Origin: Candidatus Cloacimonadota bacterium
GTDB lineage: Bacteria > Cloacimonadota > Cloacimonadia > Cloacimonadales > Cloacimonadaceae
DNA length: 38,511 nucleotides
Reading direction: 5' to 3'
Assembly (NCBI GenBank): GCA_028706475.1
Contig: JAQWBI010000017.1
Location: 1 to 38,511, forward strand
Positions 1 to 38,511 of the stretch are shown here, in pieces. The stretch's first letter is position 1; each line of letters begins with the position of its first letter. A program made the translations under genes and the position numbers. The notes below the pieces were generated by a model. That model was not told the DNA's origin and ran no database searches. It saw nothing but the letters and a program-made list of their open reading frames with translations.

Positions 1-15
1 AACTCCACCTCCTTT
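1..15 (-). promoter_or_regulatory. Ribosome binding site of a leftward gene starting just outside the window
   Basis: The minus strand reads AAAGGAGGT at positions 15 to 7, an almost perfect complement of the 16S rRNA 3' end, followed by six bases to the window edge. The expected start codon would lie at or just left of base 1. No gene is visible in the next 600 bases to the right, so this site must serve a gene whose body is outside the window. Confidence 0.5.
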
Positions 16-172
16 ATCCCATAGGCTGGATTAACCATCGTTCTGTATGACAATAACTTATCCATCGTTCTCCTCTGTACTATCTTCAACGGACTTGCCT
101 GTATACTTAAAAGGGTGACTCTCCAAAGTGCTTCAGAACTGTGATACGCTCCTTCTCCCTGTCTTGAAAGCG

Positions 173-238
173 TTAATCATGTCTTAATCATCCCTTAATC
201 AAGTCTTAATAATTAACGCTTGATTAAGGCTTGATGAC
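173..238. repeat. 11-bp iteron array, direct then inverted
   Basis: TTAATCA occurs at 173-179, 184-190 and 195-201, with TTAATAA at 206-212: four units exactly 11 bp apart. The inverted form TGATTAA follows at 221-227 and a degenerate TGATGAC 11 bp later at 232-238. An 11-bp period puts the units on one face of the helix, as in tandem sites for winged-helix (OmpR/PhoB class) response regulators. It lies between the leftward gene at the window edge and htrA, so either could be the target. Confidence 0.6.
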
Positions 239-539
239 CAAGTGATGAAGAGCTACAAGAGAGGGAGAAAAGGAGTAGAACTCTCGGATAACGCGATGGG
301 AGTTCACTAGACCTTATGTATCTTATTGTATACCTATATATTATATATTAATTGGACTTCAATATCTAAGTTGGATTCTATGTATTGCCCGATTCCAAGC
401 CACCCCTTAACTTATTTTAACAAAGATAGATAGCATAGGTGTCTTGAACTACCGTGTTTTTTGGGGTTCAATTCCAGCTTTTTTTGCTTTACAAAAATGC
501 TGTAATCTGCAGATTGGCTTGGATATTGAAATTTTTTGC
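239..539. other. Intergenic stretch without recognised gene
   Basis: AT-rich DNA, notably 318-352, between the iteron array and the htrA promoter. No frame has a plausible start with a ribosome site. A T-loop-like string near 463-477 does not fold into a tRNA. I see nothing else here. Confidence 0.5.
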
Positions 540-568
540 TTGGTTTCCCACTTTTACCAGTATATAAT
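540..568 (+). promoter_or_regulatory. Promoter of the htrA-like gene
   Basis: A perfect TATAAT at 563-568 is preceded, 17 bp upstream, by TTGGTT at 540-545 (three of six -35 positions match, including TTG). Transcription would begin near 575, leaving about 78 nt of leader before the ATG at 653, which has AGGAG seven bases upstream. Confidence 0.55.
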
Positions 569-652
569 GTAGTTGAACCCTTGAGGTAAGAGACTACTAG
601 AGTAGATTTTCATATTTACATATTTGAAATACTTTAGGTACAGGAGATCAAA

Positions 653-2122
653 ATGAGATTATTAAAAAGCATGGTAATTCTGTTGATGTTGATCAGCCTC
701 AGCAGTTGCGCACAAGCCAGCTCGTCGATGTTGGGAGCAGATGGACAGAGTCCCGTGGTGAAAGTAGTTCGCGATGTCAGGGAAGCGGTTGTGCAGATAA
801 AAGTGGAATCTCAGGTGAGCACCCGTCAAAATATAAATCCCTTTGGTGAAGATCCCTTCTTCCGCTTCTTTTTCCCTTCCCCCGAACAACCTCGCCAGCG
901 TCAGGTAACCTCGATGGGAAGCGGGTTTATCTATGAATACAATGAAGGAACCCGGGAAGCCTTTATCATGACCAACAATCATGTGGCAGAACGGGGTCGT
1001 GAAGGCAAGATAACCGTTACTCTGGCAGACAAAAAAACCTATACTGCCAGTGTGGTAGGTTTGGATGCCAATACCGACGTCGCAGTGATTAAGATAAAAA
1101 TGAGCGAAGGAGAAGATGTGACAGTGGCCCCCTTGGGGGATAGCTCGCTTTTAGAAATCGGCGAATGGGCTATAGCCATCGGAAATCCCTTTGCCGAAGG
1201 CTTGGAACGTACGGTTACACTGGGTGTGATCTCTGCCTTGGGACGTTATGACATTATGAGTGGTGAAAATGCGTTGCTCTATCAGGATTTCATTCAGACG
1301 GACGCTGCCATCAATCCCGGTAATAGCGGTGGCCCTCTGCTAAACATCAAAGGCGAAGTGATCGGTATAAATACAGCCATCACCAGTACCAGCGGTGGAA
1401 ACATCGGCATCGGATTTGCCATCCCCATCAATCTCGCCAAACGCGTGGTTAATGATCTGGTGGCCAGCGGCAGAGTTCAACGAGCCTACATTGGCATCCT
1501 GCCTCAGGAAATTACTTCCGACCTCGTGGAAGCCTTCAATCTCAGCGAAGTGGCAGGCGTACTGATTGCCAAGGTGGAAAAGGACAGCCCTGCCGAAACC
1601 GCCGGTTTAAAAGCAGGAGATGTGATCCTGGAGATTTCTGGAGAAAAGATCAGCAACGTAGCCAGATTCCGGATCGCAGTCGCTACTGCTACAATTGGAT
1701 CCAAAGTGCCAATAAAAATCTTGAGAGATAACAAGGAAAAGGTGTTGAACGTAACGCTGGAAGCTTTTCCAGAGGACAGCGTAGCGCTAAATACGGAGAA
1801 TGGAGTGAAAACGGCCATATCCACCGGTATCAGCGTGGAAAGCATCGACAGCGCTCTGGCCAAACGGTTGAACATCAATAGCGATAAAGGCGTGGTTGTG
1901 AGTTCTGTGGATGCAAATTCCCCCGCTTCTCAAGCCGGATTGCAGACCGGTATGGTGATATTGCAAATTGAAGGCACTGAGGTAAACAGCGTAAGCGAAT
2001 TCAACAGTGTGTTGGCTACCGCCAAAGAAAAAATGGAGAAAGACGGTCGTAAGACCATCAAACTTTATGTGATAGATCGAAATCAGATACCAAGATTTAT
2101 GGTGCTGAGATTTGATGAATAA
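653..2122 (+). CDS. HtrA/Do-family periplasmic serine protease, lipoprotein
   Basis: Trypsin-like envelope quality-control protease of 489 aa, normal for DegP/DegQ. The N-terminus is a lipoprotein signal ending in the lipobox LSSC with Cys19, so the enzyme is probably membrane-tethered, unlike soluble E. coli DegP. The protease domain spans about 35-265 with catalytic His110 (TNNHV), Asp142 (TDVAV) and Ser225 (GNSGGP). Two PDZ domains follow at about 275-365 and 390-480. The ATG has AGGAG at a good distance. The gene is monocistronic, with its own promoter and a strong terminator. In this family the protease degrades or refolds misfolded exported proteins, and this genome region encodes several large exported proteins. 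I do not choose between degP, degQ and mucD. Confidence 0.95.
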   Translation: MRLLKSMVILLMLISLSSCAQASSSMLGADGQSPVVKVVRDVREAVVQIKVESQVSTRQNINPFGEDPFFRFFFPSPEQPRQRQVTSMGSGFIYEYNEGTREAFIMTNNHVAERGREGKITVTLADKKTYTASVVGLDANTDVAVIKIKMSEGEDVTVAPLGDSSLLEIGEWAIAIGNPFAEGLERTVTLGVISALGRYDIMSGENALLYQDFIQTDAAINPGNSGGPLLNIKGEVIGINTAITSTSGGNIGIGFAIPINLAKRVVNDLVASGRVQRAYIGILPQEITSDLVEAFNLSEVAGVLIAKVEKDSPAETAGLKAGDVILEISGEKISNVARFRIAVATATIGSKVPIKILRDNKEKVLNVTLEAFPEDSVALNTENGVKTAISTGISVESIDSALAKRLNINSDKGVVVSSVDANSPASQAGLQTGMVILQIEGTEVNSVSEFNSVLATAKEKMEKDGRKTIKLYVIDRNQIPRFMVLRFDE

Positions 2123-2140
2123 ATGAGATTGCACACGATG

Positions 2141-2170
2141 GCCGGAGCCTGCACGGTTCCGGCTTTTTTT
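2141..2170 (+). terminator. Rho-independent terminator of the htrA-like gene
   Basis: A 9-bp stem with one G-T pair (2141-2149 with 2155-2163) and a 5-nt loop is followed directly by seven T. It lies 18 bases after the htrA stop codon. Confidence 0.9.
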
Positions 2171-2552
2171 GCCTGAAACGCAAAGAGTTTTGTGGAGTGG
2201 TTTTCAGTGCCCCCAAATAAATGCAAAGCGGAACGTTCAACTGATGTAAACGTGCCAGAGGCACGAGGTACAAATCGCAGCAATGATTTGGAGAAGATTG
2301 CCGGTAAAGCCCCGGCAGGGGTGATAACTGAGCCTAGAGGGCGAAACCGTTCATAGCGAGGGTGCGTAGCTTTAGCGGAGCCCCTCGTGACAGGGCGATA
2401 CACCCATACAAAGCCCCTTGTGGGCGACACAATACTCCGTCTCTATCTCTGATACACACCTGATACACGGATCATTGGAGCTTTGCACGGAACACCGCTT
2501 CTACTTTCCATGCATTTGTGTGCAAAGATGAGGCACAGATCCGTAGTATGTA
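2171..2552. other. Convergent intergenic region with repeat-family sequence
   Basis: The gap lies between the ends of the convergent htrA-like and beta-helix genes. It holds AAGCGGAACGTTCAAC at 2226-2241, repeated inverted at 38009-38024. It also holds a small GTGCC-AGA-GGCAC hairpin unit at 2252-2274 that recurs at 33944 and 38314. The following 2280-2430 region is GC-rich with several inverted segments (for example GCCGG and CCGGC near 2300-2315). A minus-strand frame through it looks like a by-product of the repeats and not a gene. Confidence 0.5.
2252..2274 (+). repeat. Short hairpin repeat unit, copy 1
   Basis: GTGCCAGAGGCAC forms a 5-bp stem with a 3-nt loop and continues into GAGGTACAAA. 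Closely similar units lie at 33944-33966 on plus and at 38314-38330 and 38341-38360 on minus, all outside genes. Confidence 0.6.
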
Positions 2553-5243
2553 TTACAGTTTTACCAATTTATGAGCCTTTACTATGCCGTCATCAGTCTT
2601 TAAACGCAAGAAGTAAAGGCCAGAAGATACCGGTTGATTTCTATCGTCACAGCCATCCCAGGCTAACACTTGCTCGCCCTTGCTCTGCATACCTTTGTGC
2701 AATGTTCTGATTTGCTGGCCTTTAAGGTTATAGACCTTCAGTTCTGTATCGCTTTGTTTATCCAGTTCGTATGTGATTACCGCAAGCTCGCTGAAGGGAT
2801 TGGGGGATACAGACAGTTTACTTACTCCGGATACTGATTGCTCATCCTCGTTGGCGGATGAATTCAGGATTACCATCACTGTGTTTGAACTTGCCGATTC
2901 CACGCTGCCATACAAGGCGGTGAGATAGTAATACAGAGTATCTTCCTCTGCGCTGTAATCCCGAAACGCATACGCAGAGGGATCCAGTATATCCGCGTAG
3001 GCAGCACCGTTACGATAGATCCGAAAACCGCTCAACCCCCTTTCGGGAGCCTGCATCTGCCAGCTAAGGAAGATCTGTCTATCCGTTGCTTCTGCCATGA
3101 GATCAATAGGCTGATAGATGGGTTGGTATTCATAAGCTCCCACATCAATGATGCTAATCCCATCGCCATCTCCATCCCAATAGCGTTCATTTCCCGCGGC
3201 ATCCTTGCTATCTTCGACTACTCCGCTTGCCGCTTGCCTGCCGGTATCGATCAAGGGCGATAGCGGACTTAGCAGATATGGTCGGTTCCCCTCTCCGATA
3301 AATAAAGGATCAACGTCACTGTTGCCTGTCAGCCACCACACCGGATTTTGCGCAGTTTCACTGAGCCATCCATAGTATCCGCCCAATATGTTGTTATTAT
3401 ACAAAGTAAGCGAACTGAAGATCCCGGAAGAAGTATTGTTGGGCACCAGAATCTGGTAAACGCTGCCGGGATTGTGTAAGATATTGTTGGTCAATATGCT
3501 TGTTCCCTGCACGCAAAGAGGAACGCCGCCCCCGGTATTGCCTGCAAAAGTGCAATTAGTGATAAAAAGAGTATCGTTCCAGGCTCTGGCCATGCTCATA
3601 GGATTGCCATAGTTTTGATAATTGTCATAAAAAGCTGAGTTTCGGATGTCGATGCGTAAACGGCTGGCATTATCATCCCAAGGGGAAATCTGGAACATCG
3701 AATTGAAGGCAAATTGGTCTGAGGAAACACAACGATTATTATGAAGTTCCAGGCCATCTATTGTCAAATCCAACTCATCAACGGCAGATATGTGGATTGC
3801 ACTCAAGTAAGGGGCTTCACAGTCTGTGATCTCGAGGTTATTAATCGTTAATTCTCCAGAAGAAGATAATGCTTCAAGTACAGTTCCAATATCATCAGAA
3901 CTCAATCTGCTGATTTTGATATCTTTAAAAAGCATGTTCCCGTAATTATGAGTTCCATCAATGCCCACTGTAAAATTACTGATGTGGTTATCAATTAATA
4001 AATTAGAAAGTGAATAATGAGCACTTCGACTAATTGCGCATCCACTCTTTCCATTAATCATGCTAAAGTTCATAACATGCCAGTTATGAGTGTCTGGAGG
4101 AGATGTATGGATGTGTGTTAAAAATTCAGCATCCAAAACAGTTCCCTCCCTTGATTCACCTACTAAGCTGGTATTACTCTTGCTCGGGATCGGGAATTGC
4201 TGCCCGTTGAGAGAAGGCGAATAGTGCCCATTTGCCACATATACCGTCTTGGGATTTTCGCTATCCGAGGCAATATTGTACATTGCCTTGAATATGCTCC
4301 GCAGCGGTTGATCCGGACTGAGACCGCTATTAGAGTCGTCCCCCCAGGGAGCTACAAAAAGATCGTGATTCACTTCTTCATGCACCGTGTGCAAGATATC
4401 AAAAGTATAAGGATTGGTGATGTTTGGACTTTGGGGAATCGCCGTGGCGTAGAAATTCCAGGGATTGGCCACGGTGAAAGTATCTACAACCACATGGACG
4501 GTATTTACCTGGTAAAAATACATATCGCTACCAAAAGCAGCATAATTGCTGTAAATGCTGCAACGGTTGTCGGGATCGAAGTGTGTATTGTAGGAGTTTA
4601 TTGATGAGCCATAATACCAGATACCACCTCCACTTCCCGCGGTATTACGGTGAATGGAGACACCACTCAGATGCATGATCATTCCACTACCGCAAATACC
4701 TCCTCCACTATCTGCTTTGTTACCTGTAACTATACAATTGCTCACAAATGCCTGTCTGCTGCCTGTCATGTTACTAATAATGATACCACCACCATACATA
4801 CTCGTTCCGGTGGTGTTTAATGACCCACTGCCATTTGTAACGGTAAATCCCCGAATACAGATATTGGACTCATGATCCCTGGATACGATAACGGATCCAT
4901 TTTGATTTCCATCAATGACCGTAGAGTGGATGTAATCTCTGTCTCCGGATAAAAGCTCCAAGCTGGCAAGTGTGATGTTCTTGCCATTGAAGCGTACGTT
5001 TTCGATGTATCTACCGGGATAGACCAATACCGTATCACCATGAGCTGAGGCATCTATCGCTTCCTGGATAACGCCGTAAGGTTGGGAGCCATCCAATGCC
5101 ACACCCAAAATGGCGGCATGGGTATTCACACAAAAGATACACAATGCCCACACAGCTATAAGCTGAAGCGTAAAGAGCCCTCCGCCCGCCCCTAGGGGCA
5201 AGCGGAGGGTATTGATTTCATGCTTATTATTTACAGGTCTCAT
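2553..5243 (-). CDS. Secreted right-handed beta-helix protein with FN3 and C-terminal sorting module
   Basis: 896 aa, exported, function unknown. After a long n-region a hydrophobic signal peptide ends near THA (about residue 43). Two beta-helix blocks follow. Each opens with a segment typical of DUF1565/pectate-lyase-like folds, near 45-270 and near 295-640; the second begins LFVAPWGDDSNSG. A fibronectin-III-like domain lies near 715-800. The last 90 residues form the FlgD Ig-like/Por-type sorting module (SPNPFSE, VYNLKGQQI, ending HKLVKL). The start ATG overlaps the upstream stop by one base (TGATG) with no clear ribosome site, so translation is probably coupled to the upstream gene. A 32-nt palindrome lies about 34 nt after the start. 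Family knowledge suggests polysaccharide binding or cleavage, or adhesion, but I see no catalytic signature. A GTG one codon earlier (5246) is a less likely start. Confidence 0.85.
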   Translation of the reverse strand: MRPVNNKHEINTLRLPLGAGGGLFTLQLIAVWALCIFCVNTHAAILGVALDGSQPYGVIQEAIDASAHGDTVLVYPGRYIENVRFNGKNITLASLELLSGDRDYIHSTVIDGNQNGSVIVSRDHESNICIRGFTVTNGSGSLNTTGTSMYGGGIIISNMTGSRQAFVSNCIVTGNKADSGGGICGSGMIMHLSGVSIHRNTAGSGGGIWYYGSSINSYNTHFDPDNRCSIYSNYAAFGSDMYFYQVNTVHVVVDTFTVANPWNFYATAIPQSPNITNPYTFDILHTVHEEVNHDLFVAPWGDDSNSGLSPDQPLRSIFKAMYNIASDSENPKTVYVANGHYSPSLNGQQFPIPSKSNTSLVGESREGTVLDAEFLTHIHTSPPDTHNWHVMNFSMINGKSGCAISRSAHYSLSNLLIDNHISNFTVGIDGTHNYGNMLFKDIKISRLSSDDIGTVLEALSSSGELTINNLEITDCEAPYLSAIHISAVDELDLTIDGLELHNNRCVSSDQFAFNSMFQISPWDDNASRLRIDIRNSAFYDNYQNYGNPMSMARAWNDTLFITNCTFAGNTGGGVPLCVQGTSILTNNILHNPGSVYQILVPNNTSSGIFSSLTLYNNNILGGYYGWLSETAQNPVWWLTGNSDVDPLFIGEGNRPYLLSPLSPLIDTGRQAASGVVEDSKDAAGNERYWDGDGDGISIIDVGAYEYQPIYQPIDLMAEATDRQIFLSWQMQAPERGLSGFRIYRNGAAYADILDPSAYAFRDYSAEEDTLYYYLTALYGSVESASSNTVMVILNSSANEDEQSVSGVSKLSVSPNPFSELAVITYELDKQSDTELKVYNLKGQQIRTLHKGMQSKGEQVLAWDGCDDRNQPVSSGLYFLRLKTDDGIVKAHKLVKL
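5178..5209 (-). repeat. 32-nt near-perfect palindrome inside the signal-peptide coding region
   Basis: The outer arms 5178-5185 (CCCTCCGC) and 5202-5209 (GCGGAGGG), and the inner arms 5188-5192 (GCCCC) and 5195-5199 (GGGGC), pair perfectly. They are separated by a two-base mismatch pair and a TA loop centre. In the mRNA this is a very stable hairpin beginning about 34 nt after the start codon of the second beta-helix gene. It is read through in frame as a Leu/Gly/Ala-rich stretch of the n-region. It is much more GC-rich than the flanking gene, as if inserted. Confidence 0.8.
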
Positions 5244-8092
5244 CACTTCATCAGCATCATCTTGCGGGTTTGAACTCCATCCGGACTGCTGAGCCGATAG
5301 AAATATATACCTGAGGCAACAGGGCGGTTGGCAATGTCTCTACCGCTCCATTGAATGCTGTGTTTACCTTTGGGCAAATCCTGGTCGCATAGTGTGGTAA
5401 CTCTTTGTCCCTTTATGTTGAAAACATCCAATTTCACCGGCATATCCGAGCCCAAAACGAAAGATATATTCGTGATTGGATTGAAAGGATTGGGATAATT
5501 CTGATCCAAAGCAGTTACCAAAGGAACAGGGCTATCGCCAGTTTTGTGATTGAAAGAGACATAGCTGTACTTTTCTTCTCCGTTCAACCGTAATATTCCG
5601 TCCTCAAATACCATAGTCTGGGGATTGTAGATCTTCCAGCCCTGGGCGGCTTTTGCACCCTTACCGTCGTAATAGAACACGATACTCGGTTCTCCGCCGG
5701 ATTTTGCTTCATCCGGATACACGCAGATATCGACTACAGTACTCTCCACTACCGAGGCACCTTTGCATTCCCCATCGACGAATACTGCGACCTCCTGAGG
5801 AAGATTATCCGGATCAAACTCTACTATCAAGCTTGTGTAATCCAGCTTTTCCTCATAGCCGAATGCTGTGGCGCGGGGTCGTTCACGCGGAGCTACGTGC
5901 AAACCGGTATTCCAATACATCTCTTCAGGTGCTCCAGGGAGCAGTAAGAGCTCCACCATGTCGCCTTCCGAAAGAGTGTAAGTATTGGGGTCTATGACCC
6001 AGGGACTATTCATCTCTTCAGAGATCCTGTAGGTACTCCAATTCCGAGTCTTGATGGTGTGGACATAATCCAGATATGTAAAGCGGGTACTTCTGGGAAG
6101 ATAGCGGGATAAAGCATACCCGGCTTCCTGGGTCTCCGGAACAAAGTAACCGATCGAATTTACAAAGTCCTGCATCTGGCCATTGTGAAGATACTCCTCC
6201 ACCCAGGCTACCGGAGTAACATCCGGATCGGCCTTGAAACCGTTCACAATTACAGGATTGATGGTTTCATCCGTATTGAACTTCACCTTGTAGCCCTTGG
6301 GCTGTTCCGCTGTGTGGCCTGTGTTGAGCCATTGTAATGTCCATTGATCATAAGACATTTTATCTATCTCTGTATCATAACTCCAGTGAACTCCTATAAG
6401 TGCTTGATCAGGCTCATACATGTTATCATGAAACAGGTATCCCAATTCATTCCAATATGTTCCATCCGTTTGGCTTCTGTCATCAACCACGGGGAACGAT
6501 AACCAGTATATTCCGGTTCCATCTGTTCTATCGAAATACTTCCGGTGATGATGGGGATAGTGCCTGGCCCCGATATCCGGAGGAGTGCCGTCGGGATCAG
6601 CTTGGACTACTCCGTCAATCTCAGGGCATCCGGTATTGATAAGGGGGCTTTTGTTATTATGATCCCAAACTAATTCATAATTGTAAGTTTGAGAATTTAC
6701 GCTAATATATGGATTACCATATGATACACTACCAGCATCGAGATCAAGAGATCCAGCATTAGTCAATCCATTGCTGAAATGGGAAAAGGAAATGGGAATT
6801 CTTGAATTACCAGTTAATTGATATGGTTCATAATACTCATTCGTGATTGTAAAAAGCTCTGAATAAGAACCATAATATAGATTGTCTCTAAATGAAGTAA
6901 TTGGTGGGTATGCATATGGAGTCCATCCCAATCTCACATTCAGAACCTTCTCGCAGTCTATGAATGCATTCTTGTAAATGTAATTGTTTAGATTCCTTAA
7001 ACTGTACTCTCCATCCCATTGATCGAAGTAAATTGAATTATAACAATCAAAAAAGAGGTTATAACATACTTCAAGCTGTTCAGATGTATCCTTTGCAATC
7101 TTCAGTGCATAATTATTGTAAGGAAGTTCGCTGCCAGAAGCGAATGTATTTCCTTTACAAAGTAGTTCAATCTCTCCTCCAACTTCTAGAGGAGAATTGA
7201 TGAATGTGTTGTTCTCTACAACCAATTCATCTGAACCGTCAAGTTTTACTGCTGTGTTGTTACAATCGTTATCACTAAATTCGACGCTATGGAATCTTCC
7301 TAACGAGATAAATGCTGCTGGATCAGGATTAACGCCACTATCATCCTCTTCCTTAATGATGTTTCCGGTGATGACAGCATTGTCTGACATTGAGATAGAA
7401 TACATAGTTATCCCTCTGTGGGGTAGGCCAGGAATCTCTTCATTAAAAAAGGAGTTTACCACTTTAAAAGTATCAATGTAGGCTAATTGAATTGCATTAA
7501 TAACCACAGGGAAATCATTGAACATGCAATTGTCTATATGGAATTTCTCCATTTCAAGGGTGGGAGGATTGATAATTGAAGGATCATTATATAGGAGTAT
7601 TCCATGCTGGGTAATACTAACAGAGTGGTTTTCAAGACTGAGTCCCTGAATCATTAACCTGCTTTGTGCAACGCCTGAAACCAGAATGCCTTGCTCTGCG
7701 GTCTCAGGAATCTTCAGAACACAGTTTTGTGGCTGATTTGAACTACTTCTAATAACTATATCCTGCACATTGTGAAAGATCGTACTAGAAGTGTAGTAAA
7801 CAATTGATAAGGCTTCTTGATAGCCTTGAGGGTTATCTGCCAGATTGATTACAACCTCTGTACCAGATACATTCTCCAGTAAACTATCGTCGAAGGCATG
7901 ATCAATTGCTTGCTGGATAGAAGGATATGGGTTACCAATAGATCCATCAGCATTGAATGGATTCCCGTTGGGAGCCACATACAGGTTATAGGCAGATAAA
8001 GAGCCACCTACAAGGATTAAGACAAATAGCAGTAATAACTTAGGCATTACTACCATAATGGGGGGGGGGGGGGTCGGGTTTGGGTGTGTCAT
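5243..8092 (-). CDS. Secreted right-handed beta-helix protein with poly-C tract at the start and C-terminal sorting module
   Basis: 949 aa, exported, function unknown. The ATG at 8092 has AAGGAG six bases upstream. Codons 7-11 (TPPPP) are written by an uninterrupted run of 14 C. A normal signal peptide (MPKLLLLF to SLSA) starts at codon 16. The beta-helix region runs from about 35 to 505, opening with NLYVAPNGNPF and a PSIQQAID motif. A second beta-rich region of unknown type runs to about 850, then the sorting module (NYPNPFNPITNISF, ending KMMLMK). It is the first gene of a two-gene operon with the other beta-helix protein. Thirteen or fifteen C would each stop translation within a few codons, so the gene is probably phase-variable. 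Later in-frame ATGs lack a ribosome site but could allow weak reinitiation. Confidence 0.85.
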   Translation of the reverse strand: MTHPNPTPPPPIMVVMPKLLLLFVLILVGGSLSAYNLYVAPNGNPFNADGSIGNPYPSIQQAIDHAFDDSLLENVSGTEVVINLADNPQGYQEALSIVYYTSSTIFHNVQDIVIRSSSNQPQNCVLKIPETAEQGILVSGVAQSRLMIQGLSLENHSVSITQHGILLYNDPSIINPPTLEMEKFHIDNCMFNDFPVVINAIQLAYIDTFKVVNSFFNEEIPGLPHRGITMYSISMSDNAVITGNIIKEEDDSGVNPDPAAFISLGRFHSVEFSDNDCNNTAVKLDGSDELVVENNTFINSPLEVGGEIELLCKGNTFASGSELPYNNYALKIAKDTSEQLEVCYNLFFDCYNSIYFDQWDGEYSLRNLNNYIYKNAFIDCEKVLNVRLGWTPYAYPPITSFRDNLYYGSYSELFTITNEYYEPYQLTGNSRIPISFSHFSNGLTNAGSLDLDAGSVSYGNPYISVNSQTYNYELVWDHNNKSPLINTGCPEIDGVVQADPDGTPPDIGARHYPHHHRKYFDRTDGTGIYWLSFPVVDDRSQTDGTYWNELGYLFHDNMYEPDQALIGVHWSYDTEIDKMSYDQWTLQWLNTGHTAEQPKGYKVKFNTDETINPVIVNGFKADPDVTPVAWVEEYLHNGQMQDFVNSIGYFVPETQEAGYALSRYLPRSTRFTYLDYVHTIKTRNWSTYRISEEMNSPWVIDPNTYTLSEGDMVELLLLPGAPEEMYWNTGLHVAPRERPRATAFGYEEKLDYTSLIVEFDPDNLPQEVAVFVDGECKGASVVESTVVDICVYPDEAKSGGEPSIVFYYDGKGAKAAQGWKIYNPQTMVFEDGILRLNGEEKYSYVSFNHKTGDSPVPLVTALDQNYPNPFNPITNISFVLGSDMPVKLDVFNIKGQRVTTLCDQDLPKGKHSIQWSGRDIANRPVASGIYFYRLSSPDGVQTRKMMLMK
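8060..8073 (-). repeat. Homopolymeric C14 tract (G14 on plus) in a surface-protein gene
   Basis: Fourteen consecutive G on plus. On the coding strand the run begins 20 nt downstream of the first base of the ATG. At 14 the frame is open. At 13 it reads into TAG after PLW, and at 15 into TAA after HYGSNA. The tract is the longest homopolymer in the window. Confidence 0.85.
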
Positions 8093-8127
8093 TTTCTTCT
8101 CCTTAATTGGTGTTCAAAAAAATCAGT

Positions 8128-8177
8128 TGCTTGCATTTCGATTGATATGCTCGCGTTATTACATTACAATGCAAGCA
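8128..8177. promoter_or_regulatory. Perfect 10-bp inverted repeat upstream of the beta-helix operon
   Basis: TGCTTGCATT at 8128-8137 and AATGCAAGCA at 8168-8177 are exact reverse complements, with arm centres 40 bp apart. They lie 36-85 bp upstream of the start at 8092. A minus-strand TTGACA at 8197-8202 has only a weak -10 candidate, which would overlap the distal arm. This is a possible operator pair for the beta-helix operon; the binding protein is unknown. Confidence 0.45.
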
Positions 8178-8320
8178 TTTCTTGGATCATTAAATGTGTC
8201 AAGCGATATTATGCAATATAGCTGATGCACTTGTGTTATTCAGAGCATTGCAGCTTGGAGTGCGGGATTTACGTCCTTTTACTTTAATCAATACCCTAAG
8301 GCTCTCGAGGATATTGTTTG

Positions 8321-8410
8321 GAATTTGTCCCAATGCTGTCCGCCATATAGAGTATATAAGGGGATATAAATCCCTATAGATCTTTGCTGCGTATAGAGTG
8401 AGATAATGTG
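8321..8410 (+). repeat. 90-bp dispersed repeat, copy A
   Basis: This matches 31141-31225 on minus at roughly four bases in five, from TTTGTCCCAATGCTGTCC to the end in TAGAGTGA and ATGTG, with three small indels. Both copies can form a short stem (here 8359-8362 with 8372-8375) in which one base pair differs in a compensated way. It lies about 250 bp upstream of recG and in the same orientation. The small open frame 8194-8379 that crosses it has no ribosome site and is not called. Confidence 0.65.
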
Positions 8411-8522
8411 TAAGAGAAAAGCCTGATCGGAGGATCGGATTCCTCAGTTACGGATCGGAGCTGCGGAAAGCTGCGTTACGAGGACCGCTGTTCTATCTTC
8501 AGTGCATCTATATGGACAGAAA
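8411..8522. other. Intergenic leader before recG
   Basis: The stretch holds three copies of GATCGGA (near 8425, 8432 and 8452) and a GCTGCGGAAAGCTGC near-palindrome at 8459-8473. I found no clear promoter and no gene. Confidence 0.35.
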
Positions 8523-8639
8523 ATGAGCAGGTTTGATGAATTTTCAACGATAGAGCACCTTTCGGCTATGCATTATATTTATGCGGAAGCGCTAAACGGT
8601 TTGAAGAAGGAAAGCGCAATCAGGTTGACAAAAGCATAG
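8523..8639 (+). CDS. Possible 38-residue small protein ahead of recG
   Basis: A short frame, MSRFDEFSTIEHLSAM to IRLTKA, starts with ATG and stops 19 bases before the recG ATG. The composition is protein-like and amphipathic, with no signal peptide, and its position suggests co-transcription with recG. Only a weak GGACAG precedes the start, and the frame is open back to 8427. It could equally be the chance content of the recG leader. I recognise no family. Confidence 0.25.
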   Translation: MSRFDEFSTIEHLSAMHYIYAEALNGLKKESAIRLTKA

Positions 8640-8658
8640 CTTTGTGCAGAGTAGCATC

Positions 8659-10755
8659 ATGCCAAAAGAGAAGAAAGCGGAAAATGCCTTGAACAGCTCC
8701 GTGATGTATGTGAAAGGAGTGGGAGAGTATCGTGCCCGGAAGTTGGCCAAACTCGGCATCAATACGATAGGGGATTTGATGGAGTATTTTCCGCGGAATT
8801 ACATTAGCAGAATTGTGAATCCAAGTTTGGCAGATATGCAAGTAGGCGAGATGGTATCACTTACTGCACAAATCTCCTGGGTAGACACAAAGCAAAGTGC
8901 CAAAGGCAAGAAAATCCTTCATGTAGGAGTGAGTGATGGACTGATCGGTTTGGTTTGCGCGTGGTTTAGTTATCCGCCTGGGTATTTGACCATGTTCCGA
9001 CCCGGAGATACGATCTGGTTAAGCGGATTACTATCTTCATTTGGGGGAGAATTGCAGATGACGCATCCTACTTTCGAGATTCTAACTGATGATTCAGAGG
9101 AGGATTTTTGGCGAAAACGCACAATGCTGCCGATTTATTCTCTCACGGAAGGTATCAGTCAGATAATGATGCGCAGGATAATCTTGAACGCTTTTTCCTT
9201 GTATGCCGCACAAATCGAGGAGAGTCTGCCGGACTTTATCTTGGAAAAGTATGGCTTTCCCGTTCGCAGAGAAGCTTTGCAGATAGTTCACTTTGGTCAG
9301 AAACCGGACTTGATAAATCAATGCCGAAGACGCTTTGCTTACGAGGAATTTTTGTATTCACAAATCCTGTGGGCAAGGCACAAGCTACATCATAATGAAC
9401 AGGTATTGGGCATCGAATTTATTAATAAGCGAGAGCTAACTACGGCACTCAAGAACAGGCTGAAGTTCGCATTGACCGGAGCTCAGAAGCGAGTGGTACG
9501 GGAGATATTTACCGATATGTGTTCCAAGAAACAGATGTCCAGGCTAATACAGGGAGATGTGGGCAGCGGTAAGACTGTTGTGAGCCTTTTTGCCATGCTT
9601 CTGGCAGTAGAAAACGGTTATCAGGCAGCGATGATGGCACCTACAGAGATTCTGGCAGATCAGCACTATCAAAGCATCTGTATGATGTTGGAGGGTCTTC
9701 CCGTAGAAATAGTATTGCTGAAGGGCGGCAATTACAAGGGTAAGGCTGAGATCAAACATAGTATAGCCGTAGGACGCGCGCAGATAGTGGTGGGAACACA
9801 CGCTTTGATCCAAAAGGATATCGTGTTTAAACAATTGGGCATAGTGGTGGTGGACGAGCAGCATCGGTTTGGAGTGGAACAACGTGCCAAACTGGCAAAG
9901 ACTCAAGGCAAGCCAGACCTCCTGTATCTTTCGGCTACGCCCATCCCACGCTCTTTGGCAATGACGGTTTATGGCGATCTGGAAGTAAGCCGCATAGATG
10001 AGATGCCCAAGGGACGTAAACCTGTGCAAACCTATATCCGGTCTGATCGCAAGCTAAATACTGTGTTTAGCGAGGTGAGAGCGGAATTGCGGCAAGGCAG
10101 GCAGGTATATTTTGTGTGCCCTTTGGTGGAAGAGAGTGAAAAGCTGGCTTTGCTGGATGCTCAACGGCTTTATGAGTATCTGAAGGATAAAGAGTATCCG
10201 GACTACAAGGTGGAATTGATCCACGGCAGAATGCCCGCATTAGAAAAAGACGCCATTATGCGCAGGTTCAAGGAGAATTTGATCCAAATCCTGGTATCCA
10301 CCACTGTTATCGAAGTAGGAGTGGACGTTGCCAATGCCAGTGTAATGGTGATTGAGCATGCGGAGCGCTTTGGTTTGGCGCAGTTGCATCAGTTACGGGG
10401 CAGAGTGGGCAGAGGTGAGGCTCAGGCATATTGTTTTTTGATCTGGCATCAGCCGATCTCCCGAATCGCCCGTGAAAGGTTGCATACCATGAGCAGTACA
10501 AACGATGGTTTTGTGATTGCGGAGAAGGATCTGGAATTACGCGGACCTGGAGAGTTGTTTGGTTTGGAGCAATCCGGTATGCCCCAGTTCAAGCATGCTA
10601 ATCTGCTGCAAGATCAAGCCATCTTGCAGGTTGCCAGAATGGATGCTTTTAGAATTGTAGCCGAGGATCCGGTTCTAAGTGACGCCAAACATGAATTATT
10701 GAGATATAAATATATCCATAACTACAAGAAAAAAGAAGAGCTTATCCAGTACTAG
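8659..10755 (+). CDS. recG: ATP-dependent DNA helicase RecG
   Basis: 698 aa (E. coli 693). It reverses stalled replication forks and branch-migrates Holliday junctions. The N-terminal part (about 15-240) is the wedge/OB domain that grips the junction, starting with YVKGVGEYRARKLAKLGI. The superfamily 2 helicase follows. Walker A is GSGKT with Lys305; the Walker B variant is DEQH at 399-402. Then come LSATPIPRSLAMT and motif VI QLRGRVGRG, and the RecG-specific C-terminal region. I prefer the ATG at 8659 over an in-frame GTG at 8644; neither has a strong ribosome site. It is separated from the subtilase gene by a promoter, so it is probably the last gene of its transcript. Confidence 0.95.
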   Translation: MPKEKKAENALNSSVMYVKGVGEYRARKLAKLGINTIGDLMEYFPRNYISRIVNPSLADMQVGEMVSLTAQISWVDTKQSAKGKKILHVGVSDGLIGLVCAWFSYPPGYLTMFRPGDTIWLSGLLSSFGGELQMTHPTFEILTDDSEEDFWRKRTMLPIYSLTEGISQIMMRRIILNAFSLYAAQIEESLPDFILEKYGFPVRREALQIVHFGQKPDLINQCRRRFAYEEFLYSQILWARHKLHHNEQVLGIEFINKRELTTALKNRLKFALTGAQKRVVREIFTDMCSKKQMSRLIQGDVGSGKTVVSLFAMLLAVENGYQAAMMAPTEILADQHYQSICMMLEGLPVEIVLLKGGNYKGKAEIKHSIAVGRAQIVVGTHALIQKDIVFKQLGIVVVDEQHRFGVEQRAKLAKTQGKPDLLYLSATPIPRSLAMTVYGDLEVSRIDEMPKGRKPVQTYIRSDRKLNTVFSEVRAELRQGRQVYFVCPLVEESEKLALLDAQRLYEYLKDKEYPDYKVELIHGRMPALEKDAIMRRFKENLIQILVSTTVIEVGVDVANASVMVIEHAERFGLAQLHQLRGRVGRGEAQAYCFLIWHQPISRIARERLHTMSSTNDGFVIAEKDLELRGPGELFGLEQSGMPQFKHANLLQDQAILQVARMDAFRIVAEDPVLSDAKHELLRYKYIHNYKKKEELIQY

Positions 10756-10780
10756 CGTCCATCTACTACTAAAAAAGGTC

Positions 10781-10809
10781 TTGACGATATCACCTGATAC
10801 ATATAGTAT
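10781..10809 (+). promoter_or_regulatory. Candidate promoter of the subtilase gene
   Basis: TTGACG at 10781-10786 and TAGTAT at 10804-10809 are 17 bp apart, five and four matches to the sigma-70 hexamers. The expected start near 10816 leaves a 19-nt leader to the ATG at 10835. A TTG here could also be read as an in-frame start of the protease, but the signal peptide and ribosome site argue against that. Confidence 0.5.
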
Positions 10810-10834
10810 GATAAAAATTCATTTTGAGGTATCC

Positions 10835-13800
10835 ATGAAAAAGCTGATAATATTCTTAATGCTGATCATCGTCAGCGCTGCAGCTTTTGCTGTGAAATTT
10901 GATCCTGAATGGTTCAAATCCCGCACCATAATTGGCTGTTTTACCACAGAAGCCATCCCAAATATCGACGGCAAGCTGGAATATACAATTCAAGACGGAG
11001 TTGTGCACACCGGGATTGCAAGTTTCGATGCCATCGCCAGGGAATTTAAGATTGTTAACCTAATACAGGCGCATCCCTATGTACAGGTTCCAGAATGGAA
11101 TGATAAGGGCGTGTACCTGCAGAATATTTACCGCTTATATTTGGACTCGGATGATCGCATAGATGAAGCTGTAACGGCACTTAGCAAAAACAGCTACATG
11201 AACTTTGCCGAGCTGGAAGCCATCAACCGCGAGAAGTTTGTTCCGAATGATCCGATGCTTCCTTCGCAATATACTCATCCACTGCTGCAAAGCTTTGACG
11301 CTTGGGATTATGTAACCGGTAGTCACGATGTAGTGGTAGCCATCACCGATAGTGGTGTGAAATGGAATCACCCCGATCTTGCGGGCAATGTTTGGATCAA
11401 TCCAGCAGAATCTCCCGGGATGAGCATCAACTGGGAAGCCGGTACCATAACTGGCGGCAATGGGCAGGATGCCGGCGAAGGCGGAAACAAGATCGACGAC
11501 TTGGTCGGTTGGGATTTTAAGGAAAACGACAATAATCCCCTTCAGACTTATCCGACAAACGAGCATGGCACTCACGTTGCTGGTTGCGCTGCTGCAGTTG
11601 GTAACAATGGCATCGGTGTAGTAGGTACTGCACCCAATGTGTCCATTCTAAGTTGTAAGGGATCTCCCAGCAATAGTGCATCCAGTGGAGTGGAATTTGC
11701 CTACGACCAGATGAAATACTCGGCTGAAGTGGGCGCACACATAATCAATGCGAGTTGGGGTGGACCCGGTAGCGGTGCATATCCAAACAGTATAGTAAAC
11801 TATGTGACCGACCTGGGAGCAGTTGTTGTGGCTGCCGCAGGCAATGAGGATACTGAACATAACAACACATATCAGGATTACCCGGCTGATTGCACTAATG
11901 CATTGAATGTAGCAGCTACAAACAATGTGGATATGAAAGCAAGTTTCTCGGATTATGGCGATCCGATAGATATCTGCGCTCCCGGCGATAACATTCTGTC
12001 CACCATCATCGCTGATAACGGTTATACCCAACTGGGCGGTACTTCAATGGCCAGCCCGATCGTAGCAGGAGTAGCGGCATTAGTAAAGAGCCTTCATCCG
12101 GAAATGAGTTCTGAAGACATTAGATTCAGACTAATGGCAACAGCAGATCCCATCGACGATTTAAATCCGAATTATATAGGCAAATTAGGTACCGGCAGAG
12201 TGAATTCCTTCACTGCCACAATGTACGACAAGATTCCAAACATCTCCATGCCCAGCATGACTTTAACAGAGTTGGAAGGCGATGGTGACGGCATTCCGAA
12301 TCCCGGAGAGACCGTAACATTGAATATCCAGCTGGAAAACGGAATGACCGGACTTGGTATCCTGTGGAAGGATGCCCATGATCTAACTGCAGCATTGAGA
12401 ACAAATTATCCTGGTGTCACCATAATCGATTCTGTGTCTACCTATGGTAATGGCGGATGGTTGTATGCAGCCAGTACAGCCTGGAGCAACAGTCCTTACA
12501 AATTTAGCACCGTTGCCGATCTTCCCTCCGAACCGATTCCTTTCGAACTGGTGATCACATCAAACAATGCAGATCCTTTCCCATACCGTAAAGTAATCCC
12601 CATACAAGTAGAGCTTAGTTTGTTGCAGAGCGGCTGGCCATTCGAAACCGGAGGAGCGCCTCAAGGTTCTGCCATAATAGCCGACATCAATAATGACGGC
12701 ACAAAAGAGGTTGTATTTGCAGATCAATTGGGCAAGATTCATGTTCGGAATGCCACAAACCAGAATGCATTGACAGGATTCCCCCTTACTTTGGAAGCAC
12801 CGGTGGTCAGTTCAATCGCTATGAGCGAAGCTCAAAATGATGGCAGCCGTGTGTTTGCCGCATCTTTATCGAACAATAAGATCGTAGCATTTAACTCAAA
12901 CGGAGAAATCCTGTTCACTCAAGCAGCCGGAGCTACCCTGCGCAGCGGTCCTGTGATCAGCAAGATGCAGAATTCCGGAGCAGAGATGATCACCGTTGTT
13001 GCTCAGAACGGTCAATTGCATGTTTTGGATTTTAACGGTGATTCGGCACCAAATTATCCAGTGAATCTGGGAGCAGTTTATATGGTTCAGCCGGCGATTG
13101 CAGATCTGAATGGAGATGGAGTAATGGAGATCATCCTTCTCTCTCTGAATGGAGCGTTGAACGCAATTGATGCAAACACCGGGGCAAACATCAGCGGATT
13201 TCCAGTTTCTACCGTTAGCGGTAGTAGCCAGAATTCGATTACAGTGGCAAATCTGGATGCCGATGAACATCCTGAGTTGCTCATTGCAACCAGTACTACT
13301 GGATTCTTGTATGCTTTGAATCACGATGGAAGCGTGATGTTCCAAAAGACCATCACCGGCCAGATCAAAAGCAGCCCCATTATAGCCGATGTAAACAATG
13401 ACAATCAGAAAGAAATCATCATCATCTCCGTCAATGGAAGCGTGTATGTAATGAATACCGATGGTACAGACCTTCCAGGCATGCCGATATCCGTGGGGGC
13501 AAATGTGGAATCGACCCCTGTAGTAGCCAGATTTGACGGTTCTGATATGGCTGGTATAATCTTTGGCGATTCTACGGGCAAACTACACTCCGTCCGCATT
13601 GATGGCACAGAATCACCGAACTTTCCCATCAAGCTCAGCGGGAATGTAAAAATCTCTGCAGCCTTGTCCGACGTAGATGGCGATGATGATCTGGATATCG
13701 TGGTTCCCGATAACTCTGCCTTTTATGTGATAGACATAAAACGCCCCATCAGCTGTCTGGAATGGCTTTGCTACCTGGGAGAATACGGCCGCACCGGCAA

Positions 13801-14122
13801 TGCCATGAATCCTGTGCCCAACAGCGACCAAGTAGCTGAGATTAACAGCACCACTCTGTACGGAGCTTATCCCAATCCCTTTAACCCCACCACAAACATC
13901 AGCTTCAGCCTAAAGGATGCTGGTGAGGTTAGCTTGGATATATACAACCAAAAGGGACAGAAAGTACGCAGTCTGCTAAAGGGAATTCTGCCTTCCGGAA
14001 AGCACCAAATGGTGTGGAACGGAACCGATGACAACGGAAATGGAGTTGCCAGCGGATTGTATTTCTACCGTATGAAATCCGGAAAATACAGCTCAACCAG
14101 AAAAATGATCCTCATGAAGTAA
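10835..14122 (+). CDS. Secreted subtilisin-like (S8) protease with beta-propeller and sorting module
   Basis: 1095 aa from an ATG with GAGGT four bases upstream. The signal peptide is MKKLIIFLML to AAAFA. A propeptide-like region runs to about 150. The S8 domain carries Asp172 (ITDSGV), His244 (HGTHVAG) and Ser404 (GTSMASP), the complete catalytic triad. A beta-rich domain (about 455-600) precedes a series of repeats with Asp-rich loops such as DINNDGTKE, DLNGDGVME, DVNNDNQKE and DVDGDDDLD (about 605-990), like FG-GAP/VCBS propeller blades that bind calcium. The end is the sorting module (YPNPFNPTTNISF, ending KMILMK), shared with the beta-helix proteins. It is probably exported and cell-surface attached, degrading extracellular protein for amino-acid fermentation (inference). 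It is monocistronic. Confidence 0.93.
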   Translation: MKKLIIFLMLIIVSAAAFAVKFDPEWFKSRTIIGCFTTEAIPNIDGKLEYTIQDGVVHTGIASFDAIAREFKIVNLIQAHPYVQVPEWNDKGVYLQNIYRLYLDSDDRIDEAVTALSKNSYMNFAELEAINREKFVPNDPMLPSQYTHPLLQSFDAWDYVTGSHDVVVAITDSGVKWNHPDLAGNVWINPAESPGMSINWEAGTITGGNGQDAGEGGNKIDDLVGWDFKENDNNPLQTYPTNEHGTHVAGCAAAVGNNGIGVVGTAPNVSILSCKGSPSNSASSGVEFAYDQMKYSAEVGAHIINASWGGPGSGAYPNSIVNYVTDLGAVVVAAAGNEDTEHNNTYQDYPADCTNALNVAATNNVDMKASFSDYGDPIDICAPGDNILSTIIADNGYTQLGGTSMASPIVAGVAALVKSLHPEMSSEDIRFRLMATADPIDDLNPNYIGKLGTGRVNSFTATMYDKIPNISMPSMTLTELEGDGDGIPNPGETVTLNIQLENGMTGLGILWKDAHDLTAALRTNYPGVTIIDSVSTYGNGGWLYAASTAWSNSPYKFSTVADLPSEPIPFELVITSNNADPFPYRKVIPIQVELSLLQSGWPFETGGAPQGSAIIADINNDGTKEVVFADQLGKIHVRNATNQNALTGFPLTLEAPVVSSIAMSEAQNDGSRVFAASLSNNKIVAFNSNGEILFTQAAGATLRSGPVISKMQNSGAEMITVVAQNGQLHVLDFNGDSAPNYPVNLGAVYMVQPAIADLNGDGVMEIILLSLNGALNAIDANTGANISGFPVSTVSGSSQNSITVANLDADEHPELLIATSTTGFLYALNHDGSVMFQKTITGQIKSSPIIADVNNDNQKEIIIISVNGSVYVMNTDGTDLPGMPISVGANVESTPVVARFDGSDMAGIIFGDSTGKLHSVRIDGTESPNFPIKLSGNVKISAALSDVDGDDDLDIVVPDNSAFYVIDIKRPISCLEWLCYLGEYGRTGNAMNPVPNSDQVAEINSTTLYGAYPNPFNPTTNISFSLKDAGEVSLDIYNQKGQKVRSLLKGILPSGKHQMVWNGTDDNGNGVASGLYFYRMKSGKYSSTRKMILMK

Positions 14123-14142
14123 TATCAGCTTGCACTATAGAG

Positions 14143-14168
14143 AGCCCCTTTCAGAAAGGGGCTTTTTT
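14143..14168 (+). terminator. Rho-independent terminator of the subtilase gene
   Basis: A perfect 9-bp stem AGCCCCTTT/AAAGGGGCT with a CAG loop runs directly into six T, 20 bases after the stop codon. Confidence 0.95.
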
Positions 14169-14240
14169 CGTGTCTTGAAGGCAATATATCAGGAGTGTGT
14201 CGTAACCTGAAGATGGATGCGAGTAAATCTGTAAAACTCT

Positions 14241-14269
14241 TTGACAAAATAGGCTGATTCAAAATGCTG
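14241..14269 (+). promoter_or_regulatory. Weak candidate promoter of the 18-gene cluster
   Basis: A perfect TTGACA lies at 14241-14246, but the -10 position 16-17 bp downstream (AATGCT/ATGCTG) is poor. It is the only -35-like element between the upstream terminator and der. The true promoter may use another sigma factor. Confidence 0.3.
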
Positions 14270-14297
14270 GAACAAAATGCAATTAAGGCAGTAAATA

Positions 14298-15644
14298 ATG
14301 AGAAAATATATTGTCTCCATTCTGGGACGCCCAAACGTGGGGAAATCCACATTGTTCAACAGGCTGTGTCGCAAACGCAACGCCATAGTTGATTTTGAAG
14401 CAGGCATTACGCGTGACCGCAAGTATGAAGATGTGGAATGGAACGGGAAAGTGTTCAAACTCATCGATACCGGCGGCATCGTGTATGACAGCAACGATCC
14501 CATGGACAAAAACATCATGAGTCAAGCGCTTTTGGCCGTGGACGAGAGTGATCTGATCATCTTTATGGTAGATGCTCAAACTGGAACTACAGACTTGGAT
14601 ATAGCCATAGCCAAGATTCTGTTTCCCCATAGAGACAAGGTGGTCTTGGCAGCAAACAAAGCGGATAGCGAAAAGCAGGAATGGGAGGTATATGACTTCC
14701 TGCAGCTTGGTTTTGGCGCTGCCTTCCCAATATCTGCTTCTCAAGGCCGCAACACCGGTGATTTTCTGGACGAGATTGTAAACCGAATACCGGATACTAT
14801 GGACGCAGGAACGGAAGAGAAGAAAGAGAATACCAGAATAGCGGTGGTAGGCAAACCGAATGTGGGAAAATCTTCGATCGTAAACCTTCTTTTGGGTGAA
14901 GCCAAGCAGATCGTTACCGATATCCCCGGAACTACCAGGGACAGCATCGATACTCTATTCCGGTATCATGGCAAGGATTATACTTTGATAGATACTGCCG
15001 GGCTGCGCCGAAAAAAGAAAGTAAATTATGGCGTTGAGTACTTTAGTGTGATGCGTACGATTGAGGCAGTGGACCGTTGCGATATAGTAGTACTGGTACT
15101 TTCTGCCGATGAAGAAATAAGTACTCAGGATCTCAAGATAGCCAGCTATGCTCAGCGCAAGATGAAAGAAATCCTGATAGTGTACAACAAATGGGATCTG
15201 GTGGAAAAGAGCAGCAGCACAACCGGTGAATTCATCAAGAACTTACATCATGAAATGGCATTCCTGCAGTTTGCCCCAGTGATCTTCATCTCAGCAAAGA
15301 CACATCAACGCATCCATAAAGTGATGGAAGCAGTAGTATCCATCGAAGAAGAAAGCCAGAAACGGATTCCGACCTCGGAATTGAACCGTTTCATGGAGAC
15401 TGTAATAGCCCGCCGTCCCCCAACTCATCCAACCGGGCGTCACATCAAGATATTCTACATCACTCAAGCTTCGGTGAAGCCCCCTGTCTTCGTGTTTTTT
15501 TGCAACACACCTGCTTTGATCACAGAGAACTACCGCAAGTTCCTCCACAATCAATTGCGAGAGGTATTTGCCTTTTCCGGAGTGTCTATAAAGCTTATTT
15601 TCAAGGGACGTAAGGAAGAGGAGATTGAGAATGAACGCTCCTGA
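14298..15644 (+). CDS. der: Ribosome-assembly GTPase Der (EngA)
   Basis: 448 aa, typical. It is an essential double GTPase for 50S subunit maturation. The first G domain has GRPNVGKST at residues 10-18, DTGG near 57 and NKAD near 118. The second has GKPNVGKSS with Lys191, DTAGLRRK and NKWD. A KH-like domain forms the C-terminus (HIKIFYITQASVKPPVFVFF). It is the first gene of the long plus-strand cluster. Its end overlaps plsY by 14 bp. Confidence 0.97.
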   Translation: MRKYIVSILGRPNVGKSTLFNRLCRKRNAIVDFEAGITRDRKYEDVEWNGKVFKLIDTGGIVYDSNDPMDKNIMSQALLAVDESDLIIFMVDAQTGTTDLDIAIAKILFPHRDKVVLAANKADSEKQEWEVYDFLQLGFGAAFPISASQGRNTGDFLDEIVNRIPDTMDAGTEEKKENTRIAVVGKPNVGKSSIVNLLLGEAKQIVTDIPGTTRDSIDTLFRYHGKDYTLIDTAGLRRKKKVNYGVEYFSVMRTIEAVDRCDIVVLVLSADEEISTQDLKIASYAQRKMKEILIVYNKWDLVEKSSSTTGEFIKNLHHEMAFLQFAPVIFISAKTHQRIHKVMEAVVSIEEESQKRIPTSELNRFMETVIARRPPTHPTGRHIKIFYITQASVKPPVFVFFCNTPALITENYRKFLHNQLREVFAFSGVSIKLIFKGRKEEEIENERS

Positions 15645-16257
15645 GTACTTGATGCTCATCCTGGCCTATTTCCTGGGTAGCATCCCAATCGGCTTGCTGG
15701 TAGCCAGGATATTCTACCACAGAGACATCCGCAAGGAAGGTAGCGGTAATATCGGCGCAACCAATGCCTTGAGGCAGTTTGGTACAAAGGTGGGTGTTTT
15801 TGTACTAATAATGGATATGATGAAAGGGGTTGGAGCAGTACTTTTGGCCCGGCATTTTTGGGGTTTGGCACATCCGCTGGTGTCAGTATGCGGATTATTG
15901 GTCATCCTGGGGCATGTGTTCAGTATCTGGCTAAAGTTCAAAGGTGGAAAAGGTGTCGCAACTGCAGCAGGCGTTTTTGCGGCTTTGGCTCCGATGAGTC
16001 TGATTATCGCTGTCTTGGTCTTTATTCTGGTGGTTGTCCGCAGCCGTTACGTATCCTTGGGCTCCATTCTGGCAGCAGTAGTGTTTGCCATCTGCACGTA
16101 CCTGATGGAATTACTTAGTCCAAAACCCGATTGGGGACTGTTAATCCTGACAGCCTTGATCGTTTTGATGATAGTATTTCGTCATATAGAAAATATCAAA
16201 CGCCTTGTGAAAGGTGAAGAAAACAAAATAAGTTTCAGTAAAAGAGGAAGATCCTGA
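15631..16257 (+). CDS. plsY: Acyl-phosphate:glycerol-3-phosphate acyltransferase PlsY
   Basis: 208 aa integral membrane enzyme making lysophosphatidate, the first step of phospholipid synthesis. About five hydrophobic spans are visible, and the family loops are present: GSGNIGATNALR, then FKGGKGVATAAG, then the third near FRHIENIKRL. The ATG at 15631 has GAGGAG seven bases upstream inside the end of der, so I reject the TTG two codons earlier. Its stop shares one base with the purF start. Confidence 0.95.
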   Translation: MNAPEYLMLILAYFLGSIPIGLLVARIFYHRDIRKEGSGNIGATNALRQFGTKVGVFVLIMDMMKGVGAVLLARHFWGLAHPLVSVCGLLVILGHVFSIWLKFKGGKGVATAAGVFAALAPMSLIIAVLVFILVVVRSRYVSLGSILAAVVFAICTYLMELLSPKPDWGLLILTALIVLMIVFRHIENIKRLVKGEENKISFSKRGRS

Positions 16258-17639
16258 TGTGTGGGATACTTGGTATATTTAGCAATTCCAGTGCGGCTAA
16301 GTTGGCAGCCTTGGGGCTTTTCGCGATTCAGCACAGAGGACAGGAAAGCTGTGGTATGGCGGTATCGGATGGCAAAGTGATCCGCCTGCGGAAGAAAATG
16401 GGTCTGATAAAGGAAGTGTTTAGCGATGCAGAACTGGCAAAGTTGCCGGGGAATGTGGCTGTTGGACATGTACGATATCCTACCAAAGGCTCTGCCACGG
16501 AGTTTAATACACAGCCCCATCTGGTGGAGACTCTGGCTGGTCCCACCTATGCTTTGGCCTCCAACGGAGATCTGGTGAATTATCACTCCATGCGCCGGTA
16601 TCTGGAAGAACAGAACGTATATTTCAAAAGCGATAACGACGGTGAATTGCTGGTAAAGTACATTGCCTGGCAAGTGATGCGCAAGGGCGAAGGCATCATC
16701 GAAGCCATCCGACATCTGATGCGAGACATAAAAGGAGCATATTCCACAGTACTATGTACCAGAGACGCATTATATATGTTCCGCGATCCATATAGTATCC
16801 GCCCGATGGTTTGGGGTAAAATGGCGGATAGTACGGTGGTGGTGGCATCCGAAAGCTGTGCGCTGGATGCACTGGGTGTGACCGACCGGCAAGAGATACC
16901 CTCCGCTGGAATCGTGAAAGTAAGCAGCGAAGGAATCAGGATTATCGAGAATGATCCCAATCTGTACCGTAATATCTCTCATCCGCAGCATTGCATATTT
17001 GAGCACATTTATTTCTCTCGTCCGGATAGCTTCCATTTTGGTGAAGACGTGTACCGGGTAAGAGAAAAGATCGGGGCTGCCCTGGCTGCCAGAGATAAAG
17101 ACCTGGAAGCAGATTATGTGGTGCCCGTGCCGGACTCATCAAACTTTATCGGATTGGGATACAGTATAGCTAGCAATATTCCACTCTCTTTAGGGTTAAT
17201 CCGCAACCACTATATCGGAAGAACCTTCATCAAGCCGGAACAAACCATCAGAGATGAAAGCGTTCTCCAGAAGTTCAATCTACTGCCAAACTTCTTCACT
17301 GGGAAAAAGATAGTATTGATAGACGATAGCATAGTACGTGGAACCACCATTCGTAAGATTGTGAATCTGATTAAAAATGCCGGTGTTGCGGAGGTTCATC
17401 TACGGATTGGTAGTCCTCAAGTGAAGTACAGTTGTTATTACGGCATCGATACCCCTTCTTCGGATGAATTGGTCGCAAATCGATATGATTTGGAGCAGAT
17501 CCGCCAACGAGTACAGGTGGATAGCCTGAAGTTTGTGGACATAAACGACTTGCTGGCTTGCACACAATCCCCCAAAGATTATTGTCTGGCATGTTTCAAC
17601 GGAGATTATCCTCTGGGCAAGGGCGAGGAAGAGGAATAA
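16257..17639 (+). CDS. purF: Amidophosphoribosyltransferase PurF, Fe-S type
   Basis: 460 aa. It makes phosphoribosylamine from PRPP and glutamine, the committed step of purine synthesis. Cys2 is the N-terminal nucleophile of the glutaminase domain (MCGILGIF), exposed by removing Met, so no longer propeptide is present. The phosphoribosyltransferase domain has IVLIDDSIVRGTT. Cysteines at HCIFE, KYSCYYG and CLACF match the four cluster ligands of the Bacillus-type enzyme, so a 4Fe-4S cluster is likely and the protein oxygen-sensitive. No other pur gene is in the window. Confidence 0.95.
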   Translation: MCGILGIFSNSSAAKLAALGLFAIQHRGQESCGMAVSDGKVIRLRKKMGLIKEVFSDAELAKLPGNVAVGHVRYPTKGSATEFNTQPHLVETLAGPTYALASNGDLVNYHSMRRYLEEQNVYFKSDNDGELLVKYIAWQVMRKGEGIIEAIRHLMRDIKGAYSTVLCTRDALYMFRDPYSIRPMVWGKMADSTVVVASESCALDALGVTDRQEIPSAGIVKVSSEGIRIIENDPNLYRNISHPQHCIFEHIYFSRPDSFHFGEDVYRVREKIGAALAARDKDLEADYVVPVPDSSNFIGLGYSIASNIPLSLGLIRNHYIGRTFIKPEQTIRDESVLQKFNLLPNFFTGKKIVLIDDSIVRGTTIRKIVNLIKNAGVAEVHLRIGSPQVKYSCYYGIDTPSSDELVANRYDLEQIRQRVQVDSLKFVDINDLLACTQSPKDYCLACFNGDYPLGKGEEEE

Positions 17640-17642
17640 GAA

Positions 17643-18611
17643 ATGGATATTCAAGAGCTTGGCACACGTATAAAGGGTCTTAAAACCATAGTATTGGGAG
17701 ACATGATGCTGGATTGCTACCTCTGGGGTAAAGTCCAGCGGATATCTCCTGAAGCGCCTGTCCCGGTGATTGAGATTAACCGGGAAGAATACCGCTTGGG
17801 TGGAGCAGCAAATGTCGCATTGAACTTGGCATCACTGGGAGCAGAGGTATTTCCCATCGGCTTGATGGGTACCGGATCCAATTCCAGGATTCTAAAGAAA
17901 CTGTTTAAACAACATGGCTTGAACTCCTCAGGATTGATCCCAGAGAAGGGTAGGAAAACAACTATTAAAACAAGAATCGGAGCAGTGAATCAACAAATTG
18001 TGCGCATAGATATTGAAGACAGAATTGATGCTTCACCGGAGAGCAAAGACACAATCTTGCAGCTATTACGAGATAAGCTGGAGCACAGCGATTTGTTGAT
18101 AATAGAAGACTACAACAAAGGTCTTCTGAACGAGGGACTAATCACCTCCACTCTGCAACTGTGCAAGAAACATAACGTACTAGTAGCAGTAGATCCCAAA
18201 CAAAAAAACTTTTTCAGTTACTGCAAAGTAGACATATTCAAACCCAATTATGTAGAGCTGCAAAGCAACTTAGGACGGCACTTTGAGAGTGATGAAGAGT
18301 TCTTCGAGGGAGCAGCACAAGTGCAAAAAAAACTGGGATGCAAGTATCTGGTGGTGACACATGGGGCCAAAGGAATGTACATCTTCAGTGCCAAATCCCA
18401 GATGTTACATTTACCCAGTTGCGCCAGAGAAGTGTATGACGTTTCCGGAGCCGGAGACACTGTGATAAGCGCACTTGGGCTTGCCTTCGCATCCGGGGAG
18501 GACATTCTTACCGCAGCACGCTTTGCCAATCACGCGGCTGGAGTAGTATGCGGCAAGATGGGCACAGCCACCGCCAGTATCAAGGAAATATTGGATTATG
18601 CCCGGGCTTGA
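17643..18611 (+). CDS. hldA: D-glycero-beta-D-manno-heptose 7-phosphate kinase (HldE domain I as a separate protein)
   Basis: 322 aa PfkB/ribokinase-fold sugar kinase that phosphorylates heptose 7-phosphate at C1 for ADP-heptose, an LPS inner-core precursor. It shows ISPEAPVPV and GGAANVALNLASLG near the N-terminus and the GAGDT catalytic signature near the C-terminus. In E. coli this is the N-terminal half of HldE. Here the kinase and nucleotidyltransferase are separate overlapping genes. The start is three bases after purF with GAGGAA upstream. The phosphatase (gmhB) and isomerase (gmhA) are not in the window. Confidence 0.9.
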   Translation: MDIQELGTRIKGLKTIVLGDMMLDCYLWGKVQRISPEAPVPVIEINREEYRLGGAANVALNLASLGAEVFPIGLMGTGSNSRILKKLFKQHGLNSSGLIPEKGRKTTIKTRIGAVNQQIVRIDIEDRIDASPESKDTILQLLRDKLEHSDLLIIEDYNKGLLNEGLITSTLQLCKKHNVLVAVDPKQKNFFSYCKVDIFKPNYVELQSNLGRHFESDEEFFEGAAQVQKKLGCKYLVVTHGAKGMYIFSAKSQMLHLPSCAREVYDVSGAGDTVISALGLAFASGEDILTAARFANHAAGVVCGKMGTATASIKEILDYARA

Positions 18612-19083
18612 AGACAAGATTCTAAAACTTGAAGAAGCTCTACTCATATGCAGGCAAGAGCGACAGGCCGGAAAGAAGCTTGTGTTTACCAATGGCTGTT
18701 TCGATATCTTACATGCTGGCCACGTGAGGTATCTGCGTGAAGCCAAAGCTTTGGGAGACATTCTGATAGTAGGGTTAAACAGCGATGCCTCGGTGAGGAG
18801 ACTAAAGGGGAACTCACGTCCGGTAAATAACCAAATAGATAGGGCGATCGTTTTGGCGGGTCTGAGTGCTGTAGACTTTATTTGCGTGTTTGATGAAGAT
18901 ACTCCTTATGAACTCATTAAAGCATTGGAACCAAATGTCTTGGTGAAGGGAGGAGATTGGCGTCCGGATCAGATTGTTGGTGCGGATATAGTTTTGACAT
19001 CCGGAGGAATCGTTAAAAGTCTGAATTTCGTTGAAGGTCTTTCCAGCACAAATATAATAGATAAAATGAGGAATTCCCAATGA
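18598..19083 (+). CDS. hldC: D-glycero-beta-D-manno-heptose 1-phosphate adenylyltransferase (HldE domain II)
   Basis: 161 aa nucleotidyltransferase that adenylates heptose 1-phosphate. It has TNGCFDILHAGHVRYL with the HxGH catalytic motif, and the LSSTNII near the C-terminus that stands for the family ISSTxI motif. It overlaps the kinase gene by 14 bp and the next gene by 4 bp (ATGA). Together with the kinase it performs two steps of ADP-heptose synthesis, evidence for a heptose-containing outer-membrane glycolipid. Confidence 0.92.
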   Translation: MPGLEDKILKLEEALLICRQERQAGKKLVFTNGCFDILHAGHVRYLREAKALGDILIVGLNSDASVRRLKGNSRPVNNQIDRAIVLAGLSAVDFICVFDEDTPYELIKALEPNVLVKGGDWRPDQIVGADIVLTSGGIVKSLNFVEGLSSTNIIDKMRNSQ

Positions 19084-19490
19084 GCCCGGAGGAAATCCAG
19101 GATACTGGGATTGTGACATCTGTAAGTGGAAACACCGTCGTTGTGGAACTGCAGCGCGGAAACGGATGTAAGTCTTGCGCCATGCATGGCTTGTGCTTTA
19201 GCAAAGGGAAAGCCGCCTTTTTGGAACTGGAAAGCTCTCTGAAGCTGGAAATCGGAGACAGCGTAGAGCTGGAAATATCCCCCTCTGGCAGAGTATTGGC
19301 AAGCCTCTTGATCTTCATTGTACCAATTGTCTTTTTGTTTATAGGGTTTTTACTCGCTAATATATGGATGAACGAACTCAGCAGTATAATTCTTGCATTT
19401 GCCTCTATGGCGCTTAGTTTCTTTATTATCCGCCTCTGCGATAATCGCTGGGGGAAGAAGTTAAAAATCGAGATTGTGAGGAAATTGTGA
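19080..19490 (+). CDS. RseC/MucC-family membrane protein
   Basis: 136 aa. The N-terminal half has Cys30, Cys33 and Cys39 (GCKSC then LC), a possible metal or Fe-S ligand set. Two transmembrane helices follow, near 70-95 and 99-118. This is the layout of RseC (SoxR reduction, sigma-E modulation, in Proteobacteria) and of Rnf-associated redox proteins. No rnf or rpoE genes are adjacent, so the specific role is unknown. The start ATG has GAGGAA six bases upstream, inside hldC. Confidence 0.75.
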   Translation: MSPEEIQDTGIVTSVSGNTVVVELQRGNGCKSCAMHGLCFSKGKAAFLELESSLKLEIGDSVELEISPSGRVLASLLIFIVPIVFLFIGFLLANIWMNELSSIILAFASMALSFFIIRLCDNRWGKKLKIEIVRKL

Positions 19491-19843
19491 AAATCCACTT
19501 GAATGAGATGGTCTTCTACGGTTATCATGGCGTTCATGATGAAGAACGCAAACTGGGGCAACGCTTTATCGTAAGCAGTACTTTGTATACAGATCCCGAG
19601 TTGGACGCCCACATCCGTAGCCTGGAAGATACTGTGGATTATACCAAAGTCTATGCCGATATCAAAGAGATCATGGAATCCCGGCAGTTTCAGCTTCTAG
19701 AGTGTTGTGCGAACAGTATTGCAGATCGGCTATTATCAGAATACCGTCTCATTGAGAGCCTCAGCATCCGAATTCAAAAGCCATCCGTACCCATTCAGGG
19801 CAGCCTGAGGAGCGTGGAAGTAGAGGTTTTCCGAAAGCGCTGA
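19487..19843 (+). CDS. folB: Dihydroneopterin aldolase FolB
   Basis: 118 aa, typical. It cleaves dihydroneopterin to hydroxymethyl-dihydropterin in folate synthesis. FYGYHGVHDEERKLGQRF at the N-terminus and the DYTKVYADI segment are the family's conserved parts. It starts with GTG four bases inside the previous gene, with GAGG five bases upstream. It abuts folK (TGATG), which uses its product. Confidence 0.94.
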   Translation: MKIHLNEMVFYGYHGVHDEERKLGQRFIVSSTLYTDPELDAHIRSLEDTVDYTKVYADIKEIMESRQFQLLECCANSIADRLLSEYRLIESLSIRIQKPSVPIQGSLRSVEVEVFRKR

Positions 19844-20310
19844 TGAAGTATTATCTGCTATTGGGGTCAAACATGGAGGATCCTCCCATGCAACTGGCAC
19901 TAGCATGTAAAGAAATTGCCGCCTTGGCGGAATCCTCCATCGTTCGCGAAACCCGAGTCTTACGAACAAAGCCATACGGAAAAACTGATCAGGGTGACTT
20001 CTATAACATGGTTCTGGAGCTGGAAAGTAGCTTGGAACCTAATGTTCTGCTGGAGAAGCTTCTGCTCATCGAACAAAGAATGGGACGCATTCGCACAGAA
20101 AAATGGGGTCCCAGAGTTATAGATATAGACATACTGCTTGCCGATGATACCATCATGAACGAGAGTGAGTTGTGTATTCCACACAGTGATCTGCAAAACA
20201 GAGCATTTGCCCTCTTTTTGCTATGTGAACTTGTGCCGGATGCCATCCACCCGGTCTATAATAGAACTATGCGTGAGCTGCTCTACAGCTTGCCTGGAGG
20301 ATATACATGA
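19843..20310 (+). CDS. folK: Hydroxymethyl-dihydropterin pyrophosphokinase FolK
   Basis: 155 aa. It transfers pyrophosphate from ATP to 6-hydroxymethyl-dihydropterin. LLLGSNMED at the start and the WGPRVIDIDIL Asp pair that binds magnesium are present, as is IPHSDLQNRAFAL. It forms the consecutive folate step with the adjoining folB. Its end overlaps the next gene by 4 bp. Confidence 0.95.
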   Translation: MKYYLLLGSNMEDPPMQLALACKEIAALAESSIVRETRVLRTKPYGKTDQGDFYNMVLELESSLEPNVLLEKLLLIEQRMGRIRTEKWGPRVIDIDILLADDTIMNESELCIPHSDLQNRAFALFLLCELVPDAIHPVYNRTMRELLYSLPGGYT

Positions 20311-21335
20311 AGCCACTAGCAGCAATAGTATTAGCTGCCGGTAAGGGCACCCGGATGAAATCTGAACGTGCCAAAGTGACCTTTCCCATTGCCGATAAAG
20401 CAATGGTACAACGTGTTGTAAATACAGCCTTGGAGCTTGATTGCGCAAAGATCTGTGTGGTAGTAGGTTGGGAAAAGGATACTGTAATAGCTGCCCTGGT
20501 TGATGATGAGCGGTTGGAGTTTGTGGAACAAGCAGAACAACTGGGCACCGGACACGCAGTTCAAATGGCCGCCGAGAGCTTTGCATCCTTTACAGGAGAT
20601 GTATTGATCCTGTGTGGTGATGTTCCCCTGCTCTCTGCAGAAACAGTTCGCCAACTGCACGAAAAACATGTACAAAGCGGTGCAGCTGCAACCGTTTTAA
20701 CCGCCGTGCTGGAAGACGCTGGAAAGTATGGCCGTATGTTGCGTGATGATAATGGGCACATTCGCGGTATAGTGGAATTCAAGGATGCCAGCCCCATGCA
20801 ACGTGAGATCAAGGAGTTCAACACCGGCATCTATTGTTACAAAGCGGAGAAACTCTTTGCCGCGCTTAGCAAGATCAATAACAATAATGAGCAAAAAGAG
20901 TACTATCTCACCGATACCATAGGCATTCTATATGATGCTGGGGGAATGGTGGAAAATGTAATTCTGAAAGACCTTATGGAGGTTTCCGGAGTTAACTCTC
21001 AGGAGCAACTGGCTTATCTGGAAGATGTGTATCTGGATAAAATCCGTAAGAAATGGCTGAATAACGGAGTGATGATGCATAATCCTCAAACCATTCATAT
21101 AGGAGACGATGTTGTCATCGAAGCGGATGTTGAGATCGGTCAGGGTTGTGTATTGAAGGGTCATAGCACCATCGAAAGCGGTGTAGTTTTAGGTCCCAAT
21201 TGCATCATCCAAAACTCTGTAATCTCGAACGACAGTATCCTTTTGGGACACAATATCATAGTTGATAGCTTCATTAAAGAACACGAAATGCTGGAATTCG
21301 GTTCCCGCGTGATTGAAGAAGAGGATTATGAATAA
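20307..21335 (+). CDS. glmU: GlmU-like N-acetylglucosamine-1-phosphate uridyltransferase, short form
   Basis: 342 aa; full GlmU is about 450. The nucleotidyltransferase domain (1-230) has LAAGKGTRMKS, LGTGHAVQMAA and LCGDVPLLS. A left-handed beta-helix begins near 250 (VVIEADVEIGQG) but has only a few coils and ends EEEDYE. The acetyltransferase part, with its catalytic His and CoA site, is missing. The gene therefore probably supplies only the UDP-GlcNAc-forming step, or another hexosamine-1-phosphate nucleotidyl transfer. The start has GGAGGA five bases upstream, within folK. The stop overlaps the HIT gene start, so the short length is not a visible frameshift. Confidence 0.8.
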   Translation: MKPLAAIVLAAGKGTRMKSERAKVTFPIADKAMVQRVVNTALELDCAKICVVVGWEKDTVIAALVDDERLEFVEQAEQLGTGHAVQMAAESFASFTGDVLILCGDVPLLSAETVRQLHEKHVQSGAAATVLTAVLEDAGKYGRMLRDDNGHIRGIVEFKDASPMQREIKEFNTGIYCYKAEKLFAALSKINNNNEQKEYYLTDTIGILYDAGGMVENVILKDLMEVSGVNSQEQLAYLEDVYLDKIRKKWLNNGVMMHNPQTIHIGDDVVIEADVEIGQGCVLKGHSTIESGVVLGPNCIIQNSVISNDSILLGHNIIVDSFIKEHEMLEFGSRVIEEEDYE

Positions 21336-21831
21336 GAAATACCTGTACTCTCCCTGGCGCTTGGATTACATCCTGGGCGAAAAGCCCGAAGATTGTGTGA
21401 TGTGCAGAGCAAAAGACACAGAGCATGATGAAGAGAATCTGATCCTCTACCGGGGCAGGTATTGCTATGTAATGCTCAATTGTTATCCTTACAACAACGG
21501 ACACTTGATGATAGTCCCATATCTGCATGTAAGCAACATAAACGATCTGGATACAGAAACGTGGCATGAAGCCTGCGATTTGGTCTGCATCTGTGAAACA
21601 GCTTATAGGGAAGCCTACAATCCCGATGGCATCAATATCGGCATCAATCTCGGGACTGCAGCCGGGGCTGGCATTGCTGAGCACCTCCACATCCACATGG
21701 TTCCGCGTTGGAACGGGGATAGTAATTTTATGACTGTAGTGTCCGGAGAAAGGGTAATACCAGAGGCTTTCGAGATCAGTTATGAACGTCTGTGCAGCCG
21801 CATCCGGAAGCTGGCAAAAAACGATGAATGA
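21328..21831 (+). CDS. HIT-family nucleotide hydrolase/phosphorylase
   Basis: 167 aa. It has the histidine triad HLHIHMVPRW near 120-130 and the phosphorylase-like N-terminus (SPWRLDYI, CVMC). The ending MVPRWNGDSNFM resembles the Ap4A phosphorylase-type HIT proteins common in Gram-positives and thermophiles. It is likely to act on dinucleoside polyphosphates or AMP derivatives; the substrate is not determinable. I use the ATG at 21328, not the TTG at 21313, because the purine-rich ribosome site lies between them. Confidence 0.9.
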   Translation: MNKKYLYSPWRLDYILGEKPEDCVMCRAKDTEHDEENLILYRGRYCYVMLNCYPYNNGHLMIVPYLHVSNINDLDTETWHEACDLVCICETAYREAYNPDGINIGINLGTAAGAGIAEHLHIHMVPRWNGDSNFMTVVSGERVIPEAFEISYERLCSRIRKLAKNDE

Positions 21832-22279
21832 ACCGTTCGATTTGACAAATAGTGCAGGTAAAAAAAAGTGGTACTCCAAAGCATGGATATGGTATCTGGT
21901 GATTTCGGTGGTGCTTGCCACACTTGTGTATCTAGTGATATCCAGAGCGGGTGGAGATGCTGCGCTACCAAAAGTCTATGAAGAAGATCAGCTTCCAGCC
22001 ATCAAGGTGCAGGTGCTAAACGGTTGCGGTTACGAACAGCTGGCATCCGAATTCGCTTCCTCCCTGGCGGATAAAAACATAGATGTAATCAGCGTTGGCG
22101 ACACTCCGAAGCCCATCTACGACAAGAGCATCATTGTGATACGTAAAGGTGACAAAGAGGATCTATCGAGATTACAGCGCATGACTGGTATCCAACGCTG
22201 GACAAGTGCCCTAAACGAGTACCATAATGCCGAATTCGACATTATCGTGGGGCGAGATTACGAAGAGTTTATGAAATAG
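21824..22279 (+). CDS. Membrane-anchored LytR_C-domain protein
   Basis: 151 aa from an ATG eight bases inside the HIT gene. A short cytoplasmic N-terminus (about 20 aa, KKKWYSK) is followed by one transmembrane helix (WIWYLVISVVLATLVYLVI). The extracytoplasmic part matches the LytR/CpsA C-terminal domain pattern: VQVLNGCGYEQLASEFASSL, then I-DKSIIVIRKGDKED, ending IIVGRDYEEF. In other bacteria the domain accompanies LytR-CpsA-Psr ligases; no such ligase domain is here. It is probably an envelope protein of unknown role. Confidence 0.75.
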   Translation: MNEPFDLTNSAGKKKWYSKAWIWYLVISVVLATLVYLVISRAGGDAALPKVYEEDQLPAIKVQVLNGCGYEQLASEFASSLADKNIDVISVGDTPKPIYDKSIIVIRKGDKEDLSRLQRMTGIQRWTSALNEYHNAEFDIIVGRDYEEFMK

Positions 22280-22292
22280 ATTGGAGGAGATA

Positions 22293-22646
22293 TTGCAGGA
22301 CAATATCAAAATTGAGGCCATTCTGGAATGGCTGACGGCTAAAAAAGCCGAGAATATCCGCGTTTACGAAGTGCAAGGTAAGACCGATTATACTGATGTG
22401 ATCGTGGTGTGCGAGGGAAGTGCGGATCTGCACAATAAAGCCATAGCCACACATCTGATCGATATGGCCAAAGAGAATCATCTGAAAGTACTTAGTAAAG
22501 AAGGTATAGATTCTGCCCAATGGATCCTGATTGATATCGGAGACGTGGTAGTGCACATATTTCTACCTCAGACCCGAGATTATTATAAGATTGATGAACT
22601 ATTCGATAAAGTGCGAAACCGTAACCCCGAAGAGGAAATACAATGA
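22293..22646 (+). CDS. rsfS: Ribosomal silencing factor RsfS
   Basis: 117 aa DUF143/Iojap protein that binds L14 and blocks subunit joining during starvation. The conserved core includes YTDVIVVCEGSADLHNKAIA and WILIDIGDVVVHIF, ending with RDYYKIDELF. The start is TTG at 22293, because GGAGG at 22283-22287 is its ribosome site. An upstream TTG at 22281 would place that site inside the gene. Its end overlaps argS by ATGA. Confidence 0.92.
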   Translation: MQDNIKIEAILEWLTAKKAENIRVYEVQGKTDYTDVIVVCEGSADLHNKAIATHLIDMAKENHLKVLSKEGIDSAQWILIDIGDVVVHIFLPQTRDYYKIDELFDKVRNRNPEEEIQ

Positions 22647-24295
22647 TCAAGGACATTATTCACGATCATCTGACCGGTTGCCTGCAAAAAATGGGTATCT
22701 CTCATGAGAAAGAGTTTACTGTAGAGATACCGAACAACACCGAGCACGGAGATTACTCCTCGAACTGTGCCATGGTGCTGGCCAAGGAAAACAAGAAATC
22801 TCCCAAAAGTCTGGCTGAAAGCATCATCAAAGAACTGAAGAAGAACAAGAACTACAAAAAGATCGAGATTGCCGGACCCGGCTTCATCAATTTCTATCTG
22901 GCACCAAGCTTCTTCCAAAAGATCTTCTGGGACATCCGTGAAGCCGGCGAAAACTATGCTGATGCAGATTTCGGCCAAGGTGAAAAAGTCTTGCTGGAAT
23001 TTGTAAGTGCAAATCCCACGGGTCCGCTGAATATCGTAAATGCCCGTGCTGCAGCTTTTGGAGATACGCTTTACCGTGTCATGAAAAAAGTGGGATACCT
23101 CCCTTCCCGGGAATTCTATGTGAATGATGCTGGTAATCAAGTGGATATTCTGGCAGAATCGCTGGAATTGCGTTTGCGTGAACTGCATGGAGAAAACATA
23201 GGTGAATTCCCTTATGAAGCCTATCACGGAGACTATGTAGTGCATCTGGCTCAAAAGCTGAACGCTACCGAGGGCGTGCGCATCTTTATGATGACAGAAA
23301 AGGATCGTATGGATCATCTGAAGGAATATGCCTTAAATGAACTCTTGGAAATGCAACGGCTCTCTCTTGAGCGCTTCGATGTAACCTTTGAGGGCTGGGT
23401 ATCCGAGAAGACACTAAGGGCCGAAGGTGTGGTGGAAGAAGTGCTTTCCTACCTAACCGAAGCCGATTGTACATACGAGAAAGACGATGCCATCTGGTTT
23501 GCTTCCACCAAATTCGGAGATGACAAAGACAGAGTATTGATGAAGTCAGACGGGTCTATTACCTATTTTGTACCCGATTTGGCATATCATCTCACAAAGA
23601 TCCAACGTGGATTTGATACTCTGATCGATGTACTGGGACCGGATCACCACGGTTACGTACCCAGAATTAAAGCCGCTTTCCAAGCCTTGGGTTACGACGA
23701 TAAGATACTGGAAATCATCTTCCTGCAGCAGGTAAACCTATTCGAAAGCGGTGAGCGCGTAAAGATGAGTAAACGCGCTGGAAAGATCATCAGCATGGAC
23801 GATCTTATAAACGTGGTAGGAAAAGACTCCGCACGCTATTTCTTCATAGCCAGAAAGGCCAATGCGCACTTAAATTTCGACTTGGAACTGGCCATGCAAC
23901 AAAACAACGAAAATCCCGTGTACTATTGCCAATACGCTCATGCCCGCATCTGCAGCATCATCAAAAAGGCAAAGAAAGATAAGATATGGCCCAAGAACTT
24001 TAAACAAGAGCTGCTCTCGAAGCTAAATAAAACTGAGGAACTGGCGATCATCCAGAAACTGAGTGACCTACCGGAATTGCTTACTCTTATCGCCATTCAC
24101 AGAGAGCCACATCGCCTGGCCACATATATCGAAGAACTAGCTGCAATGATTCATAAGTATTACGCTCGCTATCAGATCGTGAGCACCAAGAGCAAAGAAC
24201 TATCCCAAGCCAGACTGATGCTTTTGGATACTACCAAACAAGTGATGGCAATAGTCTTCAACCTGATGGGAATCTCCGCTCCGGAAAAGATGTAA
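22643..24295 (+). CDS. argS: Arginyl-tRNA synthetase
   Basis: 550 aa class I synthetase charging tRNA-Arg. The N-terminal additional domain (1-110) is normal. The signature region reads ANPTGPL followed by NIVN at 130-133, where the family has an HxGH (HIGH) motif, so both catalytic histidines are Asn. The KMSK motif is intact at 374-377. REFYVNDAGNQV and the C-terminal anticodon-binding DALR domain (NPVYYCQYAHARICSI) are clear. No second argS is in the window. The gene appears fully functional otherwise, with ribosome site AGGAA and coupling to rsfS. Confidence 0.95.
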   Translation: MIKDIIHDHLTGCLQKMGISHEKEFTVEIPNNTEHGDYSSNCAMVLAKENKKSPKSLAESIIKELKKNKNYKKIEIAGPGFINFYLAPSFFQKIFWDIREAGENYADADFGQGEKVLLEFVSANPTGPLNIVNARAAAFGDTLYRVMKKVGYLPSREFYVNDAGNQVDILAESLELRLRELHGENIGEFPYEAYHGDYVVHLAQKLNATEGVRIFMMTEKDRMDHLKEYALNELLEMQRLSLERFDVTFEGWVSEKTLRAEGVVEEVLSYLTEADCTYEKDDAIWFASTKFGDDKDRVLMKSDGSITYFVPDLAYHLTKIQRGFDTLIDVLGPDHHGYVPRIKAAFQALGYDDKILEIIFLQQVNLFESGERVKMSKRAGKIISMDDLINVVGKDSARYFFIARKANAHLNFDLELAMQQNNENPVYYCQYAHARICSIIKKAKKDKIWPKNFKQELLSKLNKTEELAIIQKLSDLPELLTLIAIHREPHRLATYIEELAAMIHKYYARYQIVSTKSKELSQARLMLLDTTKQVMAIVFNLMGISAPEKM

Positions 24296-24299
24296 AATA

Positions 24300-24755
24300 A
24301 TGAAGCGCGTAATGCGTGATATGAAAAAAGAAGATCTGGATGCGGTGGTCGGGATCGAAAGTCGTGCTTTCACCGATCCCTGGCCTAAACAGGCTTTTGA
24401 AGATATCATTTCCATGCGGTCTTGGGTACTGGAAGTGGATGATAGCCTGTGTGGATACATCCTTTACCACAAAGTCCTGGATGAAGCAATGGTACTGAAC
24501 TTTGCCATCGATCCTTGCTTACAGGGGTTAGGATATGGTGATTACCTGCTCAAACACAGCCTTGACAAATTGGCAGCAGAAGGTTGCTGCCATTTCTATC
24601 TGGATGTGCGTAAAAGCAACCAAATCGCGCTGAAGCTTTATACCAAACACGGTTTCCTAGCTTTGGGCACACGAAAACAATATTATGACCATCCCGCGGA
24701 AGACGCCATTGTTATGGGCATGAAACTTCCCGAAATCTCACGGGAGAATATATGA
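24300..24755 (+). CDS. rimI: RimI-like N-acetyltransferase
   Basis: 151 aa GNAT protein. The acetyl-CoA motif is QGLGYGDYLL, and the C-terminal NQIALKLYTKHGFLALGTRKQYY is characteristic of RimI, which acetylates the N-terminus of ribosomal protein S18. Other GNAT roles are possible, but this C-terminal pattern and the neighbouring translation genes favour RimI. The tsaB/tsaD genes often beside rimI are absent. It starts four bases after argS and overlaps nadB by ATGA. Confidence 0.82.
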   Translation: MKRVMRDMKKEDLDAVVGIESRAFTDPWPKQAFEDIISMRSWVLEVDDSLCGYILYHKVLDEAMVLNFAIDPCLQGLGYGDYLLKHSLDKLAAEGCCHFYLDVRKSNQIALKLYTKHGFLALGTRKQYYDHPAEDAIVMGMKLPEISRENI

Positions 24756-26353
24756 CATACGAATATGATTATCTGGTACTGGGCAGCGGCATAGCCGGCC
24801 TGGTATTTGCTCTACAAGCATCAAATAAAGGGAAAGTAGCCATCGTAAGCAAAAAAGGCCTCTACGATTGCAATACAGATTATGCCCAGGGAGGCATCGC
24901 AGCCGTATTGGATGCCACCGATTCATTTGCCGAACACATTGAAGATACATTCACCGCAGGGGCTGAACTGGGAAAAAAACAAGTGATCCGTCAGATCATC
25001 GAGCAAGGCCCAAAGCTGATCCAATATCTCATCGATTTAGGTACAGATTTTACTCGAATAGACGATACCTACGACCGGAGGCTGGAAAACCTCTCCCTCA
25101 CCATGGAAGGAGGCCATACTCACCGCCGGGTAGCCTACGCTGCAGATAGCACGGGGCATCAGATCATGCAAGCCCTCATCTCTCAATGCCGTCAAAATGC
25201 CTCCATCGACATCTATGAAAACCGCATTGCCATAGACCTGATAACCCAGCATCACGTTACAAACGACGATGGCTTCATTCCTGGAATTTCCTGCTGGGGA
25301 GCCTATGTGCTGGATTCCTCGAACAACCAAGTGGACATCTTCAAAGCCCGTAAAACGATGCTTGCCACTGGTGGTGCGGCACAAGTATATAACCACAATA
25401 CCAATCCCGATGTAGCCACTGGAGACGGCATGGCGATGGCGCGCTTGGCAGGTGGACGACTGGCCAACATGGAATTCGTGCAGTTTCATCCCACCGCCTT
25501 TTGGAGCTCAGAAGGCGAGACTTTCCTGATCACAGAGGCCCTGCGCGGAGAGGGGGCAATCCTGAAACTAAGTGACGGCAGTCCCTTCATGGAACATTAT
25601 CATCCGAAGGGTAATCTGGCCCCTCGCGATATTGTGAGTCGTGCCATAGATAGCGAATTAAAACGCCGAGGTGAGAAATTCTGTTGGCTGGATGCGACTG
25701 GAATTCCCAAAGAAAAACTTCTGAAGCATTTTCCCTATATTGACAGTCGCTTGCGCGAACGTGGTATTGATTTCAGTCTCCAGCCTATTCCTGTAGCTCC
25801 CGCAGCACACTATTTCTGTGGCGGAGTGATCTCTACCATCGACGGAATCACGGATATCCGCAATCTCTTTGCCGCTGGTGAAGTGGCATGTACTGGCTTG
25901 CACGGAGCCAATCGTCTAGCCTCAAACTCTCTTTTGGAAGCCTTGGTAGTTGCATACAACGCCGCAAATCACCCCTCGATGGATGATGAGGTACAATTCC
26001 CCAAAATACCTTCCTGGCGTTTGATGGGAGATTTCAACGCCAACGAATGGGTTATCATCAGCCACAACCGCGAGATTATCGGCACCATCATGCAAGGATA
26101 TGTTGGCATTCGCCGCTCCCGGCGCTTATTGAAGTATGCCTTATCACGTTTGGAGAATATCTACAACGAAATTAATAACTTCTATCAACACAATGCCGTG
26201 CGCAGGGAAGTAGTGGAAACTAGGAATATGGCGGTGATTGCCATAGCTGTGATCCGCAGCGCACTATCCCGAAAAGAAAGCCGGGGAGCGCATTATCTGA
26301 TTGATCAACCTCAACGCGACGACCTCCACTATATGCACGACACCATCATCTAA
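24752..26353 (+). CDS. nadB: L-aspartate oxidase NadB
   Basis: 533 aa flavoprotein oxidising aspartate to iminoaspartate, the first step of de novo NAD synthesis. It has an FAD-binding LGSGIAGLVFAL, YAQGGIAAV, the THRRVAYAADSTGHQI substrate region, GGAAQVYNHNTNP, FVQFHPTAF and APAAHYFCGGV. The length is typical and the helical C-terminal domain is present. In an anaerobe fumarate or another acceptor would replace oxygen (inference). nadA and nadC are not nearby. Confidence 0.94.
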   Translation: MTYEYDYLVLGSGIAGLVFALQASNKGKVAIVSKKGLYDCNTDYAQGGIAAVLDATDSFAEHIEDTFTAGAELGKKQVIRQIIEQGPKLIQYLIDLGTDFTRIDDTYDRRLENLSLTMEGGHTHRRVAYAADSTGHQIMQALISQCRQNASIDIYENRIAIDLITQHHVTNDDGFIPGISCWGAYVLDSSNNQVDIFKARKTMLATGGAAQVYNHNTNPDVATGDGMAMARLAGGRLANMEFVQFHPTAFWSSEGETFLITEALRGEGAILKLSDGSPFMEHYHPKGNLAPRDIVSRAIDSELKRRGEKFCWLDATGIPKEKLLKHFPYIDSRLRERGIDFSLQPIPVAPAAHYFCGGVISTIDGITDIRNLFAAGEVACTGLHGANRLASNSLLEALVVAYNAANHPSMDDEVQFPKIPSWRLMGDFNANEWVIISHNREIIGTIMQGYVGIRRSRRLLKYALSRLENIYNEINNFYQHNAVRREVVETRNMAVIAIAVIRSALSRKESRGAHYLIDQPQRDDLHYMHDTII

Positions 26354-26362
26354 GGAGAGCAG

Positions 26363-26989
26363 ATGCGAGGATTATTCATCACATTCGAGGGCATTGAAGG
26401 CAGCGGCAAAAGTACTCAGGTAAAACTGCTGGTAAAATACCTTGAGGAGCTTCATCTACCCTATATTACCACGCGTGAACCAGGGGGAACTCCTATTGCC
26501 GAAGCCATCCGCAACATCCTGTTGGATCCCCTCTGTGCAGAGATGCTTCCTGAAACAGAGCTCTTGCTGTACAACGCTTCCCGGGCGCAACATACGGGAG
26601 AATTGATCCTACCCGCGCTAGAGGCTGGCAAGATCGTGATCTCAGATCGCTATTATGATAGCACCTATGCGTATCAGGGAGCGGCTCGCAGCCTGGATTA
26701 CGATGTAATTGATGCTCTAACCGCTTTCGCCACTTTCAATACGGTGCCGGATCTCACTATTTTGCTTGATCTTCCCGCGGAAGTGGGGTTATCCCGCATC
26801 GGTAACCGTACACTGGATAGGCTGGAATTAGAAGATCTGTCCTTTCACCAAAAGGTACGCGAGCAATTTTTATTTATTGCCAAAAAACACCCATCCCGTT
26901 ATATGGTAATCAATGCCCAAAAGGCTCCGGAAGAGATCAACCGGGACATCATTAATCGAATACAAGTTCTGTTAGGAGATAAAGCATGA
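26363..26989 (+). CDS. tmk: Thymidylate kinase
   Basis: 208 aa. It phosphorylates dTMP to dTDP. It has the P-loop FEGIEGSGKSTQ at the N-terminus, the TREPGGTPIAEAIR DR-type segment, the base-binding region SDRYYDSTYAYQGAAR, and a LID near RIGNRTLDRLE. The start has GGAGA upstream. It overlaps the next gene by ATGA. Confidence 0.96.
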   Translation: MRGLFITFEGIEGSGKSTQVKLLVKYLEELHLPYITTREPGGTPIAEAIRNILLDPLCAEMLPETELLLYNASRAQHTGELILPALEAGKIVISDRYYDSTYAYQGAARSLDYDVIDALTAFATFNTVPDLTILLDLPAEVGLSRIGNRTLDRLELEDLSFHQKVREQFLFIAKKHPSRYMVINAQKAPEEINRDIINRIQVLLGDKA

Positions 26990-28578
26990 AGCCAAGACAG
27001 CGAAAAGCTCTTATCACGATTGCTGGAGTGTGGATTCTTACCGCCACTCTGCTGCTGATCGCGACCAATGCCTTTGCGCAAAACCGACCCGGTCAGGGTA
27101 ATGTGTACAACCAATTGCAGGTTTTCGTGGAGGTTTTGCAGAAGCTGAAACAGAATTATGTAACCGATCTCTCCGATGAGGAACTGATGGAAGAAGCGAT
27201 TAAAGGCATGTTACGCTCCACCGACCCCCACACCACGTATTTTACACGCGATGAATTCCAGGATTTCACTACAAGCACCAAAGGTTCTTTCGGTGGCTTG
27301 GGCATCCAGATCGATAAAATCGGCGATTATATTACAGTGGTATCACCCATCGAAGGCACTCCCGCTTACAGAATGGGCATCACTGCCGGCGACAAAATCA
27401 TCAAAGTAGACGGCGAAAGCATCGTTGGAGTAACCACCGATGAATCCATCAAGAAGATGCGTGGAGATGTCGGTACCACCGTGATCATCACTATCTCACG
27501 ACCGGGAATTCCCGAACCAATAGACTTTACCATCATCCGTGAAAACATCAAGATCAAGAGTGTGCCCTACAGCTTTAAATTGGACAATGGTGTAGGTTAC
27601 CTCCGCATCAGCCAGTTCAATGAGAATACTACTTCAGAATTACGTGCTGCTCTAAATGATCTGGAAAACGAAGGAATCCGCGGACTTATCATAGACCTCC
27701 GCTTCAATCCCGGCGGTCTGCTGGATCAAGCAGTAGATACTGTGAATGAATTCATTGGTCACAACAAACTCGTGGTGGAAACCCGCGGCCGCACTCGTAA
27801 CGACGCATTGCATACCAGATACAAAACTAAAGAACGTAACTACCCCATCGTGGTACTGGTCAATGAAGCCTCAGCTTCCGCTTCCGAAATCTTTGCAGGC
27901 AGTTTGCAGGATTGGGATAAAGGCTTGGTGATGGGCAAAAACACCTTTGGCAAGGGCAGCGTGCAGCAGCTTTTCCCGCTTAGCAACGGCAATGGCGTGA
28001 AAGTAACCACATCTTACTACTACATCAAAAGCGGACGCTGCATCCACAAAATGACCAATGATAAACTGCTTACCGGCAAGGAAGTAAGCGATAGCGAATT
28101 GAAACAGGAAGATGAAGATAACCACAGCCAGGTATATTACACCGAAAAAGGCCGTAAGGTCTTCGGCGGTGGAGGTATCAGCCCCGATATCGAAGTGGAA
28201 AACGACCTGCTTTCACGCTTTGGAGTAGAGCTACGTCGGAACAATAGCTTCTTCAATTTCGCCGTGGACTATCTGGTGGATCACAATCGTCAGATATCTT
28301 TGTCTCCTCAGATAACACCCGCACTGATGGATGAATTCCTCACTTATGTCCGCAGTCAAGACATCAGCTACACGGCTGCGGATCTGGACAGTACCCGCAG
28401 CTTTATTGAAAATAGCATTAAAAGCGAACTTGTGCGCAAAGTCCATGGTGACTTGGAAGCCTACAAAATCACCATTTCGCAAGATAATCAATTACAGCAG
28501 GCTATAGATCTGTTCGACAAGTATAACACTTTGGAAGAAATGTTTATCTACGCCGAAAGTCAAAAAAAGCAGAGGTAG
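26986..28578 (+). CDS. C-terminal processing protease, S41A (CtpA/Prc-like)
   Basis: 530 aa. One N-terminal membrane segment or signal (ALITIAGVWILTATLLLIA, then NAFAQ) exports it. A PDZ domain lies near 95-175 (GGLGIQIDKI, MGITAGDKIIKVDG). The S41 core has RFNPGGLLDQAVD, then NEASASASEIF with Ser298, and GKNTFGKGSVQ with Lys323. The 25-residue spacing of the Ser/Lys pair equals that of E. coli Prc. It probably trims exported proteins. The C-terminal 150 residues, after the GISPDIEVE segment, are helical, as in CtpA enzymes with regulatory ends. Confidence 0.93.
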   Translation: MKPRQRKALITIAGVWILTATLLLIATNAFAQNRPGQGNVYNQLQVFVEVLQKLKQNYVTDLSDEELMEEAIKGMLRSTDPHTTYFTRDEFQDFTTSTKGSFGGLGIQIDKIGDYITVVSPIEGTPAYRMGITAGDKIIKVDGESIVGVTTDESIKKMRGDVGTTVIITISRPGIPEPIDFTIIRENIKIKSVPYSFKLDNGVGYLRISQFNENTTSELRAALNDLENEGIRGLIIDLRFNPGGLLDQAVDTVNEFIGHNKLVVETRGRTRNDALHTRYKTKERNYPIVVLVNEASASASEIFAGSLQDWDKGLVMGKNTFGKGSVQQLFPLSNGNGVKVTTSYYYIKSGRCIHKMTNDKLLTGKEVSDSELKQEDEDNHSQVYYTEKGRKVFGGGGISPDIEVENDLLSRFGVELRRNNSFFNFAVDYLVDHNRQISLSPQITPALMDEFLTYVRSQDISYTAADLDSTRSFIENSIKSELVRKVHGDLEAYKITISQDNQLQQAIDLFDKYNTLEEMFIYAESQKKQR

Positions 28579-28581
28579 GGA

Positions 28582-29280
28582 ATGTACACATTCGAAGAAA
28601 TCAAAGACATGCTCATTTATATTGCCGATGATGACGAGATCAATCTGAAACTGATCAAGACAGTTCTGAATCAGGCTGGCTTCTCAAACATGAAACTCTT
28701 CTTCAGTGGCAAGACCATGATGGAAGAGATTACCCATAACCGTCCTGATTTGCTGCTTTTGGACATCATGATGCCCGGCTTCAGCGGTTACGATGTGTTG
28801 GAATGCGTCAAACAAGATCCTCAGGTTGCGGATATCCCCATCATTATGATTACCGCTGCCTCCCTGGATGACAATATGGAGCCCCTTGCCCGCAGTTTCG
28901 AGCTAGGCGCAATGGATTATATCAGCAAACCGTTTTCTAATCTGGAGCTAATCCAAAGAGTGAAATCCGCTCTACGCATGGAAAAACAACGTCAAGCGCT
29001 GGAAAATGCAGCTACTCAGATCCGAAGCCTGCAAAAGCTCTTGCCCATCTGCTCCTATTGCAAAAAGATCAGAGCCGATAAGAACTATTGGCAGGAAGTG
29101 GAAGGTTACATCAGCGATCATACAGACACCATGTTCTCTCACTCCATCTGTCCGGATTGCTACGAAACCCATGTAAAACCCCAACTGGACCGCCTAAGAA
29201 ACGAAAAGAAAAACAAAGAGAATAAAGAAACTACCGAACCCAAAGCGGATATCGACAATGCGGAGAGCAAGGACTCCTAA
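28582..29280 (+). CDS. Orphan response regulator with receiver domain and four-cysteine C-terminus
   Basis: 232 aa. The receiver domain (11-130) has the acidic pocket DDDE at 16-19, phosphorylatable Asp61 (LLLDIMMPG), the Thr of MITAAS and the Lys of SKPF. After a short helix comes a segment with Cys157, Cys160, Cys190 and Cys193 (CSYCKK... CPDCYE), a likely zinc or metal site, then a highly charged tail. No DNA-binding or enzymatic output domain is seen. The CSYCKKIR-YW pattern recurs after receiver or PAS domains in many bacteria with no agreed function. It is the last gene of the long cluster. The histidine kinase 3.6 kb away is a candidate partner. Confidence 0.85.
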   Translation: MYTFEEIKDMLIYIADDDEINLKLIKTVLNQAGFSNMKLFFSGKTMMEEITHNRPDLLLLDIMMPGFSGYDVLECVKQDPQVADIPIIMITAASLDDNMEPLARSFELGAMDYISKPFSNLELIQRVKSALRMEKQRQALENAATQIRSLQKLLPICSYCKKIRADKNYWQEVEGYISDHTDTMFSHSICPDCYETHVKPQLDRLRNEKKNKENKETTEPKADIDNAESKDS

Positions 29281-29295
29281 ATCCCATTTTGTATT

Positions 29296-29333
29296 AGGGC
29301 CAGATGATCGCGTTGCAGCGATTGTCCGGCTCT
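29296..29333. terminator. Hairpin between convergent transcripts
   Basis: Bases 29296-29313 fold against 29318-29333 in a long stem (about 15 pairs, three or four of them G-T, one A-C mismatch). On plus it is followed by CTTTAGCTTTTC, an imperfect T-tract. It lies directly between the stop of the response regulator and the stop of the racemase-type gene, so it may act on both transcripts. Confidence 0.55.
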
Positions 29334-30425
29334 TTAGCTTTTCTCAATTATTACTTTATCTACAAATCTGGAATACATCAGTTTTGCTACTGCCATATAC
29401 TTCAATCTGAAGCGTATCGTATCCCCTGCTTTATATCCACGGGGATTGTCCCCCAGATCGTACACTGTCAAATCGCTGCTGTTACCGACGAAACTGATGT
29501 CGGGATCTTCCGGAATCAGATAATCCGCATCTACATCCAACACTCCAAAATCCAGGATAGCTTTAAAGCTGGACTTGTCTGAAGTAATATCAGAATCACC
29601 AGCAATATGTCCCACTGCCGCATCTGTTATCACTCCATCAGGTTGATTCTCTTTTCTGTATAGCTCCACAATCGTAGCTTCGAAGGTAAAGGCTCCAGTA
29701 TTCAAACCCAAAATCGGTTTGTTATCCAAGGGAGAAGTACCCAAAAAGGCCGCTTCTCCTATCCGGAAATGGTTGATTCCCTCCGGCACTTTGCCTTTAT
29801 CCAGAATGGGCATCGTGATACTGCTGGCTCCGCTTACCAGTTCCATCGCACGGTTGAATTTTGCTTCTATCAACTGATCATACAGTACCAATTGGATCAG
29901 TTTATCATAAGTGGGTTGAATGCCATACATGCAACCCAAGTTTGTCCCGATACCGATCACTTGGATATTGGGCAGCTTGAAGATTTTCTTGTAAAAAGGT
30001 ATCAGACCTTCACGCTTGATCCCTTCGCGCAATTCTCCCATTTCAATCATCACAATCACGCTGTGAGTCTTATTCTGCTTTACAGCCTCATCGCTTAAAG
30101 CTTTGATGGTGCTGAAAGTAGTATTAAAAGAGATGTCTGCATACTTTACTATATAGCTTACATTCTTTGGTGATGGCGGCTTGATATACATGGTTCGAAG
30201 GTTTGGATTCAATTCTTTTACCATGCGCAAACCCTTCCATTGAGATACAGCGACCGAATGAGTGCCCAATATCGCTTCATGCTGTAGTAAACGCGTCAAA
30301 ACAGCTTTATCGGTTCCCAATACCTTCACTACCAGAGTCCATTCTTTACCATGTTTACGCATGAAGGCGGTGATGGTTTCGATGTTCTCGGTCAAGCGAT
30401 CGATATGTACTTTTAAACTAGCCAT
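29334..30425 (-). CDS. Alanine/ornithine racemase-type PLP enzyme
   Basis: 363 aa fold-type III PLP protein (alanine racemase N-terminal domain). Lys34 in LVVKVLGTD is the expected cofactor lysine. It keeps the VMIEMGELREGI segment and the HFRIGEAAFLG segment seen in the ornithine racemase (Orr) family of Clostridium sticklandii. The C-terminal beta domain is divergent from Alr. Family knowledge supports racemisation of an amino acid, most likely ornithine, lysine or alanine; the substrate cannot be read from sequence. The ATG at 30425 shares TAATG with the upstream gene and has AGGAG before it, so I reject a start six codons earlier. It is cotranscribed with a GNAT gene. Confidence 0.85.
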   Translation of the reverse strand: MASLKVHIDRLTENIETITAFMRKHGKEWTLVVKVLGTDKAVLTRLLQHEAILGTHSVAVSQWKGLRMVKELNPNLRTMYIKPPSPKNVSYIVKYADISFNTTFSTIKALSDEAVKQNKTHSVIVMIEMGELREGIKREGLIPFYKKIFKLPNIQVIGIGTNLGCMYGIQPTYDKLIQLVLYDQLIEAKFNRAMELVSGASSITMPILDKGKVPEGINHFRIGEAAFLGTSPLDNKPILGLNTGAFTFEATIVELYRKENQPDGVITDAAVGHIAGDSDITSDKSSFKAILDFGVLDVDADYLIPEDPDISFVGNSSDLTVYDLGDNPRGYKAGDTIRFRLKYMAVAKLMYSRFVDKVIIEKS

Positions 30426-30874
30426 TATCTGCTCCTCTGCCATCGCATCTCGGCGTATTTTGTGGTGAAGCCCAAGCGTTCATAGAGCCGCTTGGCAGGA
30501 TTATCGTATTCCACATGCAAGGCTATGTCCCCATCTGCGGTATCAAAAGTCTTCTGTAGTAGCTTTGTACCAATCCCCTGGCCCCTTTGTTCTGCATCTA
30601 CGGCGATGTAGATGAGATAATACTCTGGGATAAATTCCTGCATACCAGTGTTGTTCATCACCACTGCACCAACCAGTTTATCATCATCAAGGGCAACGAT
30701 CAGGTATCCTCCTCTGCCGGGATCTGTGCTAAACGCATAGTCGATGGCTTTGGAGATCGCAGATTCAGTATCCCGAAATCTGTCCAAGTGTGTATGCAAG
30801 AAATCTATCAAGACAGCTTTGCCAATTCTCTGTTCAAGGATGTCCAGCTTCATTATGGTTTCAATCTTTAGCAT
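30425..30874 (-). CDS. GNAT-family acetyltransferase paired with the racemase-type gene
   Basis: 149 aa. The acetyl-CoA loop QRGQGIGTKLL and the NPAKRLYERLGF C-terminal motif identify a GNAT enzyme. The ATG at 30874 has AAGGAG seven bases upstream; the longer frame to 30940 would overlap the leader and -10 region. One-base coupling to the racemase gene suggests a shared pathway, for example acetylation of a D- or diamino acid (inference). Confidence 0.85.
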   Translation of the reverse strand: MLKIETIMKLDILEQRIGKAVLIDFLHTHLDRFRDTESAISKAIDYAFSTDPGRGGYLIVALDDDKLVGAVVMNNTGMQEFIPEYYLIYIAVDAEQRGQGIGTKLLQKTFDTADGDIALHVEYDNPAKRLYERLGFTTKYAEMRWQRSR

Positions 30875-30931
30875 GTTTTTTCTCCTTGTATTTTGTGTTT
30901 CATCGTTGTCGACAGTCGCCAATGTAACATA

Positions 30932-30960
30932 ATGATACATAGCAGGTTAGGTCGTGTCAA
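30932..30960 (-). promoter_or_regulatory. Promoter of the GNAT-racemase operon
   Basis: On minus, TTGACA at 30960-30955 and TATCAT at 30937-30932 are 17 bp apart, six and five matches to consensus. Transcription would start near 30925, giving about 50 nt of leader. Confidence 0.75.
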
Positions 30961-31140
30961 GGCTTTTTTCCCCAGCTTTCACAATTTTAGCTCGAAAAGG
31001 TACTGATGCCATAGACAGCTAGGATATCCAGCTATGTGTGATTTTGTGAAGGATGGTTTGGACTTTGGGTAATGCATCCGTGATAAATGGTATAGCACGT
31101 GTGATGCATTCCCCCCCAAAAAAAAAGCAGAATATCACAT
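30961..31140. other. Intergenic stretch with small inverted repeats and a C7A9 run
   Basis: It contains an inverted repeat AATGCATC (31071-31078) / GATGCATT (31103-31110), a GGATATCC palindrome at 31021-31028, and a C7-A9 run at 31111-31126. GGTATAGCAC at 31089-31098 recurs at 31226-31235. No gene is supported. Confidence 0.4.
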
Positions 31141-31225
31141 CACATAATCACTCTATATGCTTCAAAGATCTATAGGAAATTTATCTCCTCATATACTATA
31201 TAGAGGACAGCACTGGGACAAATCC
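31141..31225 (-). repeat. 90-bp dispersed repeat, copy B
   Basis: Counterpart of 8321-8410. On minus it reads TTTGTCCCAGTGCTGTCC to TAGAGTGATTATGTG. The internal stem is AGGA (31189-31186) with TCCT (31177-31174), where copy A has AGGG and CCCT: a compensated change. It points toward the GNAT-racemase operon, about 180 bp before that operon's promoter. The minus frame 31170-31394 crossing it lacks a ribosome site and is not called. Confidence 0.65.
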
Positions 31226-31291
31226 GGTATAGCACCTCTGCATGGGTGTTATCCAGCCTTCCTGCAAGATTCTGGATGAGGTTTTTTGGGC

Positions 31292-31314
31292 AAAAAAAAA
31301 GCTCCTGAGGAGCT
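31292..31314 (-). terminator. Minus-strand intrinsic terminator
   Basis: AGCTCCTCAGGAGCT (6-bp stem, 3-nt loop) is followed on minus by eight or nine T (A on plus 31292-31300). A second small hairpin, ATTCTT-CT-AAGAAT on plus, lies just before it at 31319-31332. Confidence 0.85.
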
Positions 31315-31486
31315 AAATATTCTTCTAAGAATTGAAGGTCACTTATTGCAGCGAGAAGTGCGAACATTCGTGAGAAATTATAGTTATTCATCATTCGTTC
31401 AATATTCGCAGGAATGCGAGCTTTAGTGAACCGATACCTGCCGCGATTCGCTTTCTCAATGCTCCAAGCTGTGATAAAGCAGTTGT
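31292..31486 (-). ncRNA. Candidate small RNA of about 195 nt
   Basis: A minus-strand promoter (31493-31521) and an intrinsic terminator (31292-31314) bracket about 195 nt with no gene that has a ribosome site. The only frame begins at 31394 and runs through the terminator, so it is unlikely to be translated. The RNA would be divergent from the B12 sensor operon. This is inference from signals alone; a decayed leader of a lost gene is the alternative. Confidence 0.4.
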
Positions 31487-31492
31487 AAAGCC

Positions 31493-31521
31493 ATTATAAA
31501 GCAGTGATCACTAGATGATAA
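31493..31521 (-). promoter_or_regulatory. Minus-strand promoter of the candidate small RNA
   Basis: On minus, TTATCA (31521-31516) and a perfect TATAAT (31498-31493) are 17 bp apart. No minus-strand gene with a ribosome site follows before the terminator at 31292. Confidence 0.5.
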
Positions 31522-31736
31522 CCCGATTATATCTGCTTCATATCAAGATAATCCCCAAACAATTAATACGGAAGCGCCGCTTAGAAGCTCTTGGTTTGCA
31601 GGAAAAACTACTTCTTTTTTCGGCGGACATCACACCAAGTGCAGCACTAAAGGACTAGGATTTACAAGCTTAGAACTCCTTTGGGAGCTTGTGCGAGCGA
31701 TATCAATGCCTCTGACCGGTTATCTCACGATTGTGC
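31522..31736. other. Divergent intergenic spacer
   Basis: The gap lies between the small-RNA promoter and the promoter of the cobalamin-binding gene. No gene or clear repeat is visible. An in-frame upward extension of the downstream gene to 31691 is contradicted by its promoter. Confidence 0.4.
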
Positions 31737-31765
31737 TTGACATTAGCGCATCAAAGCTATATAAT
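31737..31765 (+). promoter_or_regulatory. Consensus promoter of the B12 sensor-kinase operon
   Basis: TTGACA (31737-31742), 17 bp, TATAAT (31760-31765): twelve of twelve consensus bases at the optimal spacing. Transcription would start near 31772, leaving about 25 nt to the ATG at 31796, with GAGG at 31784-31787. Such a short leader excludes a cobalamin riboswitch. Confidence 0.9.
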
Positions 31766-31795
31766 ATACATATGAATATGATCGAGGGGGTCGCC

Positions 31796-32857
31796 ATGCA
31801 ACACCACAACTACATGGAAGCCGCGGAATATATCAAATCTCAGCGCGAGCACATCGCAGAGCGCATTATGCAGGAAGGTGGCATCTATCTGTATCAGGAT
31901 TACACGGGGTATCAGATCGATAAATGCCGGCAGGATACCCTCTACAACCTGCAGTATCTGGCCGAATCCCTAATGATCGAATCAACCGGTCTATGGGAAA
32001 ACTACATTATCTGGCTTCGCATCTTACTCTCATCCTTGGGACTGGGTATGCAGGGTCTCTCCGAGCACTTCAGAGTGATGGGCGATGTACTAATCCCTTT
32101 GTTGGATCATCCTGCAGCAGAATTTGTAAAACGTTTAACTGGTTCTGCTGCAAAGCTGGTTTTAGATGACGCTCCCGATCTCAGCTTCACGCAGGAAAGC
32201 ACAGGAGAATATGCCGAACGCTCCAGGCAATATCAAGAGCTTCTTCTCAGTGCTCAGAAGCGCAAAGCCCTGAAATACATCGACCAACTCATCGATGATG
32301 GCATCCCTTTCAGAAACATCTATTTGGACATCATTCAACCGGTTCAGCGCGAAATTGGCAACCTGTGGCATCGCAACAAAATCTCTGTGGCACAGGAACA
32401 TTATTGCACCGGGGTCTCTCAACTTGTGATCGCCCATATGTATCCCAGAATGTTCAACGCATCTCCCTCAAAGTATAAGGTGGTAAGCACATGCGTCCAC
32501 GGAGAACTTCATGAACTAGGGCTGCGCATGGTCACTGACATCATGGAATTGGACGGATGGGACACCTACTACCTGGGTGCAAACATGCCCAACGACTCCA
32601 TCCTAAGCATGCTAAAAGCTCAAAAGGCCGATCTCCTGGCAATATCGGTTACATTCCCTCTTAATTTGCACAAGGCAGAGGAGCTCGTTTCCCTGGTTCG
32701 CCAGGATAAGGATTTGCAACCGCTGAAAATCATGGTGGGCGGCTATGCCTTCATGCAAGATACAGCGCTGTGGCAAAAGATCAGAGCAGATAGCTTTGCA
32801 CCCAATGCGGACATCGCTTCCAAAGTGGCATCTTCCCTACTTGAGGGCATCAAATGA
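31796..32857 (+). CDS. CarH-like cobalamin-binding sensor without DNA-binding domain
   Basis: 353 aa, soluble. Residues 1-150 are helical and unrecognised. Residues 155-225 form the four-helix cobalamin cap (B12-binding-2). They contain W191 and E201-H202, exactly the W-x9-EH motif of CarH/LitR adenosylcobalamin photoreceptors. Residues 228-353 are the Rossmann B12-binding domain with E237-x-H239-x-x-G242, His239 being the predicted lower cobalt ligand; SVTFPLN and VGGYAF match the later motifs. The E of ExHxxG is also the CarH form. It carries no MerR domain, methyltransferase or kinase domain, so output must pass through a partner: its stop overlaps the kinase start by ATGA. It could sense light through AdoCbl photolysis, or cobalamin level. 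A corrinoid carrier protein is the main alternative. Confidence 0.85.
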   Translation: MQHHNYMEAAEYIKSQREHIAERIMQEGGIYLYQDYTGYQIDKCRQDTLYNLQYLAESLMIESTGLWENYIIWLRILLSSLGLGMQGLSEHFRVMGDVLIPLLDHPAAEFVKRLTGSAAKLVLDDAPDLSFTQESTGEYAERSRQYQELLLSAQKRKALKYIDQLIDDGIPFRNIYLDIIQPVQREIGNLWHRNKISVAQEHYCTGVSQLVIAHMYPRMFNASPSKYKVVSTCVHGELHELGLRMVTDIMELDGWDTYYLGANMPNDSILSMLKAQKADLLAISVTFPLNLHKAEELVSLVRQDKDLQPLKIMVGGYAFMQDTALWQKIRADSFAPNADIASKVASSLLEGIK

Positions 32858-33795
32858 ACGCTCCGAAACTATTCTTGGAATCCAGTAAACTGGAAGAAAT
32901 ACAGAGCATTCTGATCCAGGCTTTGGCAAAAGCCGGCTTGGAACTGGGAACAGATTATCTCATTCAACCAGTAGATAATGTGCAAGAATACAAAGCCATC
33001 GACGATGATAAGCGCTTCTATCTGGATGAGATGGCAAAGCTGAATAACGACCTTACGAACATGCAACGCCAATTGGCAAAAGCAAATGCCGAACTCAGCA
33101 GACTGGCAGAGCTGCGCAATCGCTTTGTGGGGATGGCTGCTCACGATCTGCGCAATCCTTTGGGCATCATTAAAAACTTCAGTGAATTCCTGAAGACTGA
33201 TCTGGTGGGCAGTATCAATGACGATCAAATGGATATAGTAAACACCATCTACAACACTGCCGTCTTCATGCAACGACTGGTAGATGGCATCCTGGATGTC
33301 AGCTCTATGCAGAGTGGAAAAGTGGAGTTAAGCAAAAGCCGGAATGAACTGAATTTGATTCTGAAGCAGAACGTAAAACTGAATCAGACCTTAGCCAAAC
33401 AAAACAACATAAGCATCTTGTATCAGGGCACAGATGAAGACCTTTTCCTGGACATCGATGTGGTGAAGATCCGTCAAGTGCTGAACAACCTGATCGGAAA
33501 CGCAGTGAAATACAGTCCTGCTAGCAGCACTATCCACTGTAGCCTGTCCCGGAAAGGCAATTTTGCCCATATCTGCGTGAAAGATCAAGGCATCGGCATC
33601 CCTATTGAGGAGCAGAAATCTATCTTTGAACCATTCAAACACTTGAATAGAGGTGGAAGCAAAGAAAAATCCGTCGGATTGGGTCTCTTCATTGTAAAAA
33701 ACATCGTGGAAGCCCATGGCGGTGAAATCTCTCTGAAAAGTGAACCCGGCAAAGGCTCTATCTTCTGCATCAGTTTGCCGATAGATGGTTCTTAG
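32854..33795 (+). CDS. Soluble histidine kinase coupled to the cobalamin sensor
   Basis: 313 aa, no membrane segment or signal. Residues 1-50 are a small region I do not recognise (LEEIQSILIQALAKAGLELG). A coiled coil spans about 55-90. The HisKA domain has phosphoacceptor His97 (AAHDLRNPLG). The ATPase domain has the N box NNLIGNAVKYSP, DQGIGIP and GLGLFIVKNIVEAHGG. No PAS, GAF or HAMP domain is present, so the input is probably the cobalamin protein encoded immediately upstream, with overlapping codons and shared promoter. No response regulator follows. The nearest in the window is the four-cysteine receiver protein at 28582-29280. Confidence 0.92.
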   Translation: MNAPKLFLESSKLEEIQSILIQALAKAGLELGTDYLIQPVDNVQEYKAIDDDKRFYLDEMAKLNNDLTNMQRQLAKANAELSRLAELRNRFVGMAAHDLRNPLGIIKNFSEFLKTDLVGSINDDQMDIVNTIYNTAVFMQRLVDGILDVSSMQSGKVELSKSRNELNLILKQNVKLNQTLAKQNNISILYQGTDEDLFLDIDVVKIRQVLNNLIGNAVKYSPASSTIHCSLSRKGNFAHICVKDQGIGIPIEEQKSIFEPFKHLNRGGSKEKSVGLGLFIVKNIVEAHGGEISLKSEPGKGSIFCISLPIDGS

Positions 33796-34013
33796 TTCGT
33801 AGTTTGGGATGGGGGTCATCTGCTACTTTGTTGATTCATGGTTCGGATAGATAGGTTTTGTCCCACGAACAACGATGAACGCTTAATAAATCCTGGAGGA
33901 GTTTTCTTCATTGACGTCTCAGGAGAGGTGCGATAACGAGAAGGTGCCGGAAGCACGAGGTACAAACCCGCAGCTCGATCTTCTCAATCACCAGAAACTA
34001 AGCACTAAGAACT
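33796..34013. other. Intergenic region after the kinase gene
   Basis: No intrinsic terminator is evident. The repeat unit GTGCCGGAAGCAC-GAGGTACAAA lies at 33944-33966. A Lys/Arg-rich plus frame from 33911 lies wholly in repeat-like DNA and is not called. Confidence 0.4.
33944..33966 (+). repeat. Short hairpin repeat unit, copy 2
   Basis: GTGCCGGAAGCAC with the continuation GAGGTACAAA differs from 2252-2274 at two bases in the shared 23. Confidence 0.6.
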
Positions 34014-34140
34014 TCTGCAAGCGCAGCAAGCATTCAACAGCGAAGGCGAAGCCTGAGCGTTCAACAAACCGAAGGCCAAACCGCCATCATTCTTCATTCA
34101 TTCCTTCATTATTAATTTGAATGCGAGCGCAGCGAGCATC
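34014..34140 (+). repeat. TTCAAC-spaced hairpin repeat array, copy 1
   Basis: TTCAAC at 34033 and 34060 bounds a 27-nt unit whose centre (GCGAAGGCGAAGCCTG) matches the 27-nt unit at 38079-38105 read on minus at about 17 of 21 inner bases. AAGCGCAGCAAGC before it and GAGCGCAGCGAGC after it (34123-34137) are the same GCnGCnAGC type. The block lies outside genes. Confidence 0.6.
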
Positions 34141-34142
34141 CC

Positions 34143-35813
34143 CTACTTCGAGATCACAAAACGAGTCTGCAGTTCAACTGCATCGCCTTCCAGTTTTAGC
34201 AGATACACTCCATTACTCAATTGCTTTCCGCTTATGCTAAACTCCGGTAGCAAACGCTGGTTGCTTCCAGCGGGAAACTGTCCCAATACGCCACTCTGTA
34301 ATAACTGCCCTTTGATATTGTAAACCTTGTAGTTTATTAAAGTTGCTTTTTCTAGATCCAATCTCATATTCGCAGTCGTGCCAAAGGGATTGGGATAGAT
34401 CAGCACGGAATTGTGATAGACTGGAGTGATGTGCCCGGGATCGTAAGGAACTCCCTGCGTTACCGGCCCATAGAGCTCTTCCTCCCCATTCATAAATGCC
34501 GCCACCAACCAATACCATCCGGGTATAGGCGGATTCTCGTGCACATATAGATAAGATTGTGTTTGCGACTCATTGTGAGCCGGGATCAGGCTACTTACGT
34601 TGCTCACATTCTCCCACAATGAATCTGCTGAGCATTTCACATAGTAACCCAGCATTCCGCTCTCCGCTGCGCTGGTCCAGGTTACGTGGCACACTCCCTC
34701 CGATGCATAAGATATCCCAAAAGCCGTGATACTGACTGGAAGTGTAGCCCCACCTGCCAAAGTGATCGTGATGTTTCCCTTGCCAATAGCCGTTATCTCG
34801 AAACTGCTGCTCCCTGCTCCAGTACTGCTGTTCGTGATGCTTGCACCTTCCACAGTACAGTCGCTTGACGTAAAACCTGGATGCTCAATAGTGTAAGCTC
34901 CCAAAAGTCCATTTGTGCCTTGTTCACTGATCTTATAGCTATATCCAGTAGAGATAGCTTCCACTTCTGCGGTATAATGATGCTGTCCTGCCTGGTTCGG
35001 ATCAATAGTAACACTGTGATAAACTTGCCCCCCATCAGGACTCAATCTCATGACCACCGGCTCACCACTTAGGGAGCTATTTCCCGTGCTGTTGCTATTC
35101 TCTGCAAGCGTGCGCACATTCAGCCAATTAGTGAATTCAGAATTTGAAGTATTTCCCTTTACTCTTACTGTGTAATTGGTATTGGAAGAAAGATCTTCTA
35201 TCCTTATTACCGTAGTGCTTGTGCTCGTGGTCTCATTTGGATGATTCAAAGTGTATTGAAGATCATCAATAAGGACTGCTGAACCTTTACCGTTGAATCG
35301 GTTTATCTTAAAGTAATGAACATCCGAGCTTTCGATAGTATAGCTGTGTTCCTTGTAATCAATAGTAATATCATGATTGTTATCGTCGCAAATCAAATAA
35401 GCAATATCAGTCCAAACCTCAGAATCAGATGAAACTTGAATTTTTACTTCGGCTTTAGTGTTTTCTGCCGCCAATCGGGAAAAGAAGGATATCTCTTTGA
35501 TACTCTCCAAATAGGGACTACGTATGTAACTATCTAGCCCTAAAGCCATATACCTAGACATTGAATGCGCATATGTTTTACTAATGTTATAATTAGCATT
35601 ATCATATCTCCACTCCGAAGGTAGATCATCATTGAAATCAAAGTAATAACCCTCAGCAAGTTCCACCTCATATCCCGTTGCTCCAGCTACTTCATCCCAC
35701 ATCAAGGTAAAGTCATCCGCTGCTATAGCAGTAGCGCACACATTCTGTGGTGAAACTTGTGCATATCCAAAGCTAATAGAAAGAAATCCCAGAACCATGA
35801 TAAGCCATCTCAT
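34143..35813 (-). CDS. Secreted beta-sandwich protein with C-terminal sorting module
   Basis: 556 aa, function unknown. The ATG at 35813 is preceded by AAGGATGA. The signal peptide is MRWLIMVLGFLSISFGYAQ. A fibronectin-III-like start (SPQNVCATAIAADDFTLMWDEV) is split by an insert (about 40-185) that resembles a carbohydrate-binding-like jelly roll (FDFNDDLPSEWRYD). More beta domains follow, then a last 85-residue sorting module (YPNPFGTTANMRLDL, YKVYNIKGQLL, ending RFVISK). It is closer to the classical Por/T9SS type A signal than those of the other three secreted proteins. There is no catalytic motif, so a surface adhesin or binding protein is possible. A TTG nine codons upstream would include the ribosome site and is rejected. 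A TATAAT lies near 35855 on minus without a good -35. Confidence 0.85.
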   Translation of the reverse strand: MRWLIMVLGFLSISFGYAQVSPQNVCATAIAADDFTLMWDEVAGATGYEVELAEGYYFDFNDDLPSEWRYDNANYNISKTYAHSMSRYMALGLDSYIRSPYLESIKEISFFSRLAAENTKAEVKIQVSSDSEVWTDIAYLICDDNNHDITIDYKEHSYTIESSDVHYFKINRFNGKGSAVLIDDLQYTLNHPNETTSTSTTVIRIEDLSSNTNYTVRVKGNTSNSEFTNWLNVRTLAENSNSTGNSSLSGEPVVMRLSPDGGQVYHSVTIDPNQAGQHHYTAEVEAISTGYSYKISEQGTNGLLGAYTIEHPGFTSSDCTVEGASITNSSTGAGSSSFEITAIGKGNITITLAGGATLPVSITAFGISYASEGVCHVTWTSAAESGMLGYYVKCSADSLWENVSNVSSLIPAHNESQTQSYLYVHENPPIPGWYWLVAAFMNGEEELYGPVTQGVPYDPGHITPVYHNSVLIYPNPFGTTANMRLDLEKATLINYKVYNIKGQLLQSGVLGQFPAGSNQRLLPEFSISGKQLSNGVYLLKLEGDAVELQTRFVISK

Positions 35814-35840
35814 GATATCATCCTTTTGTATCAGATTCAA

Positions 35841-35970
35841 ATCTCAATGTTATTATATTACTCATTCTCTTATTCGCGAAGCTCTTGTCGATTCTCATTT
35901 GGCGTAGCACCCATTCCGCGAGATCTGCGTAATCTGCGTGAGGTCTATCTATTAGACTACCAATTCTCAT
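35841..35970. other. Short intergenic region with ATCTGCGT repeats
   Basis: Two copies of ATCTGCGT (35923-35930 and 35932-35939) and a repeated AATGAGAAT on minus (near 35897 and 35970) lie between the sugar transferase and the secreted protein gene. The tandem octamer is found again at the right end of the window. Confidence 0.45.
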
Positions 35971-37614
35971 TTAGTTCGATCTTGCCCTCTTTACCAGTAT
36001 ATTCCACACACCCTTCCAGAAGTACTTCCAGTCTGTCGCCAGTGGCTTTTCAAGCTTTTGCATCAGGTAGCGGCGTTCAGACTCCACTATCTCATCGAAG
36101 GTACCGGGCATATCAGCATAGAAGGGTGGTAGCAGCCCCGGTTTAACCTTAAGCCTTAGCTCTTGCATATCAGGTGGGTAGAGGCTAAAGTAATGCTCAC
36201 TAAGCGCTCGCACTCCCACCAGAGATAGCTCTCCAGCAAAGAAATTCAGGAACTGCGGTAGTTCATCTATCCACAGCTTGCGCATGATCTTACCCCAGGA
36301 TGTCACCCGGAAATCGTCCTTGAATTTACCGCCTTCCTGCAGATTGTTCGTTGCATGCACATATGCTTGCAGATACTCGCTATAGGGGTGCATTGTGCGA
36401 AATTTCTTTACATATATCGTATTCCCGTTCAACCCCTTACGCTTCAGGCGGATCAAAGGTCCGTAGGTGGGATTTGTGTCTTCCTTGGGCTCTCGGCTTT
36501 TTCGCAGGATAAAGTGCATCATGCCACCAATTTCGCGCTTGTGAATCAGGTCAAATCCGCAAAAATAGAGGCGCCCCATAATCTCCGTCTCCGATAACGC
36601 GCGGTTGTGCCCCTTGGTCAATGCGAAATACCAGCCTTGCAAGACCGGCAGCTTCGGCATCACACGTCTGAAGAGGAAATCCAGGAAGTATAACACTCTG
36701 CCCAGATATGGTGTGAATCGCTGGTAATAGTCGTGCTTTCGCTCGGTGATGGTCTGTCCTTTGCAGATGAATACTCCACCCGGTGCCAGCATTTGATTCA
36801 CCCGGATGAAATAAGCGTTCAAGCGCCGAAAATCGTTGATCTTGTGCAAATTTATGAATAGATGACGGCTGCTCTCCGGTTCATTTTGGATATTGAAGAG
36901 AGTTTCGCTATCCAGCACCAAAGTCTTTGCCCGGCTGAAGCGGCTGATATCCACAAAGTCATTAATGAAGCTCAGTAACTCATTATTCTCGCCCAGATAG
37001 TCCTTGAATAGTGCCACCATGATGCTGTCCTCGGGAATGGCGGTGGCAAAGGGCGGGATATAAGCTTCACTGGAGATCGTCGGGATCTGTAGCTGCTCTT
37101 CCAGGTAGAACTTCGGGCTTTGCAAGTTTTCCATCTCTTTGGAGCGGGTAAGCAGCCTGGTGGAGGCAAAAGCGCTATTTTCTTTGCGAAAGCGGAATGC
37201 GTAGTACAATCCGATAAAGATAAAGAGCTCGATCGCCCCCACAGTGAGGATGGTGCCCAATACGATGTATCTGGAATAGTGAAATTTGCCGAATATGTAC
37301 ATCAGGATCAAGATACCCAAAATGGCTACGGTATTGCACTTGAACATACGCCTCAGCAGTTCAGCGCCGTTGTCGATGGTCTTCAGCGAGTATTTCAAGC
37401 CCCACACGCCAGAACCTATCCAGATGATGGTAAAGGGGATCAGCGAACGCCAGTAATTTGCGATAATCACTCGAGTCCCATTGCGCATCTTTGCGACAAA
37501 TAGAAAGGAAAACAGCACAATGAGGATGTCCAATAAGAAAAAACCCCATTTCCCAAGCTTATCTTTCTCCCATTTACTCCCCAAAGCTAAAAACCTACCT
37601 CTCAAAACGCACAT
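35971..37614 (-). CDS. Chimeric membrane sugar transferase (polyprenyl-phosphate glycosyl-1-phosphate transferase type)
   Basis: 547 aa. Four hydrophobic spans occupy about 20-140. A middle region (about 185-375) looks like a SAM-methyltransferase fold remnant (MLAPGGVFICKG, then EIMGRLYFCGFDLI). The last 160 residues are the bacterial sugar transferase domain: GLNGNTIYVKKFRTMH, SWGKIMRKLWIDELPQ with the catalytic Asp450-Glu451 pair, and GELSLVGVRAL. The usual re-entrant membrane helix directly before this domain is missing, its place taken by the methyltransferase-like part. It probably begins assembly of a surface polysaccharide on undecaprenyl phosphate. The ATG at 37614 has AGGTAGG five bases upstream; a GTG at 37620 is possible. 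No other glycan gene is adjacent. Confidence 0.85.
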   Translation of the reverse strand: MCVLRGRFLALGSKWEKDKLGKWGFFLLDILIVLFSFLFVAKMRNGTRVIIANYWRSLIPFTIIWIGSGVWGLKYSLKTIDNGAELLRRMFKCNTVAILGILILMYIFGKFHYSRYIVLGTILTVGAIELFIFIGLYYAFRFRKENSAFASTRLLTRSKEMENLQSPKFYLEEQLQIPTISSEAYIPPFATAIPEDSIMVALFKDYLGENNELLSFINDFVDISRFSRAKTLVLDSETLFNIQNEPESSRHLFINLHKINDFRRLNAYFIRVNQMLAPGGVFICKGQTITERKHDYYQRFTPYLGRVLYFLDFLFRRVMPKLPVLQGWYFALTKGHNRALSETEIMGRLYFCGFDLIHKREIGGMMHFILRKSREPKEDTNPTYGPLIRLKRKGLNGNTIYVKKFRTMHPYSEYLQAYVHATNNLQEGGKFKDDFRVTSWGKIMRKLWIDELPQFLNFFAGELSLVGVRALSEHYFSLYPPDMQELRLKVKPGLLPPFYADMPGTFDEIVESERRYLMQKLEKPLATDWKYFWKGVWNILVKRARSN

Positions 37615-37620
37615 AATCAC

Positions 37621-37959
37621 CTACCTGCGGTTTCAAAAACCTACCCAAATAAAGATTCGGCTATAAAGCCACAAAAAATCCATTTTAACAAATGCATTCC
37701 TTTCCCAATAACATCCTTTCTGTATATAAACTTACATATTGCGGGATAAATAAAAGCTCACAGAAGAATTGTCAACCACTTTTTTGAATGTCTGTTCTTC
37801 CTTAGTTCGTATTTTTTTGGTTACTTAGTGCTGCGGTGCTGCGTGTGGGTTCGATACGTCGCCTTCACCCCAAACCTTCGCTCGCTCAGCTTTGATGACC
37901 CCAATCGTATCGATAGCGGCCGGAGGTCGCCTCAAATGAAGAATGGAGAAATGAATGAT
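37621..37959. other. Intergenic region upstream of the sugar transferase
   Basis: AT-rich to about 37830. A minus-strand TTGTTA near 37688 with CTTTAT 17 bp on is a weak promoter candidate for the sugar transferase. The rest holds no supported gene. GC-rich hairpin-prone sequence begins after 37850. Confidence 0.35.
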
Positions 37960-37974
37960 GATTAATGACAGTGC

Positions 37975-38106
37975 TTCGCACCGGTTGAATGCTTCACTGC
38001 GTTCCGCGGTTGAACGTTCCGCTTCGCTTCACTGTTGAACAGCGCTGCGCGCCTGTTTATCGGCCTTCGGCCTGTTGAATGCACAGGCTACGCCTTCGCG
38101 GTTGAA
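37975..38106 (-). repeat. TTCAAC-spaced hairpin repeat array, copy 2
   Basis: On plus, GTTGAA occurs at 37984, 38009, 38034, 38074 and 38101: intervals of 25, 25, 40 and 27 nt. Each interval carries a small dyad (for example GAAGCGAAGC on minus, and GGCCTTCGGCC-type hairpins near 38062). The 27-nt unit is shared with 34033-34065, and GTTGAACGTTCCGCTT at 38009-38024 is shared exactly with 2226-2241 inverted. Confidence 0.7.
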
Positions 38107-38108
38107 AG

Positions 38109-38395
38109 ACTAAGTGATAATCTGTGATAATCTGTGTCAATCTGTGGACAGAAGCAAAACGGCAAGATGCCGTTTCCACATTGTTGCTGGTTTCCTGGAT
38201 AAATTCCGGTTATTTATCCCCAAAATCGGGTTAATCTGTTACATCAGTCAGATCTGCGTTCTATTGCCCAATCTGCGTTAAATCCGCGTAATCTGCGTAA
38301 TCTGCGTGCTATTGTACCTCGTGCCTCTGGCCCGTTCTTGTAACCTCGTGCCCCTGGCGCGTCCAAATCTGCGTTAATCTGTGTAATCTGCGTGC
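38109..38395. repeat. Tandem ATCTGTG/ATCTGCGT repeats with two GAGGTAC hairpin units
   Basis: Near-tandem AATCTGTGnn units occupy 38115-38147, and AATCTGCGTn units occupy 38250-38308 and 38367-38394. Two minus-strand units of the GCACGAGGT repeat lie at 38314-38330 and 38341-38360. AAACGGCAAGATGCCGTTT at 38157-38175 is a clean hairpin: an 8-nt arm AAACGGCA and its complement around AGA. No gene is seen. Confidence 0.6.
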
Positions 38396-38402
38396 TAACC
38401 CT

Positions 38403-38511
38403 TCAATCCCACCGCATCCGTACAACTATCCGATCCACCATTCTGCCGTGTTTCAACTTCCTACCCAGATCCTTTATGCCACTTATCTTTATCTTCGGAT
38501 TTATCTTCCGG
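38403..38511 (-). CDS. Possible C-terminal end of a gene entering from the right edge
   Basis: A minus frame is open from the window edge to a TGA at 38405-38403. It encodes 35 residues (KINPKIKISGIKDLGRKLKH to VVRMRWD) and is basic and protein-like. It is too short to identify, and chance openness cannot be excluded. Confidence 0.3.
   Translation of the reverse strand, partial: RKINPKIKISGIKDLGRKLKHGRMVDRIVVRMRWD

Follow-up and report, generated by a model that had tools for sequence, protein, structure and literature searches.

Photoglobins, described by Schneider and colleagues in 2022, are reportedly fusions of a globin with a B12-binding domain that are tied to signal-transduction domains by gene fusion and neighborhood, and a pairing with kinases may already have been noted in that work. 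Bilin-binding globins of the BBAG type are relatives of phycobiliproteins, some of them associated with B12-binding proteins, and the BBAG-2 lineage, which includes the photoglobins, binds biliverdin (PMC10151467). The photocobilins SasPcob (PDB entries 8j2w and 8j2x) and AbDPcob (8j2y) are standalone proteins combining a CarH-like B12 module with a phycobiliprotein-like globin, and are proposed to act by protein–protein contact. In SasPcob, biliverdin is held by Asp270 and Trp296; moreover, photocobilins may carry the B12 domain at either end and reportedly act in trans on an enzyme domain that is separate from them (PMC10979010). The light signature consists of the motifs GxxW, EH, GxxH, and GxxxP, and the output domains listed in the same source include no histidine kinases (PMC11796333). 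CarH and LitR (5c8d, 3whp) possess the B12 fold and this light signature together with a MerR-type DNA-binding domain.

Contig JAQWBI010000017.1 of Candidatus Cloacimonadota assembly GCA_028706475.1, here analyzed from position 1 to 38,511 (the window), encodes a predicted 353-aa sensor of the photocobilin type whose B12 domain forms the C-terminus, a domain order that has already been described. Like the known photocobilins, it is a standalone protein combining the two modules, shows the W...EH and ExH motifs and has the biliverdin-holding Asp and Trp positions filled as in SasPcob. In contrast to 8j2w/8j2x and 8j2y, the globin comes first and the B12 domain last, the output is a separate histidine kinase, a cysteine (Cys44) is found at the phycobiliprotein attachment position, for which photocobilins have been reported without Cys, and no bilin pathway was found in the host genome. 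CarH and LitR are less similar than the photocobilins and differ by their MerR domain, which the sensor lacks; its output is a kinase. The pair belongs to a kind that is already known and widespread, occurring in many phyla. The main new points are the assignment of the N-terminal domain, a pair-specific helix in the kinase, the scarcity of heme oxygenase combined with an IsdG-like neighbor gene in relatives, and a host with no known bilin route. With these elements, "B12 sensor plus kinase" becomes a defined system of many phyla.

Gene Organization and Kinase

The window belongs to a genome of 2.06 Mb (96.8% complete) whose close relatives in public records are Candidatus Cloacimonadota MAGs. 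The sensor ORF begins with ATG at 31796, and its stop codon, ending at 32857, shares an ATGA overlap with the kinase ORF, confirming an earlier note on this DNA. The start coordinate of 31737 given there is due to a perfect match to TTGACA-17-TATAAT which may represent a sigma-70-like promoter of the two-gene unit (Table 1). An upstream GTG start, extending the sensor to 388 aa, was considered and rejected, as it lies upstream of this promoter-like site, which argues against it, and relatives begin at the equivalent of the ATG at 31796. A search of the window for a cobalamin riboswitch or any other Rfam RNA gave no hit. Between the putative sensor promoter and a divergent GNAT gene lies a stretch of about 800 bases (30941–31736) in which no gene is convincing.

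Table 1. Positions in the window of the features assigned to the sensor–kinase unit.
Feature	Position	Strand	Basis
Putative sigma-70-like promoter of the two-gene unit, consensus TTGACA-17-TATAAT	31737..31765	+	12/12 matches; consensus match only
Photocobilin-type sensor, 353 aa, globin followed by B12-binding domain	31796..32857	+	AlphaFold2 (pLDDT 93.4, pTM 0.90); homologue alignment; Pfam
N-terminal globin/phycobiliprotein-like domain, residues 1–126, with C44, D47, and W73	31796..32173	+	Profile; PF00502; structure
CarH/photocobilin-type cobalamin-binding domain (CBD), residues 140–353	32213..32854	+	Pfam; alignment; structure; tree
Soluble histidine kinase, 313 aa	32854..33795	+	HisKA 1.5e-13; HATPase_c 4.3e-28
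Pair-specific transmitter helix YLDEMAKLNNDLTNMQRQLAKANAELSRLAE, about kinase residues 56–86	33019..33111	+	Five-seed profile, 57 bits (window kinase is one seed)

The kinase gives only HisKA and HATPase_c matches in Pfam, in line with its previous description as a soluble enzyme without sensor domain, and shows the motifs of this enzyme class with H97 in HDLRNP, an N box at residue 212, G1 at 244, an F box at 258, and G2 at 275.

Cobalamin-Binding Domain

Pfam assigns B12-binding_2 to residues 144–214 and B12-binding to residues 228–330 of the sensor, corresponding to a helical cap with W191 and E201-H202 and a Rossmann part with E237-x-H239. The motifs W191-x9-E201-H202 and E237-x-H239-x-x-G242 pointed out in the earlier note are present as claimed, together with G188, and Thermus CarH aligns with the same signature residues of AdoCbl photosensors. 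Retention of W, E, and H among homologues, which had been set beforehand as a test, is without loss, as none of the 88 aligned homologues deviates at G188, W191, E201, H202, H239, E240, or G242 and position 237 is either E or D; these figures, like those on gene pairing below, are biased upward since loci were selected for closeness to the window and VA[QE]EH formed part of one search pattern. The E-H pair is absent from methionine synthases and corrinoid carriers in the same aligned columns. Due to this absence from methyl carriers and the invariance in 88 homologues, the W/E/H motif is not considered a chance occurrence.

Best sequence matches of the sensor in the PDB are the photocobilins 8j2w/8j2x (2.5e-28) and 8j2y (5.8e-25), while the CarH-type 8jbs and CarH itself rank behind them; with the family profile, 8j2w is matched at 4.7e-45. 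Superposition of the AlphaFold2 model on 8j2w gave Z 26.9 at an rmsd of 1.8 over 208 aa with 30% identity, compared to Z of about 20 for the CarH entries, the structural search with the whole sensor model covering only the CBD. In a maximum-likelihood tree, CarH, the photocobilins, and the sensor family are split from the methyl carriers at 97/96, so that no clustering with methyltransferase carriers occurred; the exact place of CarH and CtMerR is unsure because both are long branches. Consequently, the earlier assignment as a CarH-type cobalamin module holds insofar as the tree places the CBD with the photoreceptors, but its closest counterpart is the photocobilin 8j2w and not CarH.

Globin Domain

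As had been stated, the N-terminus has no DNA-binding domain of the MerR type. The helical domain found there, previously regarded as unrecognized, is a phycobiliprotein/photoglobin-type globin by profile, PF00502, and structure. The Phycobilisome match of the single sequence in Pfam is weak (E 0.0055, residues 36–112), yet 47 of 60 members of the globin domain family match PF00502. In the PDB, a profile built from 60 relatives hits the photocobilin bilin domains, including 8j2w, at 5e-9, allophycocyanin at 4e-8, and smURFP at about 1e-6. When modeled and searched alone, the globin reached a pLDDT of 91.8 and Z values of 16–17 against allophycocyanins (about 123 residues, rmsd about 2.2), compared to a chance level for helical bundles of about 13 with this tool.

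Residues D47 and W73 correspond to Asp270 and Trp296 of SasPcob (offset +6, chain index 55 being Trp61) and are kept in 86 and 88 of the 88 homologues, respectively. Three residues before D47, position 44 aligns with the Cys of CLRD in allophycocyanin; a cysteine is found here in 39/88 homologues, and Cys44 is conserved in 4/4 genus members and two further members of the family. The globin is under purifying selection, albeit weaker than that on the CBD, with pN/pS values in the four genus members of 0.38–0.66 versus 0.20–0.28 and synonymous sites near saturation.

Gene Pairing Across Relatives

For assessing conservation of the pair, which the earlier note had proposed to count in homologues, the closest 80 of 447 loci found were inspected. 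Genes were called mechanically, and since antisense ORFs had been selected at some of the GC-rich loci, kinases were counted on stop-to-stop frames. About 67 of the 79 readable loci have a histidine kinase directly downstream, so that pairing is strongly conserved. Other partners are GGDEF proteins in four loci (L025, L027, L066, and L067) and, in five (L055, L074, L077, L078, and L080), a short PAS-like protein with the helix described below but neither a kinase nor another output domain; these output-less partners come from Rufibacter and Adhaeribacter (Bacteroidota).

Within the Cloacimonadota, a photocobilin is encoded in only 15 of 125 genomes and in 4 of 12 from the genus of the window. 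The pair is found in the window genome and in G003, G005, G016, G017, G029, G110, G112, G142, and G162, and every locus of this phylum with a readable flank shows kinase pairing except one; in G041, a CxxC-module protein replaces the kinase. G052 and G053 encode B12-only proteins with kinases. In a split version (G052; L014, 33–2087), a B12-only protein is followed by a 133-aa protein, by inspection a candidate separate globin, and then by the kinase. Relatives were not found in the viral contigs searched. Photocobilin–kinase pairs also occur in two contigs binned as Lokiarchaeota (L038, L071), for which transfer or a binning error is possible.

A Putative Transmitter Helix of the Partner Proteins

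Just ahead of the output domain, the partners of photocobilins have a helix in common that follows the pattern LNNELxNxQRELxKxNxEL (Table 1), irrespective of whether the partner is a kinase, a GGDEF or CxxC protein, or has no output domain at all. The profile was seeded with the window kinase and the partners from L012, L066, L067, and L078, which are excluded from independent support. At a threshold of at least 10 bits, it matches 67/70 directly adjacent partners and, without the seeds, still 64/67, while the only two other kinases matched in the scan turned out to be partners displaced by one spurious ORF each. A six-frame recount gave the helix in 68 loci plus seven partners hidden in long frames, i.e. 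in about 75 of 79. The helix is missing from unpaired kinases in the loci scanned and from all 12 other HisKA kinases of the window genome, where among 13 called only the paired one carries it. We take this pattern as evidence for a direct coupling of sensor and kinase through the helix. The helix offers direct access to the question of how a B12 photoreceptor that stands alone can control a separate enzyme, which is of use for optogenetics.

Pigment Supply and the Neighboring ABM Gene

BBAG globins are associated with heme oxygenase. In contrast, canonical heme oxygenase (PF01126) is encoded in only 3 of 50 genomes carrying the sensor family and in none of 24 Cloacimonadota relatives. The window genome gave no match to PF01126, PF03992 (ABM), or PF00762 (ferrochelatase), and ferrochelatase was not found in nine relatives either. 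Anaerobic heme opening by HutW was considered as another route and rejected, as matches stayed below the cut-off (best 166 versus 400 bits) and are likely HemW. A PduO-type cobalamin adenosyltransferase is present in the window genome (E 1.8e-48). Given this enzyme and the lack of heme oxygenase, ABM, and ferrochelatase matches, AdoCbl is expected and likely to be the chromophore in this host.

In 28 of 76 loci, an ABM gene encoding 98–115 aa lies directly upstream of the sensor gene on the same strand. These loci are spread over several phyla and comprise L028, L033, L034, L035, L036, L041, L042, L045, L046, L048, L053, L055, L069, L073, L074, L077, L078, L080, L082, and others. The neighbor is found at 21 of 32 loci with Cys44 versus 7 of 44 without (Fisher p 1.2e-5, not corrected for phylogeny). 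Like enzymes of the IsdG/HmoB/MhuD type, the ABM proteins match PF03992 and the HmuQ/IsdI models, have HmoB, MhuD, and IsdI as their closest named proteins of solved structure, and keep Trp56, Trp65, and His75. Unlike IsdG, which has a catalytic Asn at this position, they show Ser6 in 29 of 29 sequences; for this reason, heme degradation by the ABM proteins is putative, and the gene beside the photocobilin is a possible source of bilin. Within the literature searched, a link between IsdG and photocobilins was not found, which does not prove absence. The fate of bacterial heme-derived bilins has been noted as unknown (PMC6018153), and the scarce heme oxygenase together with the IsdG-like gene raises a testable pigment question bearing on it.

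Proposed Mechanism and Alternative Explanations

As the helix is found in the partners and is absent from unpaired kinases, coupling in trans via this element is the best mechanism, and the pair probably constitutes a photocobilin photosensor acting on its co-translated kinase in this way. Domains, motifs, phylogeny, gene pairing, the pair-specific helix, and a cobalamin adenosyltransferase gene are observed, while it is a prediction that the sensor binds AdoCbl, responds to light, and contacts the kinase directly, as is the direction in which it switches. In the dark, the sensor, likely a head-to-tail dimer, would hold AdoCbl with His239 as lower ligand and the adenosyl group beneath Trp191 and Glu201-His202. 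Green light would break the Co–C bond and release the adenosyl group, whereupon the helix carrying E201-H202 would move and the arrangement of the dimer or of the domains would change. This movement could then be relayed in trans to the soluble kinase via the helix just before the phospho-acceptor domain, altering autophosphorylation and thereby a response regulator encoded elsewhere. The globin keeps the bilin-contact residues, with bilin occupancy in this host being putative. Of the earlier reading as a split photoreceptor or AdoCbl sensor controlling the kinase, the trans pairing with a CarH-type module stands (tree split 97/96, conserved pairing). Control by assembly or disassembly, in turn, is one option among others, because the CBD of a relative, CtMerR, changed its structure in an anaerobic crystal on illumination but did not monomerize (PMC11796333), a behavior that matters for an anaerobic host.

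Photoreceptors in presumed dark anaerobes are a real puzzle. The host presumably is an anaerobe of dark places, and no light-linked gene was seen among the neighbors examined; together with the small share of Cloacimonadota genomes that encode the protein and the lack of a bilin route, this speaks against the photosensor reading. A sensor reporting the state of its cofactor, i.e. AdoCbl, another cobalamin, or a redox form, for which light would be irrelevant, would fit such a habitat as well as the relatives in other anaerobes (Clostridium, Halanaerobium, Ilyobacter), the adenosyltransferase gene, and the genome without ferrochelatase, heme oxygenase, or ABM. Nevertheless, we regard it as rather unlikely, considering that the whole light signature is invariant, including the residues holding the adenosyl group, that the nearest characterized proteins are light-driven (PMC10979010), and that neither a cobalamin riboswitch in the window nor a corrinoid gene in the scanned neighborhood was found. 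A role as corrinoid carrier of a methyltransferase system, placed beside the kinase by accident, is highly improbable: the overall fold is the same (3ezx, Z 24.2; 1bmt, Z 23.8) and NCBIfam gives a weak MtbC match far under its cut-off, but the tree separates the sensor from the carriers, these lack E-H, no methyltransferase was recognized among the neighbors examined, and the kinase pairing is conserved.

The favored photocobilin reading overlaps with that of a dual-chromophore photocobilin, which differs in what fills the globin. Here, a bilin, perhaps bound covalently to Cys44 and either scavenged or synthesized by some unknown enzyme, would add red-light sensitivity, in line with the nearly invariant D47, the invariant W73, the cysteine at the allophycocyanin chromophore position in 39/88 homologues and all four genus members, and the adjacent ABM/IsdG-like gene associated with this cysteine. 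We consider this unlikely for the window's host, as its genome lacks ferrochelatase, heme oxygenase, ABM, and a full-score HutW, the rate of evolution is higher in the globin than in the CBD, and the Cys–ABM association is uncorrected for phylogeny. Similarly doubtful is the broader idea that the whole branch uses bilin not derived from heme oxygenase, supplied by a photocobilin-linked IsdG-like enzyme in aerobic relatives, often for the cysteine at the Cys44 position, and that in Cloacimonadota the pocket is retained for a tetrapyrrole of unknown or external origin, with the dual sensor driving its various partners via the interchangeable helix. If true, it would give IsdG-type bilins a signaling role.

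As for the output of the photocobilin–kinase pair, a response regulator encoded in the window at 28582–29280 (+) might be the target of the kinase, although its position is weak evidence because the region is syntenic in G003. This regulator ends with a C-terminal module ICxxCKKIR...SHxICPxC which is also listed at L147 (3981–4709) and downstream at L100, and which in G041 takes the place of the kinase.
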